Shown here: one piece after another, positions 1 through 64,000 of the stretch
How the letters are laid out: the number at the start of each line of letters is the position of its first letter
How positions within the stretch are numbered: position 1 is the first letter of the stretch
Source: Pseudozyma flocculosa PF-1
Taxonomy: Eukaryota > Basidiomycota > Ustilaginomycetes > Ustilaginales > Ustilaginaceae
Direction of reading: 5' to 3'
NCBI RefSeq assembly: GCF_000417875.1
Contig: NW_006920880.1
Span: forward strand, 502,260 to 566,259
DNA length: 64,000 nt
Notes under the pieces: model-generated
What the model was told of the DNA's origin: nothing
Database searches by the model: none
What the model saw: only the letters and a program-made list of their open reading frames with translations
Made by a program: the position numbers and the translations under genes

Positions 1-633
1 TGATGCTGATCGTGTCCGCCTTGTCGCCCACTGCCACCTGGTGTCCGTGCGGGTGGTAGGCGATGTTGATGTTGGACCCGGGCGTCGAAATGACCTGCGT
101 CGCCTTTGCCGCTGCGGCAGGGGCGGTCGGTCACGCGAGGTGGTAGGGGGAGTCAGACTGGATCCTCGAGGGCTATGCGCCGGCAAACGAGGGCGCGAAT
201 CGACTCACAGCGAATGTCCCATATCCTGACCGACTTGTCCGCCGACGCGGTGGCGATCTGATCCGGCGCAGTGGGGCTCCAGGCGAGCTGGTCGACGCTC
301 TCGGTGTGACCTCGGAGCTCGGTGGAAGCGCGCACGTCGACGCTGCGCTCGGGCGTCCATACGCGCACGGATCGGTCGGCGCCGCAGCTGGCGAGCTTGC
401 GGCCGTCGATGGACCACGCGACGCCGCGAACGCTGAGTCGGTGGCCGCCCTTGAGCTCCTTGGACGGCTTGTAATTTTGGAACGACGGCAGCTATCGAGA
501 CGGGGTAGGGCGCGTGGACAAGGGTCGGGGTCAGCGGGTGCGGACCAGGGAGGGTGCAGAGAGGGTGCAGACTCACTGTGATGCCGCGCTCCCGGAACAG
601 GGCGGCGTCGGAGGGTGGTGCCGTCAGCGCCAT
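1..633 (-). CDS. TEX1: THO complex subunit 3 (THO3/TEX1), WD40 protein, 3' truncated by window edge
   Basis: WD40-repeat subunit of the THO/TREX complex, which couples transcription to mRNA packaging and export in the nucleus. Modelled as three exons on the minus strand: 577-633, 209-491 and 111 down to the window edge, with introns 492-576 and 112-208 (both GTGAGT...AG). The joined protein starts MALTAPPSDAALFRERG and contains WD blades with the family signatures GHTESVDQLAW, TASADKSVRIWDIR and GSNINIAYHPHG, matching human THOC3 blade by blade across both junctions. Only about the first 150 residues are present; the remaining blades lie to the left of the window. The start is the only ATG ahead of the conserved part with a clean splice phase. 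It is divergent from the NDP kinase gene across about 690 bp. Seen: motifs and junctions. Known: the family role. Confidence 0.88.
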
Positions 634-1318
634 GTTGTGTGTGGTCGTCGGAGGGGCTCGATCGATGGACGTCGGGGAGGGGATCCGTCTGAGCAAAGGG
701 GCGGCCGGGAGGAGGTAGCGGGAGTCGGAAAGGTGGAGTGGAGAGAAGGGGGAACCGCGCTCGTCTGTCGTGCGAGAAGGGCTCACCTCGCTCGGGCCAG
801 CGAGCCAGCGGGCAAGTGGGCAAGAGGGAGCGGGCTGCGCTCTGATCACCACCGCACGGCGCAAAATTTCCGCCGTCGCTGGGCGGGCCCACTGCCCCCT
901 TTCTTCTTGAAAGCGTGGCTGGCTGGCAAGCTGGCTGGCTGTGGCTGGGCTGGCAACCAACCGCCTTCGGGGCTCTCGGCGAGGCTGGAGGGCAGCTGCA
1001 GGCCGACGCAGCACCTAGCCTGGCCCTCTTGCTCCCTTCCCCGAGGCTGCCCCTGCCTGGCCCAGGCGGAAGCAAGCTCTTTTTCGAGTGGCTCGAACCT
1101 CGTCTTCCCGCCCGCCTGCCGGCCCGTTCGCCCGCCAGCTTGAATCAGAAGCAAGGAAAAAAGGCATGGCACGAGCTCACCAGCTGGCAGCGCTGCTGCT
1201 CCTCGTCGTCTGCACCTGGCTCGCCCTCGCTCCGCTCCCTCCGTCTCTACCTTCACCACCACAATCATCCCCTCCTACACCCAACCACTCTTCATCACCG
1301 TCGAGTCAATCCTTCAAA
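634..1318. promoter_or_regulatory. Divergent intergenic region between THO3 and NDP kinase
   Basis: No gene is supportable here. It must hold both promoters and the 5' leaders of the two divergent genes. It contains tandem GGCTGGC/GGCAAGC-type units around 915-960 and a pyrimidine-rich stretch (about 1195-1315) directly before the NDP kinase start, typical of a fungal 5' leader. No clear TATA box was seen. Confidence 0.4.
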
Positions 1319-1875
1319 ATGGCTACCGAGCAGAGTGAGTGCCGCCCGCCGTGGTAGCATGCCCTCCCCGTGTCCCTACCTCGTCGACGAGCAACGCCGC
1401 TGACCATGGCTCCCTGTCGCCCCCTGCGCCAGCCTACATCATGATCAAGCCCGACGGCGTCGAGCGCGGCCTCGTCGGCGAGATCATCGCCCGCTTCGAG
1501 CGCCGCGGCTACCAGCTCGTCGCCATGAAGATGGTCCACGCCTCGGTCGAGCACCTCGAGCAGCACTACGCCGACCTCAAGGGCAAGCCCTTCTTCCCCG
1601 GCCTCGTCAAGTACATGTCCAGCGGCCCCGTCGTCGCCATGGTCTGGCAGGGCAAGGACGTCGTCAAGCAGGGCCGCGTCCTCCTCGGCGCCACCAACCC
1701 GCTCGCCTCGGCCCCCGGCACCATCCGCGGCGACTTTGCCATCGACGTCGGCCGCAACATCTGCCACGGCTCCGACGCCGTCGAGTCGGCCAAGAAGGAG
1801 ATCGCCCTCTGGTTCGGTGAGCAGAACCCCACCATCAACTACAACAAGACCATCAACTCGTGGGTCTACGAGTAG
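1319..1875 (+). CDS. NDK1: Nucleoside diphosphate kinase
   Basis: Transfers the gamma phosphate between nucleoside tri- and diphosphates through a phosphohistidine, balancing NTP pools. Two exons: 1319-1334 (MATEQ plus one base) and 1433-1875, with a GTGAGT...CAG intron at 1335-1432. The spliced protein is 152 residues, the usual length of eukaryotic group I NDP kinases. It begins [19 protein letters not shown] and carries the catalytic box [16 protein letters not shown], with the active His at about residue 117, and ends in WVYE as is usual. The tiny first exon is needed because the open frame otherwise lacks the conserved N-terminal strand. Codon use is strongly biased to C-ending codons, consistent with high expression. 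Identification is secure. Confidence 0.97.
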
Positions 1876-2339
1876 GCGGCTGGCTCGCCGCGCGCAGCCC
1901 AGCCCCTGTCCTCCCTCTCTCCCGCCATCTCCCCTCCCCTCCTCTCGTCTCTCTCTCTCTCCCTTCCTCCCCTCCCTCGGCCCTCGCTTGTCCGTGTCTC
2001 CACCGACTATCCATCGGCTAGAGCGACTCGGGTTGGCAGTTGAAGAAATTCGAAAAAGAGGTAGCATTCAATCTCTCAGAGTCGTTGCAGGCGAGGGCTT
2101 CCTTGTCCCGTGCGCAGTTTTGGTTGGAGCCGGGTACACTAAAAGATAGGTCCGAGCGCGGTGTCGACGACGCGCGGGATGCTGCGGGTCGCCGAGTCGA
2201 TGGCAAGGGTGCGGCAGCTTTGCGGGTCGGCGAGAAGCGCGGGCCGAGAGTCAGGATCAGAGGCAAGCAGGGTCTCGGCGCAACGTGGCGCTTTGAAGCC
2301 TCGAGGGCAGGGTCCCGGAAGGCGCAGCAGCGGCCAGGC
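1876..2339. other. Convergent 3' flank of NDP kinase and NDT80-type gene
   Basis: No gene. Contains a long pyrimidine run (about 1908-1980, CTCTCTCTCTCTCCC type) in the likely NDP kinase 3' UTR. No canonical AATAAA was found. Confidence 0.4.
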
Positions 2340-5124
2340 TCAGATGACGTTGCGGATGTCCATCACATAGGGCCGGCGGCTCTGCAGCTGGGCAGGCGTC
2401 GGCGACGAGGGCAGAGACGCTTCCGCGGCCATCAGCGTGTCGGTTCGGCGCCGGTCTCCGTCGCCGTCGCCGTCGTTGTCGCTGTCAAAGGAGAAGTCGG
2501 AGCAGTCGCTGCTGCTGCTGCTGCTGCTGCTGCTAAGGCTCCGGACCGGAACATCGAGATTCGTCGACGAGGAGCCCATCCCGCAGCTCGTCGCAGAGCC
2601 AACTCTCGAGTCGGGGTCGATCTCGGTGCGCGTCTGTGCGCCAACCGTGCCTGCCCGCATCTTGACAGCGGTGACCTTGCCAGGCTCGCCCTGCAGCCGT
2701 TGCCGGGCTCGCTGCTCCGAGAGCGCCTGGTAGTGCATCTTGGAGCGTCCGCGGACGGTGATGGGCTGCGAAACGGTGCATGCCACCTCGACGATCGTGC
2801 CGGCCACCGGGTCAGTGGCGGCGGCGGCGGCGGCGGAAGTGGCAGTGGCAGCGTGGGTGGCCCTGCCCGCGCTCGCCGCTGCGCCGATGCGTCGAGATCG
2901 GCGGATGGCCGTGCCGCTGCGAGGATCCAGCACCGGCTGGAGGTGAGCGTAGAGCGTCAGCTTGAGCGCAAAGTACTGCTGCCCAGCATGGCCCCTCTGT
3001 CCGTTGTTGAGCGTCGCCGAGCGGATCTGGATCCTGCGGAAGGCAGCGACGCGGTCCGCGGCTAGAGGGCTGCGCTCGCCGGCTGCTGGCTCGCCGCTGA
3101 GTTCGAGCTGGCGCGGGTACACTTCGGTTCGCGGTCCTCGCTCGCGAGCCGGCCCAAATTGAATCAGGGGGATCTCGTGCTGCGGAAGCTCGCTGACGCC
3201 GCCCAGATGGTCGGCGATGTGCGCCGATAGCCCGACGGTGAAGTGAGAGACGGTGCGGAGATCGGACGAGCCGTGCTGCCTGACAAAGTACCGAGTTGAC
3301 TCGGCAAGTTGGCCACTGGCGCGCTTCATGACGCTGCAAGAGGTGTCGATCTTGAGGTCTGTTGCGGAAAGGCGGAGATTGCAAAAAAGGGGCGAGGACG
3401 GAGGAGGTTGAGGGCATTGAGCGACTTGGCCTTGTTGTGAGAGGCGATCGTGCCTCGGCGGGCACCCACAGTTGCGGCGGTAGCAGGCCCACTTGCCGTC
3501 GCTGGTTGTACAGGGTTGACCCAGGGGGTAGGGAGACCTTTTTGGGTCAGCCAGAAGACGACGGCGGCCACAGCTGATAACGAGACAGGACTGCGCTCAC
3601 ACGACAATGAAGCAGTTGTGCGTGGTGCTCTGCAGCTCGCAGGAAAGCCTGCCGGAGACGGATTCCGCACCAAGGCCAGCGCGAAGAATCAGCCATGCGC
3701 GTCGCTACACATCAAAGGGTCAAAAGGCGAATCCGCGAGACTCACGAATCGCCATCGGCGTCGAGAAGCTCCGCTCGCATGGCCGTGGGGTTGGTGAAGA
3801 TCTCTCCAGAGTCGCCTTCGGCAGGTGCGCGGAGCGTCGGCCCGCGAACGCGAACCTCGGAGGCAGCGGCGGGCTCCAGCTTCGGCTGCCTCGTGATCGT
3901 CGGCTCCATCCTGGTTTGCATTGGGGCGACATGCAGCGCCTTTTTGCTGTCCTCTCCCGCGCGCTCCTCCAGCAGGAGGTCTTCGATGCGCATCAGCTGT
4001 ACATCCGTCGGCTCCGGATCGAGGGCGAACGAGCCGGGCAGCGGAGACGGGTAGGGTTGGTGAAGAAACATCTGCGAATCCATAGGTGTCGTCGAGAGAG
4101 CGAGAGCGTTGTGTTTTCCGGGTTGGATCGGGGTCTGCCAGAAGCGGGCGGCGTGAGAGGGGCTCGTCAAGGTAACAACCGGGTAGGGAGCCGGCTGCGT
4201 TGGCGTTTTCGGGTGACTCTGCTTGCGAGGAGAGGCTCGTAGAGGCACCTGGCTTGTCCAGAATGTGTCATCTCGGTAGCCAGGGCCGGACGCCATGCCG
4301 TACATTGGCGCCTGGCCGAATGCAGACGGCGGCGAAGGCGGCAACCATTCTTCCTGTTCCGCCGTCGAGCGCAAGGAGCTGGTGCGGGAGAGCCTGGCAA
4401 ACAGGGCGGCGCGAAGAAGATTTCGAACCGTGAGCTAGGACGTACGGTCGAGGGACTACCGAACGACGCCCCGCGCGCGCACTCACGAGTGTGTAGGGGT
4501 CGAAAACGTCGACGGAGACGGAGACGGGAAGAAGGCACCCCGCGACACTGGAGACGACGACACCGAGCGCCAGATGCCCCCGACGTAGCGGCTCGGCGTC
4601 ACCGGGGTCGGGTAGTGGAAGTAGGGATGGCCGCGCGAGTCGTTGGTCAGGGAGCGAGCTCGCTGCATCTTGTCCGTTCGCGGCGGCGTCTGGGGCAGAG
4701 ATCCGTTGCGGAGTGGCTGGATGTCGCGGGATGGGGTGGCAGGGACGCTTCCGTGCTCGCGCTCGAAGCAGGGCGACTCTTGGCGAGGTAGCTGGGGAGT
4801 GCGATCACCTTGGGCGACCGGCTGCGACGAGGCCACGGGCAAGGCCGACTCGTCCAGGTCGGTGGAGAGCGCCTTTCCGAGAGGGGCAGTGCGGCCGCGG
4901 TGTGATCTCTTGAAGCGGAGGGTGTTGCACGACGGCGAGAGCAGCACAGGGTCGAGGCCAGGGACGAAGCGGGAGCGCGGTGGCGAAAAGAGCTGGACAT
5001 CGGATCCCAGGCCGGCGGCCGTCTCTTTTATCGGGGTGGAAGGCAGTTCGCCCAGGTCCATGTCGCATTCGACGCTCTGCTGCACCGAGAGGCGCAGGCC
5101 TTTCGCACGCTGCGCGGCCTTCAT
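2340..5124 (-). CDS. NDT80/PhoG-like DNA-binding transcription factor
   Basis: Predicted nuclear regulator with an NDT80-fold DNA-binding domain, the family of yeast Ndt80 and Neurospora Vib-1 (sporulation, nutrient and incompatibility responses). Model: exons 4487-5124, 3746-4393, 3601-3648 and 2340-3537; introns 4394-4486, 3649-3745 and 3538-3600; 843 residues. The N-terminal half (about 1-430) is low complexity with many SP/TP pairs (TPPRTDK, TPVTPSRY, PLRASPRK), as expected for kinase-regulated factors. Domain hallmarks follow: SDGKWACYRRN, then RRIQIRSATLNNGQRGHAGQQYFALKLTLYAHL (in order, interrupted here), and ITVRGRSKMHYQ near the domain end. An Ala-rich linker inside the domain (about 2815-2880) and a poly-Ser run (2505-2534) are unusual. 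Exon 3 is only 48 nt and is supported by phase and splice signals alone. Family call is firm; exon edges at 3.5-3.7 kb are tentative. Confidence 0.8.
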
Positions 5125-6708
5125 GGTCGATCGGCTGCTGGTCCGCGTCGCCGTTTGCGGGTAGAGAGGACGCCGAGCGAGCCTGGACGTGAGGCAGGTA
5201 GGATCGAGAGTAGCGCGTGGACCGCCGGCGTTGCAGTGGGCGTGGCGGTTCTCACGCTAGCAAGCTGCCGACCGTGGGAGAGGGCTGGAAGGTGCAGCCG
5301 TACTGTCGGATGATGCCAACGGGCCTCGAGCCGGACGCACGCACGGTTCGTCGGAGCAGGCCGCGCGAAGGTCTCGGCTGGTCCTATCTGGCGGACAGAG
5401 GACGAAGACGCGCACAGATGCTGGGTTGGCGAGGGGCTGGTCGGCGTGTCAGAGGAGAAGGACGCAGGAGCGGGCTAGGGAGAAGAAGAGGGGGCGTCAC
5501 CAGCGGGCGAGGTGGTCAAATACGGCCAGTCCGGTTGCCAAAGAGCCTGGGAAAGGCCGCACTGGCCCTTCCGTTGGTCTGGGAAGCCAGGGTAGAACGA
5601 TGGGCAGGAAGGCAGGTCGATGTGATGGCAGAGAGGGGAGGGCGTGTGGGAACGTGATGGCGCAAAGGGCCGGAAGAGCCGTCAGCTAGCGCGTCCGGAC
5701 GGCCCAGGCAACCAGCAGATGGGGGCTGAAGCAAGAAGACCGAGTGCGAAGTGAGCGCCGGAGGAGGCCGACGGCCCGGGAAGAAGGCAGGCGACGCCCG
5801 GCCTGCCGGGTGCGGGAAAAGGTGTGCCCACGGGTGCAGCGCCTCTCCTACGCTCCAGCCCCCTGGGCCAGTCCAACGGGCAGGCCAGGACGGCTCGATC
5901 GGCTTCTGCCACCGAATGGCCCACGCAGAGGAACGCGCTCGGCGACGTCGCTCCGCGTAAGCGTCGGAAAACGACGATGGTCCGATGGGGCGGGCTAGGC
6001 TAGAGCTCGTCCTGCCTCTGCAACGGGCCGCTATGGAAGCGGCCGGCCTGCTCCGGATACAGAACCATCTCGCAGGCCTTCTCGAGCGGCTAAACCAGTG
6101 GCCTGGTTGAAGATGTCAACCGCCCTGGACACAACCATGACGACATTCTGGCTTCTGTCACATGCGGCGTGGATCTCACAAAGTCACAAACGTGCGGCAG
6201 CTCGGTAGCGTGCAAGGGTAGGTTTGGGCTGCGGTGCGGTCCGGTACGGTGTGATGCAGCAGGAGAGAGAAGGTTCCGAAGCCAAGCGGGCGGCGGCGCA
6301 ATCGAGCTAGAAGAAATATCAAGCTTGACCGTCCGCTCGCCGATGGCGCGTTGGGTGGGCTCCCCCTAGCCCCCTGCGCCCCGCGCACCGGCGGGAGGGT
6401 ACGTGCGTGGGCCAGGTAGACAGGCTGCACCGGCTTCCCTGGTCGCTGCCTGGCAAGCCTGCCTCGACCCCGGAGCTGCGACGCGCCAAGAGACGAAAGA
6501 GGCACAGGCGGCGCTAAGCGGCTCCGTCTGCGCCTTCATTATATTACACGGCGCGCTGTCCAGGTCCGCGACCGGGCGGGGTGGTTGCAAGGCGCTGCCG
6601 CGTGCGCCGGATTGCGTGCGTCTGATTACGTGCGGACAAGCGTGGGGCGGACCGGTGGGTCGGATTCTAGAGACAAGCAGGGTGGATGCGAACGAATCGG
6701 GGTGTAGG
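5125..6708. other. Gene-free region upstream of the NDT80-type gene and downstream of AOX
   Basis: About 1.6 kb without a supportable gene. Open frames here have Arg/Gly/Pro-rich translations with no recognisable domain and are open on several frames at once, the usual effect of high GC. It should contain the promoter of the NDT80-type gene near 5130-5700 and the AOX 3' UTR near 6709. Confidence 0.4.
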
Positions 6709-8184
6709 CTAGGCGGTCTTGTTGGCCGACTCGATGGCCTCGCGTTCGCTCCGCTTGGCCCACTCGAGCGCCTCGTCCCTCTCGAGGCCGTAGGTGGTGC
6801 CGCGCATCTTGGCGGGTGCGTCGCGGTAGGCAAACGGGTTGGGGTCGGTCGACTCGAGCGAGGCAAACGTGTGGTTGATGTGGCGGTGGGTGGCCTCGTC
6901 GGCGCGGATGGCGCGGATGACGTCCTCAAAGCGCGCGCCCTCGGGCAGCTGCCAGTACTCCTTTGCGATTTCGGGCGCCGCGAGGTTCTCCCACTCGGGC
7001 AGGCGGCCCGCCTTCATGTCCTCGAGGACGAGCGTGTAGGTGTGCACCGCCTCCTCTTCGAGCTTGCCGACAAAGCGGTGCGCCACTTTGGGCGCCACGA
7101 GGTAGAAGAAGAAGAAAAAGTTGTAGAAGACGCCCTGCGCCAGCAGCGCAAACGTCCGGGCGATGATGCCCGGCTTGGCGATCGACATGAACGTGAGCAG
7201 GTGCATGCGCTCGTTTTCGGCGTCTGTCGGGTGGGGAAAGAGGCGAGGAGAGGCGAGCAGAGGCGAGGCGAGGCGAGGGGCAGCGGAGGATACGTCAGTC
7301 GCTGACTGGTCGGCGGGAGTCGCTAAAGAAGGGCTCGGGGCTCGTGCTCGTGCGCGCCACTCACCTTCGAGCATGGTATGGATCCAGCCCTTGTCGCGCT
7401 TCATGAGGCGGAGGCTCTGGAGGTGGCGACAGGTGGCTGCCACCATGCCGGGGACGCCGGCGACAGTCTCGAGAAAGATCATGCGGTTCATCCAGCCGTC
7501 GGGCCCAAAGACGATGCCCTTTTTCCTCATCTCGTCGAGCGTCATGCCTTGCTGGATCTCGGCGGCGTCGACCGACGAGGCCTTGTCGACCTGGACCGCC
7601 TGGCCGTCCTTGGCCATCTGGTCGAGCCGGTCCTTTTGAGCTGCAATGTGGCGCGGCAGCTCGACCTTCTTGTCGGTCGTCGAGGAGGCTCTGAGCGGCG
7701 GCAGGTTCTTGTTCTTGTAGCCGGGGTACCTCGTGGCGAGGTCAAAGATGCTGCGGGCCAGCCAGACCATCTTGCCCGCCACCCGGTCGCCGGTCGTCTG
7801 CGCCTCGCGGTGGACGACCTGGACCGAGTCGAGGTCCGACTCCGAGTAGACCGGGTGAAAGAGGAGATAGCTCTTGCTCGGGTGCTTTTCGCCCCAGACT
7901 ACGTCGCGGGATTCTGTGGCGCGGTCTCTGTCGTCGTTGCTGCGCTTGGGCTCGGGCTCTGAGCTGGGTCCTGCGACTGGCTGCTGCTCCACCCCAAGGG
8001 CGGGCGACGCGGAGCGGGCCTGGGTGGCTTGTGGCGAGCCGAAACGGGTCGAGGTGGAGAGGTGGCGCGGGCTGTGGATCGCCTCGACGCCGAGCCCTCG
8101 CAGCGCCAACGATCTCGGCGCGTGGCGTAGCGGTGGCACCGACGAGCGGGTGGCGGCGGCCAGGAACGTGGAATGGACCAGCAT
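6709..8184 (-). CDS. AOX1: Mitochondrial alternative oxidase
   Basis: Di-iron ubiquinol oxidase of the inner mitochondrial membrane that bypasses complexes III and IV. Two exons: 7365-8184 and 6709-7223, intron 7224-7364 (GTGAGT...CAG, phase 1); 444 residues. The N-terminus MLVHSTFLAAATRSSVPPL is Arg/Ser/Ala rich, as for a mitochondrial presequence. Iron-ligand motifs are present in order: FLETVAGVPGM, EDAENERMHLL (formed across the splice junction), LEEEAVHTY and RADEATHRHINH. The last 60 or so residues run past the catalytic core. I chose the ATG at 8184 because a TATAAAG lies about 145 bp upstream; a more distal in-frame ATG at 8490 would be upstream of that box. Length and all four motifs agree with functional fungal AOX. 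Confidence 0.96.
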   Translation of the reverse strand: MLVHSTFLAAATRSSVPPLRHAPRSLALRGLGVEAIHSPRHLSTSTRFGSPQATQARSASPALGVEQQPVAGPSSEPEPKRSNDDRDRATESRDVVWGEKHPSKSYLLFHPVYSESDLDSVQVVHREAQTTGDRVAGKMVWLARSIFDLATRYPGYKNKNLPPLRASSTTDKKVELPRHIAAQKDRLDQMAKDGQAVQVDKASSVDAAEIQQGMTLDEMRKKGIVFGPDGWMNRMIFLETVAGVPGMVAATCRHLQSLRLMKRDKGWIHTMLEGEWRARARAPSPSLATPADQSATDVSSAAPRLASPLLASPRLFPHPTDAENERMHLLTFMSIAKPGIIARTFALLAQGVFYNFFFFFYLVAPKVAHRFVGKLEEEAVHTYTLVLEDMKAGRLPEWENLAAPEIAKEYWQLPEGARFEDVIRAIRADEATHRHINHTFASLESTDPNPFAYRDAPAKMRGTTYGLERDEALEWAKRSEREAIESANKTA

Positions 8185-10095
8185 GGCGTGGGTGTCGAGA
8201 TGGTGCTGTGGGAGTAGGTTGGCGTGCGATGCAGTGTGGCGCTGGTGTGGGGCTTGGTTGTGCACTGGCGAATGGTTGTGTTGGTTGGAGGCGTGGTGAG
8301 GCGGTGGCGCACGAGGATGCTCGGGACCTTTATAGACCGACCGTCGAAGCAAGCCAAGCAAAGCATGCCAAGGCAAGGCAAAGCTGACCGGAGGCGTCCG
8401 GGCCAGGACCAGCAACGGAGCACGTTCGGAGCGAAGGTCTTGGCCCGCCTGGGCGAGGGACCCCGTACGCCGCCGACGGAGAGCAAGCAACGGGTGAGCA
8501 AGAGCAGGCTAGGCAGGCGCGCAAAGCTACCTAGCCTGGCCTCATGCTGGGCCGCGATAGGCTAGGGTCAGCAGACCAACACCCGCGTTGCCAGAAACGT
8601 CCCGAGGGACACGCACGCACTCCGCGGGCAGGCGAGCTGTCGTGTTGCGCGCACCCTGCCTGCCTGTCGTTCGAACTTGCGGCAGGCCCAAAAATGCAAG
8701 CACGCAGCCAAGGAAGGAAGCAAGGGTCCCCCGCCTCCCGGCTTCTTTTCGTTCGGGAGCGGTCGGGAAGTCGGGCAGGACGCGCACTGGCTGGCCTGCC
8801 AGGCCCTAGCCTGCCTCCTGTTCGACCCGAAGCCGGATCGATTCAGACGCCACGTTCGCGGTTGGTCCCAGGGAGAGTCAGACGGCAGCCAGATCGAGTC
8901 GCTCGGTCGGTCATTGTGCGTACATGCAAGCCTGCCTGCCTGCGGCATGCCGTCCTCGGAGAGTTTTCGCGCCTCGGGATCCAACACACGCACGCCGCTG
9001 ACCGGCCACTTTTGCCACCGCCGGGCCCGTGACGCGGCGACTTATCCGCCAGTCGGGCTCAGCCGTGCCAGACGGTCCGCACGGGTCCTTGCTTGCTTTA
9101 GACGGCGAGACGACCGTTGGCCCTACTCGCTCCGTCGCACGCGGTGGACTCGAAGATTGGCGGTCAGGGGCAGACGAGCTTGGCCGTCCGACGACATCAA
9201 ACGCGGCTGGGAAATTGAGCTGGAAACTCTTACGAAATGCCGCCCGCCACCCTGTCATGGCGGATGCAACGACTCTCTCATCGACCACGAGGCTCGATTC
9301 TCTGTGGTCGCATCGCTCGCGGCGGCAAGAGCAAACACGAGCGATGGTACGCCCAAAGACGGCAGGCAGCGGCTATCGATGCGAGACCGACCCACATGGC
9401 GGCTGCCTTGGTCAAGACCATAGACACGGCACGATGAGCTGGAGCACCGCGACAGGCGATTCCTTCCTCGCCCTTGTCCCCTGAGCAGCCGCGCGCAAGA
9501 AAGAGGTCGCGATAGAGGTTTTTCATTGGCAGGCAGTCACAGGAAGAGGATGCGGTGTGACTGGCCCTTTTTCTACACCTCCCCACGGCGATGGCCTGGC
9601 TGACCGACCGGCCGCAGAGGGGCGTGACATGGGATGTGTGATGCCCCGCAGGTGGCGAGGCGAGATATAGGTGTAGGCGAGCGTGTGTGCATGTGGTGGT
9701 GGGCGAGGGACGGAGGCAACGGGTCCGCCATCTTCCCTCGTCGCAGCATCCCCCATCCCGCCTGGCGGAACCGTCGCAAAAGCGCACTGCGAGCGAGGCT
9801 TGGTCCCAAAAAGGACCTGAGAATCGTCCCACGTCCCGCGTCGGCGAGGCGGCTTCGAGCCGGAATCAGGATCGCATCGCGAGTGGTGCCGGTCGGTGCG
9901 CCCTGGGACCGGACTGATGGGGATGCCGGGAAAAGCTTGGTGTTACAGAATCAACGAAACAATGCGTCGAGGATTGAACGTTTTGCGGGTGTGTGTGAGG
10001 GTGGGAAATGAGAGAGACGGGGCAAGCGCAGAGAACAAGGGGGAAGGCCGGGACCGGACAAGGCGGAAAGCAAGGGCTGCTGCAGAGAGCAACGC
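8185..10095. other. AOX upstream region and eL34 3' flank
   Basis: About 1.9 kb with no supportable gene. It contains the AOX promoter (8185-8500). Around 8640-8830 and 8930-8945 there are several GCCTGCCTG-type units. Long open frames between 8.7 and 9.4 kb on both strands give basic, low-information translations and are not called. Confidence 0.4.
8329..8334 (-). promoter_or_regulatory. TATA box of AOX
   Basis: TATAAA on the minus strand (within CTATAAAGG), about 145 bp upstream of the chosen AOX start codon. It is the best core-promoter match in this intergenic region and argues against starting translation at 8490. Confidence 0.6.
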
Positions 10096-10699
10096 TTACT
10101 TGGCCTTGGCAGCCTGGGCCTTGATGACGTTCTTGACAATCTTGGCCTCCTCAACAAGGAACGCACGGATGACGCTGTACGAGGGGTCGAGACAAGAACA
10201 GGCGGCCAGAGGCATCGGTCAGTGAACGTTTCTCCCGACGTGCCTTCCGGATCCTCTGCGTAGCAGCAGCGGCCTTGGCCCGGCCGAATAGCAGGCGGCT
10301 TCAGGGGCCCGAGTCGCCCTCCAACACGCCGCCTCAGGCAGCTCCGCTGGCCGGACCGGGCAACTCGGCGTGCGACCTTCCACCCTGCAGCCGCTGCACT
10401 TCGAGAGCCATAGAGTCGACCGGCTAGGACACTCACCGGGTGCGGACGCAGTTGGCGCAGCGGCTGCCGCCGTAGGCCCTCTGGACCGTCTTCAACCTCT
10501 TGGAGACGGTGGCGTACTCGCGCGGGCGGAGCGACTTGACACCGGGCAGGGCGGTGTGGCAGTCGCCGCACTTGGGCGAGGTGGGGAGCTTGTGCGTGTG
10601 ATGGTACACAAGACGGCCACCGGGAGTCTTGACGATGCGTCGTCGGTTAGACTTGGTGTTGTAGGGGGTGCGCTTGCGGAGGGTGACTCGCTGGGCCAT
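10096..10699 (-). CDS. RPL34: 60S ribosomal protein eL34
   Basis: Structural protein of the large cytosolic ribosomal subunit. Two exons: 10437-10699 and 10096-10174, separated by a 262-nt intron (10175-10436, GTGAGT...CAG) that splits an Arg codon; 113 residues. Exon 1 encodes MAQRVTLRKRTPYNTKSNRR and the paired Cys motif CGDC...CANC expected for the zinc site of eL34; exon 2 encodes VIRAFLVEEAKIVKNVIKAQ and ends in a Lys/Ala tail. Length fits the family (about 110-120). The intron is the longest spliced one in the window. I looked for C/D-box snoRNA signals inside it and found none convincing. The gene is divergent from mitochondrial uL6m. Confidence 0.96.
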
Positions 10700-12288
10700 C
10701 TGCGAGGTGCGGCAGTCGAGCGGGGCGGCGTGGTAGACGTGGTCAGTGGGTGAGATTGCAGACGAGAAGCGGGCAGCGTCTCGGGCCGGTGCTGCGAGAG
10801 GCGTCGTACTTCGACGGCGCAGACGACGAAGCGACGACGAGGTGGCGGTGTTGGGTGGGCGGTCGGGTATGGCGATGGTGTGGTGCTGGCGTGGGCGTCT
10901 CGCAGTGGTCGGCAGATGGCGCAGCAGTGGGCGGCCGGCGGGGCATGGGCGGCTGTTCCTGCCGGATCCTCCGGTCCCCAGACGAAATCTTCATCCGACG
11001 TCTCACCGGTCCCCCTCTGACTGGAACGGCAGAGCGCTCGCCGTTTTCCGTCAAGCCCTCCGATGGGAGCGAAACGGCCCCTAGCCCCTAAGTCTCCCAG
11101 TCGCACCGAGAGGCATCCTTCCCCGGCCGCCCAGCGATGCTCAGCCTGCTTCCGGTCCCGCCGAAACCCCCGTACTCGTCTCTAACAGCCCTGTGCGATC
11201 GCCTGAGCAATGAGCTCCCGCCTTCCGGCAGGTCGTCGGTGAATGCCGTCTTAGGTCGAGTCGAAGTTCGAAGGCAGCATTCCGCCGGGCAGCATTCGCC
11301 ATAGAGCGGCGGGACCGGCGCTATAATGGGCGGCAGAGGTGATGTCGTACGTCTGTCGAGGTCGTAATTTGGACGAGGTGGCTGAGGTCGGTCGTCCATC
11401 ATGGCGCCACACGTCGGGCATTCGTTCGATCGATAGTTGATTTGCAGCACATCGTCGTCATTTCGTCGTCGTCGTGGTCGTCGTCGTCGTGGCAGCGGTA
11501 CGGTCTGCACGAGTCGAGGGCAGCATTCTGTGGCGATACCAACCTTGACTATGGATCTTGAGGGGGACGGAGGGGTAGGGGGTGACTGTAAGGTGAGGTG
11601 AGCGAGAGAAGCTTTCGGATGGCGTCAGCGGGCGCTGCGCTCTGTTGGCGTCCAGCGCTGGCGGGCTGGCAGGCTGCACCAGGCTGGCTGCGTGGGCCCA
11701 GCAACCGTCCCTCTGCGACGCCGGGTGGCCTGGCCTGGCTGGCCCAACCTCGAATTTCGCTTCCGGGCCAGCCGTCACCGAGGGTCGCCAGCGGTCTTCC
11801 TGGCAGGCGTGGCCTGGCCAAGGCAGGTCAGCTGGGGCAGCAGAAAAATTCTCACGCTCTCTCGCTCGCAGTCCGTGTTCGGATCCTAGCCCCGACTTTC
11901 CAAGATCGGGGCAACCGGCATCGCCGATCGAAAACGAAAATCCAAAGCTCGACCCGATTTCCGAACTTCTGTCAGCTCGGCTCCGTGCGGACCTCCGTCT
12001 GAGGGTCCCGACCGGCTGAGGCCGTTTTGGCTTTTCTTCCGTCAGACGGCATTGGGCCGCACGCGCCCCGAGATTCGAGATGCACCTTTGGCCCTTTGCT
12101 ACCTGATCATCACTCCTCGGACACCACCACCTTCGCATCCCTATACCCGCCGCCCGTCGCCGCCTGCTCCTCATCTACGCTTCTCGCTGGCACGACTAGC
12201 GCTCAGCATTGCTTGCTCGACTTGGTCAGGAACGCGGCCCGCCCGACACCTGAACGCCGGACGTCACTCCGCACTCCTTCGCGCCGTC
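10700..12288. promoter_or_regulatory. Divergent intergenic region between eL34 and mitochondrial uL6m
   Basis: About 1.6 kb with no supportable gene; it must contain both promoters. It includes a CGT/CGA trinucleotide tract at about 11455-11492 (GTCGTCGTCGTGGTCG type) and GGCTGGCAGGCTGCACC-like units at about 11655-11690. No clear TATA box. Confidence 0.4.
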
Positions 12289-13322
12289 ATGGCATTCTCG
12301 TCTCCCTCGGGCTCTCGCGGCCTGCAGCGGGCCGCCTCGACGATGCTGACGGCCAGTAGCCGCGTCGCCACGTCTAGCGCGCCCGCACACCCGGCCATGC
12401 TCGGCCACTCGGTCCGCCACTCGCACGTCGGCTCCGCACCACTCTACATGCCCACCTCCACCACCCTCGAGATCCTCCCCTTCCCGCCTCACCCGAACCC
12501 CTCGCGACCTCTGTCCACATCGCTGCGGTACGCCAAGACGGCCGTCATCCGCGGTCCGCAGGGCGAGACCGTGGTTCCGCTGCAGGACTGCATCGACCTC
12601 GACCTCGAGGCGCCAAAGGCTGCCTCCGCCGACGCCGCCACCTCCACCAGCGGCGAAGATGCCGAACCGACAAAGCTCACGCTGCGGGTCAAGGATGCCG
12701 ACGTCAAGGCGCAGCGCTCCTTCTGGGGCCTGACGCGGGCGCTCCTCGCCAACGCCATCACGGGCGTTTCCGAGGGCCACTCTGTCGCGCTGCGCCTCGT
12801 CGGCGTCGGATACCGTGCCTCGGTCGAGCCCGACCCGTTACCCCGCACCTCGAAGCTCCAGTCGGCCCTCTCATCCGGCCGCACCTTCTTCCTCAACGAC
12901 GCGCAGAAGGCGTGGGAGATTGAGCGGCTACGGAGGAACGAGGAGGCGGCCGCCAAGGCCGGCCCGAGGATGCGCCTCAACATCCGGCTGGGCTACTCGC
13001 ACCCCGTCCTGCTCGCAGTTCCTTACGGCATCACGGCCTCGACGCCCCAGCCCAACCGCATCCTCCTCCGCGGCGCAGACAAGGAGCAGCTCGGCCTCTT
13101 TGCCAGCCAGATCCGGAGCTGGAGGAAGCCCGAGCCTTACAAGGTGCGTGTCGCCCGCTGTCGCCGCGCGGTGCCCCGCCGGCCACGACTGCCGTACGGC
13201 TCGCATGCTGACCATGTCGGCGCGTCTCTGTTCCATCTCCTCCCCCTGACCAAACCCAACAGGGCAAGGGCGTCTTTGTCGGCGATGAGACCATTCGCCT
13301 GCGGACGCCAAAGAAGAAGTGA
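12289..13322 (+). CDS. MRPL6: Mitochondrial large-subunit ribosomal protein uL6m
   Basis: Mitochondrial homologue of bacterial ribosomal protein L6. Exons 12289-13143 and 13263-13322, intron 13144-13262 (GTGCGT...CAACAG); 304 residues. An Arg/Ser-rich, acid-poor N-terminus (MAFSSPSGSRGLQRAAST onward) fits a mitochondrial presequence. L6 signatures: RLVGVGYRASV, RLNIRLGYSHPVLLAVPYGI, then in exon 2 GKGVFVGDETIRLRTPKKK, the usual C-terminal L6 motif (GKGI/V...). An insertion of about 50 residues (Ser/Thr/Ala-rich, about 105-125, plus a Lys/Arg-rich stretch around 205) is longer than in bacterial L6. In-frame ATGs exist upstream but the presequence-like start here is favoured. Confidence 0.92.
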
Positions 13323-13531
13323 TCGCACGCCGCACCGCAGCGAGTTTCACCTGTACCACCACCCCACTCTCCGCCGTCCGCAATCTCACTCGCAGCATGC
13401 ATCCGCAGTCCGCACACGATGTCCTGTTCGCTCCCCCCAGCACGCGCCGTCACAGTCGTCCTGATGAGCGGGCGTAGAATCTGCCTGGCGAGACTGAGCA
13501 TGCATTGCGAACCGAGGCGGGGAGACATCCA

Positions 13532-15349
13532 TCACCTAGCAGCGCCCTGAGCCACGTCGAGGGCATCTACGCTCTCGGCCAGCGAGGCAACGTCGGCATC
13601 GGACTCGGAAAACGAGTCGGCGGCATCCTCGTGGTCGGCCGCCCAGTCGCTGTCGCCCTCGTCGTGCGGGACGCCGCCGTCGAGAGCGATACGTCGGCGG
13701 CCATGCTCTAGTCCGTCCTGTCGCGGTACGGGGATCCGTTCCCACTCCTCGTCGGCATCCCTGACCTCGGGCCCCTGCTTGGCTGCCCCCGCCCGCGACG
13801 ACAGAGGTACGACGGTGACATCGCCCACGTCGTCGCCGCCGCCGTTGTCGCGAGCGTGGTCGTCACCCTCGCCGTCGTCGTTCTCGCTGCCCTCTACCGG
13901 CGTAGCGAGGCGGTGGGCGTGCACGTCGCTGTGTCGCGCCCACCTCCTCACCCGCCTCTCTATCAGCTTGGCCTCCTCTGCCTCGGACCCGGACAGCTCC
14001 GATCCAGTCTCCTCCGGTATCGCAGCATCGTGACCTGCCGCTCCACCACCGCCGAGGTGGTCGACGGACGCAGCCGACGACGACATGAAGCCCGCATCGT
14101 CGGTATCCTCATCCGGGTTCCACGCGCGCACGGAGCCGCCGTCGCGCGAGTCGAGGTCCGTCGTCGGGGGCGTCTCGATGCCTCCGGCCAACTGTGCGGC
14201 GCGCGTCGCCTGTGGGCCAACGCCGGGCCCTCCGAGCACGTGCGACGATGCGGCGGTGCTGACCGAGTCGCTCCGTCGCCGGTCGCGGTCGGCACCTGTC
14301 CCGCGGCGGCGCGGCCGACGCGAGCCCCGTGCGAGCGGGTTCGGGTTGAGGATCCAGGTGTGCCTGCCCTGCTGGCCGGCAGCCGGCGTCGACGTCGACG
14401 TCGACGTCGAGGATGGGCCGGCGTCTTTGGAAAATGACGGGCAGCCGTGGATACGAGCGAGGCAGTGGACGGCGAGGCGCAGGAAGGGATCCGGGATGGA
14501 CCAGACCAGCGCGTTGGGCGTGCGCTGCAGCTCGACGATCTGCGCGGCGTCGATGTCGTCGTCGATGTTGTCGTCGTCGTCGTCGCGCCCGTCCACGGCC
14601 TCGCTGGGTTGGGCCACGACGCGGTACTGCTCGTCGACCAGGACGCGACCCCGGCCGCGCTGCTTGACGTCCGGGGTGACAAAGACGGTCTCATCGAGCC
14701 AGAGCTTGATCTCGGCCTCGGCCTTGCACACGGTGCGCTCGACGGGCCCGTCGCCGGGGGTCCCGAAGCGCTCGCGATCGACGTTGATGCGATCGCTGAG
14801 CACCTTGCGGGCGTCCTTGAGGCTCATGCGGAACTGGCCGGAGCTGGCGCTGCTGGCGTCGTAACACGGCTCGGCGGCGCGCGTAGATCCGTACTGCGGG
14901 ATGGGCAGGCTGGTCGACTTTGAGCCCGAGCCGGTCTTGAGGTACGCCGAGGCAGGAAAGGTCGAGGAGCGGGGGTTGGCCTGCAGCCGAAAGTCGGCCG
15001 GCGTGGGTCGCACCACGTGCGGATTTCCCGCCAGCCGGGCGTTGTCGGCGCGCCTGGCCTTGCGCTTCGAAAGGTCGCGGGCGGGTCGAGCGCCAGCGCC
15101 GCCGAGTCGACCCGATGTCGATGTCGACGTCGACGTCGACGAGGCCGGGGCCCGCAAAGGTGCGCCGTTGAGGTGCTTGAGCTGCGGGTTGCGCAGGATC
15201 GAGGGCAGCGACATCGGGATCGCACCCGTACTCGCCACCGGTAGACCCGCCTTGGTTTTGTCGGCTTCCAGCGAGGGTGGCGACCGTGCCACGGCGTCCA
15301 GCTGGACGACGGGCGGGTGCAGCTGTAGTCCTTGCTCGGGCTCTGTCAT
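13532..15349 (-). CDS. Hypothetical protein with an R3H-like segment
   Basis: Unrecognised at family level. Single exon of 605 residues from ATG at 15349; the frame is also open to an ATG at 15541, but that extension is Pro/Ser-rich and looks like leader. The N-terminal third is Ser/Thr-rich and contains LPSILRNPQLKHLNG and KRKARRADNARLAG. A conserved-looking core (about 230-390) has SLKDARKVLSDRINVDRERF, an acidic stretch DDDDDNIDDDID, then FLRLAVHCLARIHGCPSFSK followed by HTWILNPNP; that pattern resembles an R3H nucleic-acid-binding domain (R..xHxLA..xG..S.S). The C-terminal third is acidic and disordered. Two TSTSTSTS stretches are encoded by palindromic GTCGAC repeats (14391-14412, 15117-15140). 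R3H assignment is an inference from a short motif. Confidence 0.6.
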   Translation of the reverse strand: MTEPEQGLQLHPPVVQLDAVARSPPSLEADKTKAGLPVASTGAIPMSLPSILRNPQLKHLNGAPLRAPASSTSTSTSTSGRLGGAGARPARDLSKRKARRADNARLAGNPHVVRPTPADFRLQANPRSSTFPASAYLKTGSGSKSTSLPIPQYGSTRAAEPCYDASSASSGQFRMSLKDARKVLSDRINVDRERFGTPGDGPVERTVCKAEAEIKLWLDETVFVTPDVKQRGRGRVLVDEQYRVVAQPSEAVDGRDDDDDNIDDDIDAAQIVELQRTPNALVWSIPDPFLRLAVHCLARIHGCPSFSKDAGPSSTSTSTSTPAAGQQGRHTWILNPNPLARGSRRPRRRGTGADRDRRRSDSVSTAASSHVLGGPGVGPQATRAAQLAGGIETPPTTDLDSRDGGSVRAWNPDEDTDDAGFMSSSAASVDHLGGGGAAGHDAAIPEETGSELSGSEAEEAKLIERRVRRWARHSDVHAHRLATPVEGSENDDGEGDDHARDNGGGDDVGDVTVVPLSSRAGAAKQGPEVRDADEEWERIPVPRQDGLEHGRRRIALDGGVPHDEGDSDWAADHEDAADSFSESDADVASLAESVDALDVAQGAAR

Positions 15350-15839
15350 GGTCGAAGATGATCCGATCGGCTGGGAGCGAGGCTGATGCTTCCGTACGAG
15401 GCCGGATCGAGGGTCTATGTCTGAAGAAGGGGGCGGATAGTGAGGCGAATGTGTCTGGGGACTCGTCGGCCACGAGCGCCTCGAAAGGTCGTCGGTGGTG
15501 TGGGCGGGACAAACGAGTGGCAAGCAGGGCTGCAGCGACATCGGCGGCGGAGGCTACAGCCTCGGCGGCTGCGCTCCTCGTCCGGAAGACGGACATGTGG
15601 AGAGCCCCGCGGAAGGGGTTAGTCAGCGACGTCGAGCGAACGTGACTCTTCTCGACACCTGACTCGAGCCGCCGCGCCGCGCCTTGTTGCCATTCTCATT
15701 CGCTCGCCGCATCATCGCTTCCCCTCTGGAGTCACACGCCAGTCAAGCCCGGTCGGTACACACGCGACGGATGGCACCGATCGATAGCGTTGCATCAAGG
15801 ACGTCGCCGTTCCTCCTACGTGAAGCACATCGCAAATCG
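15350..15839. other. Gap between two minus-strand genes
   Basis: About 490 bp. It holds the likely 5' leader and promoter of the R3H-like gene and the 3' flank of the Tvp15-like gene. No separate gene seen. Confidence 0.35.
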
Positions 15840-17050
15840 TCAATCCGCCGTCGCCGGCCGAGCCTCGTTGGCCGTTCGTTGTTTGCGCCGGGGCACGTCG
15901 GGGTCGATGCCTCTTGGATCCTGTCCTGAACCTCGCCAGGCGTCTGCACCACCGGCAGCGAGCTTTTCCCGCGGCGGCGGCGGGTACCTGGGCGTACCTC
16001 CCGCCGACGACAGCCTTCGCCGCGCGGCGCTGGGACCCGCCGTGTCGGAACCTTCGCTGTCCGACGACACGTCGAGCTCTCCGACGCCCGGGATGTGAAC
16101 CGACCGCTTCGACATCATCGAGAACGCCTCCGACCCGCGCCGGGATGGATGGAACGGCGGGTGGGGCCGCATCAGCGGCTTGCTCTCCCCGCCCCTGGGA
16201 TCGCGAGCGCGGACAATGTACGCCGATGACTGCGGGCTCTGCCGGCCGGTGGCGAGACAGTCGAGCTCCAGCGTCGCCCGCCCCGGCGACATGCCCTCGG
16301 GTGTCTGCCTCGATGCATCGTCTGTCGCGGCCTGCGATGGTCGAGGACCATGCTGAGCTGCCCCATCGGACCTCTCGGGCTCGGCGATGCCCATGCCCTT
16401 CTCAAAATCGAGCGGGCACCGCGCGCAGTCTACGTGGCCCTCCGTGCTCATGCTCTCCGACGCTGGCAGGCGGGTAAAGAGGCCGATGGCGATCTGCGCG
16501 ACGCCGAGCACGACGAGGGTGCCGCACAGCGCCCACAGCAGCCTCTCCTTGGTGCGGAAGCCGCGGAGCTCGTGGATGCCCTGGACGGCGCTGACCCGCG
16601 ACGGTCCGATGTGTGCCGCTTGCTGGCTCATGATCCGATGTCCGATGGGCACGCCCTCCTCCAGGGGCGGTCGCGGCAGGTGGTCGAACTGGATGATGGC
16701 CACCAGGATGCACACGACGCCGCGGCCGGTGTGCGAGTTCAGCGTGGAAAAGCAGCGGGCGCAAAAGTGGCCCGCCCGTCTGGGGAAGCACTCGAGCGCG
16801 ACAAAGAGGATCCCAAACAGGCCCGTCACCACCGCGATGGCCGTCGAGTGGTACTCGAACTCGGCTGTCGGCGAGTCGGGTTGCAAGGGCAGGTGGCAAG
16901 GGCAAGCGATCAGGGACAGATCCTGCCACGGTTGCAGCAGCGTCCTCGGGATCGTGGCGACTCACGTCTCAGGACCTGGTTGAGGACCGCGCCCGCCATC
17001 GTCGCCAGCCCGGCAGCGACGTGGACGACCTTGAAGATGACCTCGGACAT
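15840..17050 (-). CDS. Tvp15-like (COPI-associated family) Golgi membrane protein with long cytosolic tail
   Basis: Predicted four-helix membrane protein of the Tvp15/COPI-associated family, which sits in late Golgi vesicles. Exons 16966-17050 and 15840-16864, intron 16865-16965 (GTGAGT...CAG, phase 1); 369 residues. Exon 1 encodes helix 1 (MSEVIFKVVHVAAGLATM...). Exon 2 gives helix 2 (STAIAVVTGLFGILFVALE), a CFPRRAG turn, the family-typical SHTGRGVVCILVAIIQF helix 3 and helix 4 (WALCGTLVVLGVAQIAIGLF). Yeast Tvp15 is about 145 residues; here a further 200-residue Ser/Pro/Arg-rich tail follows, with HPPFHPSRRGSEAFSM and DVSSDSEGSD, which looks like a phosphorylated cytosolic region. Family call rests on topology and the GRG motif, so moderate. 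Confidence 0.68.
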
Positions 17051-18912
17051 TGTCGTGTGAGGGGATTAGCCTTGCGAGTGTGGATACATTCGCTCCGCAA
17101 AGGAGAGCGGCTCCATATAGGATGAGGATGGTGAAGAGCAGAGGCGGGCATCCCTTGAAAAGCGGACCTCGTTGCGACCCACCACCCATCACAGCGTCGC
17201 CACTCACGCAAGTACGTACATTTCGGATGCAGGCCGACGGCCCCAAGGTGGGTTCACCGACGATGGCTGCATCGTACGGTGGCCATCGGCTGACCCCCGA
17301 CCGTCGGGCCACACCCGACGCGTCCCATTTCGGGTCTGCCGTGCCTCGGTGCCACCGTGAGCGGTTGGAGCGAGGACAAAGGAGTGACCCACCGCGATGC
17401 GATGTGGGTTGTCTTGACGAGACGAGACTTTGGGGAGAGGTGGGCTGGCTGCCCTCGAAACACGAGGCAAGCTACGTAGAGTGCCATCAAGCACACGGGC
17501 TGCCTCCGCGCCTTTGCTGACCGCAGCCTGGCCCCCTGTTGCAAACGCCATAGTCAGGGGTGGTGATCAGCAGGGGATATCACAGGAGCCTCCCTTGTGC
17601 CGCCTGGATGGGCCGGCAGCCGAAAGGTGGAGCTCAGTATGCAGGTCTCTTCCTCGTCGACGCGAGGTCCGAACGCGATGAGAAATGGAAGCGGCACAGG
17701 CCAGCTTGAAAGACGGTTGGACCGGGCCACGGCGGCTGGAAGGCAGAGTGGTTGAGTGGCGGTGCCATATTGGATCTCGCTCGTTGCCTCGCACACGCCT
17801 TCGCCATCAGCTGAGCGGGCGACGCATCTCGATGCCTCCTTGTCCTGTCCCCTTCGGAGCCGAAGATCAAAGGTGTTGCTGACAAGCCCGGATCGGAGAG
17901 CAAAGGCGGGCGGAGCTCGCAAGACTGAGACTGCGCTTGCTCAGGCGCTGGATCGCGACCCTGTCCCCTAAGTACCTTGTTCACCACTTGTAGCCAACAA
18001 AGGTGACCGGGTGGACAAGAGACCTCATGCCCTCCCTCTTGGGATCGGGCGCGTGCGGCACATCTGACTGCTGCCGTTTTTGCAGGCTGAGCAACACCTT
18101 GTGATGCTACACACCTCGTGATGCTAGTTGGTCAACATCTTTCTGGCTGGCATGCAATTTGTTGAGTGGCAGATGTAGCAGCAGATGTGAGTGCCTGGTC
18201 AAGCAGCACGGTGGCATCCCTGTCGACACATTGCTTCGGGGCCGAGGGTTGAAGATGTCGCCGGCGGGGCCGGATCAGGAAGCGAGCCTAGGGCGAAAGA
18301 GGCCGGCATGCACGCCGCTGCAGGCTGTGCCGAGCGAAGCCGGGCCCAAAGGGGCCGCGCATGTCTTGGCGGCATAGGCAGGGCTGGGCTAGCGCCGCTG
18401 GCTGGGCCAGTAGTCAACAGCCGCGGCCAGCAGCCTGCCAGCTCGACCCTGCTTGCTTGCTTGCTGGGGCCTTGACTCTTTTGCCGGCCCGGGTGGCGGA
18501 GCACGGGGGCAGCGCACAGCCTCTTTTTGAAGACCAACGGAAGCTGAACAAGCCGGGCCGGCGCTGCTGCTGCTGTCAGTTTCCAGCGGCAACCGCACAG
18601 CCTCGTCCACCGGAGGTCTGTCTGGCCCTTGCCAGCAACCACCGGCAGAGCTAGTAGTGTCGCTGGCAACCCCAGCGTTGGCCCGTTCACGCACGTACCT
18701 ACGCAGCGCCTGGCCAGCTCAGCCCTCTGCCCTGTGTGGCGGTGAGGGCAGCCACATAAAGACACAGAGAGAAACCCGGCCGTCGGGCCCATCGTCTGCA
18801 CCACCATCAGCCACCCCGCACACCTAGCAAACCTCAAAGTCGCCTCCGCCTTGCCTCTCAGCAACCGCCACCACCTCGCACCAGCACCACCCTAACGACA
18901 CCCTCGCCCTCG
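17051..18912. promoter_or_regulatory. Divergent region between Tvp15-like and PGG-repeat genes
   Basis: About 1.9 kb with no supportable gene. It includes a repeated TTGTGATGCTA/CTCGTGATGCTA pair at about 18100-18126 and TTGCTTGCTTGC at about 18450-18466. A weak ACATAAAG at about 18752 could serve as a TATA-like element for the PGG-repeat gene about 160 bp downstream. Confidence 0.35.
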
Positions 18913-19599
18913 ATGTCCTACTACCCTGGCGGCCCCGGCGGGTCCAGTTACCCTGGCGGTCCCCAGTCGTCGTACCCGGGCGGCCCTCAATCGTCGTACC
19001 CAGGAGGCCCGCAGTCGTCGTACCCGGGAGGTCCCCAGTCATCTTACCCCGGCGGTCCTCAATCGTCGTACCCCGGCGGGCCCGGTGGCTTCGGCGGCCC
19101 CGGCGGAAACCCTCCGTACCCTGGCGGCCCTGGCGGCGGCTACCCGGGCGGACCTGGTGGCTACGGTGCCTCTCCCTCTCCCTCTCCCGGGCCCGGAGGC
19201 TTCCAGTCGCCACCGCCTCACGACCAGCAGGGGTACAACAGCAACCTCCCTCCCGCGCCGTACGGTGGCGCCAACCCGGGCCAGAACACCGACCACCAGG
19301 GCGTGCAGTACGACGCGCAGGGCAACCCGCTGCCCGACGGCGAGCGCGGTCTGGGCACCATGGCGGCGGGCGCGGGCGCCGGCTGGCTCGGCAACAAGAT
19401 GACGGGCAACCACATGGGCACGTTTTCGTCCATGGCCGGCGGCGCCATTGCCGCGCAGCTGGGCAAGAAGCTGTTTGAAAAGTTTGACGACAAGAAGAAC
19501 CACCAGAACCCGCCCTACGGCGGCGGCGGCGGCTACGGCGGTGGACCCCCGCCCAATCCGGGCCACCACGGCGGCGGCGGCTTCTTTGGCAAGTTCTAG
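18913..19599 (+). CDS. PGG-repeat glycine-zipper protein
   Basis: Single-exon protein of 228 residues, function unknown. The N-terminal 75 residues are a tandem array: five perfect SSYPGGPQ units and a sixth SSYPGGPG, then degenerate YPGGPGG units. A Pro/Gly/Gln linker leads to a conserved-looking segment DGERGLGTMAAGAGAGWLGN followed by GTFSSMAGGAIAAQLGKKLFE, where small residues recur every fourth position, as in glycine-zipper or 2TM membrane-inserting helices. The C-terminus is GGGGYGGG-rich and ends FFGKF. Similar Pro/Gly-repeat plus glycine-zipper proteins are common in fungi and often membrane or surface associated, but no role is established here. No classical signal peptide. Start chosen as the only ATG before the repeats. 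Confidence 0.82.
   Translation: MSYYPGGPGGSSYPGGPQSSYPGGPQSSYPGGPQSSYPGGPQSSYPGGPQSSYPGGPGGFGGPGGNPPYPGGPGGGYPGGPGGYGASPSPSPGPGGFQSPPPHDQQGYNSNLPPAPYGGANPGQNTDHQGVQYDAQGNPLPDGERGLGTMAAGAGAGWLGNKMTGNHMGTFSSMAGGAIAAQLGKKLFEKFDDKKNHQNPPYGGGGGYGGGPPPNPGHHGGGGFFGKF
18943..19086 (+). repeat. 24-bp coding tandem repeat (six units)
   Basis: Six 24-bp units encoding SSYPGGPQ (the last SSYPGGPG). DNA copies differ mainly at third positions (GGC/GGA/GGT, CAG/CAA), so the peptide is kept while the DNA has diverged, suggesting selection on the repeat sequence. Confidence 0.9.
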
Positions 19600-19973
19600 G
19601 CCACGATGCGCCGCCACTGGACAATCGATTCGCATCGCATCGCATCGCATCGCATCGCATCGCCTTGCCCTGCCTCGCCTCACCTTGCCTCGCCTCGTCT
19701 GGACTCATGACACCATCTCAAATCCGCTCCTCTGTCTCTCGCTCGCTGTTCCACCTCGCTTGCTTCCCAGCCTTGTCTATAGCGTGGCTTCCATTCGCAT
19801 CTCGCCTCTCTGTCGTCCTCGCACCTCGTCGTCGTTTCTCCCCCCTTTGTACCGCTACCGAAACGATCCGCACACTGATACCAGCAGCAACGATGGACTT
19901 CGTCCTTGCTTCGCCGTGTGATTGATGGCCACAGTGAAGCGACTTGTCGCGCCTCGCCACTCGGCGCCGTGCT
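19600..19973. other. Convergent 3' flanks of PGG-repeat and thioredoxin-like genes
   Basis: About 370 bp with the CGCAT microsatellite and pyrimidine-rich sequence; no gene seen. Confidence 0.4.
19631..19660 (+). repeat. CGCAT pentanucleotide microsatellite
   Basis: Six perfect CGCAT units, preceded by a further partial copy, in the likely 3' UTR of the PGG-repeat gene; followed by CCTTGCCCTGCCTCGCCT-type degenerate units to about 19700. Confidence 0.9.
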
Positions 19974-20519
19974 TCAAGCGACAAAGGCGGCGAGCGTGTC
20001 TTTGCTCTTGCACTCGTCGTCTTCGAGCCTGGCCGTCTCCTTGCCCTATTTGTCGGTGGCATGCCGGGGGAGAGGGGGATGGGGGTTTGGTGAGCGGACC
20101 AGGATGTCGTCGACTCGCGCTGGTCTCGCTTTGCAGCTCACGTTTTCGATTCTGAGGATGGTGGGAATGCACTTGAGGCCGTACTCTTTCCTGTACCGGT
20201 TCTCGGGCGTCTTCCATCTGTGGAGCCGGTGCGGGGAGAGAAGAGAGGGTGAAGGCCTCGTCAGTACTCTGGCTGTGGCACTGCACTGTACGGATGATTC
20301 AATCTGGACCCACTCTGGCTTTTCGCCGACGAGGATCATGTAGGCGTGTGCGCCGTTGGTCGCCTTTTCGTCGACAAAGACGGACTGGATGGCGGGCTGG
20401 GCGTCGACGCAGTCTGGGCACCAGGGGGGCGAGCCGGAGCTGAAAAAGACGAGGTAGTGCGTCGATGCCGCCGCGCTGGTGGGCGATGGCGGGGTGGTGT
20501 GTGTCGTGTCGAGGGGCAT
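19974..20519 (-). CDS. Thioredoxin-like protein of the TXNDC17 (TRP14/DUF953) family
   Basis: Small cytosolic thiol-disulphide protein. Three exons: 20314-20519, 20142-20217 and 19974-20045; introns 20218-20313 (GTGGGT...CACAG) and 20046-20141 (GTGAGC...AATAG); 117 residues, close to human TXNDC17 (123). The redox centre is PPWCPDCVDAQPAI, the WCPDC motif that separates this family from classical WCGPC thioredoxins. The first junction rebuilds VGEKPEWKTPENRYRKEY and the second ILRIENGKETARLEDDEC, both matching the family (VG..P.WK.P.N.FR...; PTLL). Divergent from uracil-DNA glycosylase with a 436-bp shared promoter region. The first donor was chosen because only it restores phase and the EWK motif. 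Confidence 0.9.
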
Positions 20520-20955
20520 GGCGGTGGTGGTGGTGCGAGTGGTGGTGTGGGTAAGAGAGCGAGGTGAAGCAGGCAGGCAGGGTGACCTTTGACGCCCAAT
20601 CGACCCTTCGACCCTTTGACCCTTTGACGCGCGATTCCATTCCCGACTTCCGACTTCCGCACCGGGTTGGACGCCACGAGCCTCCACACCCTGCGCGGGA
20701 CCCCTCTGTGACGCGTGCAGGTACACCGACCGAGACCATCTTGTCGGCCGGCCCTCGCCTTGCGTCGAGTCTTCTTCCATCGTCGCACCAGCTACCCGCC
20801 CTACTCGCCACCCCCAGCAGACCACCTCGCTCACCATTCTGCCGTTCCGCATCCTCAACAGAGCTTCCCACTCCCGCCTCGCCCACATTCGCATCTCGGC
20901 GCGCAACCCACCCCCGCCTCCCCTCGCCCTCGCACCTCGACACCCGCTCGCCAAC
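20520..20955. promoter_or_regulatory. Shared promoter region of TXNDC17-like and UNG genes
   Basis: Divergent 436-bp region. At 20580-20635 there is a short cluster of near-repeats: TGACCTTTGACGC, CGACCCTTCGACCC, TTTGACCCTTTGACGC. Two GACTTCC copies follow at 20643-20658. No TATA box. Whether the cluster binds a factor is unknown. Confidence 0.45.
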
Positions 20956-22375
20956 ATGTCCTCCTCGACCTCGCCCGAGCTCGCACCGTCGACCAAGCGC
21001 AGCGCCGACGACGCCACAAAATCCTCAGACCAAGCTGCCTCGCCGTCGCCCTCGGCAAAGAAGCAGAGGCGAAGCGCTTCCCCCGCCCACAACGACGAAT
21101 TCGACGACCACGATGATGCCGGACTCGACGACGCACAGCTCCTCGCCGCCGTACAGGCTGCAGAGTCGGCCGCAGAGGCTGCCAGCAGCCAGCCCACCGC
21201 ATCGACATCAAGCGCCCCTGCCATTCCATCCAGCCCGGCCACCCGCTCATCGACGTCGGCCACCCGCTCGTCGACCACGTCGACGCCCAAGCAGACGCTC
21301 CTCTTTGGCGCCAAGCCGCCCTCGCAGCCCTCGCACCCGACCATTGTCCCTCCCTCGGACCCCTCGGACCTCCTCTACGTCGAGCGCCAGACGATGGGCC
21401 CGGAGTGGTTCCGCCATCTCGAGGCAGAGCTGTCCAAGGACTACTTCACCAAGCTCAAGCAGTTCCTCCAGGCCGAGGAAAAGGCGGGGCGCAAGACGTT
21501 CCCGCCGCCGCACCTCGTCCACAGCTGGTCGCGCCTCACGCCCCTCGACAGCGTCAAGGTCGTCGTCGTCGGGCAGGACCCCTACCACGGGCCGGGCCAG
21601 GCGTGCGGCCTGAGCTTCTCGGTGCCCCGCGGCGTCGCCGCACCGCCCTCGCTGAAAAACATCTACAAGGAGATCCAGAACGAGTTCCCGGGCTTCAAGC
21701 CGCCCAACCACGGCTGCCTCGAGGAGTGGGCCAGGCAGGGCGTGCTCCTCCTCAACGCCTGCCTCACCGTATCCGCGGGCAACGCTGGATCCCACCACGG
21801 CCGCGGGTGGGAGAACCTCACAAAGGTCGTCCTCAAGACGATTGCCGACAACGCCGCAAGGGGCGCCGGCAGGGCGGGCGCAGATGCCGTCGCCAACAGC
21901 AAGATTGCCACCATGTTTGCAAAGGCGTCCAAGAAGCACAATCAGCCCGCACCGGCGGAGAAAAACGAGGATAAGCCGGCGGCTGAGGAGGAGGGCAAGG
22001 CCAAGGAGGGCAAGCAGAGCAACGGAGACCACGCGTGCAAGGGCGTCGTCTTCATGGTATGGGGCCAGCCGGCAGCAAAGACGCTCGCAGAGGCCGGCAT
22101 CACCGATGTGAGTCCCGGCCGCAGTCCTCGCCTCCGCCCCCGCCCACCCATCTCGATCGTCGCGCTGACCTCCGTCCGTCCTCGCCTTCGTCGCTGCGGC
22201 TGCGGCTGCGCCACCGTCGTAGAAATCGCCAAACGTCCTCATCCTCCGCTCGCCCCACCCTTCGCCCCTCTCGGCCCACCGCGGCTTCCTCGGCAACGGC
22301 CACTTTGCAAAGGCCAACAAGTGGCTCGAGGCGCGCTACGGCGCCAGTGGCGGCATCGATTGGACCAGACTCTAG
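20956..22375 (+). CDS. UNG1: Uracil-DNA glycosylase (family 1)
   Basis: Removes uracil from DNA as the first step of base-excision repair, in nucleus and mitochondria. Exons 20956-22107 and 22223-22375, intron 22108-22222 (GTGAGT...GTAG); 434 residues. The N-terminal 110 are Ser/Ala-rich with basic KKQRR (nuclear signal-like) and KQTLLFGAK, possibly a degenerate PCNA-interacting box. Catalytic motif [20 protein letters not shown] (Asp at about 208) and leucine loop [17 protein letters not shown] in exon 2 are intact. Unusual: about 60 residues rich in Lys, Glu and Ala (about 301-362) are inserted in the catalytic domain between TIADNAARG and KGVVFMVWG, where other UNGs have only a few. Neighbours are divergent or unrelated. 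Identification is secure. Confidence 0.96.
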
Positions 22376-22524
22376 CCTCGGGCTCTTTTACCTCTCGAAT
22401 TTCGGGTCGGCGACAATGAGCAGCGGTGGCGGTCAGGCGTGTCGTGCAAGCTCTGACGGGCATTCTGACGGAGCGGATGGTCCCCATTACCAGGAGATAT
22501 GGATATGGGTCTAAAAGTACAGCA

Positions 22525-22540
22525 GGGGGGGGGGGGGGGG
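22525..22540 (+). repeat. 16-nt poly-G run
   Basis: Sixteen consecutive G between the convergent UNG and DPB2 genes, about 150 bp after the UNG stop. The longest homopolymer I saw in the window; such runs are error prone in sequencing and can form G-quadruplexes. Confidence 0.85.
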
Positions 22541-22596
22541 TCTTTGCCCGGCAAGAAGGAAGAAACAACATCGCGCGAGGACCCTGCGTCGATCGG

Positions 22597-24830
22597 CTAG
22601 ACCTGTGGCAGCTCGCTGTCGTCGAGAAAGAAAAAGAGGAGAGGGATGCATCAGTAGCCGAACGTTGAACGACACATCGACAGGCGGGCGGAGGGGCGGG
22701 CGCAAACGCACCTCCTCTCCATGCGTCCGCTGGCCGGGTAGTAGGTCGACCAGCCAAACGACGAGCCGCGGAACGAGCCCGGGTTGAAGACGTGACACCC
22801 TTCGTAGGTCAGTTCGAAGCGGTCGTAGGTATCGGCGAGCACGAGCTGGCGTCGCACACATCCGGCGTCAGGGGAAAGCCACCGGGGAGCTAGCGAGTCA
22901 GTGTCGGGCGCGGCGCGGCGCGGCACGGCGAGGGACGATGCGGATGCGGCGTGCACTCACCGCTGTGGGCATCGGGTAGAGGCGCAGCGCGTGGTCGTGC
23001 TCCCACAACACGGGCCGCACCGTCTGCGGAAGCGGGCACAGGTGGGCTTGATCCAGCAGCGTCGAGACCAGCTGCGCAAACGCAGACGTCGGGCGACGTG
23101 GGCCCCGCAACGTCAGCTATTGCACACCCTCGTCTCATATCGGCAGACCGACGACCGCCCGCGACGACTCACAAACTTCTTGAGGTCGCCCTCCCTTGCC
23201 TCTTCCTTGAGGCGGACCGAGTTCCTCAGCATGCGCGCCATGATGCCGTCGCGGTAGACGACAATCTCCTGGCCAAAGTAGGCGATCCGACACGGGTTGC
23301 TGGCAAAGTGGACGCGGGCGCCCAGCTTGGCCTTGAGCTTGGTCGTGAGGATCTCGGGCAGCGCCGGCCGCGGCATCAGGGGCGTCACAAAGGGGTCCGT
23401 GGGGCCGGGAACCAGCACAAAGTGCGACGAGCGCAGCAGTTCCGGAAAGCCGCCGATCAGATCGGCCAGGTTGCCAAAGGCGGCTGTGACGACGAGGAGT
23501 GACGAGCGAAGCGGGGCGAGGGGAGGTCAGCTGGAGGCCTCTTTCGAGCAGGCTGCCTGGCCCGCCGGAACCCACTCTGATACCTCTTGAGCATGTCGCC
23601 GCCGGTCCAGGGCGAGGAGCTAAAGTTGCCGCAGAGGACAAAGGCAAAGGGGATAAAGTCGGCGTCGACGTAGCCCTGGAGCATCAGCTTGAAGTTGGCC
23701 ATGGTCTTTGGGTGGTCGAGGTGGAGGTCGGAGATGACGACGATGCAGAGGTCGTCGTGCATCTGCTCGTGGGCGCGGAGGGCCTCCTCGTCCCTGGACG
23801 AGATGGCGCCTATCCCGAGCATGTCGATGTGCGCGTAGAGCTGGCGCGCCTGCTTGCGCGTCTCGGAGGGCGGGTGGCCGAGGGCAAACACCTTGATGCG
23901 CTCCTCGTCGGTGTACTCGCCCTCGACGAGGATCATGGCACCCTCGGTAAAGATGCCCTCTCCCGGGATGGCGTCCTGGAGGTCGAGGCCGACGCTGCCG
24001 TCTGCGTCCTCGAGGACGTATCGGCCGTCGTGCGAGGTCGAGAGCATGCCAAAGAGGAGGAAGCGCTGTCCCTGCCTGCCGAGGAGGTTCTTTGTCGAGG
24101 TGAGCTTCATGAACGAGTCGCGCTGGCGTCCCTGACCGACGGCGAGCGGGGGGCAGAAGTTTTCGTTGCGCTGGATGGCGGAGCGGACGATGCTGAGCCG
24201 CTGGCGCAGGTAGGCCGACTTTGCCGAGGCGGCGGGGAGGATGGTGGGGCGGACGCTGGAGCGCTCAAACACCTTGCGCTGCGGGTCGAAGACGACGCGG
24301 GGCATGTCAAAGGCGTTGATGACGTGGAAGTAGCGGTCCGGGTTGGGTCGCTCTCCCTCGGTGAGGTCGTGGATGGCCTGGCTGATGGTGGTCGCGGTGG
24401 TGCTGGCACCGGCTGCGCCGCCCGCCGAGTCGGCCATGCAGAGCTGGTCGTAGACATGCTTGAGCGCTTCCTGTGTGACGACCGAGCCTGGGGCGGGTCG
24501 CGTCGAAAGGACGGATTGGGTCAAAGATTGGGGCAGCGATGGGGATGAGCACGGGGTTTCCTCGGCAGGGGGCCGACGCCGTCAGCCAAACTGCGAGTGA
24601 GACTCACTGCTGACGCCCGGGTCCGCGCCGCTGGCCTCTGCCTCGAGGATGCCGGTCGCGAGCGCCTCGATGGCATCGTCCCACTCCTCTGGCTGGTCTA
24701 TGAGGCCGTGGGAGTCGAGGGTGTGTGCGATAAAGGCTACGGCCGACGAGTGCAGCTGCAGGTTGTGCTTCTTGGTAAAGACGCGGAGGATGGTGCGGCG
24801 GAGCGCGGGCGAGATGGCCACGTCCGGCAT
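22597..24830 (-). CDS. DPB2: DNA polymerase epsilon subunit B
   Basis: Essential non-catalytic subunit of the leading-strand polymerase; links Pol epsilon to the CMG helicase. Six exons: 24608-24830, 23576-24487, 23173-23483, 22961-23071, 22712-22845, 22597-22615; introns 24488-24607, 23484-23575, 23072-23172, 22846-22960, 22616-22711. All phases agree; 569 residues. N-terminal domain: [22 protein letters not shown]-like middle: [21 protein letters not shown]; then the inactive calcineurin-like fold [98 protein letters not shown]. The final exon encodes only SELPQV. It is the most intron-rich gene here. Fungal Dpb2 often has a longer N-terminus, so an extra upstream exon is possible. Confidence 0.94.
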
Positions 24831-25370
24831 CGTGTCGGGGCGGTCCGTCCAGGTTTCGGCAAGAAGCGTTGGGCGCGGTACGAAAGAGGCGAGGGAGGCG
24901 GGATCGATAGGGAGGGGCCGGTGGCGGTGTCGTCGAGGCCAGGAGGTGAGCTGGTAGCCGTCGGCAGGGCTCCGAAGGCGAGCCCAACATACGCACACCG
25001 GCCCTCGTCCGTCTGCTGCTGTCTGACCCTGGGCCCGCTCGCGACGCGGTGTGCCACTTTACGCGCCCAAGCCGTGGATTCCATCGAAAGAATCCCGGAA
25101 GTCGGACAAGAGAGAACGGAGAGACGGCCTCCACCCTTGTTGGACGCCTGCCGAGGCGATGGATGGGCCCTCGATCCTCTGTCGGCCTTGGATCCTCGAC
25201 CCTTGGCACCAAGACGCCCCTCTGGCCCTCAGTCGCCGACCAAAGGCCTTCAGAGCAGCAAAGAGGGCCGGCCGTCCCTCCGCAGCTTCCTTGATGTCCA
25301 CCATCCCGTCTCAATACAACGGTCCGTCTGCTATCCTCATCCGGCGGCCGGCACTTGACCAATCGCCACC
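24831..25370. promoter_or_regulatory. Divergent promoter region between DPB2 and zinc alcohol dehydrogenase
   Basis: 540 bp shared upstream region, no gene and no clear TATA box. Contains two GATCCTC/GATCCTCG copies at about 25173-25200. Confidence 0.4.
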
Positions 25371-26698
25371 ATGTCCCCAAAAGACCTGCCAAAGACCATG
25401 AGGGCCCTCGTCATCGCCCAGTTCAAGGCCGACCCGCCCTACGAGCTACGTGACGACCTACCCGTGCCCCAGCTCGGCCCAAAGGTGAACCTTCCATCAT
25501 GCGCATCTCGTTTGCTCTTTGTAAAGATGACCCCGGCTGACACGCACCCCGCCCCCTTGTTGTTGTCCCGCTGCGACGCCGTCTTCGCAGGACGTCCTCC
25601 TCAAGATCGCCACCGCGGGGTACTGCCATACCGAAGTCATGGTCACACGCGGCGACTTTGCCTCAAAGTCCCGCGCAGGCCTGCCCCTCATCCCTTCCCA
25701 CGAGCCTACGGGAACCATCGTCGCCTTTGGACAGGAGGCAGAGGCGATGGCCTCAGAGGTCGACGGCATCGGCAACGACGGGCCGCTCAAGCTCGGCGAC
25801 CGCGTCGGGTGCCTCACCTTCAGAGACTTTTGCGGCAAGTGCGACGACTGCAAGGCGGGGCAGCCAAAGTTTTGCCAGGGTGAGTGGAAGCCCGACGGCG
25901 CCAACCGACGCTCTCGTCGCAGCTCAACATTCTCCCCCGCTTTCTCTCTTTCTTTCACTGCTGCGCGGTCCAGACCAGGACATGGTAGGCGTCACGGCCG
26001 ACGGAGCCTGTGCCGAATACATGCGAGCGGACATCCGATCCTGCTTCCGCCTGCCCGCCAAGCTCAGCTTCGACGCCGCCGCACCGCTCTGCTGCGCAGG
26101 CGCGACCATCTACACGGCCATCAAGGGGTGCAGCCTACGGGCCGGCCAGCGCCTCGCCATCATCGGCGCCGGCGCGCTGGGCCACCTCGGCGTGCAGATG
26201 AGCAAGTGCCTCGGCCTGCAGACCATCCTCCTCGACGCCCGTGATCCTCCCCTCGACATGTGCCGCAAGCTGCCCTACCCGCCAGACGTCGCCTACAACT
26301 CGGGCAGCGTGGATCCAAAGAACCCGAAGCAAGTTTCCAAGCTGCTCGAAGACATCGGCGGACCGGTGCACGCCGTCATCGTGGCCACCGACGTGATTCC
26401 GGCCTTTGAGGTCGCCCTCGCCATCCTGCGCAACCACGGGCTATTGATGGTCGTTGGCCAGCCCGAAAACCCCATCCCCGTCTCGTACAACGACCTGATC
26501 TTCCGCGACATTACGGTCAAGGGGTCGCTCCTGGGCGACCCGGCCCTCACAAAGGAAATGTGCGACCTGGTGGCCGACAGGGGCATCGAGGTCAAGACGC
26601 AGGCCTACCCGCTCGAAGACGTAGAGCGCATGCGCGCCGACTACGCCAAGCCGGGCCACAGCGGCAAGATGGTGCTCCGCGTGTCGGACGGGGCCTGA
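25371..26698 (+). CDS. Zinc-dependent alcohol dehydrogenase (MDR superfamily)
   Basis: Medium-chain NAD(P)-dependent dehydrogenase oxidising alcohols or reducing aldehydes; substrate not predictable. Exons 25371-25484, 25591-25879, 25974-26698; introns 25485-25590 (GTGAAC...GCAG) and 25880-25973 (GTGAGT...CCAG); 375 residues. Catalytic zinc ligands: GYCHTEVM (Cys about 50) and SHEPTG (His about 75). Structural zinc site CGKCDDCKAGQPKFC with all four Cys (about 119, 122, 125, 133). Rossmann motif IIGAGALGHLGVQMSKCLGL followed by LLDARD; the Asp after the second strand suggests NAD preference. The spacing resembles bacterial and fungal AdhP/ADH1-type enzymes. An insertion of about 12 residues after GTIVAFGQ is mildly unusual. 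It borders the largest gene-free region to the right. Confidence 0.93.
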
Positions 26699-29600
26699 CG
26701 AGGGCGAATCCGGCCAGATAAGGACATCCTCGATAGGCGTGTTGACGATGATAGCAAAACTGACCCACCACGAGGCAGCTGCCGCTTACCCAGCACCTCA
26801 TCGTCTGTGCGGACGCTACTTGCGTAGCCGGCTCCTGGGTGTGTGGACCGGAGGACGTTGGAGAGCGATGTCGGAAGTTGCACTGCCTATCGGTATCGAG
26901 GCTCGATAGGAACCCGCCGCGCCACGTTCTCTGGTTCCAGGGTCTTGTCGATAGAGGTGACCAGCCACGGTACGTATCGGTGCACGGTTGTCCGGATACC
27001 TTATCTACACGACGACCAAGTGGGGGGGCACCAGGCAGATGGTGGGGCGGGAACGAGGTGGGGGGCCGGGATCGGTAGCGTGTTATCGACGCTAATGTGA
27101 TATCGACGCTTAGCGAAGGTGGCCGGTGAGCCAGATCCGCTATCAGACCGCTCCTGGCGGCCTCCCTTCCCGATGGGAGGACATGTCAGGTCGTCCTCAC
27201 TGCCTCCTTGGCCCGATTCCGGCTGTGGATGGCCAGCGAGCGAGCACGCCCTCCTCGTCGAGCCGGGGGTCGGTCTCTTCGGTTGTCTACGACTGTCGAT
27301 GGCGACGGCGGCTGGTGCTGCGAGCGTGCCAGACGATGTCGAGGTGGCGTCTCGGCCAGGATTGGGCGGCGCCCGGTGCGGCCACCACCATTTTCACATC
27401 TGATTTCGCCCACCTTTCCCCAGAGGCGAGGGTCGTCTAGTTGACCCCGCGCGAAATGCCGCGCGACGGTATCCACAAGCCACGACTTCCGCCTGACGTC
27501 CTCTCGACACTCGTCGTCCAATCATCGACCGACATGGCAAGGGAAGGAAGACGTTCGGGAGGATGGCAACCGAGCGTCCAACCAGGAGCAAGCCGCGAAT
27601 ACGACACGCTGGACGAGGCAGGGCGCCGGGATGCGGGTGGCAGACTTCCGGCGTACAGAGGTAGGTGGCACCTCCGTGCTGGCGGATCGATGGACAGTCG
27701 CAACTAGTCCGACCATACGGGATCGGAGGTTGAGGCCGCCGACATGTCTCAGTGCCGCCGACTGGCGTGCCCTGCCGCACCACATCAGGCAAGGAACCCA
27801 CGGCGACCGGCGGGAAGTGTCCTGTCCTCCGAGCGTGCGAGCGTGCGTGTGAGCGTGCGTGTGTGCGACTCCGCCCTTGCTCGCTCGCCACCCGATCCCG
27901 GCTCGGCGTCCACAGCCAGGCACCGCACCGCACCGCGCTGTGGCGTGGCAGGCAGGGCCAGGGCGAGACCAGACGATACAGTACGATGCGCAGAGCACCT
28001 CGTGAACGCATCGTCCGGAGAAGAGTCAAGCGAGCGCGCACGCCGCACTCGGGAACGAGAGGTGGCGGCAAGGCAGGCAGGGCACCCATGGCCTGGCCAG
28101 GCTCAGGAAGGCCGAGACGCCAGGCCCCCTACGGACGGACGACGGCGACCACGCGATCGCAGTCCTTGCTGCCAGGACACGCGGGTGCGCGTCCCCATAC
28201 AGCACGGGCGGGTAGGCGAGGGCAGCCCAACTGGCCGGGATCTTGGCAAGCGATGCAGGGCCGCGCCTGCCGCCCTGCACTGGATGTTTCCGCATGTTCC
28301 GATACGCTACCCTCTTGCTTGCTTGCTCTTCTGACCGTCATACGCGCTGCATGTACCGGTACCGCACTGTACCTTGCTTTCAACATGGCAGGAACCCGGC
28401 GAGATACCGAGCCGCGACGGGGCAGGCTAGGCCAGATAGGTGAGTACGGTATCGTGATACTGTACGCACGCGCCACGCGCACAGATCACGCAACGGGGTG
28501 CGGACACCGTCGACTTCATCGACCAATCGCGACGGTAGCACCTCCATATCGCCTTCGAGCGGCCCGATGACGAGCGGCGTGAGTGCGTCTCGCGCGCCAT
28601 CGACGTCGGCAGTGTTCCGCAGCCACCGACCGGTCGTCCGCTGACACGAACGCATCAGCATGAGCGCGACGACCACCCATCCCGCCCCAGCTTTCGATCG
28701 CTGACGTAGGAATCGTCGGGCTCGGCCAGACCGGCCCACCGGAGGGGCCTTGGGGCGAGCCGGCGGTGGAGCCCTTTACCCCACATTCCTGAGCGGACGG
28801 TAGGTACCTACCCCACGTGAGGCGGAGCGCAATCGAAACAGAAGGTGGCGATAGACTCGCTGCACATCGAGCCGCGAGGTTCCACAGAGTCATGCTGCGG
28901 GGTACAGCGAGAGAGGAAAGCTGGGTACGTCCCAGATGAGCAGAAAAGGCGGGGTAAGATGGGTACAGCACATAGGTCAGACGATGTGATGGCAGAGAGC
29001 GAGGGGAGAGCGGGAGGGGGAAAGCCGTACGTGTCGAAAGAGGAAGAGGTGGTGCAAGACCGAGCATCGCGACGTGATGGTGGCGAGCGGCGTCGGCTTT
29101 GTCGAGTTTGACGGCCACGAGGCGCTCCGAACCGGCGAGACGACCGAACAGGGCAGCCTTGTTTCCCAAGCGAAGCGCGGAGCCGTCCTGGCAGTCCATC
29201 GGTACAGCCGCCGCCCTCTGACCGCGATCGGTGCTCCCGTGCCCTTGCCAAAACGGGCCTCGCTTCATCAGAAGGCCGTACGGTCAGTTGCGAGGTCAGC
29301 GCCTCGTATCGCCGAGCAAGCTGGATATGCTGACCGTTCCACCGAGCTTCCCGCCATCCTTTCTCAGCCGGACCGACCCGTCCTTGCCCGCTACAGTACG
29401 GCTTCCGCGACCACCCGAGTCGTACGACGGCGGTCGAGACCTTACGTGCGGGCTCATGACGGTACGGGACGTACGATGGCCAGTCATCGATCGGCGGGAA
29501 GCTTGCTCGCCTTTCCATTCGCTGTCGAAAGGCGTTTACGAGAAAAATTGTACGACAGGATCGGCCACGACCGCGACAGAAAACGCAGGGCAGGGATCGT

Positions 29601-32093
29601 CGTCGTCGGCGCTCCTAGGACAGGACCGCGGCCAGGGCCGCCTGACGGGTTTCAGGCCGGCCTCGACGCCGGGTTTGCAAAACTTTCCGCCGCGCCCCCT
29701 TTTGGCGTCTGCATGCAGCAAAACTTTCGCTCCCAACCGTCGGTCCGACTCTCTCCTGACTGTCGTGCCGGCCAGCAGCCTAGCTCACGACTCACACCGC
29801 CGGAGCTTGCGATACGTACGGTTCCAACCCTATCGAAGCATGGCGATCCATTCCATCCTCGTCCGGCGACGACAGCGTCGAGTACGAATGTAGTTCATCA
29901 TCCAGCGCAGTTCTTCGTCATATGAGGGCGGCGAGGGCATCGCCATTCTTATTGTCAGCTTGATGGCGCCTCTTGGCTCGCTGTGCGATCGAGGGGAGGC
30001 GATCGCGGTGGCTTCGGAAGGCAGTGGTCCGGCGAGGAGGACACAAAAGGGCGGTCTCGAGGATCACGCTGCGCCATTTCAAGTTGGACGTCGAAAATTA
30101 GAAAACGCAAGCCGGCCCACTGAGGAAGATTCGTGCCAGGAGATTCAGACTCAACCTTCGGCTCACCACAAGCCGAAGGCAGAGAGGACGGAAAGCCGCA
30201 GCCTGGTCGAGGCCTCTGCGCTCGCCGTCCTCTGTCCTCGTGCCTCGTCGAGGTCGTCGAGCGGGAGTGGTTCATGCGCTGGTGCGTCGGAGCATTGCCT
30301 TCCGGCCCGCCGTTGTCGACAGGCCCTTCGTCTTTTTCGCCGGTCGCTCCGCCACCGCGCAGCGCAGCCCTGCGCGGTTCAGCCCCATCCAGGTTCTGGT
30401 GCGAGGCCTGGCGACGATCTTGGCAGCGCCCCACCGCCCGTCGCCTTCCAAGCCGCAAGGGACCGAGAATCGGCCCACTTCCTTCCGACGACCGCCCCAC
30501 CAGCTGACACTGTACGACTTTATGTTTGCGCTCCCCCCCGCCTCCGCGTGCAACTGTGGCGGCTTCCGGATCTCGCATATGGAGCTTGGCATGGTCGTGC
30601 GACGACGACGACGACAAAGGCGACGGTGGCGACCAGCGAAGGAGCAGTCTGTGGCGTTGACATGGCGTGCCGGGATGAAGCGAAGTGGAACAGAAGTTTG
30701 GTTGGCAGGCTGCGGCTCGGCGGGCCAACCGCAGCGAGGCGCGACGGAGCTCGCCGAGTAGAGACAGGCGTGGCCAGGCGGAGCCTGGAACCCTCACCTC
30801 ACGGCGTCCGGCCTTCACTACCCCGCAAACGCAGGCAGCTCGCCTAGGTACACAAACCCTGCCTGCCCATCTGCCTGCCTTGCCTGCTCCTCGCGGCCTC
30901 CAGCACAGCGGACTGCAGGTCCGCGCAGTTCCGGGTGATTTTCCTTCGTTCGCCCCTCTTTGATTCTTATTGGGCGCCATCAAGACGTACACATCGACTT
31001 CGGTCGATGTGCCTGCTCGCTGCGGCACAGTCGCGCGACTCGAGAAGTCTTTGGCGCCCGCGAGTGGCAAAAAAGATAGCTGGGAAATCAGGATTGAGCT
31101 GGCTTCGGCATTCTCCCAGTATGCCTGCCTCTCCCAGGTGGCCAACGATAGCGAGGCGACGAGCCATGCCAGAGCCGAGCATCGACCTTTGTCGCCTTGG
31201 TCGCCGGAGGGGAGCCTCATGGCGAGAGAAGCCACGTCGTGTGGGTCGGATGCCACCTCGGCGCCGAGCGAGGCAACACGACGGACGCTTCCTGGGTCCA
31301 CCTCCTCCTTCCATCGTTCAGGTCTCAGCTGGGTCGCGAGACTACTGGGCACTCGGTTCTTGCGCCCAGCTCTGTACGTAGCCTGCCTGATTTGCTCTTG
31401 CGGTCGTCGCCGGGTCGGGTAAAGCTGGCTGTGATTGGGCGGACCGCCCTGCGTCCCTTATCCGTCCACTGGCCGTTCTTACGTCCTGGCCGCCGTCGAG
31501 GTGCCCCCGTCGCGCGCATGGCCACGAAGCCAAGGCAGGCCCTTATCCCCACTCTTGCCATGTCAGGAACCGTCCATTGGATGCGGCTGCATCTCGTTTC
31601 ATGCTGGTCCGTCCTTGGCAAGGGGCGAATGTCAGCCCGGCCTCGCAGTGCAGTCTAGCCTCTACCTGCTTCTTCCTCGCTCCGGCCTCGCCCAGGCCCT
31701 CCGCCTCGGCGCTTGGCCGTCGCGAAGCCCGGTAGCGCAGCGCAGCGCTCCTCGCCGTGACTCGCCGCTGGAGCTTGCGATTAGTCCGGCTGCCCTCGGT
31801 CGCCTTCCGGTGCCACAGGGTATCGTAGAGTCGTGGTGCAGCTGGGCGTCCACAACGCACGTCGTCCGGTGCGCGTGGCAAGCGCCACGGATCTCTACAT
31901 ATACCCCGCCTTCGTCGTGGCTAGAACCACTTCCCCTCATCCCATCCTCGTCACGACTCCCCTCCCCTAACCGGCCCCTCCCCAACGCCCTCGTCCACCT
32001 GGCCTCGACCGCCACAGGGCTTTCCTCCCCCTTCTTCCCCCCCTTCAAGAAGGCGTACGCCACCGTCCTCGCCTGGATAGGTCTCCGCCCATC
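26699..32093. other. 5.4-kb region without a supportable gene
   Basis: The largest gap in the window. Translations of its long open frames on both strands are Arg/Pro/Ser/Gly-rich, overlap each other on opposite strands, and show no domain, signal peptide or spliced homology I can recognise. The longest, 29955-31352 on the minus strand (465 codons), overlaps another of 295 codons on the plus strand. Seen: a GTGCGAGCGTGCGTGTGAGC-type purine-pyrimidine alternation at 27835-27866, a perfect 14-bp palindrome at 28799-28812, and a GACGACGACGACGAC tract near 30603-30617. The right end contains the OPT gene promoter. It could host a fast-evolving orphan gene, a non-coding RNA or old decayed sequence. 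Confidence 0.4.
31898..31903 (+). promoter_or_regulatory. TATA-like element of the OPT gene
   Basis: CATATA within CTCTACATATACCCC, about 190 bp upstream of the OPT start codon, followed by a C/T-rich leader. Position and context suit a core promoter. Confidence 0.45.
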
Positions 32094-34277
32094 ATGAACA
32101 ACCAGCACGAGATCTCCGAGTCGGTCCCCGACTACCGGGGAGAGAGCCCCTCGACCCCCGACGACAAGAAGTCCTTCTCCGAGAAGGGCGAGTTTGAGGC
32201 CGCCCCCGTTCCCGCCCTCTACGATGCCGAGAAGGCGTCGGTCAAGGAGTACGAGGTCGAGGACATCCACAGCGGAAAGCAGTTCGACGAGCACTACTTC
32301 CCCGAGGAGGGCCAGCAGCTCACTGTCCGCGCTCTGACTGTCGGCACCCTCCTGGGATGCGTCGTCGCCGCCTCCAACGTCTACCTCGGCCTCAAGACCG
32401 GCTTCACCTTTGGCGCCTCGCTCTTTGGTGCCATTCTCGGTTTCGCCGCCCTCAAGTTCCTTGGCCGCGTCCTGCCTCCCAAGTTCGGTGGCGGCTTCTT
32501 CGGTCCCAAGGAGAACTGCACCGTCCAGACCTCGGCCACCGCCGCCGGTTCGCTCACGGGCATGTTCGTCGCCGCCGTCCCCGCCATGTACCAGCTCAAC
32601 CTGCTCAGCCTGAACCCCATGGACGACTTTGGCCGCCTGCTCTCGTTCTGCGCCGTCTCGGCCTACTACGGAGTCTTCTTCGCCGTCCCGCTGCGCAAGT
32701 TCTACATCCTCAAGCAGAGGCTCGTCTTCCCCACCCCGACCGCCACGGCCTTCACCATCCGCTCGCTCCACGTCCCCGGTGGCGAGGAGACGGCCAAGAA
32801 GCAGGCGCGCGTCCTCATGATCGCCTTTGCCGCCGCCTTCACCTTTGTTGTCGTCAACCAGTACGCCTCGGGCATCCTCATGGACTGGCACATCTTCTAC
32901 TGGCTCTACTCGTGGGGCTGGAAGAAAGCGCTCGTCGTCGACAACTGGGGCTGGTACATCGAGCTAACCCCGGCCTTCTTCGGCGCGGGTATGCTGTCCG
33001 GCATGAACGCCTCGTTCTCGTTCTTCGGCGGCTCGTTCCTCATGTGGGCCGTCATCGGACCCGCCATCGTCGCCACCGGCCAGGCCATGGGCAAGCAGTC
33101 CAAGGTCGAGCCCCTGCGCTGGAGCTACACCAGCATGTCGTTCGACCCCAGCAAGCAGCCCCTCAACGCCGCCTCGCCCCGTTACTGGGGTCTTTGGGTC
33201 GGTGTCCTGATGATGTTTGCCTACTCGTTTGCCGAGCTCGGCATGAACGGCCCCACCATCTACCGCGGCATCCGCGGCGCCGTCCTCAGCACCTACGACC
33301 AGATCCGCCGCCGCCCGGTGCGCGAGTTTGAGGCCGAGATCCCCGACCCTGTCAAGAAGGAGGACCAGATCCCCGGATGGGCCTGGATGTCCGGCCTGCT
33401 CCTCTCGATCATCTTCACCTGCGTCGTCTGCTGCGTCCAGTACCACATGAACCTCGGCAACGTCATCCTCGCCATCGTCCTCGCCTTCCTCTTTGCCTTT
33501 ATCGGCGTCCAGTCGACGGGCACCACCGACACCAACCCCGTCGGAACCGTTGCCAAGGCCAGCCAGCTCATCATCGGCGGCTGCCTCCGCGGCCAGGGCA
33601 AGACCGGCAACGGCGCCCTCCTCGAGAACCTCCTCGCCGGCTCCATCGCCTCGTCGGCCGCCGGCCACGCCGTCGACATGGTCGGTGACCTCAAGACCGG
33701 CCACCTCCTCCGCGCCAAGCCCAAGAACCAGTTCTGGGCCCAGGTCATCGGCTCGTTCTTCTCCATCTTCCTCTCGACCGGCCTCTTTGTCCTCTTCGCC
33801 AAGGCCTACCCCTGCATCATCGACGCCAGCCTCGCCGACGAGTGCTCCTTCCCCGCACCCGCCACCGCAGCCTGGAAGGCCGTCGCCCTCGCCGTCGTCT
33901 CCCCCAAGCTCCCCGTCTCGCTCTCGTCCGGTCTCACCGCCATCGGATTCGCCATCCTCGCCGTCATCACCGTCGTCGTGAAGCACCTCTGGATTCCTCA
34001 GCGCCACCACAAGTGGGTTCCTAACTGGAACGCCATTGGCCTCGGCTTCGTCGTGCCGCAGACGTACTACCCCATCGCAATGTGCTTTGGCGCTACTTTT
34101 GCACTCGTGTGGAGCAAGAAAGGACCAAAGTCCTTCGGCTCCTTTGCCGTTGCGCTTGCGGCCGGTATGGTCGCGGGCGAGGGAATGGGCGGTGTCATGA
34201 ACGCCGTGCTCACCATTGCTGGTGCTGGTGGTCTGGGTGACCCCTACGGCAGCCTGGTCGGTGTTCCCCCGTGGTAG
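32094..34277 (+). CDS. Oligopeptide transporter (OPT/YSL superfamily)
   Basis: Polytopic plasma- or vacuolar-membrane transporter for small peptides or metal-peptide conjugates. Single intronless exon, 727 residues, usual length for the YSL-like branch of OPT. A hydrophilic acidic N-terminus of about 70 residues (starts MNNQHEISESVPDYRGE) precedes FPEEGQQLTVRALTVGTLLG, the typical entry to helix 1, then SNVYLGLKTGFTFGASLFGA and GGGFFGPKENCTVQTSATAA, the conserved N-terminal OPT block. About 14 hydrophobic segments follow, including LIIGGCLRGQGKTGNGALLE and LGFVVPQTYYPIAM; the C-terminus is GVMNAVLTIAGAGGLGDPYG. Codon bias is among the strongest in the window (C-ending), suggesting high expression. 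The substrate (peptide versus iron chelate) cannot be told from sequence. The gene follows a 5.4-kb gene-free stretch. Confidence 0.94.
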   Translation: MNNQHEISESVPDYRGESPSTPDDKKSFSEKGEFEAAPVPALYDAEKASVKEYEVEDIHSGKQFDEHYFPEEGQQLTVRALTVGTLLGCVVAASNVYLGLKTGFTFGASLFGAILGFAALKFLGRVLPPKFGGGFFGPKENCTVQTSATAAGSLTGMFVAAVPAMYQLNLLSLNPMDDFGRLLSFCAVSAYYGVFFAVPLRKFYILKQRLVFPTPTATAFTIRSLHVPGGEETAKKQARVLMIAFAAAFTFVVVNQYASGILMDWHIFYWLYSWGWKKALVVDNWGWYIELTPAFFGAGMLSGMNASFSFFGGSFLMWAVIGPAIVATGQAMGKQSKVEPLRWSYTSMSFDPSKQPLNAASPRYWGLWVGVLMMFAYSFAELGMNGPTIYRGIRGAVLSTYDQIRRRPVREFEAEIPDPVKKEDQIPGWAWMSGLLLSIIFTCVVCCVQYHMNLGNVILAIVLAFLFAFIGVQSTGTTDTNPVGTVAKASQLIIGGCLRGQGKTGNGALLENLLAGSIASSAAGHAVDMVGDLKTGHLLRAKPKNQFWAQVIGSFFSIFLSTGLFVLFAKAYPCIIDASLADECSFPAPATAAWKAVALAVVSPKLPVSLSSGLTAIGFAILAVITVVVKHLWIPQRHHKWVPNWNAIGLGFVVPQTYYPIAMCFGATFALVWSKKGPKSFGSFAVALAAGMVAGEGMGGVMNAVLTIAGAGGLGDPYGSLVGVPPW

Positions 34278-35619
34278 ATCTTCTCCCCCGTCGGGATTCC
34301 TTTCCCTTTCTCTTTTGTTACGATACCCCTCCGCCTCTCCTCTGTCAACGTCTCCCTCACGCTCCGTTCACGTTCACGAATACGGAATGTCATTGTCACC
34401 TTGGTCTCTTCACAAACATCGCGCGCGCGCGACTGGGCAGGCGAGGGAGCGACGCGGCCGAAGCACCGCAACGCCGGCCAGTCAATCTTTGTCTTTCCTC
34501 GTCTCAACATCATCTCGACGACCCAACGCTCACGAGTGCATTAGCGTGGTCGCCGATTCGGCTGCTCCGAATGCAGTTCAGTACGAACCCTCGTCGGCGC
34601 CGAGGCGGGTGGTGGCCCCCACCTGTCGGCCCCACATCGGAGGCGCGTCGTGAAACCTGCCTCGGCGCCTGCGGATCTTGACAGCCCCCCACCCGAGGGC
34701 GCGGACCGCCACCGTGCATGGTGCCTGGTACCTGACGGCGCCTCGGCTCCCCCGCCCTGCTCCGTCGCGCCCTACCAACCGACCTGCAACGCCACCCACA
34801 AGCCGGGAGGGTGCTCGGGATGGCGTGCAAGCATGCCACTCGACGCCACTGGCCCTCGCCGCATCTGATATTCGACAAATCGGGTTTCGGACACCAGATT
34901 CGAGGGACTGCGCTGTTCGTGTTGGGCCTGGTGACCAAATAACTCTCATGCCACTCGTCCCCGGCCTGTCCCTGACGCATTGAGGTCCTGCTTAGCCTGG
35001 CGCACACAAGAATGGCGCACAGAAGTATGGCGCACAGCATACGGTACGAGCAATGGCGGAGCTTCACAGCTCAATTGTCATAAAAGGTCAGACAGGGAAC
35101 GGCATAAGAGCATAGACAAGAAGCGGCGTAGCAAAACGGCAGGCCGATGGGCGGACATCGAGTACGGCACCGGGAAAGTCATTAGGGCGGAGTCGGGGCG
35201 TCGTTAGTACGGGCGAGCAGCGATCCTACGAACAGAGACACTGCGCTGGGCGAGAGGCGTTGGGCTGGCTAGAAGTATACAGGGCGTGGAATGTCGATGG
35301 TACAATGCCGCCTCGTCGTCGTGAATGCGGCGGGACAAGGAATCGTGAATGGCCCGTCGAGAAACGTGGCAAGGTGGCGGTCGCACTGGTCGTCAGAGTG
35401 AAGTGGTATCAAAAGCGTGTTCGTCATGCTCATGCGGGTCGAAAGGCAGAGGTCGTATTCTGCGCTGATGTCGTAGCATCCGAGGGCAAGGTCATCGCGG
35501 TCTTGTCCTCGAGAATGTCCGTGGAAGAAATTAGGGAGTCATCGTCGTTGTCGTGGGTCGTTGCTTTCGTCGAGGTCGGGTCCGTTGCCGTCATGAGATA
35601 GGCGGGCGACTCTGGCCCA
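34278..35619. other. Convergent intergenic region between OPT and GH18 genes
   Basis: About 1.3 kb, no gene seen. It contains three phased copies of TGGCGCACA (listed separately). More AT-rich than its surroundings between about 34860 and 35560. Confidence 0.4.
34998..35036 (+). repeat. Three 15-bp phased TGGCGCACA copies
   Basis: TGGCGCACA occurs at 34998, 35013 and 35028, exactly 15 bp apart, with related flanks (ACAAGAA, AGAAGTA, GCATACG). A short tandem repeat in the 3' flank of the OPT gene; no function is evident. Confidence 0.8.
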
Positions 35620-36738
35620 CTACTTGAGGCCGGAGGCATCGGTAATGACCTTGAGGCGGGAGGCCGTCATGTGCGGGTACTCCCAGAACATGGCGCCGCC
35701 CTTCCAGCCGTTCTGCACGGCCGTCTTGAGGCACTGTCCAAGCACCGAGGGCTTCATGAAGCCGTTGCCGGCGTCCTGGGCCGTGGCCGGCTTGCCCACC
35801 ACGAGCTTGTCGAGCGGCACCTTGGAGTACTTGGCGATCTCAAACAGCGACGTCTTGGGATAGTAGTCTCCAGAGTCCCACAGGAGGCTTTCGCACGTTT
35901 CGAACGTCCCTTGGTTATAAAACTGCACTCCATACCAGTCGATAAGATTTCCGACCTCCTGGTGGATCCTTGTGTAGCCGCCATCCTTGTAGATGTCGGT
36001 ATTGAACCAAGGCGCGAGGGGGGCGTGTGTGATGAGGTACGTCGGGCTGGGAAGGTTGGCGCGGAGGCTCTTTGTGAGGTCGATGAGCCACTGAACGGAC
36101 TTGCCCTGGTCGAAGAGGTCCTCTTCCTCGTAGTCGACATCGACGCCGTCGAGGCCCATCTTCTTGACCCAGTCGGCAATCTCCTTGCCCAGCTGGGTCG
36201 GGTTGCGGCCCATCGACTGCGGCTTGTCGGTGGCGCCAAAGAGCGACACCATGAGCTTCTTGCCCGCCCCCGCGTACCGGCTCTTGAACCACTTGCGGTC
36301 CGCAGCCGACTTGGCGGCGAACTTGGCCGCATTGTCCGCCACGCCAAACTTGACCGTCCAAAAGGCGAAGTTGTAGACGTCAAAGTTGTCGATCTGGTAG
36401 TAGGGCGGCGCGCCGTAGGTCTGGCTGGGGACGTCGCTGTCGCCGTAGACGACGAAGCGAGGCGCAGAGACCGAGTCGATGTCGGCCGTGGGGAAGCCGC
36501 CTTCGAGCATGCGCGTGCCGGGGAGGAGATCAAGCTTGGGCTCGGCCTGGTTCATACCGAGCAGACCGCTCACGGCGCCCCAGACGCCGTGCGAGACCTT
36601 GGCGGCGAGGCTGTCGTCGTAAATCTCGGGTCGCAGGCCATTGAACGAATCGTATAGGGTCACCTGCTGGTGCGGTGCGGCGTGAGCACCCGTGGCGGCA
36701 AGGCCGATTGCAAGGGAGGCAGCGACGGTCGCGCGCAT
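35620..36738 (-). CDS. Secreted glycoside hydrolase family 18 protein (chitinase/endoglycosidase-like)
   Basis: Predicted secreted hydrolase acting on chitin or N-glycan GlcNAc linkages. Single exon, 372 residues. It starts MRATVAASLAIGLAATGAHA, a good signal peptide with an AHA-A cleavage site. The catalytic GH18 signature is GLDGVDVDYEEEDLF, i.e. DxxDxDxE complete, with the acid Glu at about 204; ahead of it lies KKLMVSLFGAT, the second conserved GH18 strand. The barrel continues through LPSPTYLITHAP and IDWYGVQFYNQG (substrate-binding YxQ/YN) to GGAMFWEY. No chitin-binding module, Ser/Thr linker or GPI signal follows. An in-frame ATG 87 bp upstream would bury the signal peptide, so the later start is used. 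Chitinase and endo-beta-N-acetylglucosaminidase cannot be separated by eye. Confidence 0.92.
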   Translation of the reverse strand: MRATVAASLAIGLAATGAHAAPHQQVTLYDSFNGLRPEIYDDSLAAKVSHGVWGAVSGLLGMNQAEPKLDLLPGTRMLEGGFPTADIDSVSAPRFVVYGDSDVPSQTYGAPPYYQIDNFDVYNFAFWTVKFGVADNAAKFAAKSAADRKWFKSRYAGAGKKLMVSLFGATDKPQSMGRNPTQLGKEIADWVKKMGLDGVDVDYEEEDLFDQGKSVQWLIDLTKSLRANLPSPTYLITHAPLAPWFNTDIYKDGGYTRIHQEVGNLIDWYGVQFYNQGTFETCESLLWDSGDYYPKTSLFEIAKYSKVPLDKLVVGKPATAQDAGNGFMKPSVLGQCLKTAVQNGWKGGAMFWEYPHMTASRLKVITDASGLK

Positions 36739-39287
36739 CTCGTCCAGCGGCGATGTGGTCGGATTGATGAATTTGGTATGGTACGAGGGGGTCTTAGGTC
36801 GTCCTGCGGAATGTTCGACGATCAAAGGCCGGGTTTATTCTGAAGCAGAGCGAGGAACGATGGAATAGTTGGCGATCAAGAGGAGGGGAGTTGAAGGGAT
36901 GGGGGATGAGGGGAATGGGCGTTGGATGTTTTGCTGGCCTTGAGAACGGCGCATCGACGAGGTCTTATACGTTTGGCGTTGATGCTCCTCGTACCCAGCG
37001 CAGCGCCTGTCTAGACAGAGAGTTCCCTGCGACCAGCCGCGGGAGGGAGGACGAGCGGGTGCACCGGCGACTGCCATTCAGGAATGCGAGAGTTAGAGCC
37101 GGCTGCATGTCACGGGAAGATCTACCTCTTGCGCTGCAAAGCTGTCGGGCATCAAGCTTCGCCTCGCCTGTTTGCCATTGCGGTGCCTAAAGGTCGGGCG
37201 TGGGAGAGGCCTGGAGCGACAGGGTCAGGGTCGCGGCGCGATGGTCGAGCAAGCTCCGACGGCAGAGTTGCTGCCGTAGCGAGGTCGAGGCGATGGGAGA
37301 AGCAAGCTGCAACGACGACAGAGCGAGCGAAGTTTGGCTAGGCAAGGCGAGGCTAGGCCAGGCCAGGCCAGACAAGGCAAGGCAGGGCAGAAGAGATCAG
37401 GCATCGAAGCTGATCGACGTGCATCCCTCCGCCTGCGGCCCGGTCTCGTAATCGCGAGAGACAGCAGCGGCAGCGCCACCTTTTGTGGCTTGCTCATGCC
37501 CTTGCTGCCCGTCGCCCCTTTTCAAAGTGCATACGATGCTCATCATGCCTGTTTGGAAGCAAGGTGTGCGGAACAAGCTCAAAGGTGGCTGGCCCTGTCA
37601 CGGACGAAGCTCGCAAAGCCCTTTGCCGGGTGAAGCTTGCGGTGCCCTTTGCCTGCCCTGCCACGATGGCTATGCGGCGTTAGCCTAGTGTCCCAGCCTA
37701 AAAAAGGCCAAATGGGCGTCACGCTCCCCCGCCATCGTCGTGGCTTTCTCGCATGGAGGCAGGCTGCGAGCATGTGGCTCATTGAGGCTGTCCAGCAGCC
37801 GCGACGGACCCCTCTGCGGGGACCGGTGGCCTGGCTGGCTGCGTGTACAAGTTAGCCCGAATTGGAAGTTCAGCCCCGGCAGCCGCCGGTTGCCGGAGGG
37901 CGGGCGGGCCGCAGCGAGGGCGGCAGCAGGTTGGAAGGTAGGTCAACATTCAACATTTTCGTTTCTGCGGCGCGTCGGCGGTGCTCAGGCTTGCTCACCT
38001 GCTCGCTTGCTCGCCTGCTCGCCTTGGCTTGCTTCGGCCCAGCTCTGACGGAGTTTGGGCAAGCGGAGACAGCTCAAGCACACCCTGCAGGCGAAATTTT
38101 CGAGTGGGGGAAGCAGGTCCGTCGATCTTCCGACGACTCCTTGCTTGCCTGTGGGCGCAGCGCAAGAGTGGCCGGGCAGCCGGGCCAGGTGCAACTCTAC
38201 CGTCGCACATGCTTTGGTACGCTGCGATGCGCGGATGTTGACCTGTTGCTGTCGCCGGCATTAGCCTGGTTCCTGGGCCGGGCCGGGATGGGCGGGGCCA
38301 GGACCACACCGTCGGCCCTTGCTTGCCTTTGGGCCCCGAAAAAGGCAGGCCCAGGGCAGAGCAGGGCAGGGCAGAGCAGAGCAGAGCAGGGCGGCGCAGC
38401 GTAGCCTCGCTTGCCGAGGCAAAGTCAAGCAAGGTGTTGGTCTCCACCTCCACGCTGCGCCGTCCAAGACCAACACCCGTCTTGGCCGCGCTCCCGCGGT
38501 GAAGCCACGCGTAGAAAAAACAGGGAGTGGCCCCAGTCTATCCGCTTGGGTCGTCACCGGTGCCGTCTCAGGACCAAACCGGCAACACGCCAAAGACAGA
38601 AGCTCGAGTCATCGATCGAGGTCGAGGCAGAGCCAAAAGAGCGGGGCCGGCGGTAGCGCTCTCGAAGCCGCCGCCCGCCCGAGCTGGCCGGGCGGGCGGC
38701 GGCGCGCACTCCAACTCCGCTCCGCCTCCACAGCCAGCAGACGGGCGGCTGCGCTACCGTTGACCACACTTCTAACCCCAATCGCTCCACCGAAGCCTGG
38801 TTGTGCACGCTCCCGGCGCCCCTCCGAGCGTGAGGACTTAGCTCCTCTCACGTCATCTCCGCCCCTCGAAGAGCCGATCCAGGCCTCCCGAGACGACGTC
38901 GGGCCTCACAGCGATCACGGACAGCGCGGGAGACTTCCAAAGTGGCCACGCCCGACCCCGGCGGTGCGAGGGCCCGTCGCTGAAGGATGACAGGCAGCGA
39001 GGCAGGTACGTACCAGGATTAGAGACAGATTGGAGGCACTCCAAACACGCTCGCACCGACCGTCACCGCCGGCCCAAAGCCAAGGCAGCAGCAGCATCGG
39101 CCGATACAGAAAGAAGGTTCGAACTCAAAGAAGAGAGCGCGAGAGGGCACGTCGACCCCGTCTACGTCTTGGTGCATGGGGCCTCGAGCAAGCTTGTCAT
39201 AAGATTGGCAGGGTTCTACAAGATTAAGCGCGACGTTTGAATCAAGAATCGTTTCCGTCACCGTATAACGAGGCGTGACCGGTCAGG
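36739..39287. other. Gene-free region between GH18 and Zn2Cys6 genes
   Basis: About 2.5 kb. Contains the GH18 promoter and several short-unit tracts: AGGCAAGGC/AGGCCAGGCC at 37340-37390, GCTTGCTCGCCTGCTCGCC at 37990-38030, and GGGCAGAGCAGAGCAG at 38345-38400. A GGTACGTACC palindrome lies at about 39005. No gene supportable on either strand. Confidence 0.4.
36964..36969 (-). promoter_or_regulatory. TATA box of the GH18 gene
   Basis: TATAAG on the minus strand (GTATAAGACC), about 225 bp upstream of the chosen GH18 start. It implies a leader of roughly 190 nt; plausible but untested. Confidence 0.45.
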
Positions 39288-41682
39288 CTAGAACCACGCG
39301 TGCGGTTGAGCGTCCCTCTGCGGCAGCGGATCGGTAAAGGCAGGGTAGAGCTCGGTGCCGCCGTGGTAGACGATGCTGGATCCGGAAGGATCTTGATGCC
39401 CCTCGGGTGCGGCGTGCTGCGAGGTCCCGGCAGGCACAGGGGCGACTCCTCCAAGAACAGAGGGCACCGCGCCGCCCTGCATCTCGGACACGCCCAGGTC
39501 GGGCATCGGCGCCGACATGGCGCCAAACGAGGGCGCTGGCTGTGCTTGTCCGTGGTGGTGCTCGTGCTGGTGGCTGGGATACGCCGGGAGCGCTGTCGGA
39601 TCTTGTGCGTTGCCAGGAAACGAGTGGACTCGGTGCGGCGTCGGTCTCTGTTCAGCCGCGTTGGTGGGACGCAGGGTCGCCGTGTCGTCCAGAGGGGGCC
39701 GTGCCATGCCCGCTGCCTCGAGCCCGCTAAACGTCGTTCGGCTGGGCGTCATTCCAGCGGACGCCGCAAGGACCGCCGATCCCGTCGAAGTCGTCCGAGA
39801 CGGGGACCAGCCGGCATCCGGATGCTCTGCGGCGTCGGCCTGTCCGTTGTTGTGGTGGCCCTCTGCCGCTCGGTGGTCGGTACCAAACGGTGATATCGTC
39901 GTCGAGCCCGACAGGTCGATCGAGTGCGCCCTGTCGAGGTTGCTGCTGTTGCTGCGGCTGCCCTGCGAAGAGCCGGGTATGCTCTGCCACGACGCTTTGT
40001 GCGCCTGCGGCTGGTGCAGGACGAGCGACGGTCTGTCCGCATGGCTCGCTTGTCCTGCTCCGTTGCTCGAAGAGTTGCTCGGTCCAGCGCCGGACCATTG
40101 CGCCATGTCTTGCGCGGCGTGGGATTGCAACGGCATGTGAGGCTGTCCGCCGTGCTGCTGCTGCTGCTGCTGGTCTCGGGGCAAAGGCTGCGCCTGCTGC
40201 GGCGGCATCGAGACCGGACGAGGCCCCACGTTCGAGCGGCCTTGACGCTCTGTCCTGGCGCGCTCTCGGCAGACATGTAGCTGCTGTGCCAGCGCAGCGT
40301 CCCGCGGCAGGATCGCCGATGTGTCCATGCGCAGCAACCATGCTTGGGCGTCTGGAATGTCGTCGCTGCGGATCAGACGCGGCCTCGAGGGCCGGGCCGG
40401 CCGGGAAAAGCCGCACAGGCTGCCCTCGAGGACGCAGAGCTGGATCCAGATCCGCTGCGCATTGTGCGTCCAATCCCGCTCGTCGATCGCGCCGCTGTTC
40501 TGGTGCATCGCCGCGGTCGCCCCATCCGCGAGGCCGGTGTACGAGGCGCCCGGTCCGTCGAAGCTGGCGTGAAGGCCCAGCTCGTACGCATACCCGATGG
40601 CGCGGGTGAGGCGGCGAAGCGCGAGGGCGCCGGGCACGCCGCTGCGCATGCATGTCACCAGGATGGCGAGGACGTGGTCGAGCGAGCAGAGGTCCTGCAC
40701 CGCAGCGAGGTTCATCAAGGCGTCGGACGCGCCGTGGCAGCGCTCGTAGAGGTCCGGCCGGCGCAGCGTGCTGGCCGTCGTCAGGATCGCCGAAAACGAG
40801 AGCGGCCACCTCTCCCGGACGTAGTCGTACGACGTCAGCGGCGGGCCCAACGTAGGCAAGTCCGGCATCTGCTGCTGTGGAAAGCTGCCACATTGTCCGG
40901 CAGGGCGGCACCACGCGGCGGTCCGGTCGTCAAAGAGTCAGCATTGTGCGGCAGAACCCGCGGGGACACGCGGCGCGGAGGCATACTCACCTGTCAAAGA
41001 GCTCCATGGCGTCGATTGGCGAGATCATGCCCAGGCGCACGGCGTCGTCTTGGAGGCTCGAGGCGATGTGCACGCTGACCGGCTCTGGCCGCGGTCTAGC
41101 TTGGGAGGAGGGATATCGCTCGCCTCGAGCCGGATCGATCCACTCGGAAGCAAAGCCGCTCGGACGGGGCGGCGTAACCTCATCCCGAGCGTGTGCCATG
41201 CCCCGCGCGAAGAGGGGCTGCTGCGCGTATCCCGAAAAGGTGTTGCACGAGGTCGAGGCAAAAGGCATCGCATCGTAGGGCCCGCCGCCGCTGTGTCCCA
41301 TCGACGCTCCGTGCAGCCAGGCGGCTCCACCGTCGCCCAGGATGCCAGCCTCGGAAGAGGTCGATGCCGACAGCGACCTCGAGCTCCACGCCGGGTCCGG
41401 GCTGTCCTTGAGCTTCTTGCCGCGGTGGTGCGGGCGGTACTGGCAATTGAGGTTGAGACGGACGCAGCGCTTGCACCGCTCGTCGCTGGGCTGCGCCTTG
41501 CCGCACTTGGTCTTGATCTTTCGACAGTTTAGGCAAGCCAGGTTCGAGCCGCGCTTGAACGGCGGCGACGACGACGGCGAGCCGTCGGGCCAGGCCGGAT
41601 GCTGCGCGATGTTGGCAAAGCTCGAGCTCGAGCTGCCTTCGCCGGCGACGGTGTGGTGGGCGTGTTGGAAGTCAAAGTCCAT
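39288..41682 (-). CDS. Zn2Cys6 fungal transcription factor
   Basis: Binuclear zinc-cluster regulator. Exons 40991-41682 and 39288-40884, intron 40885-40990 (GTGAGT...GGCAG, phase 2); 762 residues. The cluster lies near residues 50-80: CLNCRKIKTKC, then nine residues, CKRCVRLNLNC, i.e. C-x2-C-x6-C-x9-C-x2-C-x6-C. After a Ser/Gly-rich linker the fungal middle homology region begins at ISPIDAMELFDS (formed across the junction), SYDYVRERWPLSFSAILTTA and RRLTRAIGYAYELGLH, with IQLCVLEGSLCGFSRP. The C-terminal 300 residues are Gln/His/Pro/Ser-rich (DQQQQQQHGG), a likely activation region. The acceptor at 40884 was chosen because three closer CAG sites break phase. Targets unknown; an open frame continues upstream of the start but reads like leader. 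Confidence 0.9.
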
Positions 41683-44600
41683 GCTGCCTTGCCTTGCTCG
41701 TTGATGAGCAGGCTCGACGGCCGCAGCCGCGCGCTGACAGAGGCCGAGGTATGGATGCGGCGGTCGTCGTGGGCGTCCCTCGTCGGGGACGTTCACGGCG
41801 CGGGCTGGGGCCGAAGAGGTCGAGGGGGCTCTGGCTTGTACTCGTCGTGTCGTTGATACGGTCGTCGAGAGTATAGGATGGTTAGCATGGTAGAGCAAGG
41901 TCGGACGGAACGTACCACAGGTGGGCGTCAAGGGGAGGAGCAGAGGTGTGATAGGTGGTGCCTGAAGGTCGGGAAGCAGCGGAGCGCGCTAGGCCTGCAT
42001 CCTTTCCTTCCCTGGGACTGCAACCCGAAGCTGTTCGGGAGCCCGACCACGAGGGCATCACGGGGGAAAGGCAAGGCAATCCGGTCGGGGCAGGGAAACA
42101 GGGATGCCCATGAGCGGCTCTTGCAGCGCTAGGCTGGCCAGCCTAGCGTCGCCTGGTTAATCGCTGGGTGCGAAGAAGCCTCATGCGCCGGCCGCGGAAT
42201 TGAGGAGACGCTACATCATAGCACGGCAGCTCAGCAGAGGGGGATGTGTGTGTACGTTCGAGAGCGCGGATGTGCTGCGGACCTGAGCCTGCCTTCGAAG
42301 GGCTGGAGGGGCCGGAGCTGATTCGCCTCTTGCCTGGCGGAGGCGAGCGGCGGCGGTACGTCGCAGTACGTACTACTCTGGCGCGCGACCCCTGTTGCGA
42401 GTGCATGGGCCGTTCCCGTGCGCTCGGAGAACTGGCGACGACGCACTACGTGCTGTGCTACCGTGCCTCGGAGCGCGACGCCGCGAGACCAGTCCGATGG
42501 CCAAAGGGAGCAGAACGAATTCGGGATCACGGGCGACAAGGGAGCTCCAAAAGGCGAGTAGGAGTGAGCGGGCGCATTCGAGGGGGGGAGAGGGGCGTCG
42601 TCAACAGTGTGTGTGCCGGGTTCGGTGGGCGGACCTCTCCGAACGGGCGGGCAGTGGTCGAGGGCTGGCCGAGGCCCTACAGTATTCCGCACGACGTTCG
42701 GCATCGCCATGACCCAGGAAGTGTCCGACCGGCAGCAGGGATCGAGCAGCGGTACGGTATGTACGGTACACGATGTACGAGGGACAGCCATCTACGGCGC
42801 CCGAAATAGAGCGTCGTGCGCGGCGGCCTCGTTCATTGACTGTTCAGACAGTACATACAGTAGTTACCGAATTCGGCTGGCCTGCTGCCCGGCTGTTGGC
42901 TCTCGGAAGAATGGGTAGACGAGCGAGCTGAGCAAGGAAGGGCACGGTGTCGCGTACGAGCTCATGGGAAGGGTAGGGGGAGCCCGCTCGTGAGGCCAGT
43001 GAAGGGCGGGGCAGGTGAGGAATGGAGCAGCGTCGACCGGTGACCGTCGCACCATCTCGAGCCAACCGAGACGAGCTGGACATACAAACGCCGCTTCGGT
43101 TCGGCTGGCGGGTTGCGGGGTCTGCGGCGACGATGTTGAAGCGCCGCACCGCCCACCACCGAGCCTCGCCCGACGTTGGACAGCGTGGGGGAAGGAGGGG
43201 CAGGCTAAGAGGCCAGGCAGGTCGATGGTTCGAAACGTCACTGGCAGAGCCAAGGCACGCCAGGCACGATGGACGACCAACGTGCCCGGTCCAGCTCGGG
43301 GCGGATACAGGTATGTACTGTAGCAGCATCGACCCAAGGCGATTTCAACGCCCGCCAGGGCACCCCTCCCATCGCGGGTCTGCCAAACTGCTGCTGGTAA
43401 GTAGGTGCTGCCCGGTGCCTTGGCGCTGTGTCTCACAGCGAATCTCTCTGTCAGCGCTGCGTGTCTCGACAAGAATCGTGTGCACAAATGTCTGAACGAG
43501 AGGTACAAGAGTGGTGCGTCGGACAAGCAGTACTGTATGTACTTAGCAGGGTAAGGGTAAGGGTAGGTTGGCGATGCGTGGGTCCATCTCCGACGGCCAA
43601 ACGACGGCGTAGATGATACGACACATGCTGTGCGGGGGCCTTTGCGCGGCCGGCCGAGCCCGTGGGCTGAGAGAATTGTCGCATTGCGCCCTCCTGCCTC
43701 GATCTTTGTACCTGTTCGCCCGTTGCCAGGGCATCGATCACCCTGTGGCCAGGGGCTACAAGTGAGTCGAAGGAAGCGTTACGTCAAACCCAACCCACCC
43801 TCGCTGATCGCGTACGCTTCTCCAAGTACGGCGAAGATCACTACCGGCGCCGTCGGTGCGTAGACGTGGGGACGTCCGAAGCGCTTTGCTGCCAGTATCT
43901 TTCCGATCGACCAGGCCTCGCCAGGGGTGCGAGGTGTGTAGGGGCGGGGAGAGAGGAGGATGGAGGAGACGAGGAGTCGATCGCGGCCGCTAGCGTGCGG
44001 AGTTAGGCCCATCCACACCTCTACCGAAAGCTATGTATGTAGCTAGAGCTGTTTGTGCCAGCTGAGAACAATGGCTCACATGGCGCGGCTCATGCTGGAC
44101 AGATGCTGGGCCGGAGTAACGGTACCGGTGCGCATCCCCTGCGCCAGAGCGGCTCGGTCAATTCGCGTACGCATAGCGGACCTCCGCCCCGCGGTCCGTC
44201 TGTCGTGAGGTGAGTCTGGCCGACGCGGCATCGCGCCAACGCGTCTGGCGGCAAACAGGACCGGCACGTCGGGTTCGCCCACCCTTTGGGCACACCGCCC
44301 ATCGACACCACGCTCGATCGCAGAGTCACGACGGACGACCGACCGGCCAAAGCGTCGGGTCCAAGCATCAGGACGCTCGCTCCTCTGCCCTTTCAAGCTC
44401 AGCCGCGCTCCCAGTCGGAAGAGTCGTACCCGCGCACCGAGACGAGGCGTCGCGCTTTCGGGACAAGGGCGCTCGCTTGGGCGGTTCAGACGAAGTCGTC
44501 GGGTCGTAGATAGCATAGATTGCCCATTGGAGCCGGATGGGGGCTCGGGATATCCTTGCATGCTCCATCTCCCCTCCCCCTCTCGTGGCGACCCGAGGCA

Positions 44601-45267
44601 ATCTATCTGGTCCCACCGGTAGAAATCTTGCTGCGTCACATACATAGACTAGAGGCCGAGTGCAGGACGATGGACCGCTGCGCACTTCCTGTTTCCTGCT
44701 CCCTCTCCTTCTATCTCCACGCCCGGGTGGTGCGCAGCAGTTCCTGGTAGGTGCGCCCGTCGGCAGGCACCGCTTTCCGACCCCACCGTGTCACGGCAAC
44801 GACCAAAGCGACGAAAGACGAGTGCAGTCCAGTAGGATGCGGGCTGGCATCGCTGGCAGACGGGACGAATGCCTCTGAAGTTGGCGCGCGCAGAGAACGA
44901 GACAGACGGGGGGCTCGGGGCACACTCGGCCGTCGGACCCGCAATCTCCTCGAGGTCTGGCGATGGCGAATGTCCGACAGCATATAGAGGGGCCTGGCTG
45001 TCTCATCCCGCTTACTCGCCTTTCGGGACGCCGCGTCGGAATCGCGATCCGATCTCGAGCTTCGCTCCGAAGACACCCAACTCGGGCTGTGCCTCGCCTG
45101 CCTGGCCTGGCCTGGCCTGGCCTGGCTTGCAGCGCTGCGTCACGACCGACGTCGGATGTATGGGCCCCCTCCCTCTGCCTTCTACATTCGTGTTCGTGCA
45201 CCCAGCCTGGCCATCGATATGAGCCCTCTCTGGATGGCGCGACCGCGGCACTCGGTCAGGCGTCTTG
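41683..45267. other. Gene-free region between Zn2Cys6 gene and phosphatase-HbrB gene
   Basis: About 3.6 kb with no supportable gene. It carries the Zn2Cys6 promoter (a weak CTATACT at about 41870), several GTATGTAC/TGTACTGT-type motifs (42750-42860, 43310, 43530), a GGGTAAGGGTAAGGGTAGG run (43547-43566) and CCTGGCCTGGCCTGGCCTGG (45104-45124). A CATATAG at about 44980 has no plus-strand gene after it. Confidence 0.4.
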
Positions 45268-48200
45268 TCACCGCTCCGTCTGCTGGATGGATGCGGCACC
45301 GTTCCGCTCTGCGCTGCCGCCCGTCGCCGAAGCCGAAGACGCTTGCTCCGACTGCCCCGCACTACGAGGCGCATTATTGGCATGCTGTCGAGCCTCTGCG
45401 TCCTGCCGCCTGGTCATGTCCGACGGGTCTTCCGCTGGTGTCGCGGCGCTACCTCCGCCGTCGCCGTTCGCTCTCGCGGCCCCGTCCTTCAGCTCTTCCG
45501 CCCCGCCATCCGCCTGGCCATCCGCATCGCCTTCCGACCCTCCTCTGCGCGTCAGTTGCATCTGGCTGGGCTCCGCACCGTTCGCCGGCCGAGCGTCGTC
45601 CGTGGACCCTTCGTCACTCAGGCGCCGCCCGTGATCAGCGGGATTGGCCCCTTCGCACTGCACTGCCTGCGTACTGCGCGTCCTCGGAGCGGCGGTGCGC
45701 GACGAATCCTCGCTGCGCCTGTGTGCCGAGAGGTCGAGATCCTTGGCAAGATCCTTGGCCGGGGGCGTCGGCGGAGGTGGTGGCTGGCCCGGCGTCGATG
45801 GCTCGGTCGACAGCGTGGGCGAGCGCAGCGCGGTGAGGTAGTCGTCTTCCGAAAGCTCCTGGCCGAACCGGTTGATCGTCGTCTGTGGCACCGAGCGCAG
45901 AGTGAGCGGCGTCCCCGTCAACGAGCCGCCCCCTGCGATCGAGCCCAGGCTCAGGCTGTCCGAGATCGAGCCGACGCCGTGCTTCCTCGCCTTCTGCGCC
46001 ATCCAGCCGCGCCGATTGGAGCGCTGCTGCGTCGGCGAAGACGACCGCACGCCGAGCCCAAAGTCGCCCACGCCGCCGCCGTCCTTGGCCTTGCCCGCGG
46101 CCTTGCTGCCCATCCTCAGCGCCCGCACCAGACCGTCGACGTGGTTCTGCGCTTCGTCGTCGCTGACGACGCTGGCGAGGATGCTCGTCATCTGGAGCAG
46201 CCGCAGGTAGACCTGCTTCGACCCCTCGCCCGCCATGGCGTCGTCGGTGGAGCAAAAGCCCGGATCGACCTCGCTGATGTGCGAAAAGAGGTACGAGAGC
46301 CGCTCGTACAGCGGCAGCACCACCCGGTCCCGGAACACGGCGAGCAGGATGCGGCGCACGTTGATCTTGTCGGTCCGCAGCGCGCCCGCCATGCTGGGCG
46401 ACGTGGCCGCCTGGGCTGCAGCGGCGTTGGTGGCACGCATGTTGCTGGCGAGGCTCTGCAGGACCGGGTCGGTCTGGAAGGGGAGGAAGCACCCCTGGAT
46501 GTAGGGGAGCACCTGGCCCAGGAAAAACGTCCAGATCTCGGCCAGGCGCACCAGCAGCCTGACATCGTCGAGGCCCATCAGCTTCGAGTTGAGCGTCAGG
46601 GTCCCGCTTGCCGCCAGCGAGGTGAGGTCGTACGAGAGAGTATCGAGCGCGCGTGCGGGCCCGCGGTCCAGCGTCCGGCGGACGTGCTGGCTGACCAGCT
46701 CGTTGAGATCCTCTATGCTGGTCCGGAGGCCTTCGCCGTTGAAGAGCGGCAGCACTCGCACGCAGATGCTCTGCCACACGTCCGACGTGGCACCAGATGC
46801 GCTGAGGAAGCCCGCCGCTGACGCGTTGGGCGAGCCGGCGGGCATGCCAATGCCGGAACCGGAAGCGCCTCCGCCAATGTAGGGGTTGAAGAGCATGCTG
46901 CCAGAGGCGCCGGCCTGCCCGGCGTGGAGTGCGCCGAGGCTCGAGCTCGCATGCGGCATGCCCGCGCGCTCCGACAGCGTCGACGGGTTCGGCGTCCCGG
47001 CGGTCGACGGATGACCGCTGTGGCCGCCTCCCGATGTCGTCGTGCCGCCACTGCCACTGCCAGCGCCGCCGATGCCGCTGACACCGCCGCCGGACAGCCC
47101 CTGGCTTTCCGTGCCGGCAAGCATCTGGGCCGCGCCGGCCCTTTCCAGCTCGCGCGCCATCATCTTGACGTCGTACGCGTTGAGGCTTCGCGCCGAGGCC
47201 GGTGTAGCGTTGACGGAGCGAGCTCCGGACGATGTGGCGAGCCCTGCGCCGGGTGTCGAAGGAGGTGGCAGGGTGGCGTTCGACGCAGAGGTCGACAGCG
47301 TCGCATTCGAGGCGATCGACGCCATGGTGGCACTCGCAGGCAGGGTCGAGCTGCCGCCGGCGCCCGACGAAGCGGCACCGGCGCCAGCCTGCCCGACACT
47401 GCTGGGCGTTGGACTGCCCGTCGCAGCTGCCGCGCCAGCAGGCAGGCCACCTCCGAGGGCATGCGCCGCGCCGCTGCCAGGTGTCTGCATGGCAAAGGCA
47501 CGCAGGTGCTCGACCTGGTTCTGGCACAGGATCCGGACAAAGGTGAGTTTCGAGGATGCTTGCACTTCCGAAGCGGACAGAGCCGCTCGCGAGGCATCGC
47601 CGTGCTGCCCATCGGCGCCGTCGGCGAGAGAGTCTCCCGAGGTCGTTGCTTGCCCTCCACCGTCGGCGCGAGCGTCGGCGCGAGCGTCGGCGCGAGCGTC
47701 TGCGCCCGCTGCTTGCGGGGTCGTTGGTGTCGGCTGGGGCGATGGGCGGCTCCCCCCTGGACCGACCACGGGCACTGCGAGCTCCAGTCGGCTCCAGCCC
47801 GTGTTTTCGAGCCTGACGCGGCGGTACGTCAGGCGCGGATCCGCCCAGGGGCTGTTTGGGGTCTGGTCATGGAGAGACATAAAGACTCTGAGCAGCTGTC
47901 GCGAGAGAAACACGAGTGGGTAAGAAGGCAAGGGCTGCGTCAGCGTTGCACCACGCAGTGAAGGCTTTCGACCTCGGCCGATGTCACGAGCCCACCATGG
48001 TACGCGCTACTTACCTCTGCGATGGCGATGCCGTGGGCGACGATGCAGATGTGCGGCACTTCTGCAGCGCTCGTCGACGACGACGTCGACGTCTTTGGGC
48101 CCTGCTTGCGCAACGCCTCGACGCGCGGCAGCACAAACTGCCTCACCGCCTTGGCGATGCGCGAGTTGACGTCCTCGAGCGACTCGCCGTCGGGGAAGCG

Positions 48201-48670
48201 AAAGGTGCGCGCATCTTCTGCCTGAGCGTGCGAGGTCCACTCTGGTCGCAAGCGGGGTTGCGGGATACACGCAAGGGCGAGGCAGGGGCAGATCAGAAAT
48301 CAGCGTCTCGGGATGCAGTGTGGGCGGGTACGGGCGCGCACAGGGCGAGGCACTCACCGGCAGCGGCCCAGCTCTTTCCCTCTGCCTGGCCAAAGTTGAG
48401 CTCGCGGAGCGACTTGGACTGGACGAGGGGCGGGGGAGGGATGGAGCGGTTTGCCTGGAGGATCTCCTCTGCCGTCATGGCGGCGCGGCGCAGGTCGGAC
48501 GAGTAGATTGCGGTGAGGGGCACGTTGGAAAACGCCTGGCCGAGGGCCATTGCCTGGTTGACGCCGGCCGACGAGAGGGGCGTGTCCCTGAAGCCGGCCC
48601 AGATGGCCTGGGCGTTGTCCTGCGACTCTCCATGCCTGACCAGAGTGACGAGCAGGCTGCTCAGCTGCAT
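45268..48670 (-). CDS. Histidine phosphatase (phosphoglycerate-mutase superfamily) fused in frame to HbrB-like TORC2 subunit
   Basis: Exons 48358-48670, 48015-48241 and 45268-47895; introns 48242-48357 (GTGAGT...CCAG) and 47896-48014 (GTAAGT...GACAG); 1055 residues. Residues 1-222 are a histidine phosphatase: LVTLVRHGESQDNA (catalytic His 13), SSDLRRAAMTAEEIL, SKSLRELNFGQAEG, FPDGESLEDVNSRI, CIVAHGIAIAE (His 174), then in exon 3 YRRVRLENTGWSRLELAVP, a usual C-terminal motif; LTFVRILCQNQVEHLRAF (about 300) ends it. A Gly/Ala/Ser linker follows. Residues about 550-780 match HbrB (Bit61/PRR5 family): VRVLPLFNGEGLRTSIEDLN, VRRILLAVFRDRVVLPLYER, LLQMTSILASV. There is no stop between the parts and the phase-0 junction is exact. 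Alternatively two genes overlap, HbrB starting at an internal Met such as 47880. Confidence 0.75.
47661..47696 (-). repeat. 12-bp tandem repeat encoding ADAR units
   Basis: Three perfect CGTCGGCGCGAG units (plus-strand reading) with a degenerate fourth, encoding ADARADARADAR in the linker of the phosphatase-HbrB protein. The unit length is a multiple of three, so copy-number change keeps the frame. Confidence 0.9.
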
Positions 48671-49689
48671 GCTGCGGGGTTGTGACAGAGTTCGGCGAGG
48701 AGGAAGGCGGGGTGTCCGCTCGTCGGTGCCTTGGATGGCGCAGTCGTCCGGGTCGTGAGGAGATCGTCAATCGGGGGCCAAAGAGAAAGAGAGAGAGAGA
48801 GAGAGGTGTCCAGGAGCGATCCAACAAACAGCGGGTGGCACGCGGCGGCCAGAAAGGACCCGCTCGTCAAATGGAGGAGCCGGTCGGTGGTGGTGGAAGA
48901 AGAAGAGTACTACGTGGAATGGCCGCCGGGCGTTGAAGGAAGAAAGCAAGCAAGCAAGAAAGGCTGCCTGCAGCGGCGGCAAGTCGAACGAGAAGAGCGC
49001 GGGAAAGCAAGCAAGCAAGCAAGCAAGCAAGGTCGAGGGTGCAGGCTAGGCAAAGGCGGCTCACCAGGGTGAGGGCAGGACCCCTCTCCGCCGCGCAGGC
49101 CGGGCACCTAGCCTGCAACCTCGCCTCGCCATCCTGCACCTGCGCCCGGACAGGGCTGCACCCTCGCCACACTCCCGATTTCCGAGCCTTTGCCCGTCGG
49201 GCGGTGTACGTACGTGTGCTTTTTTGGGGGGTCAGCGCTCCCGTCGCCCGCGAGCCAGCCGGCACCTCCACCGAAGCGAGCCGGAAGGGGCCGCTGGCAT
49301 GACGTGCCAGGCGCAGCTGCTCTGCGAGATGGCCTGGCCAGCAAGTTGGGCGGCAGGCGGCCGGCCTGCTGCTGGCCTGCCACACCAAAGCAAAGGAGAG
49401 CGCGGGCAGCGGGAAAGCCGCCCGCCCGGCGTTTCTTCCAACTCGGCTCGAGCCACCGCTCTCTTTCTCGGCGTTCGAGGGGCAAAGCCAGCCAGCATCA
49501 CCTCACCCCTCGCCGCTCACCGCTCGCTCGTCGCCACCATCGCATCACCCTCACCTTCATCATCCTCTCTTCCCCGAAACATCAGCTCAAGCAAGCAGCC
49601 GCCCCCATAGTCCACCTCCGCGACCCCGCATCCAGCACCACCACCACCACCGCCGCCTTCAACCCCAAACCCCCCTTGTTACCACCATC
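48671..49689. promoter_or_regulatory. Divergent promoter region between phosphatase-HbrB and Ran-like genes
   Basis: About 1 kb, no gene. It contains a (GA)n tract at 48789-48805, AAGC tetranucleotide repeats at about 48945-48960 and 49005-49031, and CACCACCACCACCACCGCC just before the Ran-like start (49640-49658). Purine/pyrimidine asymmetric tracts of this type often mark fungal promoters. Confidence 0.45.
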
Positions 49690-50601
49690 ATGACGTCCAA
49701 AGAGTTCAAGGTGGTCCTCGCCGGCCCCTTTGGCGTCGGCAAGACGGCCTTTGCCACCCGCCTCCGCTCCGCAAAGTCGGGCGCTAAGCAGGTCAAGGCG
49801 CTCAAGACGACCCAGTACCCCGTAAAGCTCCACACCTCGGCCGGCCAGGTCACCCTCACCCTCTACGACACCAACCTCCACGCAAAGGGCGGCATCCCCG
49901 ACGACGGCTTCTTCCGCATCGCAGACGCCGGCGTCGTCTTCTTCGACCTCACAAACGAGGAGAGCTACAAGGCCATGGAGGAGTGGTACGACGCCCTCCA
50001 AAAGGCAAACGGCCGAAAGGGCAGCGAGCCCCTCCCCATCATCGTCGTCGGCACAAAGGCCGACGACATCAAGGTGCGCCCCCCGCTCCCCGGTCCGGGC
50101 ATCGCTCCTCGGCCCCGGCTGACCACTTTCCGCTCTTGCCCCCCGACTCGCCTCGCCTCGCAGGGCCGAGAGCTCAAGCCCGACCAGATCGAGTTCCCCC
50201 GCAAAAAGGAGCACCCGTACCGCGAAATCTCCGCCAAGGCCAAGTGGGTATCGCTCCGCATCTTCGCGGCGAGCTGACCTCGAGTGCCCCTGGTTGCTGA
50301 CGTCGTGTCTCGCCCTCATTTCTTCTGCCTGGCCTCTCTGTCTGCAGCTACGGCATCAAGGACCTCTACCTCGAGATCTGCAAGGGTCTCCTCGGCGACG
50401 GCGTCCAGCTCACCGACGTCGTTGAGCTCGAGAAGCCCGAGATCGACAACGTGAGCCCGTCGCAGCCAGACCGCCGCTGTGGCCCCCACTCTGGTGCGCG
50501 ATGCATGCTCACCTTGCCTGTTTGCTCTATTACCTCGCCGCCGCCAGATCGACGAGGATGCGCTCGCCAAGCTCTACGAGGAGTACGAGAAGGCGGCCTA
50601 G
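49690..50601 (+). CDS. Divergent Ran/Gsp1-like small GTPase
   Basis: Ras-superfamily protein closest to Ran by eye. Exons 49690-50073, 50164-50243, 50348-50450, 50548-50601; introns 50074-50163, 50244-50347, 50451-50547; 206 residues. P-loop GPFGVGKT is intact; G4 is GTKADD (NKxD-like); G5 is REISAKA. The segment IEFPRKKEHPYREISAKANY mirrors Ran's FHRKKNLQYYDISAKSNY, and the tail LGDGVQLTDVVELEKPEI mirrors Ran's region before its acidic end. The switch II motif is altered: Ran's WDTAGQEKFG reads YDTNLHAKGG, so the catalytic Gln and preceding Gly are missing. The C-terminal DEDDDL of true Ran is absent, ending in EEYEKAA, and no prenylation Cys is present. A canonical Gsp1 elsewhere in the genome is expected. 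Role unknown. Confidence 0.82.
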
Positions 50602-51750
50602 ATCCGCGCTGCGTTCGGCCGCAGAGCGTCCACGATCGCTCCCGACACTTAGGTAGACATAGAAGACTTGTGGAATGCGCAGCACCACGGAAATAATGGC
50701 TCCGTCGCACGGCGGTCTCAATCGAGCGTCGAGGCGCGGGAGACACTCCATCGAACTGGCTGCTTGCCGGCTCCAGCCCCTTCGCCGCTGCCCTGCCTGT
50801 GCTCCATGTCAGGTCCCTCCTTCGCCCTCCCAGCCTGGGTCTCTCTCTCCCTCCTGTCTGCCCTTCACGGCGTCGTACGTCGTCGGACTGCTGGACTACG
50901 TGTGAGAGTGGTAGACATGCCTCTCTTCCGGCCGGGGGCAGCAGTGTGCCCTCTCGGAGCGTGGAGCTGATGATGCGTAGCCTGCCCTCACCTCCGCTCG
51001 TCGAAAGTCGAGATTTGAAAAGCGAGCATCCGATCTGGAATTTTGGTTGTTCTGTTTTTCTTGGGCTGATGTTCTCGGAACTTAGAGGCCAGGAAAAAGT
51101 GGGAACATCTGGAATCTGACTTCACAGAGCTGGTCGCTGCTTGCAAGTCAATTCTCGAGCGTGGGGCTTAGCAACAAGCGAGCGCCTCGAGAGCTCCTCG
51201 GAAACAAAAAAGTTGCAACCCAAGAACGAAGCTGACCTCGAGACCGGCCGGTTGGTCGTCTCACGAAAATTCGAAAAATCGATGCTCGAGGAAATTAATG
51301 TTTTCGCAGTCACGGCCTGGCAGACGCTCCAGTCGAGAGGGTGGACCCTGCATGCAGCCACCACCGACCAAGCGGCAGGCCAGGCCAGGCCAGGCAGGCA
51401 GGCAGGCCAGGTCAGGCCGGGCTACGCACTGCTCACTCACGACCCCCGCGATGCTGACATGGAACTCGCCACACGCGCAAGCAGCCGGCCGCGGTAGTCA
51501 AAAGCAGCAAGGAGGGACCTCAGCAGCCTAACCTTCACTTCCCTCTTTCCGGCCACCATCCCCAGCTCGACCTCTGTACAGACCTCGACCTTCGTCCCCA
51601 CGAAGTCCTCCCAACGAACGCGACAGCAGCGCTCCCCGTACCCCGCCCCATTGCCGCACCGACGTCGGCGAACTGACCACGGACGAGCAGAAGAGCAGCG
51701 CCCTGTCACCACATCGAAGGCCCGATCGCTCGCCACCGCCACCGCCCAAG
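50602..51750. other. Intergenic region between Ran-like and caleosin genes
   Basis: About 1.15 kb, no gene. The interval 51000-51320 is distinctly AT-richer than the surroundings. GGCCAGGCCAGGCAGGCAGG lies at 51380-51405, within the caleosin promoter. Confidence 0.4.
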
Positions 51751-52827
51751 ATGAACGCTCTCAGCGGCATGCTCGGCGTCGACCTGCGCGGCCAGGTCGC
51801 CCGCGCCGTCGATCGCGATCCGCTCTTTGACAACAGCAAGGTGTCGCTGAGCCCTAGCGGCAAGGTCCCCTACACGCCGCAAAACACCTACGCCGACCCC
51901 GACGGCGACCGCGACAGCTACCGGCAGAACACCAAGTCGCTGACCCACATGCAAAAGGTGAGGACGACAGACCGCCGCGGTGGACCGAACCCCCGGGCGA
52001 CGGTTACGTCCGAGCGCCACGCGGGGCGGGCGGGCGGCGGCAGGCAGCTGACGCGACGGCACCTTCCTCCACGCTTCGACCCCTCTGCTACCTTCGCAGC
52101 ACGTCGTCTACTTTGACGGCGACTGCGACGGCGTCATCTGGCCGCACGACACCTACCTTGGCTTCTACCGCCTGGGCTACGGCTTCCTGCTCTCGCTGCT
52201 GGCCGTCTTTGTTATCCACTCGTCGTTTTCCTACCCCACGCTGCCGCACACGGGGCGCCGTCTCGTCGACTGGCTGCCCGACCCTTTCTTCCGCGTCTGG
52301 ATCGCCAACATCCAGCGCTGCAAGCATGGATCCGACACCGAGTCGTACGACCGCCGCGGCCACTTCCAGCCGCAAAAGTACGAGGCCATCCTCGAGGACT
52401 ACTCGAGCAAGCACAGCAAGGACTCGCTCTGCTTCACCGATGCCATGGTGATGCTCTCGGAGCGCCGCAACCTCATGGACTTTTTCGGCATCTTTGCCTT
52501 TATGTTTGAGTGGGTCGCCACCTACCTGCTCCTCTGGCCCAAGGACGGTGAGTCTTGCAATGTCCCCGCGAAAGGGCATCACGCCTGGCCTCTGCGCTCG
52601 TCCTGCCTGCACCGCACGCACACCACGCAGTGCCGCGCGGCACAGGATCGCGGCCGACCGACCCGAAACTGACGCCCGTTTCTCTCCGCCTCCGCCTCCG
52701 CATGGTATCCGCCTCAGGCTACATGGACAAGGAAGACATGCTCGGGGTCCTCGATGGGTCCATCTTCCCGGTCATCGCTCACCGCCGCAGGCAGGGAAAA
52801 AAGGTCGGCGCATTCGCTAGCGAATAA
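51751..52827 (+). CDS. Caleosin (lipid-droplet peroxygenase family)
   Basis: Calcium-binding haem protein of lipid droplets or ER; family members act as peroxygenases. Exons 51751-51957, 52100-52547, 52718-52827; introns 51958-52099 (GTGAGG...GCAG) and 52548-52717 (GTGAGT...TCAG); 254 residues, the usual size. The single EF-hand is FDGDCDGVIWPHDTYLGFYR (in the position and spacing of the caleosin EF-hand), with a conserved His before it (KHVVYF). It is followed directly by the hydrophobic hairpin LGYGFLLSLLAVFVIHSSFS, with the Pro-containing knot region FSYPTLPH. The second conserved His lies further on at DRRGHFQPQKYEAI; then TDAMVMLSERRNLMDFFG and LLLWPKDGYMDKEDMLGVLD. Both haem-ligand His positions appear present, so an active enzyme is likely. 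Confidence 0.93.
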
Positions 52828-54208
52828 GCCGCCGGACGAGGCCGCCGGCCGCCTCGGCTTCGTTTCTGTGTGCACCACTTCCAGCTCTCGCAATGCCTAG
52901 CCTGCTTCGCCCGCCACGGCCTGTCTGCCTCGGTTGTATGGGGGGAAGGCCAGCCCACTGCGAGGGAGCTAGGTGCGCGTAGTGCGGATCTTCACGTACT
53001 GGCGCTGGGAGGCTGCGCCGGTCAGCGGGCTAAAGAAGTGGCAACGGGCACCGTGGACGATGCCGTCGGCCAACGAGCCGAGGGTGACGAGGGGCCTGAA
53101 GGGCGCACGGAACGCCGTCCATTCTGACATCGTCGGGCCTCGAGGGACAAGCTCGCCGCCGAGGGTAACGCGAGATCCAAGCGCGCGGCCCAAGCTCTGT
53201 GTGCGCACCTCGCATTTCCTGCAGCAAACAAGCAGGTGCCCTGCCACGGTGGCACCAGAACAATTGCACCGGCTTCCAAGTCCCAGGAGACGGGCTGCGA
53301 GGACGAGAACCAAGCAAGCTGCTGCTGCGTCGGTGGGAGGGGGCGACGCCAGGGTTAGCCCCGACGCCCCGCCAAGATGCGGACCGAAGAGGCGGGGATG
53401 CTGAGCTTACAGTCGATGCAGCACCATTCCGCCCACCTACCACGCCTTCTCGTCATATGTACTACCGCGGCCCTAGGATGCGATAGCCTTCGACGCCGGA
53501 GCGACAACAATTGCCCGCACAACGGAACGAGCAGCCAGCCCAGCGCAACTCAGTCTGCGGTAGCTCGGCCCGCGCCAGCGCAGCGCGGTGCGGCGAGGCG
53601 CAGCGCAAAGAGCAAGGCTGCAAGAACAGGGGCCAGCGGAGGCTATTGACGGAAAGCACGTCCCCCCTCGTCCTCATCATCACCTGTTGCGACGCTTCAT
53701 AACCACGCTCGGTGCCAGAGACGCCTGCTGCCAGCCTGCTATTCGAGTCTACCACCCCCACCCTACTTTGGCCTGAAGAGGTCCGAGTACGGCCCCGGCC
53801 CTCGAGATGACTCTCCTGGCATCGAGGGCCGAAGATGGCTGCCGCCCTCTGTTGACTCGCACATGCTCTTGCCTGCCTGCCTTCCTGCATACATATAACA
53901 GGCGTAAGCTCTGCGGTCAAGGCCCTTGGCAAGCCGTGTCTGCCTGCTCCCTGCCCCGTCATCGTCGTCGTCGTCATCTCTGTCCTCGGCATTCTTGCCA
54001 TCCTCGTCCAGTCTCTGCTGCCTCGATCGCCCTAGTTGCCCGTATTCTCTCGAAAGCGGCTGGATTTCGCCTCGGAGCGACCGTCGTCCGCACCCTCGCG
54101 TCGGGCGCCCATCGGCAGCCTCCCGAAAGACACAAGCTCGACGCTTCGGCCCGGCTCAGGCTTCCGCCACCGACAACTGCTTGCTGCAGGATCGACCCTG
54201 ATTCGACC
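52828..54208. promoter_or_regulatory. Intergenic region upstream of the protein kinase gene
   Basis: About 1.4 kb with no supportable gene. ACATATAACA at 53891-53900 (TATAA at 53894) is a TATA box about 315 bp upstream of the kinase start. Open frame upstream of the kinase ATG back to 53807 reads as leader. Confidence 0.45.
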
Positions 54209-57200
54209 ATGTCGCAGCCATCGGCGACTGCCGGCCCATCGGATGCCCAGGAGGCACCCGCACCGATACCGGCACCGGCCGTCGTGCAGGCCCCGCAGCC
54301 GCCAGTGTCGATCGAGCTGCTCGTCAAAGGCAACCTGCCGCGGCGCTACAACCGCAAGGGCACGGGCGAGGATGCCGACACGGCCGTCGTGGGAAAGGGC
54401 GGCTTCGGCACCACCTACCTCTACGAGCGCGACACGTCCTTTACCCCCGAGAGCTCGCTCGAGATCTCGGCGCCCAACTCGACCCGCCCCAGCCCCAATG
54501 GCAGCCCGGCCAGCGTGACCGAGAACATCTTCCCGGACCCGGGCAATGCAGCCTATGGCCCTCAGGGCGGCTCCGACCACCTCCCGCGCAGCCGTCAGCT
54601 TGTCTTCACCCCTGCCTCGAACCGTTCCTCGACCCTTGCCGCCCACCTGCGCCCCTTTGCCGATCGGAGGCCCGCGACGCCGCGCGTCGTCGTCGTCAAG
54701 ATGTGCCGCACGCCGTGCACGGGCTCTTTTGACGAGCTGCAAAAGACGAGCGCCCTGGACCGCAAGATGCGCAAGGCCATGATGCAGGACCCCAGCCTGT
54801 CGCACATCCGCGTCGTCCGGGGCGAGGGGCGCATCCTCCGCTACCTCCAGGCCGCCAACGACGTCGAGCCGAGCGCCGAGGATGCCAACCTGGTGCTACT
54901 CCTCGCCGACCTGCCCGTCCACGGCAAGGCCAAGGCGGCCGCCCTCGACGGCGACGCCGCTCGCGGCTGCCCGCTCACCTCGATCGAGATCGAGCCCGAC
55001 TTCAGCGAAGGGCCCCCGACGCGGCTCTTGGTCTTTGAGCGCCTCGTCGAGATCGATGCCGAGCTGACGGACAAGGGGTGGGAGGTCTCCAAGGACACCT
55101 GGCCGGCAGAACGCGTCGAGCGCATGGCGCTGGAAATCATTCAGGGCCTCAAGGTGAGTGTCGTCAGGTGTCGGCTCGGGCAGCGGTCGACGAGGGGTCC
55201 ACTGACGCTGTGCCCCGCTGCCCACCTGCCTGCCTGCCTCCCGCAGTTCCTGCACCGGCACAACGTCACGCATGGCGATCTGAAGCCTTCCAACCTGATG
55301 AAGGATCCAGCCACGGGGTGCGTCAAGATCATCGACCTCGGGGCCAGCCGGCGCTTTGTCGACGTCTCGAACCGCGAAAAGGACAACCTCTACGCCGTCG
55401 ACCAGGGCGACATCGAGCACCTCCGGCAGGGCAGAGTGCGGCCGACCCTGGCTCTGGACCGGTGCGAGGGGTTAAGCTCGCTGACAGGATCTCCGCAGTG
55501 AGTCAGGCGGGCCGGTCCATCGTGGCTGTTGTGAGATCCCGCTTCAGCCTGTGGCTGACCTCGTCATCCCCGCCCGTCCGTCTCGTCCCCTTATCCTCGC
55601 CTGCCGCTTCACCAGCTACATGGCACCAGAGATCCTTTTGCAGGCAAGCCGGTACGCTGACCACAAGGGCAGGGCCCGGAGCGTGCTCGAGGACTGGGAG
55701 CCGCACTACAAGCAGTACTTTACCGCGACCGAGGTCACCTACTTTGAGCTCGCCCTGAGCGACCTCAAGCGGGGCTGGGGCATCCGCGCCGACATGTGGA
55801 GCTGGTCTCGGACAGTGTGAGTGCATCCCGCGGCCCCGAAGACGGATCCCTGTCTGCCCTCTTGAAGCTGACGCCCCTGGTGCCTGCGCGTCGCCATTCC
55901 CGTTACCACCCCAGGTCTTCGCTCTTCCTCAAGACGGTCCCGTCTGAAGACCGGCCCTCGTCCTCGAGCGTCTGCCCGTTCGACTTTTCCTTTTCCAAGC
56001 ACCAGGAAGACTTTGTCGAAGCGCTCCACACGCCTGCCCGGGCCGAGCAGGAGCAGCCCCGCTTCCATCTCTGGTCGCGGCACTTTCCTCTCTACATTGT
56101 CAGCAAGGTCCTCGACGGTATCGAACTGCCCGAGAGCTCCAAGTCCGCGAGCCCAGAGCTGCAGAGGATGCTTCTGGCTTGCCTGGCCCACCAGGATAGC
56201 CGTCCCGACGCCGAGACCATCTTTCGGGTCCTGACAGAGAGGCGGACGCGGTCGCACCAGCAAGCGGGACGGATGTCGCCGAGCAAGAGGCCGTTTCAGA
56301 GCGGCGGTGAGATGCTGCCGCCGCCTTCGATTCGGCAACCCCCGGTCCCGACTCTCGGCGAGCCAGGCGGCTTGCGAGACTCGGCACAGGCACCACCGGC
56401 TCCCCCAAAGGACTGGATGTCGGCGAGCAGAGAGGCGTCCAGACACGCTTCCTTCCGCAGCGAGTCGGCCGCGGGGACACAGAGCCTGGCAGCTAGTACA
56501 GGCTACCATCACCACAGCCGCGAGCCATCGGCCTCTCGAAGCTTCATCGGTGTGCGGTCGGCGTCGGAGCAGGACTGGCTGTCGCGCCCCCGCGACCGCG
56601 ACAAGGCGGATCTCGGCTTCGCACACAACCGCACCCTGCCGCCGCCGGCGAGCCTGCCGTCGAGGACGGGAAGCGGGAGCCTCCTGTTTTCGGACCTCAA
56701 CCAGACCTTGGTGGGCACCGAGGGCAGCCGGTGCTACCAACAGCGCCTCGGCGAGCAGCACGCAGCGCAAACGGGGCGTGGCGGCCTGCACAGCTCGATG
56801 CACCCGTCGAGCGTCAACCTGAGCGCCTCGACGCTGGACCCGGGCATCATTCACAGGCCCTTTAGCGTCCAGCGACCGGGATGCATCGAGTCGGCAGAGA
56901 TGCTCGATGGGGCTCACACGGCGGCGCCACCGGGGTTTGAGCTGCTCAGCCGGGTGCGGCCTCGCTGCAGCTCGACGCAGACGGCGCCTCTGCCCGACGT
57001 GCCCGACGTGCCCGCCGTAGCCCTCGCGTCCGGTTCTGCCTCGGGATTCGCCACCATGCCGGCTCGCCAGGACTCGTGGCCGTCGAACCAGGACCATCAG
57101 CGTGCGACGGGTGGCCGCAGGTCGCGTGGCGGGGCGAGCGTGTACGAGCTGGGCAGTGCCAGGAACGACTGGGGCTGCCCCGTCTCTTCGTCGCCGGCCC

Positions 57201-57322
57201 TCGCTCCCCCGGCAGCGCCAACTCGGGCCCCACCAAAGAGCCTGATGAAGCTGCTGAGGTGGGCCATCCCGTCAAAGTCGTCGTCGTCATCGTCGTCGTC
57301 GTCGTCGCCGAGGCGCAGGTAG
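54209..57322 (+). CDS. Serine/threonine protein kinase, non-RD (HGD), unassigned family
   Basis: Exons 54209-55153, 55247-55497, 55616-55816, 55915-57322; introns 55154-55246, 55498-55615, 55817-55914, all GTGAGT; 934 residues. Kinase landmarks: glycine loop GKGGFGTTYLYER (62-74), then an insertion of about 85 residues before the Lys in RVVVVKM (164), Glu in RGEGRILRYL, catalytic loop VTHGDLKPSN (His 324, Asp 326), DLG at 345-347, and TGSPHYMAPEILL, rebuilt across the junction at 55497/55616. All catalytic residues remain, but HRD reads HGD and DFG reads DLG. A further 50-residue insert lies in the activation segment region before TGSP. After LACLAHQDSRPDAE the lobe ends; the last 350 residues are Ser/Pro/Arg-rich and disordered, ending in a Ser homopolymer. 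Family unknown. Confidence 0.8.
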
Positions 57323-58491
57323 CCAGGACCGCTCTCCTCTTCTGGTCTTTTTATCTGCTTGCAGTGCATAGAACGTAACCTACACGCTAGCGAACCCGTT
57401 TAATCTCCGAGGATGGTGGACCCTTGCCTCTTCGTCCCACGTACTTCGATGCGCGAGGCTAAGCTGAAGGCGATGATCCGGCGATGGTGATGACCGACAG
57501 GCTAGGGTGGATGTTGGCCAGCAGTGGGCTGCAAGGCGTCGGCTCCAGGGGCCGTGTGGTCGAGCTGCAAGCGGGCAGGCAGTTGGGCGGGCGACCAGCG
57601 CAAGCACGTGGGCCGACCCTGACCTGCCTGCTTTCACGCTCGACCCAGCCGAGGGCCCGCCCGCTGGCCTGCTTGCATCAACCAGATGGGGCTGCACGTC
57701 AACCCAAAAAAAATCCCAGGCAGGCGGGCAAGCAGGCAAGAAAATCGCGCGGTCGGCTCTACGACGGGCAGGCAGGCAGGAGGCAGGCAAGTGAAGACGG
57801 ATCGGAAAACAGGCAGGCCAGGACAGGCGGGCAGGCCGGCCAGCGACGAAGCGGCTCGGGTGCCGTTGCGGGCCAGACGACGACGAACGACGCAGGGCCG
57901 ATGACAGCAGCAGCACCGGCTGCTGGATCCGCAGGCCAGTGTCCCGCTTTGTCGGCGCTGCGCTGCTGCCGCTCGCGGATCGCTGATCCAGATCGATGGA
58001 CCGGATGGGCCGTAGTTTGAGTCTGCCTCGTGCTGCTGCGTTCCTGCCTGGCCCAGCTGGCCTCCACCTGTGAAAGCGGGACCAGCCTGGTTTTCCTCGT
58101 TATCTCGGCGCCCACCTCGTTGGCCGTCGTGGTTACCGCGCCCACAGCCCTCTAGCCATCGGAGATGACCCCGGCGCCTAATGGCCGCTGCTCGCCCTCA
58201 CCATCGCCACCATCATCGCCATCACCGCCACCACCGCCACCACCATCATCGCAGACCGCCTCGACGCCGACGCCGACCATAGCTCCATCAGCCGCAGCGG
58301 CTGCTCCTGGCTCGTCTTCCAGGCTCCTCGGCCACCCCGCGTCAACCCCTCCTGGCTGGTCAGCCTCGACAAACACTCTACGAGCTCTTCTCGGATTGAG
58401 CCACCGGCTTCCCCTCGGCTGTCATCCTTTAGCTCGTCACCCCACCTCTCGCCCCTATTTGAGGCGGCCTGACGAACCACCTCTCGCCAGC
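57323..58491. other. Intergenic region between kinase and large hypothetical gene
   Basis: About 1.2 kb, no gene. Contains GGCAGGCGGGCAAGCAGGCAAG and GGCAGGCAGGAGGCAGGCAAG at 57718-57790 and a CCATCATCGCCATCACCGCC tract at 58200-58250 in the leader of the next gene. Confidence 0.4.
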
Positions 58492-61375
58492 ATGGCGGAC
58501 AATCAATCGGCTGGGCCTTCGAGGCCCGCCCGCTCCCATCAGCAGCACAAGAGGACATCCTCTCTCCTATCCAGCCTCAACTCGATCGGATCGCTCCTTG
58601 CGGGAGCTCGTCCCGACAGCACCCAGGCCCACTCCAACCGCGACGCCGTTCGCATCGATGCAGAGCTCGTCATGTCGCACCCCTCGTCCCCGGTCTGGGC
58701 CGACGAGTCGCGAGCAGGGCTTTTCCAAGAAGCACAGACGAGACCCACAATCGACCTGCAGGACGAGGTCCGGCCCCGCTTTTCCCACAGGTGAGTCGAG
58801 CCACCGCCGTCTCTGCACGTCGCCGAACACGATCCCGAATGCCAAAGGCTCGCGCTAGCCCGGACCGTCGCTCGTGGTACCGCGGCAGCCCTGAGCCCAT
58901 CAGCAGGCAGTTGTCTTGCCCCGGCCCTCGCCAATCGGTTTCAGCACAGCTCTCTCACCTTCATCACCTCCTCTCATTTGCTCGGCCGTCATACGCAGCG
59001 GCCCGACGTCGAGCCAGGAACAGTCAAACCCCTCCTCTTCTATCGCGTTCCCATCCTCGGACATGCGGGACTCCCGCTCGACGTCTGCGCCTTCCTCGAC
59101 CGACAGCTCCGGATCTACGAACCTCGCCGCTACCGGCGCCACTCCTTCATCTTCGGCCACTTTCACGCCTGCGACCTCCACGATCGGATCACCGAGCACC
59201 TCGCCTCGCAAGCTGGACGTCCCCCTGAGCGCCCGCGCCAGCACCATCAGGGCAGGCCGGGGCCCCAACCGGCACGCGCGGACGAGCTCGATGCCTCAGT
59301 GGCAGACGCTGCCAAGGGACGCGATGGGCAAATCGAGCGTCGCCCATGCACAGACGACGACATCGACCCCGAAGTCGTACCGCACCATCTCGCTCAGTGG
59401 AGCAGCCGGGCTCCCGCTCGACGACGCGGCTTCAGATACGTTGGTCGACGGCTACGGCGCGGCAAAGTCGCCGCCGAGGGCGTCCGGATTCCGCACCCGT
59501 TCCATCCAGTCGATCCGCGACATTGCCGCCGCTTGGGTGCCCGCCCGCTTTGCCCCGTCCCTCGCCTCGTCCGCATCATCTTCGTCACGAAGCAGCGAAA
59601 CCGACCCCGGTAGCCCTCCCAGTCGGCGCAACAACATGCTTGTAGCGGCACCGTCCAACGCTACGAGCAAAGCTGTCGCGCGGAAATCGGAAAGGAGGCC
59701 CGTCCGGCTTGATCGCAGGCGGCTCGACAAGGCCGTCAGCCTGGCGGTCGAGGCTGCCCAGGCCGCCGAGGAAGACGAGCGCATCTGGGAAGAGAAGCAG
59801 GCGCGCAAGTCCCAGATGTCGACCGCAGCTCGACGCAGGGGAGACGGCGCCTCTATGAGGCAGGCGGGTGCGGGCCTCGGGCTGATCACCGAGGGAGCCG
59901 GCCCGCAGGCGCGACTCTCGCTCTCCGAGTCTAGCAGGCAGCTCAGCATGCGACGACCCGACGAGATGCAGCTGACCGACGACGGCGACGAGAGCGAGGA
60001 CGAGGACGAGGACGACCTGGGCTTCTCGCTGGACCTCTACATCTCATCTCTCGGCTACCTCATCTCGGCCATCTCGGACCGCGAAGCGACCGGGCTCAAC
60101 GACAGGCAGCGCAACGACATCCGCCAGAGGCTCGAGGACGGCATGGGCAAGCTGGGGTTCGATGCGCGGGCCGAGCTGCAAAAGGCCGAGGCGATGAAGC
60201 GGGAGCTGGAGATGGAGAGGGAGAGGATCGCACTGCGCGATCAGCAGGGCCCCACGGTCGTCCACCATCACTATCACGGCGGTGCCGGGCCCAGCATCCT
60301 CAGCGACGGCGCCTTTGCGCGAGCCCACGCCGCGGCCAAGGCGTCCGAAAGGCCCTCGAGCTTCGCGGGCAAGGTCGGCAACAGCGTGCTCGACATTGGC
60401 CTCACCATCGGCGCCGGTGCGCTATCGGCCCTCTCTGCCAACCTCTCCGCCATCGCGCCGCGCGGCAGCAAGACGCCCGCCGAGCAAGGCTCTCCCAGGA
60501 TCACCGACCTCGACACGGGCGAGTACCTGTCAGCGCCCTCGTCTGCCCCCGCGAGCGGCACGGCAACGCCGAGGACCGCCTGGGTGCGCGCGGCTGGCCA
60601 GCACTCGAAGCAGTGGGAGCTGACCGTGGCATTCGCCAGCTCGGCCGCCAACGCCCTCGCCAGCAGCCTGTGGACGATTGCCAAGTCGGAAAAGGCCAGG
60701 ACGCTGGCGTCCGACGGCCAGGCGAGGTCGCCGGCGCCGGCCCAAGGATCGCCCCGCAGCGACGCCGTTGATCTGCAGCTGATGGACGGCGCCTCGATCA
60801 GCGACGGCCACGACCCGAGCATGAGCGCCGAGGACCGGCTGATCCTGCTATCGGCCTCGCTGGCGCGGGCGCTCAAGCGCTCGCCGCTTCCCTCGCAGCT
60901 CTACCAGCTGCTCAAGCAGATCGTCTCGCTGCTGGCTGCCCTCGACGCCCGCTTCGCGCTGACGGAAAAGGGCACCCAGATGGCCGTGCACCAGACCTCG
61001 CTCGCACTCCGCTTTGTCCGCCGGCACGACCTGCACGTCAAGGCCGTCAAGGTCGCCTGGGCCGCCGCAGAGGCCGCCGTCGCCGCCCTCGAGGCCTACC
61101 GCGACGAGCGCGGCTGGCAAGACATCCAGGCCAACCCGGCGCCGCTGCACAGCGCCTCCAGCCTAGCCCAGTTCCAGCTGTCCGACGCTAGCGAGGGCAC
61201 CGCGTCGCCGCCGCTGACGTCGTCGTCGAGTCGAGGGAAACAGCAACAGCAGCAGCAGCCACACGCCATCACGTCCGCCGGCGACACCGGCCCCCTTCCA
61301 ACCGCCTCCTCCTATTCCCCTTCTGTCGTTGGCGCCAGTCCCGTCTCCAGACCATCCAGCAGATTCGCACCCTGA
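58492..61375 (+). CDS. Large hypothetical protein with C-terminal conserved-looking helical region
   Basis: Not recognised. Exons 58492-58790 and 58999-61375, intron 58791-58998 (GTGAGT...CGCAG, phase 2); 891 residues. Starts [20 protein letters not shown]. The first 350 residues are Ser/Thr/Pro-rich with SMPQWQTLP and [13 protein letters not shown] basic helix [20 protein letters not shown] precedes an acidic run (ESEDEDEDD), then the block [20 protein letters not shown], a Glu/Arg coiled-coil-like stretch ([20 protein letters not shown]), HHHYHGG, and an amphipathic or membrane-binding segment [20 protein letters not shown]. The C-terminal part (about 690-830) is helical: [38 protein letters not shown]. 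It ends in a Gln/Ser-rich tail. The start is the only ATG that keeps phase with the intron. No function is proposed. Confidence 0.75.
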
Positions 61376-61457
61376 TGCCCTCTCCTGTAATGCAACCATG
61401 TACCACTATCGGCCGGCCTTCAGACCAGGCAAAAGCAAAAGAAAGAGCCAAAAGAAT

Positions 61458-61560
61458 TTCCCGGCCGGGGAATCGAACCCCGATCTGAACAGCACCGTCT
61501 TCTCGCAGTGGAGAAGGCGCAGGTGAGAGTGTCCTATACTGACCATTGTACTAACCAGGA
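61458..61560 (-). tRNA. tRNA-Glu (anticodon CTC) with a 31-nt intron
   Basis: Reads 5'-TCCTGGT (acceptor) ... GCCGGGA-A on the minus strand; seven acceptor pairs form with two G-U. D arm GTAC/GTAT with loop AATGGTCA; anticodon stem GGACA/TGTTC around loop CT-CTC-A; T arm CGGGG-TTCGATT-CCCCG. The intron occupies 61493-61523, directly after position 37, the canonical site. Box A (TAGTACAATGG) and box B (GGTTCGATTCC) are present, and TTTT (61450-61453 complement) follows as the Pol III terminator. It lies between the large hypothetical gene and the inositol-phosphatase gene. Confidence 0.93.
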
Positions 61561-61777
61561 TCGGCCATTTTGGACTTGGATGAATGAAGCTTACACAGAT
61601 GCATAAATAAAAGCTGGTCTTTAGGATACGGAAATGGAAGGCGAGGCAGGGGAGGAATCATGCACGCGCACAGACAGCGCTGTCTGGCCGCCTCCCCTCC
61701 CTCCTTTCCTCCACCACCCACCACCCACCACCCACCATCCATCCAACCGATCCGACCAATCACTGGCTCAGACCACG

Positions 61778-63281
61778 ATGACGACAATGATTGACCTGGA
61801 AGAGATCCAGACGTTTGCGGTGCAGCTGTCCAAGAAGGCGGGGCAGGCGATCCTCGAGGGCTCGGCGCGGCGCTTCGAGGGCTTGAGCGGCTTCGACGAA
61901 AAGAAAAACACGGCCGACCTCGTCACCGAGACGGACCAGGCGACCGAGAAGCTCGTCAAGGACGAGATCGCACGTGCCTACCCGCATCACAAGTGAGTGC
62001 CCCGATTTCGACTCCCCCCCCACGCTGGTGGTGACTGCGGCGGAGGCGACGGCGGCGGTGAGCTGATGCGAGCGAGTCTGTTCCTGTTCCTTTGGCGCTT
62101 CCCGCCACGACGACCGACCGAACCAGGTTCATTGGCGAGGAGAGCTGGGCGGCTGGCGAGGAGAATCAGCTGACCGACGAGCCCACCTGGATCATTGACC
62201 CGTGAGTAGTGGCGGCGGCCTCGTCTGTGTCGTCGAGCACCAGCCCGGCGGTGTTCGCACTCTTGGACTGACGGGTCTCCTCGCTCCCGCTCCCACTTCG
62301 CCCCCGCAGCATCGATGGCACCACCAACTTCGTCCACGGCTTGTGAGTAAGACTGGCGGATCGGCATCGCCCGCTCGTCCAGCTCAACTTCGGCTGACGC
62401 GCGCCATCGCTTCCCCCGGCCTGCGGTGTCCTCTCACCTCTGCCTTCGCTTGCCTGCTGCTTGGCCCTCCCGCAGCCCCTTTACCTGCATCTCGATCGGC
62501 TTCGTCTACCGCAAGGAGCCCGTGATCGGCGTCATCTACGCGCCGTTCCTCGAGCACCTCTACCACGGCCTCAAGGGATCCGGCTCGTACATCTCGACGC
62601 CGCAGCACCCGGCGCCGCGCAGGCTTCCCCTCGCCGAGCCCCTGCCGCTGCCCTCGCTGCGCCAGGCCCTCGTCGCCTTCGAGTGGGGCTCGGACAGGAA
62701 GAGCGACATCCTGGCCAAGAAGCTGCGCAGCTTCCAGCGCATCACGGGCGACTCGGACGGCGGCGTCGAGGGCGGCCAGATGGTCCAGGGCGTCAGGTCC
62801 ATGGGCTCCGCCGCTCTCAACTTTGCAAACGTCGCCGCCGGATCCCTCGACCTCTACTGGGAGATCGGTTGCTGGGCCTGGGACGTCTGCGCCGGCATCG
62901 TCATCGCAAAGGAGGCGTGAGTCACCCTATCTCTCTCTCTCTCGGGGTTAAACGGGCTGACGCGGCGGAGCGGCGAACCGAACACTGACGACTATTCGAT
63001 TCTCTCCTCCCCCTTCCTCCTGTTCCTCGCCCCCGCGTGCGCCTCGCCCCCCTCTACGCAGCGGTTGCGCCGTCGTCGGATCGCGCGATGCCGCCCTGGC
63101 CAGCCTGTCGTCGTCGGCCGCCGAGGGGCAGAGGTTCAACGACATCCCGCCCGAGCTCCTCACGGGCCGCAAGTACGTCGTCGTGCGCGCCATCGCCGAC
63201 ACCGAGTCGGAAACGGGCGTCGACGCGCAAAAGAGGACCATCAAGACCTTTTACGACGCCGTCGATGAGTGGGACCCTTGA
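61778..63281 (+). CDS. Inositol monophosphatase family protein
   Basis: Mg-dependent, Li-sensitive phosphatase family that hydrolyses inositol monophosphates (some members act on PAP, fructose bisphosphate or quinate-linked substrates). Five exons: 61778-61992, 62127-62201, 62310-62342, 62476-62916, 63062-63281; introns 61993-62126, 62202-62309, 62343-62475, 62917-63061, all GTGAGT and all phase 2; 327 residues, a little above the usual 270-300. Motif 1 KFIGEESWAAG and motif 2 WIIDPIDGTTNFVHGFPF are rebuilt exactly across three junctions, exon 3 being only 33 nt; motif 3 is YWEIGCWAWDVCAG. The C-terminus FNDIPPELLTGRKYVVVRAI is typical of fungal myo-inositol monophosphatases. Start: two in-frame ATGs at 61778 and 61787; the first is used. 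Confidence 0.95.
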
Positions 63282-63537
63282 GCGGGCGATGCCTCGCCGT
63301 ACGACCAGGCAGGCCTTGCCATCCTACAGGGTGGTGGGTGTCGAATTTCGATCGGTGACTACCTGGGACAAAGAAGGCTGCTGTACATCGACGGTCAGGG
63401 CGGAGAGACAATGGAGCGTAGACGGAGCGTTGCAAAAGTAGCGAGATACGGGTCGGAAGAAATGCGCGGCAGCGGTAGCAGGCCGGTGGCATGCAAGGCG
63501 GTCAACAGAGGCAGGGCTCCCCCGCACCTCGGCCCGC

Positions 63538-64000
63538 CTATTGCGAGGTGTCCATGCCGGCGGCGCCAGACGGCTGTATCGCCGCCGAGTCCTCGTCCAT
63601 GTTGCAGGCCGACGGTTTCTGATCGCCGTGGTCGGTGGCCGGTCCATCGGCGCTCTGGCTGTGCCCGGGCGCGGCCTTTTGGGCGACCCACGCGGTCCCC
63701 TTGCCGGTCATGACGGGATCCTCGGCGGGCGGAAGGCCAAGCTGCTGCCGCAGGTCGGCAATCTCGCGTCGGCAGATGGCCAGCGCTTCGTCCCGCCGGC
63801 CGAGCCGCCTGCTGAGCCGGATGAGGTACTCGTTGCTGTGCCTCAGCAGCGCCACCTTCGAGATGGCCTTGTTGGCACTGCGCGCCGTCTCGGCATCGCC
63901 GACGTCGGCGAGATCAAACTGCTCCACCGTCTGGTCCTCGGCGGCGCCATCGGGGCCGAGCAGCGAGCCGGCGGGCGCATCCTCGTCGAGCGTGATGGCG
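63538..64000 (-). CDS. 3' end of a predicted HLH/leucine-zipper transcription factor (partial)
   Basis: Only the C-terminal 153 or so codons are inside the window; the frame stays open to the right edge. An acidic stretch (ITLDEDAPAGSLLGPDG, EDQTVEQFDLADVGD) leads to NKAISKVALLRHSNEYLIRL, which fits helix 2 of a bHLH domain (K.SKV.LL..A.EYI..L), running on into a heptad-like SRRLGRRDEALAICRREIAD-LRQQLGLP leucine-zipper-like helix. The last 60 residues are Pro/Ala/Asp-rich. The basic region and helix 1 would be beyond 64000, with a long acidic loop in between, as seen in some fungal bHLH factors. Stop TAG at 63538-63540. It is convergent with the inositol-phosphatase gene. The family is an inference from helix 2 alone. 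Confidence 0.6.
   Translation of the reverse strand, partial: AITLDEDAPAGSLLGPDGAAEDQTVEQFDLADVGDAETARSANKAISKVALLRHSNEYLIRLSRRLGRRDEALAICRREIADLRQQLGLPPAEDPVMTGKGTAWVAQKAAPGHSQSADGPATDHGDQKPSACNMDEDSAAIQPSGAAGMDTSQ

Follow-up and report, generated by a model that had tools for sequence, protein, structure and literature searches.

In the window, i.e., the whole stretch of 64,000 nucleotides of Pseudozyma flocculosa PF-1 analysed here, we have found a gene in which a TIGAR-type histidine phosphatase is followed by an HbrB domain (Table 1). The fused reading frame is almost certainly real, that is, one gene encoding one polypeptide. Judging from sequence, the only HbrB subunit found in this lineage most likely brings a tethered and competent TIGAR-type phosphatase to TORC2. 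Apart from the kinase, no component of TORC2 with an enzymatic domain is known to us, and no account of such a fusion was found among the listed matches in the open-access literature, covered at the level of titles and abstract beginnings. Papers listed there that mention PRR5, TIGAR and mTORC2 together look unrelated. An enzyme-bearing TORC2 subunit conserved over five orders is surprising, yet it is built of known parts.

Table 1 Features of the fused phosphatase-HbrB gene, in positions of the window.
Feature	Position	Strand	Details
Whole gene	45268..48670	-	TIGAR-type histidine phosphatase fused to HbrB; 1055 aa, 3 exons (spliced translation, Pfam, conserved fusion)
Exon 1	48358..48670	-	RHG catalytic motif (residues 12-14) at 48637-48629; E90 within LRE
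Intron 1	48242..48357	-	GTGAGT...CAG, phase 1; fused homologues align unbroken across
Exon 2	48015..48241	-	AHG motif with second catalytic His 174; codons 173-175 at 48038-48030
Intron 2	47896..48014	-	GTAAGT...ACAG, phase 0
Exon 3	45268..47895	-	Phosphatase end, linker, HbrB, C-terminal tail, stop; 875 residues + stop
Variable insert in phosphatase, residues 228-293	47557..47754	-	Identity 0.29; low confidence in homologue's model
Last phosphatase strand, residues 294-318	47482..47556	-	VRILCQNQVEHLR; identity 0.66; strand in P0002 model; in standalone fungal phosphatases too
Conserved linker motif, residues 411-440	47116..47205	-	Helix 418-431 in P0002 model
HbrB domain (PF08539), residues 550-713	46297..46788	-	Helical fold, mean pLDDT 87.5; BIT61 match
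C-terminal tail, residues 761-1055	45271..46155	-	Mostly variable: identity 0.37, occupancy 0.63; low pLDDT in homologue's model

The spliced translation agrees to the base with the exon coordinates, motifs and intron of a preliminary description of this DNA. As had been claimed there, a phase-0 GTAAGT...ACAG intron (48014-47896) lies ahead of exon 3, and exon 3 has no internal stop, being open for 875 residues before its own stop. The phase follows from the length of exons 1 and 2 (313 + 227 = 540 nt). In the reading-frame list of the window, exon 3 lies inside a 912-codon stop-to-stop frame. The ATG at 48670 is the first one in frame downstream of the preceding stop, and most homologues start at or near this position, the exceptions being P0028, which is extended, and P0025, which is without a start. 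In the product of 1055 residues, the motifs RHGES, VAHGIAI, ENTGWS and DVWQSICVRV (the start of HbrB) begin at residues 12, 172, 210 and 552, respectively. The domain search of this protein proposed in the preliminary description has recovered both expected Pfam families above their cut-offs, i.e., His_Phos_1 (PF00300) at residues 9-214 (E 2.8e-32, 112.4 bits vs a cut-off of 21.7) and HbrB (PF08539) at residues 550-713 (E 1.6e-48, 165.3 bits vs 22.7). In addition, five phosphatase fragments (P0047 and P0049-P0052) leave the alignment exactly at the intron 2 site (AIAEV...), so the position of this intron looks conserved. A divergently transcribed neighbour at 49675-50274 on the forward strand encodes a GTPase domain of the Ras family (PF00071, E 9.4e-14).

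The length of the open frame has been rejected as proof of the fusion. Actually, the window has a GC content of 65.5% and holds 14 stop-to-stop frames of at least 500 codons, this gene's frame counted among them, and a 743-codon frame (45635-47866, minus strand, in another frame) overlaps the gene; open length is therefore weak evidence. There are no doubt other true exons among the 14 long frames. A further overlapping open frame of 532 codons is found on the plus strand (45223-46821), and both overlapping frames are apparently by-products of GC-rich coding sequence. Given this composition, one may consider that two tandem genes have been merged by gene prediction, either through a frame open by chance or through a sequencing error hiding a stop. 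Merged-looking records do occur among the matches: P0036, a Phenoliferia HbrB record, carries PF00230 as well, and Apophysomyces P0035 continues into an unrelated-looking protein, each being a single case. However, the same domain order is seen in 27 records from many contigs among the matches listed, the residues of the linker are conserved, with 71% identity to Thecaphora frezii over 319-440, and three partial records (P0043, P0044 and P0045) are unbroken from the phosphatase to the start of HbrB. When strong splice patterns were scanned for in the linker (residues 228-548), neither a GTRNGT donor nor a branch-plus-acceptor pattern was found, and a hidden intron or internal stop there has been rejected. 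We thus regard merged tandem genes as very improbable; it is the conservation of the protein across relatives by which the fusion is judged real, beyond chance.

The distribution of the fusion was derived by searching the HbrB part against ~5.8 billion proteins, which gave 39 homologues among the matches listed. PF00300 and PF08539 occur together in 27 of them, while the remaining 12 are without a phosphatase; the preliminary description had left the choice between a single-protein fusion and overlapping tandem genes, and these counts speak for the former. Fourteen fused records are named: Thecaphora frezii, Violaceomyces palustris, Testicularia cyperi, Ustilago trichophora, Melanopsichium pennsylvanicum, Pseudozyma hubeiensis (two records), Kalmanozyma brasiliensis, Sporisorium scitamineum, S. 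graminicola, S. reilianum, Ceraceosorus bombacis, C. guamensis, and Tilletiaria anomala. They cover five orders of Ustilaginomycotina. The orders looked up are Georgefischeriales for Tilletiaria, Ceraceosorales for Ceraceosorus, Urocystidales for Thecaphora, Violaceomycetales for Violaceomyces, and Ustilaginales for Sporisorium reilianum and Testicularia, all within Ustilaginomycotina; the remaining named species presumably belong to this subphylum as well. Two separate genes in sister species, the counter-case raised in the preliminary description, do not appear among the matches listed, where 14 of 14 records with Ustilaginomycotina names are fused. That is, the oddity pointed out there is a real fusion, but it is not peculiar to one genome: it is a lineage trait already present in sequence databases, in which the fused proteins are labelled 'phosphoglycerate mutase' or 'BIT61'.

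The 12 unfused homologues comprise one Apophysomyces protein and 11 from red-yeast relatives, one of which was looked up and belongs to Pucciniomycotina; we assume the same placing for the other ten. In a second search with nine matches listed, the partial records P0041, P0043, P0044, and P0045 run from the phosphatase into HbrB, and P0045 may be one half of a gene whose other half is the HbrB fragment P0042, since the longest contigs of these two records are equal in length. No record named Malassezia, Tilletia or Exobasidium is among the matches listed in the HbrB and phosphatase protein searches, nor is an orthologue under the name of Ustilago maydis, and there is no match to the phage collection.

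We have also calculated how identity is distributed along the protein. The profile took in the window protein and 26 fused rows, with P0025 excluded for lack of its start. Mean pairwise identity is 0.75 for the phosphatase core, 0.29 for the insert and 0.66 for the last strand; it is 0.51, 0.39, and 0.36 for the linker parts, 0.68 for HbrB and 0.37 for the tail. Against T. frezii, the identity is 84% for the phosphatase core (1-227), 32% for the insert (228-293), and 76% for the last strand (294-318); beyond the linker stretch mentioned above it is 45% for both 441-470 and 471-548, and 82% for HbrB (549-760).

The first domain belongs to branch 1 of the histidine phosphatase superfamily, with PF00300 above its cut-off together with the RH, Arg, Glu and second His residues, and the alpha/beta fold of the superfamily is present. 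TIGAR is the top match both by sequence and by structure, and the structural alignments extend to residues 305-306, i.e., into the last strand. The catalytic residues are common to both proteins, although identity is only about 26-28% over the structural alignments, and the fused protein differs from TIGAR in the variable insert ahead of the last strand and in the fusion to HbrB. A phosphoserine phosphatase is tied with TIGAR in VIA. The database label of phosphoglycerate mutase is not borne out by the mutase models, as pgm_1 reaches 39.6 bits vs a cut-off of 81.7 and GpmB 64.9 vs 261; the mutase models used were made for bacteria and archaea, and 0 of the 18 families listed reached its own cut-off. 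The preliminary description had let the phosphatase end at ENTGWSRLEL. This should be corrected, as the last strand (VRILCQNQVEHL, from residue 300) lies about 80 residues further, past the variable insert.

In the alignment of fused proteins, R12, H13, and R62 are present in all 27 rows that cover the region, and E90 and H174 in 28 of 28. We take the catalytic residues to be those that correspond to the residue set of the superfamily (RH, Arg, Glu, second His). These residues suggest that the phosphatase part is very probably active. It may instead be a non-catalytic scaffold or a ligand sensor, as fused enzymes can turn regulatory, and in both Ceraceosorus records the RHG motif reads RHA; the five residues above, invariant in all rows with the region present, argue against this, and we give such a role only a slim chance.

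For the HbrB part, the match to the yeast BIT61 chain 9rsq_E of a TORC2 structure has an E value of 2.2e-5 with the single sequence and 1.1e-11 with a profile. Phosphatase matches took up the listing of a fold search with the complete model, so HbrB was folded alone; Bit61 is not among the matches listed in the fold search with HbrB by itself. The fused protein shares PF08539 and the BIT61 profile match with the Bit61/HbrB/PRR5 (Protor) subunit of TORC2, whereas its N-terminal histidine phosphatase is an addition that is absent from the 12 unfused homologues among the matches listed. In a search of the genome, HbrB is found at a single locus, which is this gene, and RICTOR_N and SIN1_PH have a single match each. 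Homology to BIT61, the lone HbrB locus and the occurrence of genes for both Rictor and Sin1 lead us to infer that TORC2 has this fused protein as its HbrB subunit, and its physical presence in the complex seems quite probable. In PMC5700991, tagged Bit61 served to purify yeast TORC2, and the density of Bit61 at Finger2 is poorly defined.

Ustilago maydis, a member of the same subphylum, offers a comparison, with Rictor and Sin1 common to both. According to PMC9704768, deletions of rct1 and sin1 affect growth slightly, TORC2 is dispensable, and Aga1, a Ypk-like kinase, follows shifts of TORC1 but not of TORC2; Rictor, Sin1, and Lst8 are named, while the words Bit61 and HbrB are absent from its main text. 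Considering this dispensability, together with a phosphatase core that is more conserved than HbrB, the HbrB part may now have no signalling role in TORC2 and serve merely as a targeting tag for positioning a metabolic phosphatase within the cell. On the other hand, this HbrB is the only copy found in the genome, its Pfam match is highly significant, and its predicted fold is confident. A mere targeting tag is therefore unlikely in our estimation.

The linker is long, and in the predicted model of the homologue P0002 it is mostly of low confidence. It contains the motif RSLxxYDxxMMxRELERAGA, which is present in 27 of the 28 fused rows (P0025 is without it) and in four partial records, and which is a possible docking element. 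A profile comparison gave no clear instance of this motif among the 12 unfused HbrB proteins: Apophysomyces P0035 resembles it by eye, with a profile E of 0.087 (the best of 240 shuffles has 0.52), and the remaining 11 score under the best shuffle. The motif might still be an ancient trait of HbrB from before the fusion. Met426 is kept in 26 of 28 fused rows, so a shorter form with HbrB only is possible, while Met316 is found in 2 of 28. The fusion might thus be translated and its parts then become separate, by proteolysis of the long, mostly low-confidence linker or by way of an HbrB-only form from Met426, and the phosphatase would not be held in TORC2. However, the motif around Met426 is conserved at its other positions as well, and this residue may be retained for the position it has in a helix instead of as a start; Met316 is too rarely present to count in favour of separation, and one gene in 14 of 14 named relatives would argue for a need of the joined form. 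We assign such a separation a small though appreciable probability.

Based on the above analyses, the best explanation as a whole, which we hold to be probable, is a phosphatase tethered to TORC2. A single polypeptide comprises the N-terminal TIGAR-type histidine phosphatase, from residue 1 to about 318, then a flexible linker that spans about 230 residues and has a single conserved helix, and finally HbrB at the C-terminus. HbrB would dock on TORC2 like Bit61 does in yeast, and the phosphatase would sit on its tether at the outside of the complex, where the linker could let it reach a phosphorylated target at the complex edge. This target may be a sugar bisphosphate, in which case TORC2 would be a place of local control over metabolism, or it may be a phosphoprotein of TORC2 or of its AGC-kinase effector. 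More tentatively, the TORC2 of Ustilaginomycotina is possibly, though doubtfully, a combined kinase-phosphatase machine that links glycolytic metabolites or substrate phosphorylation to TORC2 output. It is a conjecture that a phosphatase-bearing TORC2 could partly explain why in U. maydis Aga1 responds to TORC1 and not to TORC2; the fusion does provide a definite difference in structure for comparison with the rewiring of TOR output reported for that species (PMC9704768). The retention of the fusion over five orders may be read as a hint from evolution that TIGAR-type phosphatases and TORC2 act on the same thing, and the poorly understood role of HbrB/PRR5 would become testable through the substrate of the attached enzyme.

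For the origin of the fused phosphatase, a search with this part has given at least 1057 matches, the best 120 of which were listed. The ten best are smut-like by similarity. P0043-P0045 among them reach the start of HbrB, P0046 reaches a linker of the fused type, and P0048 breaks off ahead of the second catalytic His. Since the ten best rows are fused, cut at the intron 2 site or broken off, there is no clear standalone smut orthologue among the matches listed. In a tree of 49 rows, which used 9 of the 28 fused rows, the fused phosphatases form one group (97/96); Mycena P0053 is the row nearest to this group (94/78, not starred), in a tree where many long branches are flagged.

Standalone fungal TIGAR-like phosphatases, i.e., Mycena P0053, the ascomycete-type P0056, P0077, and P0086, and a paralogue in the host genome (C2:727k), share the core and the N...HL last strand with the fused form. 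They end in a short QxxhxxFF-like tail, whereas in the fused form this place is taken by the linker and HbrB. The host paralogue with such a tail, at C2:726778-728247 on the plus strand, is only 29% identical to the fused phosphatase domain. The tail looks like a PCNA-binding PIP box, and it hints at a link of the standalone TIGAR-like enzyme to DNA replication or repair. It reads RQTKLQGFF in the host paralogue and QQTVDSYF in P0086.
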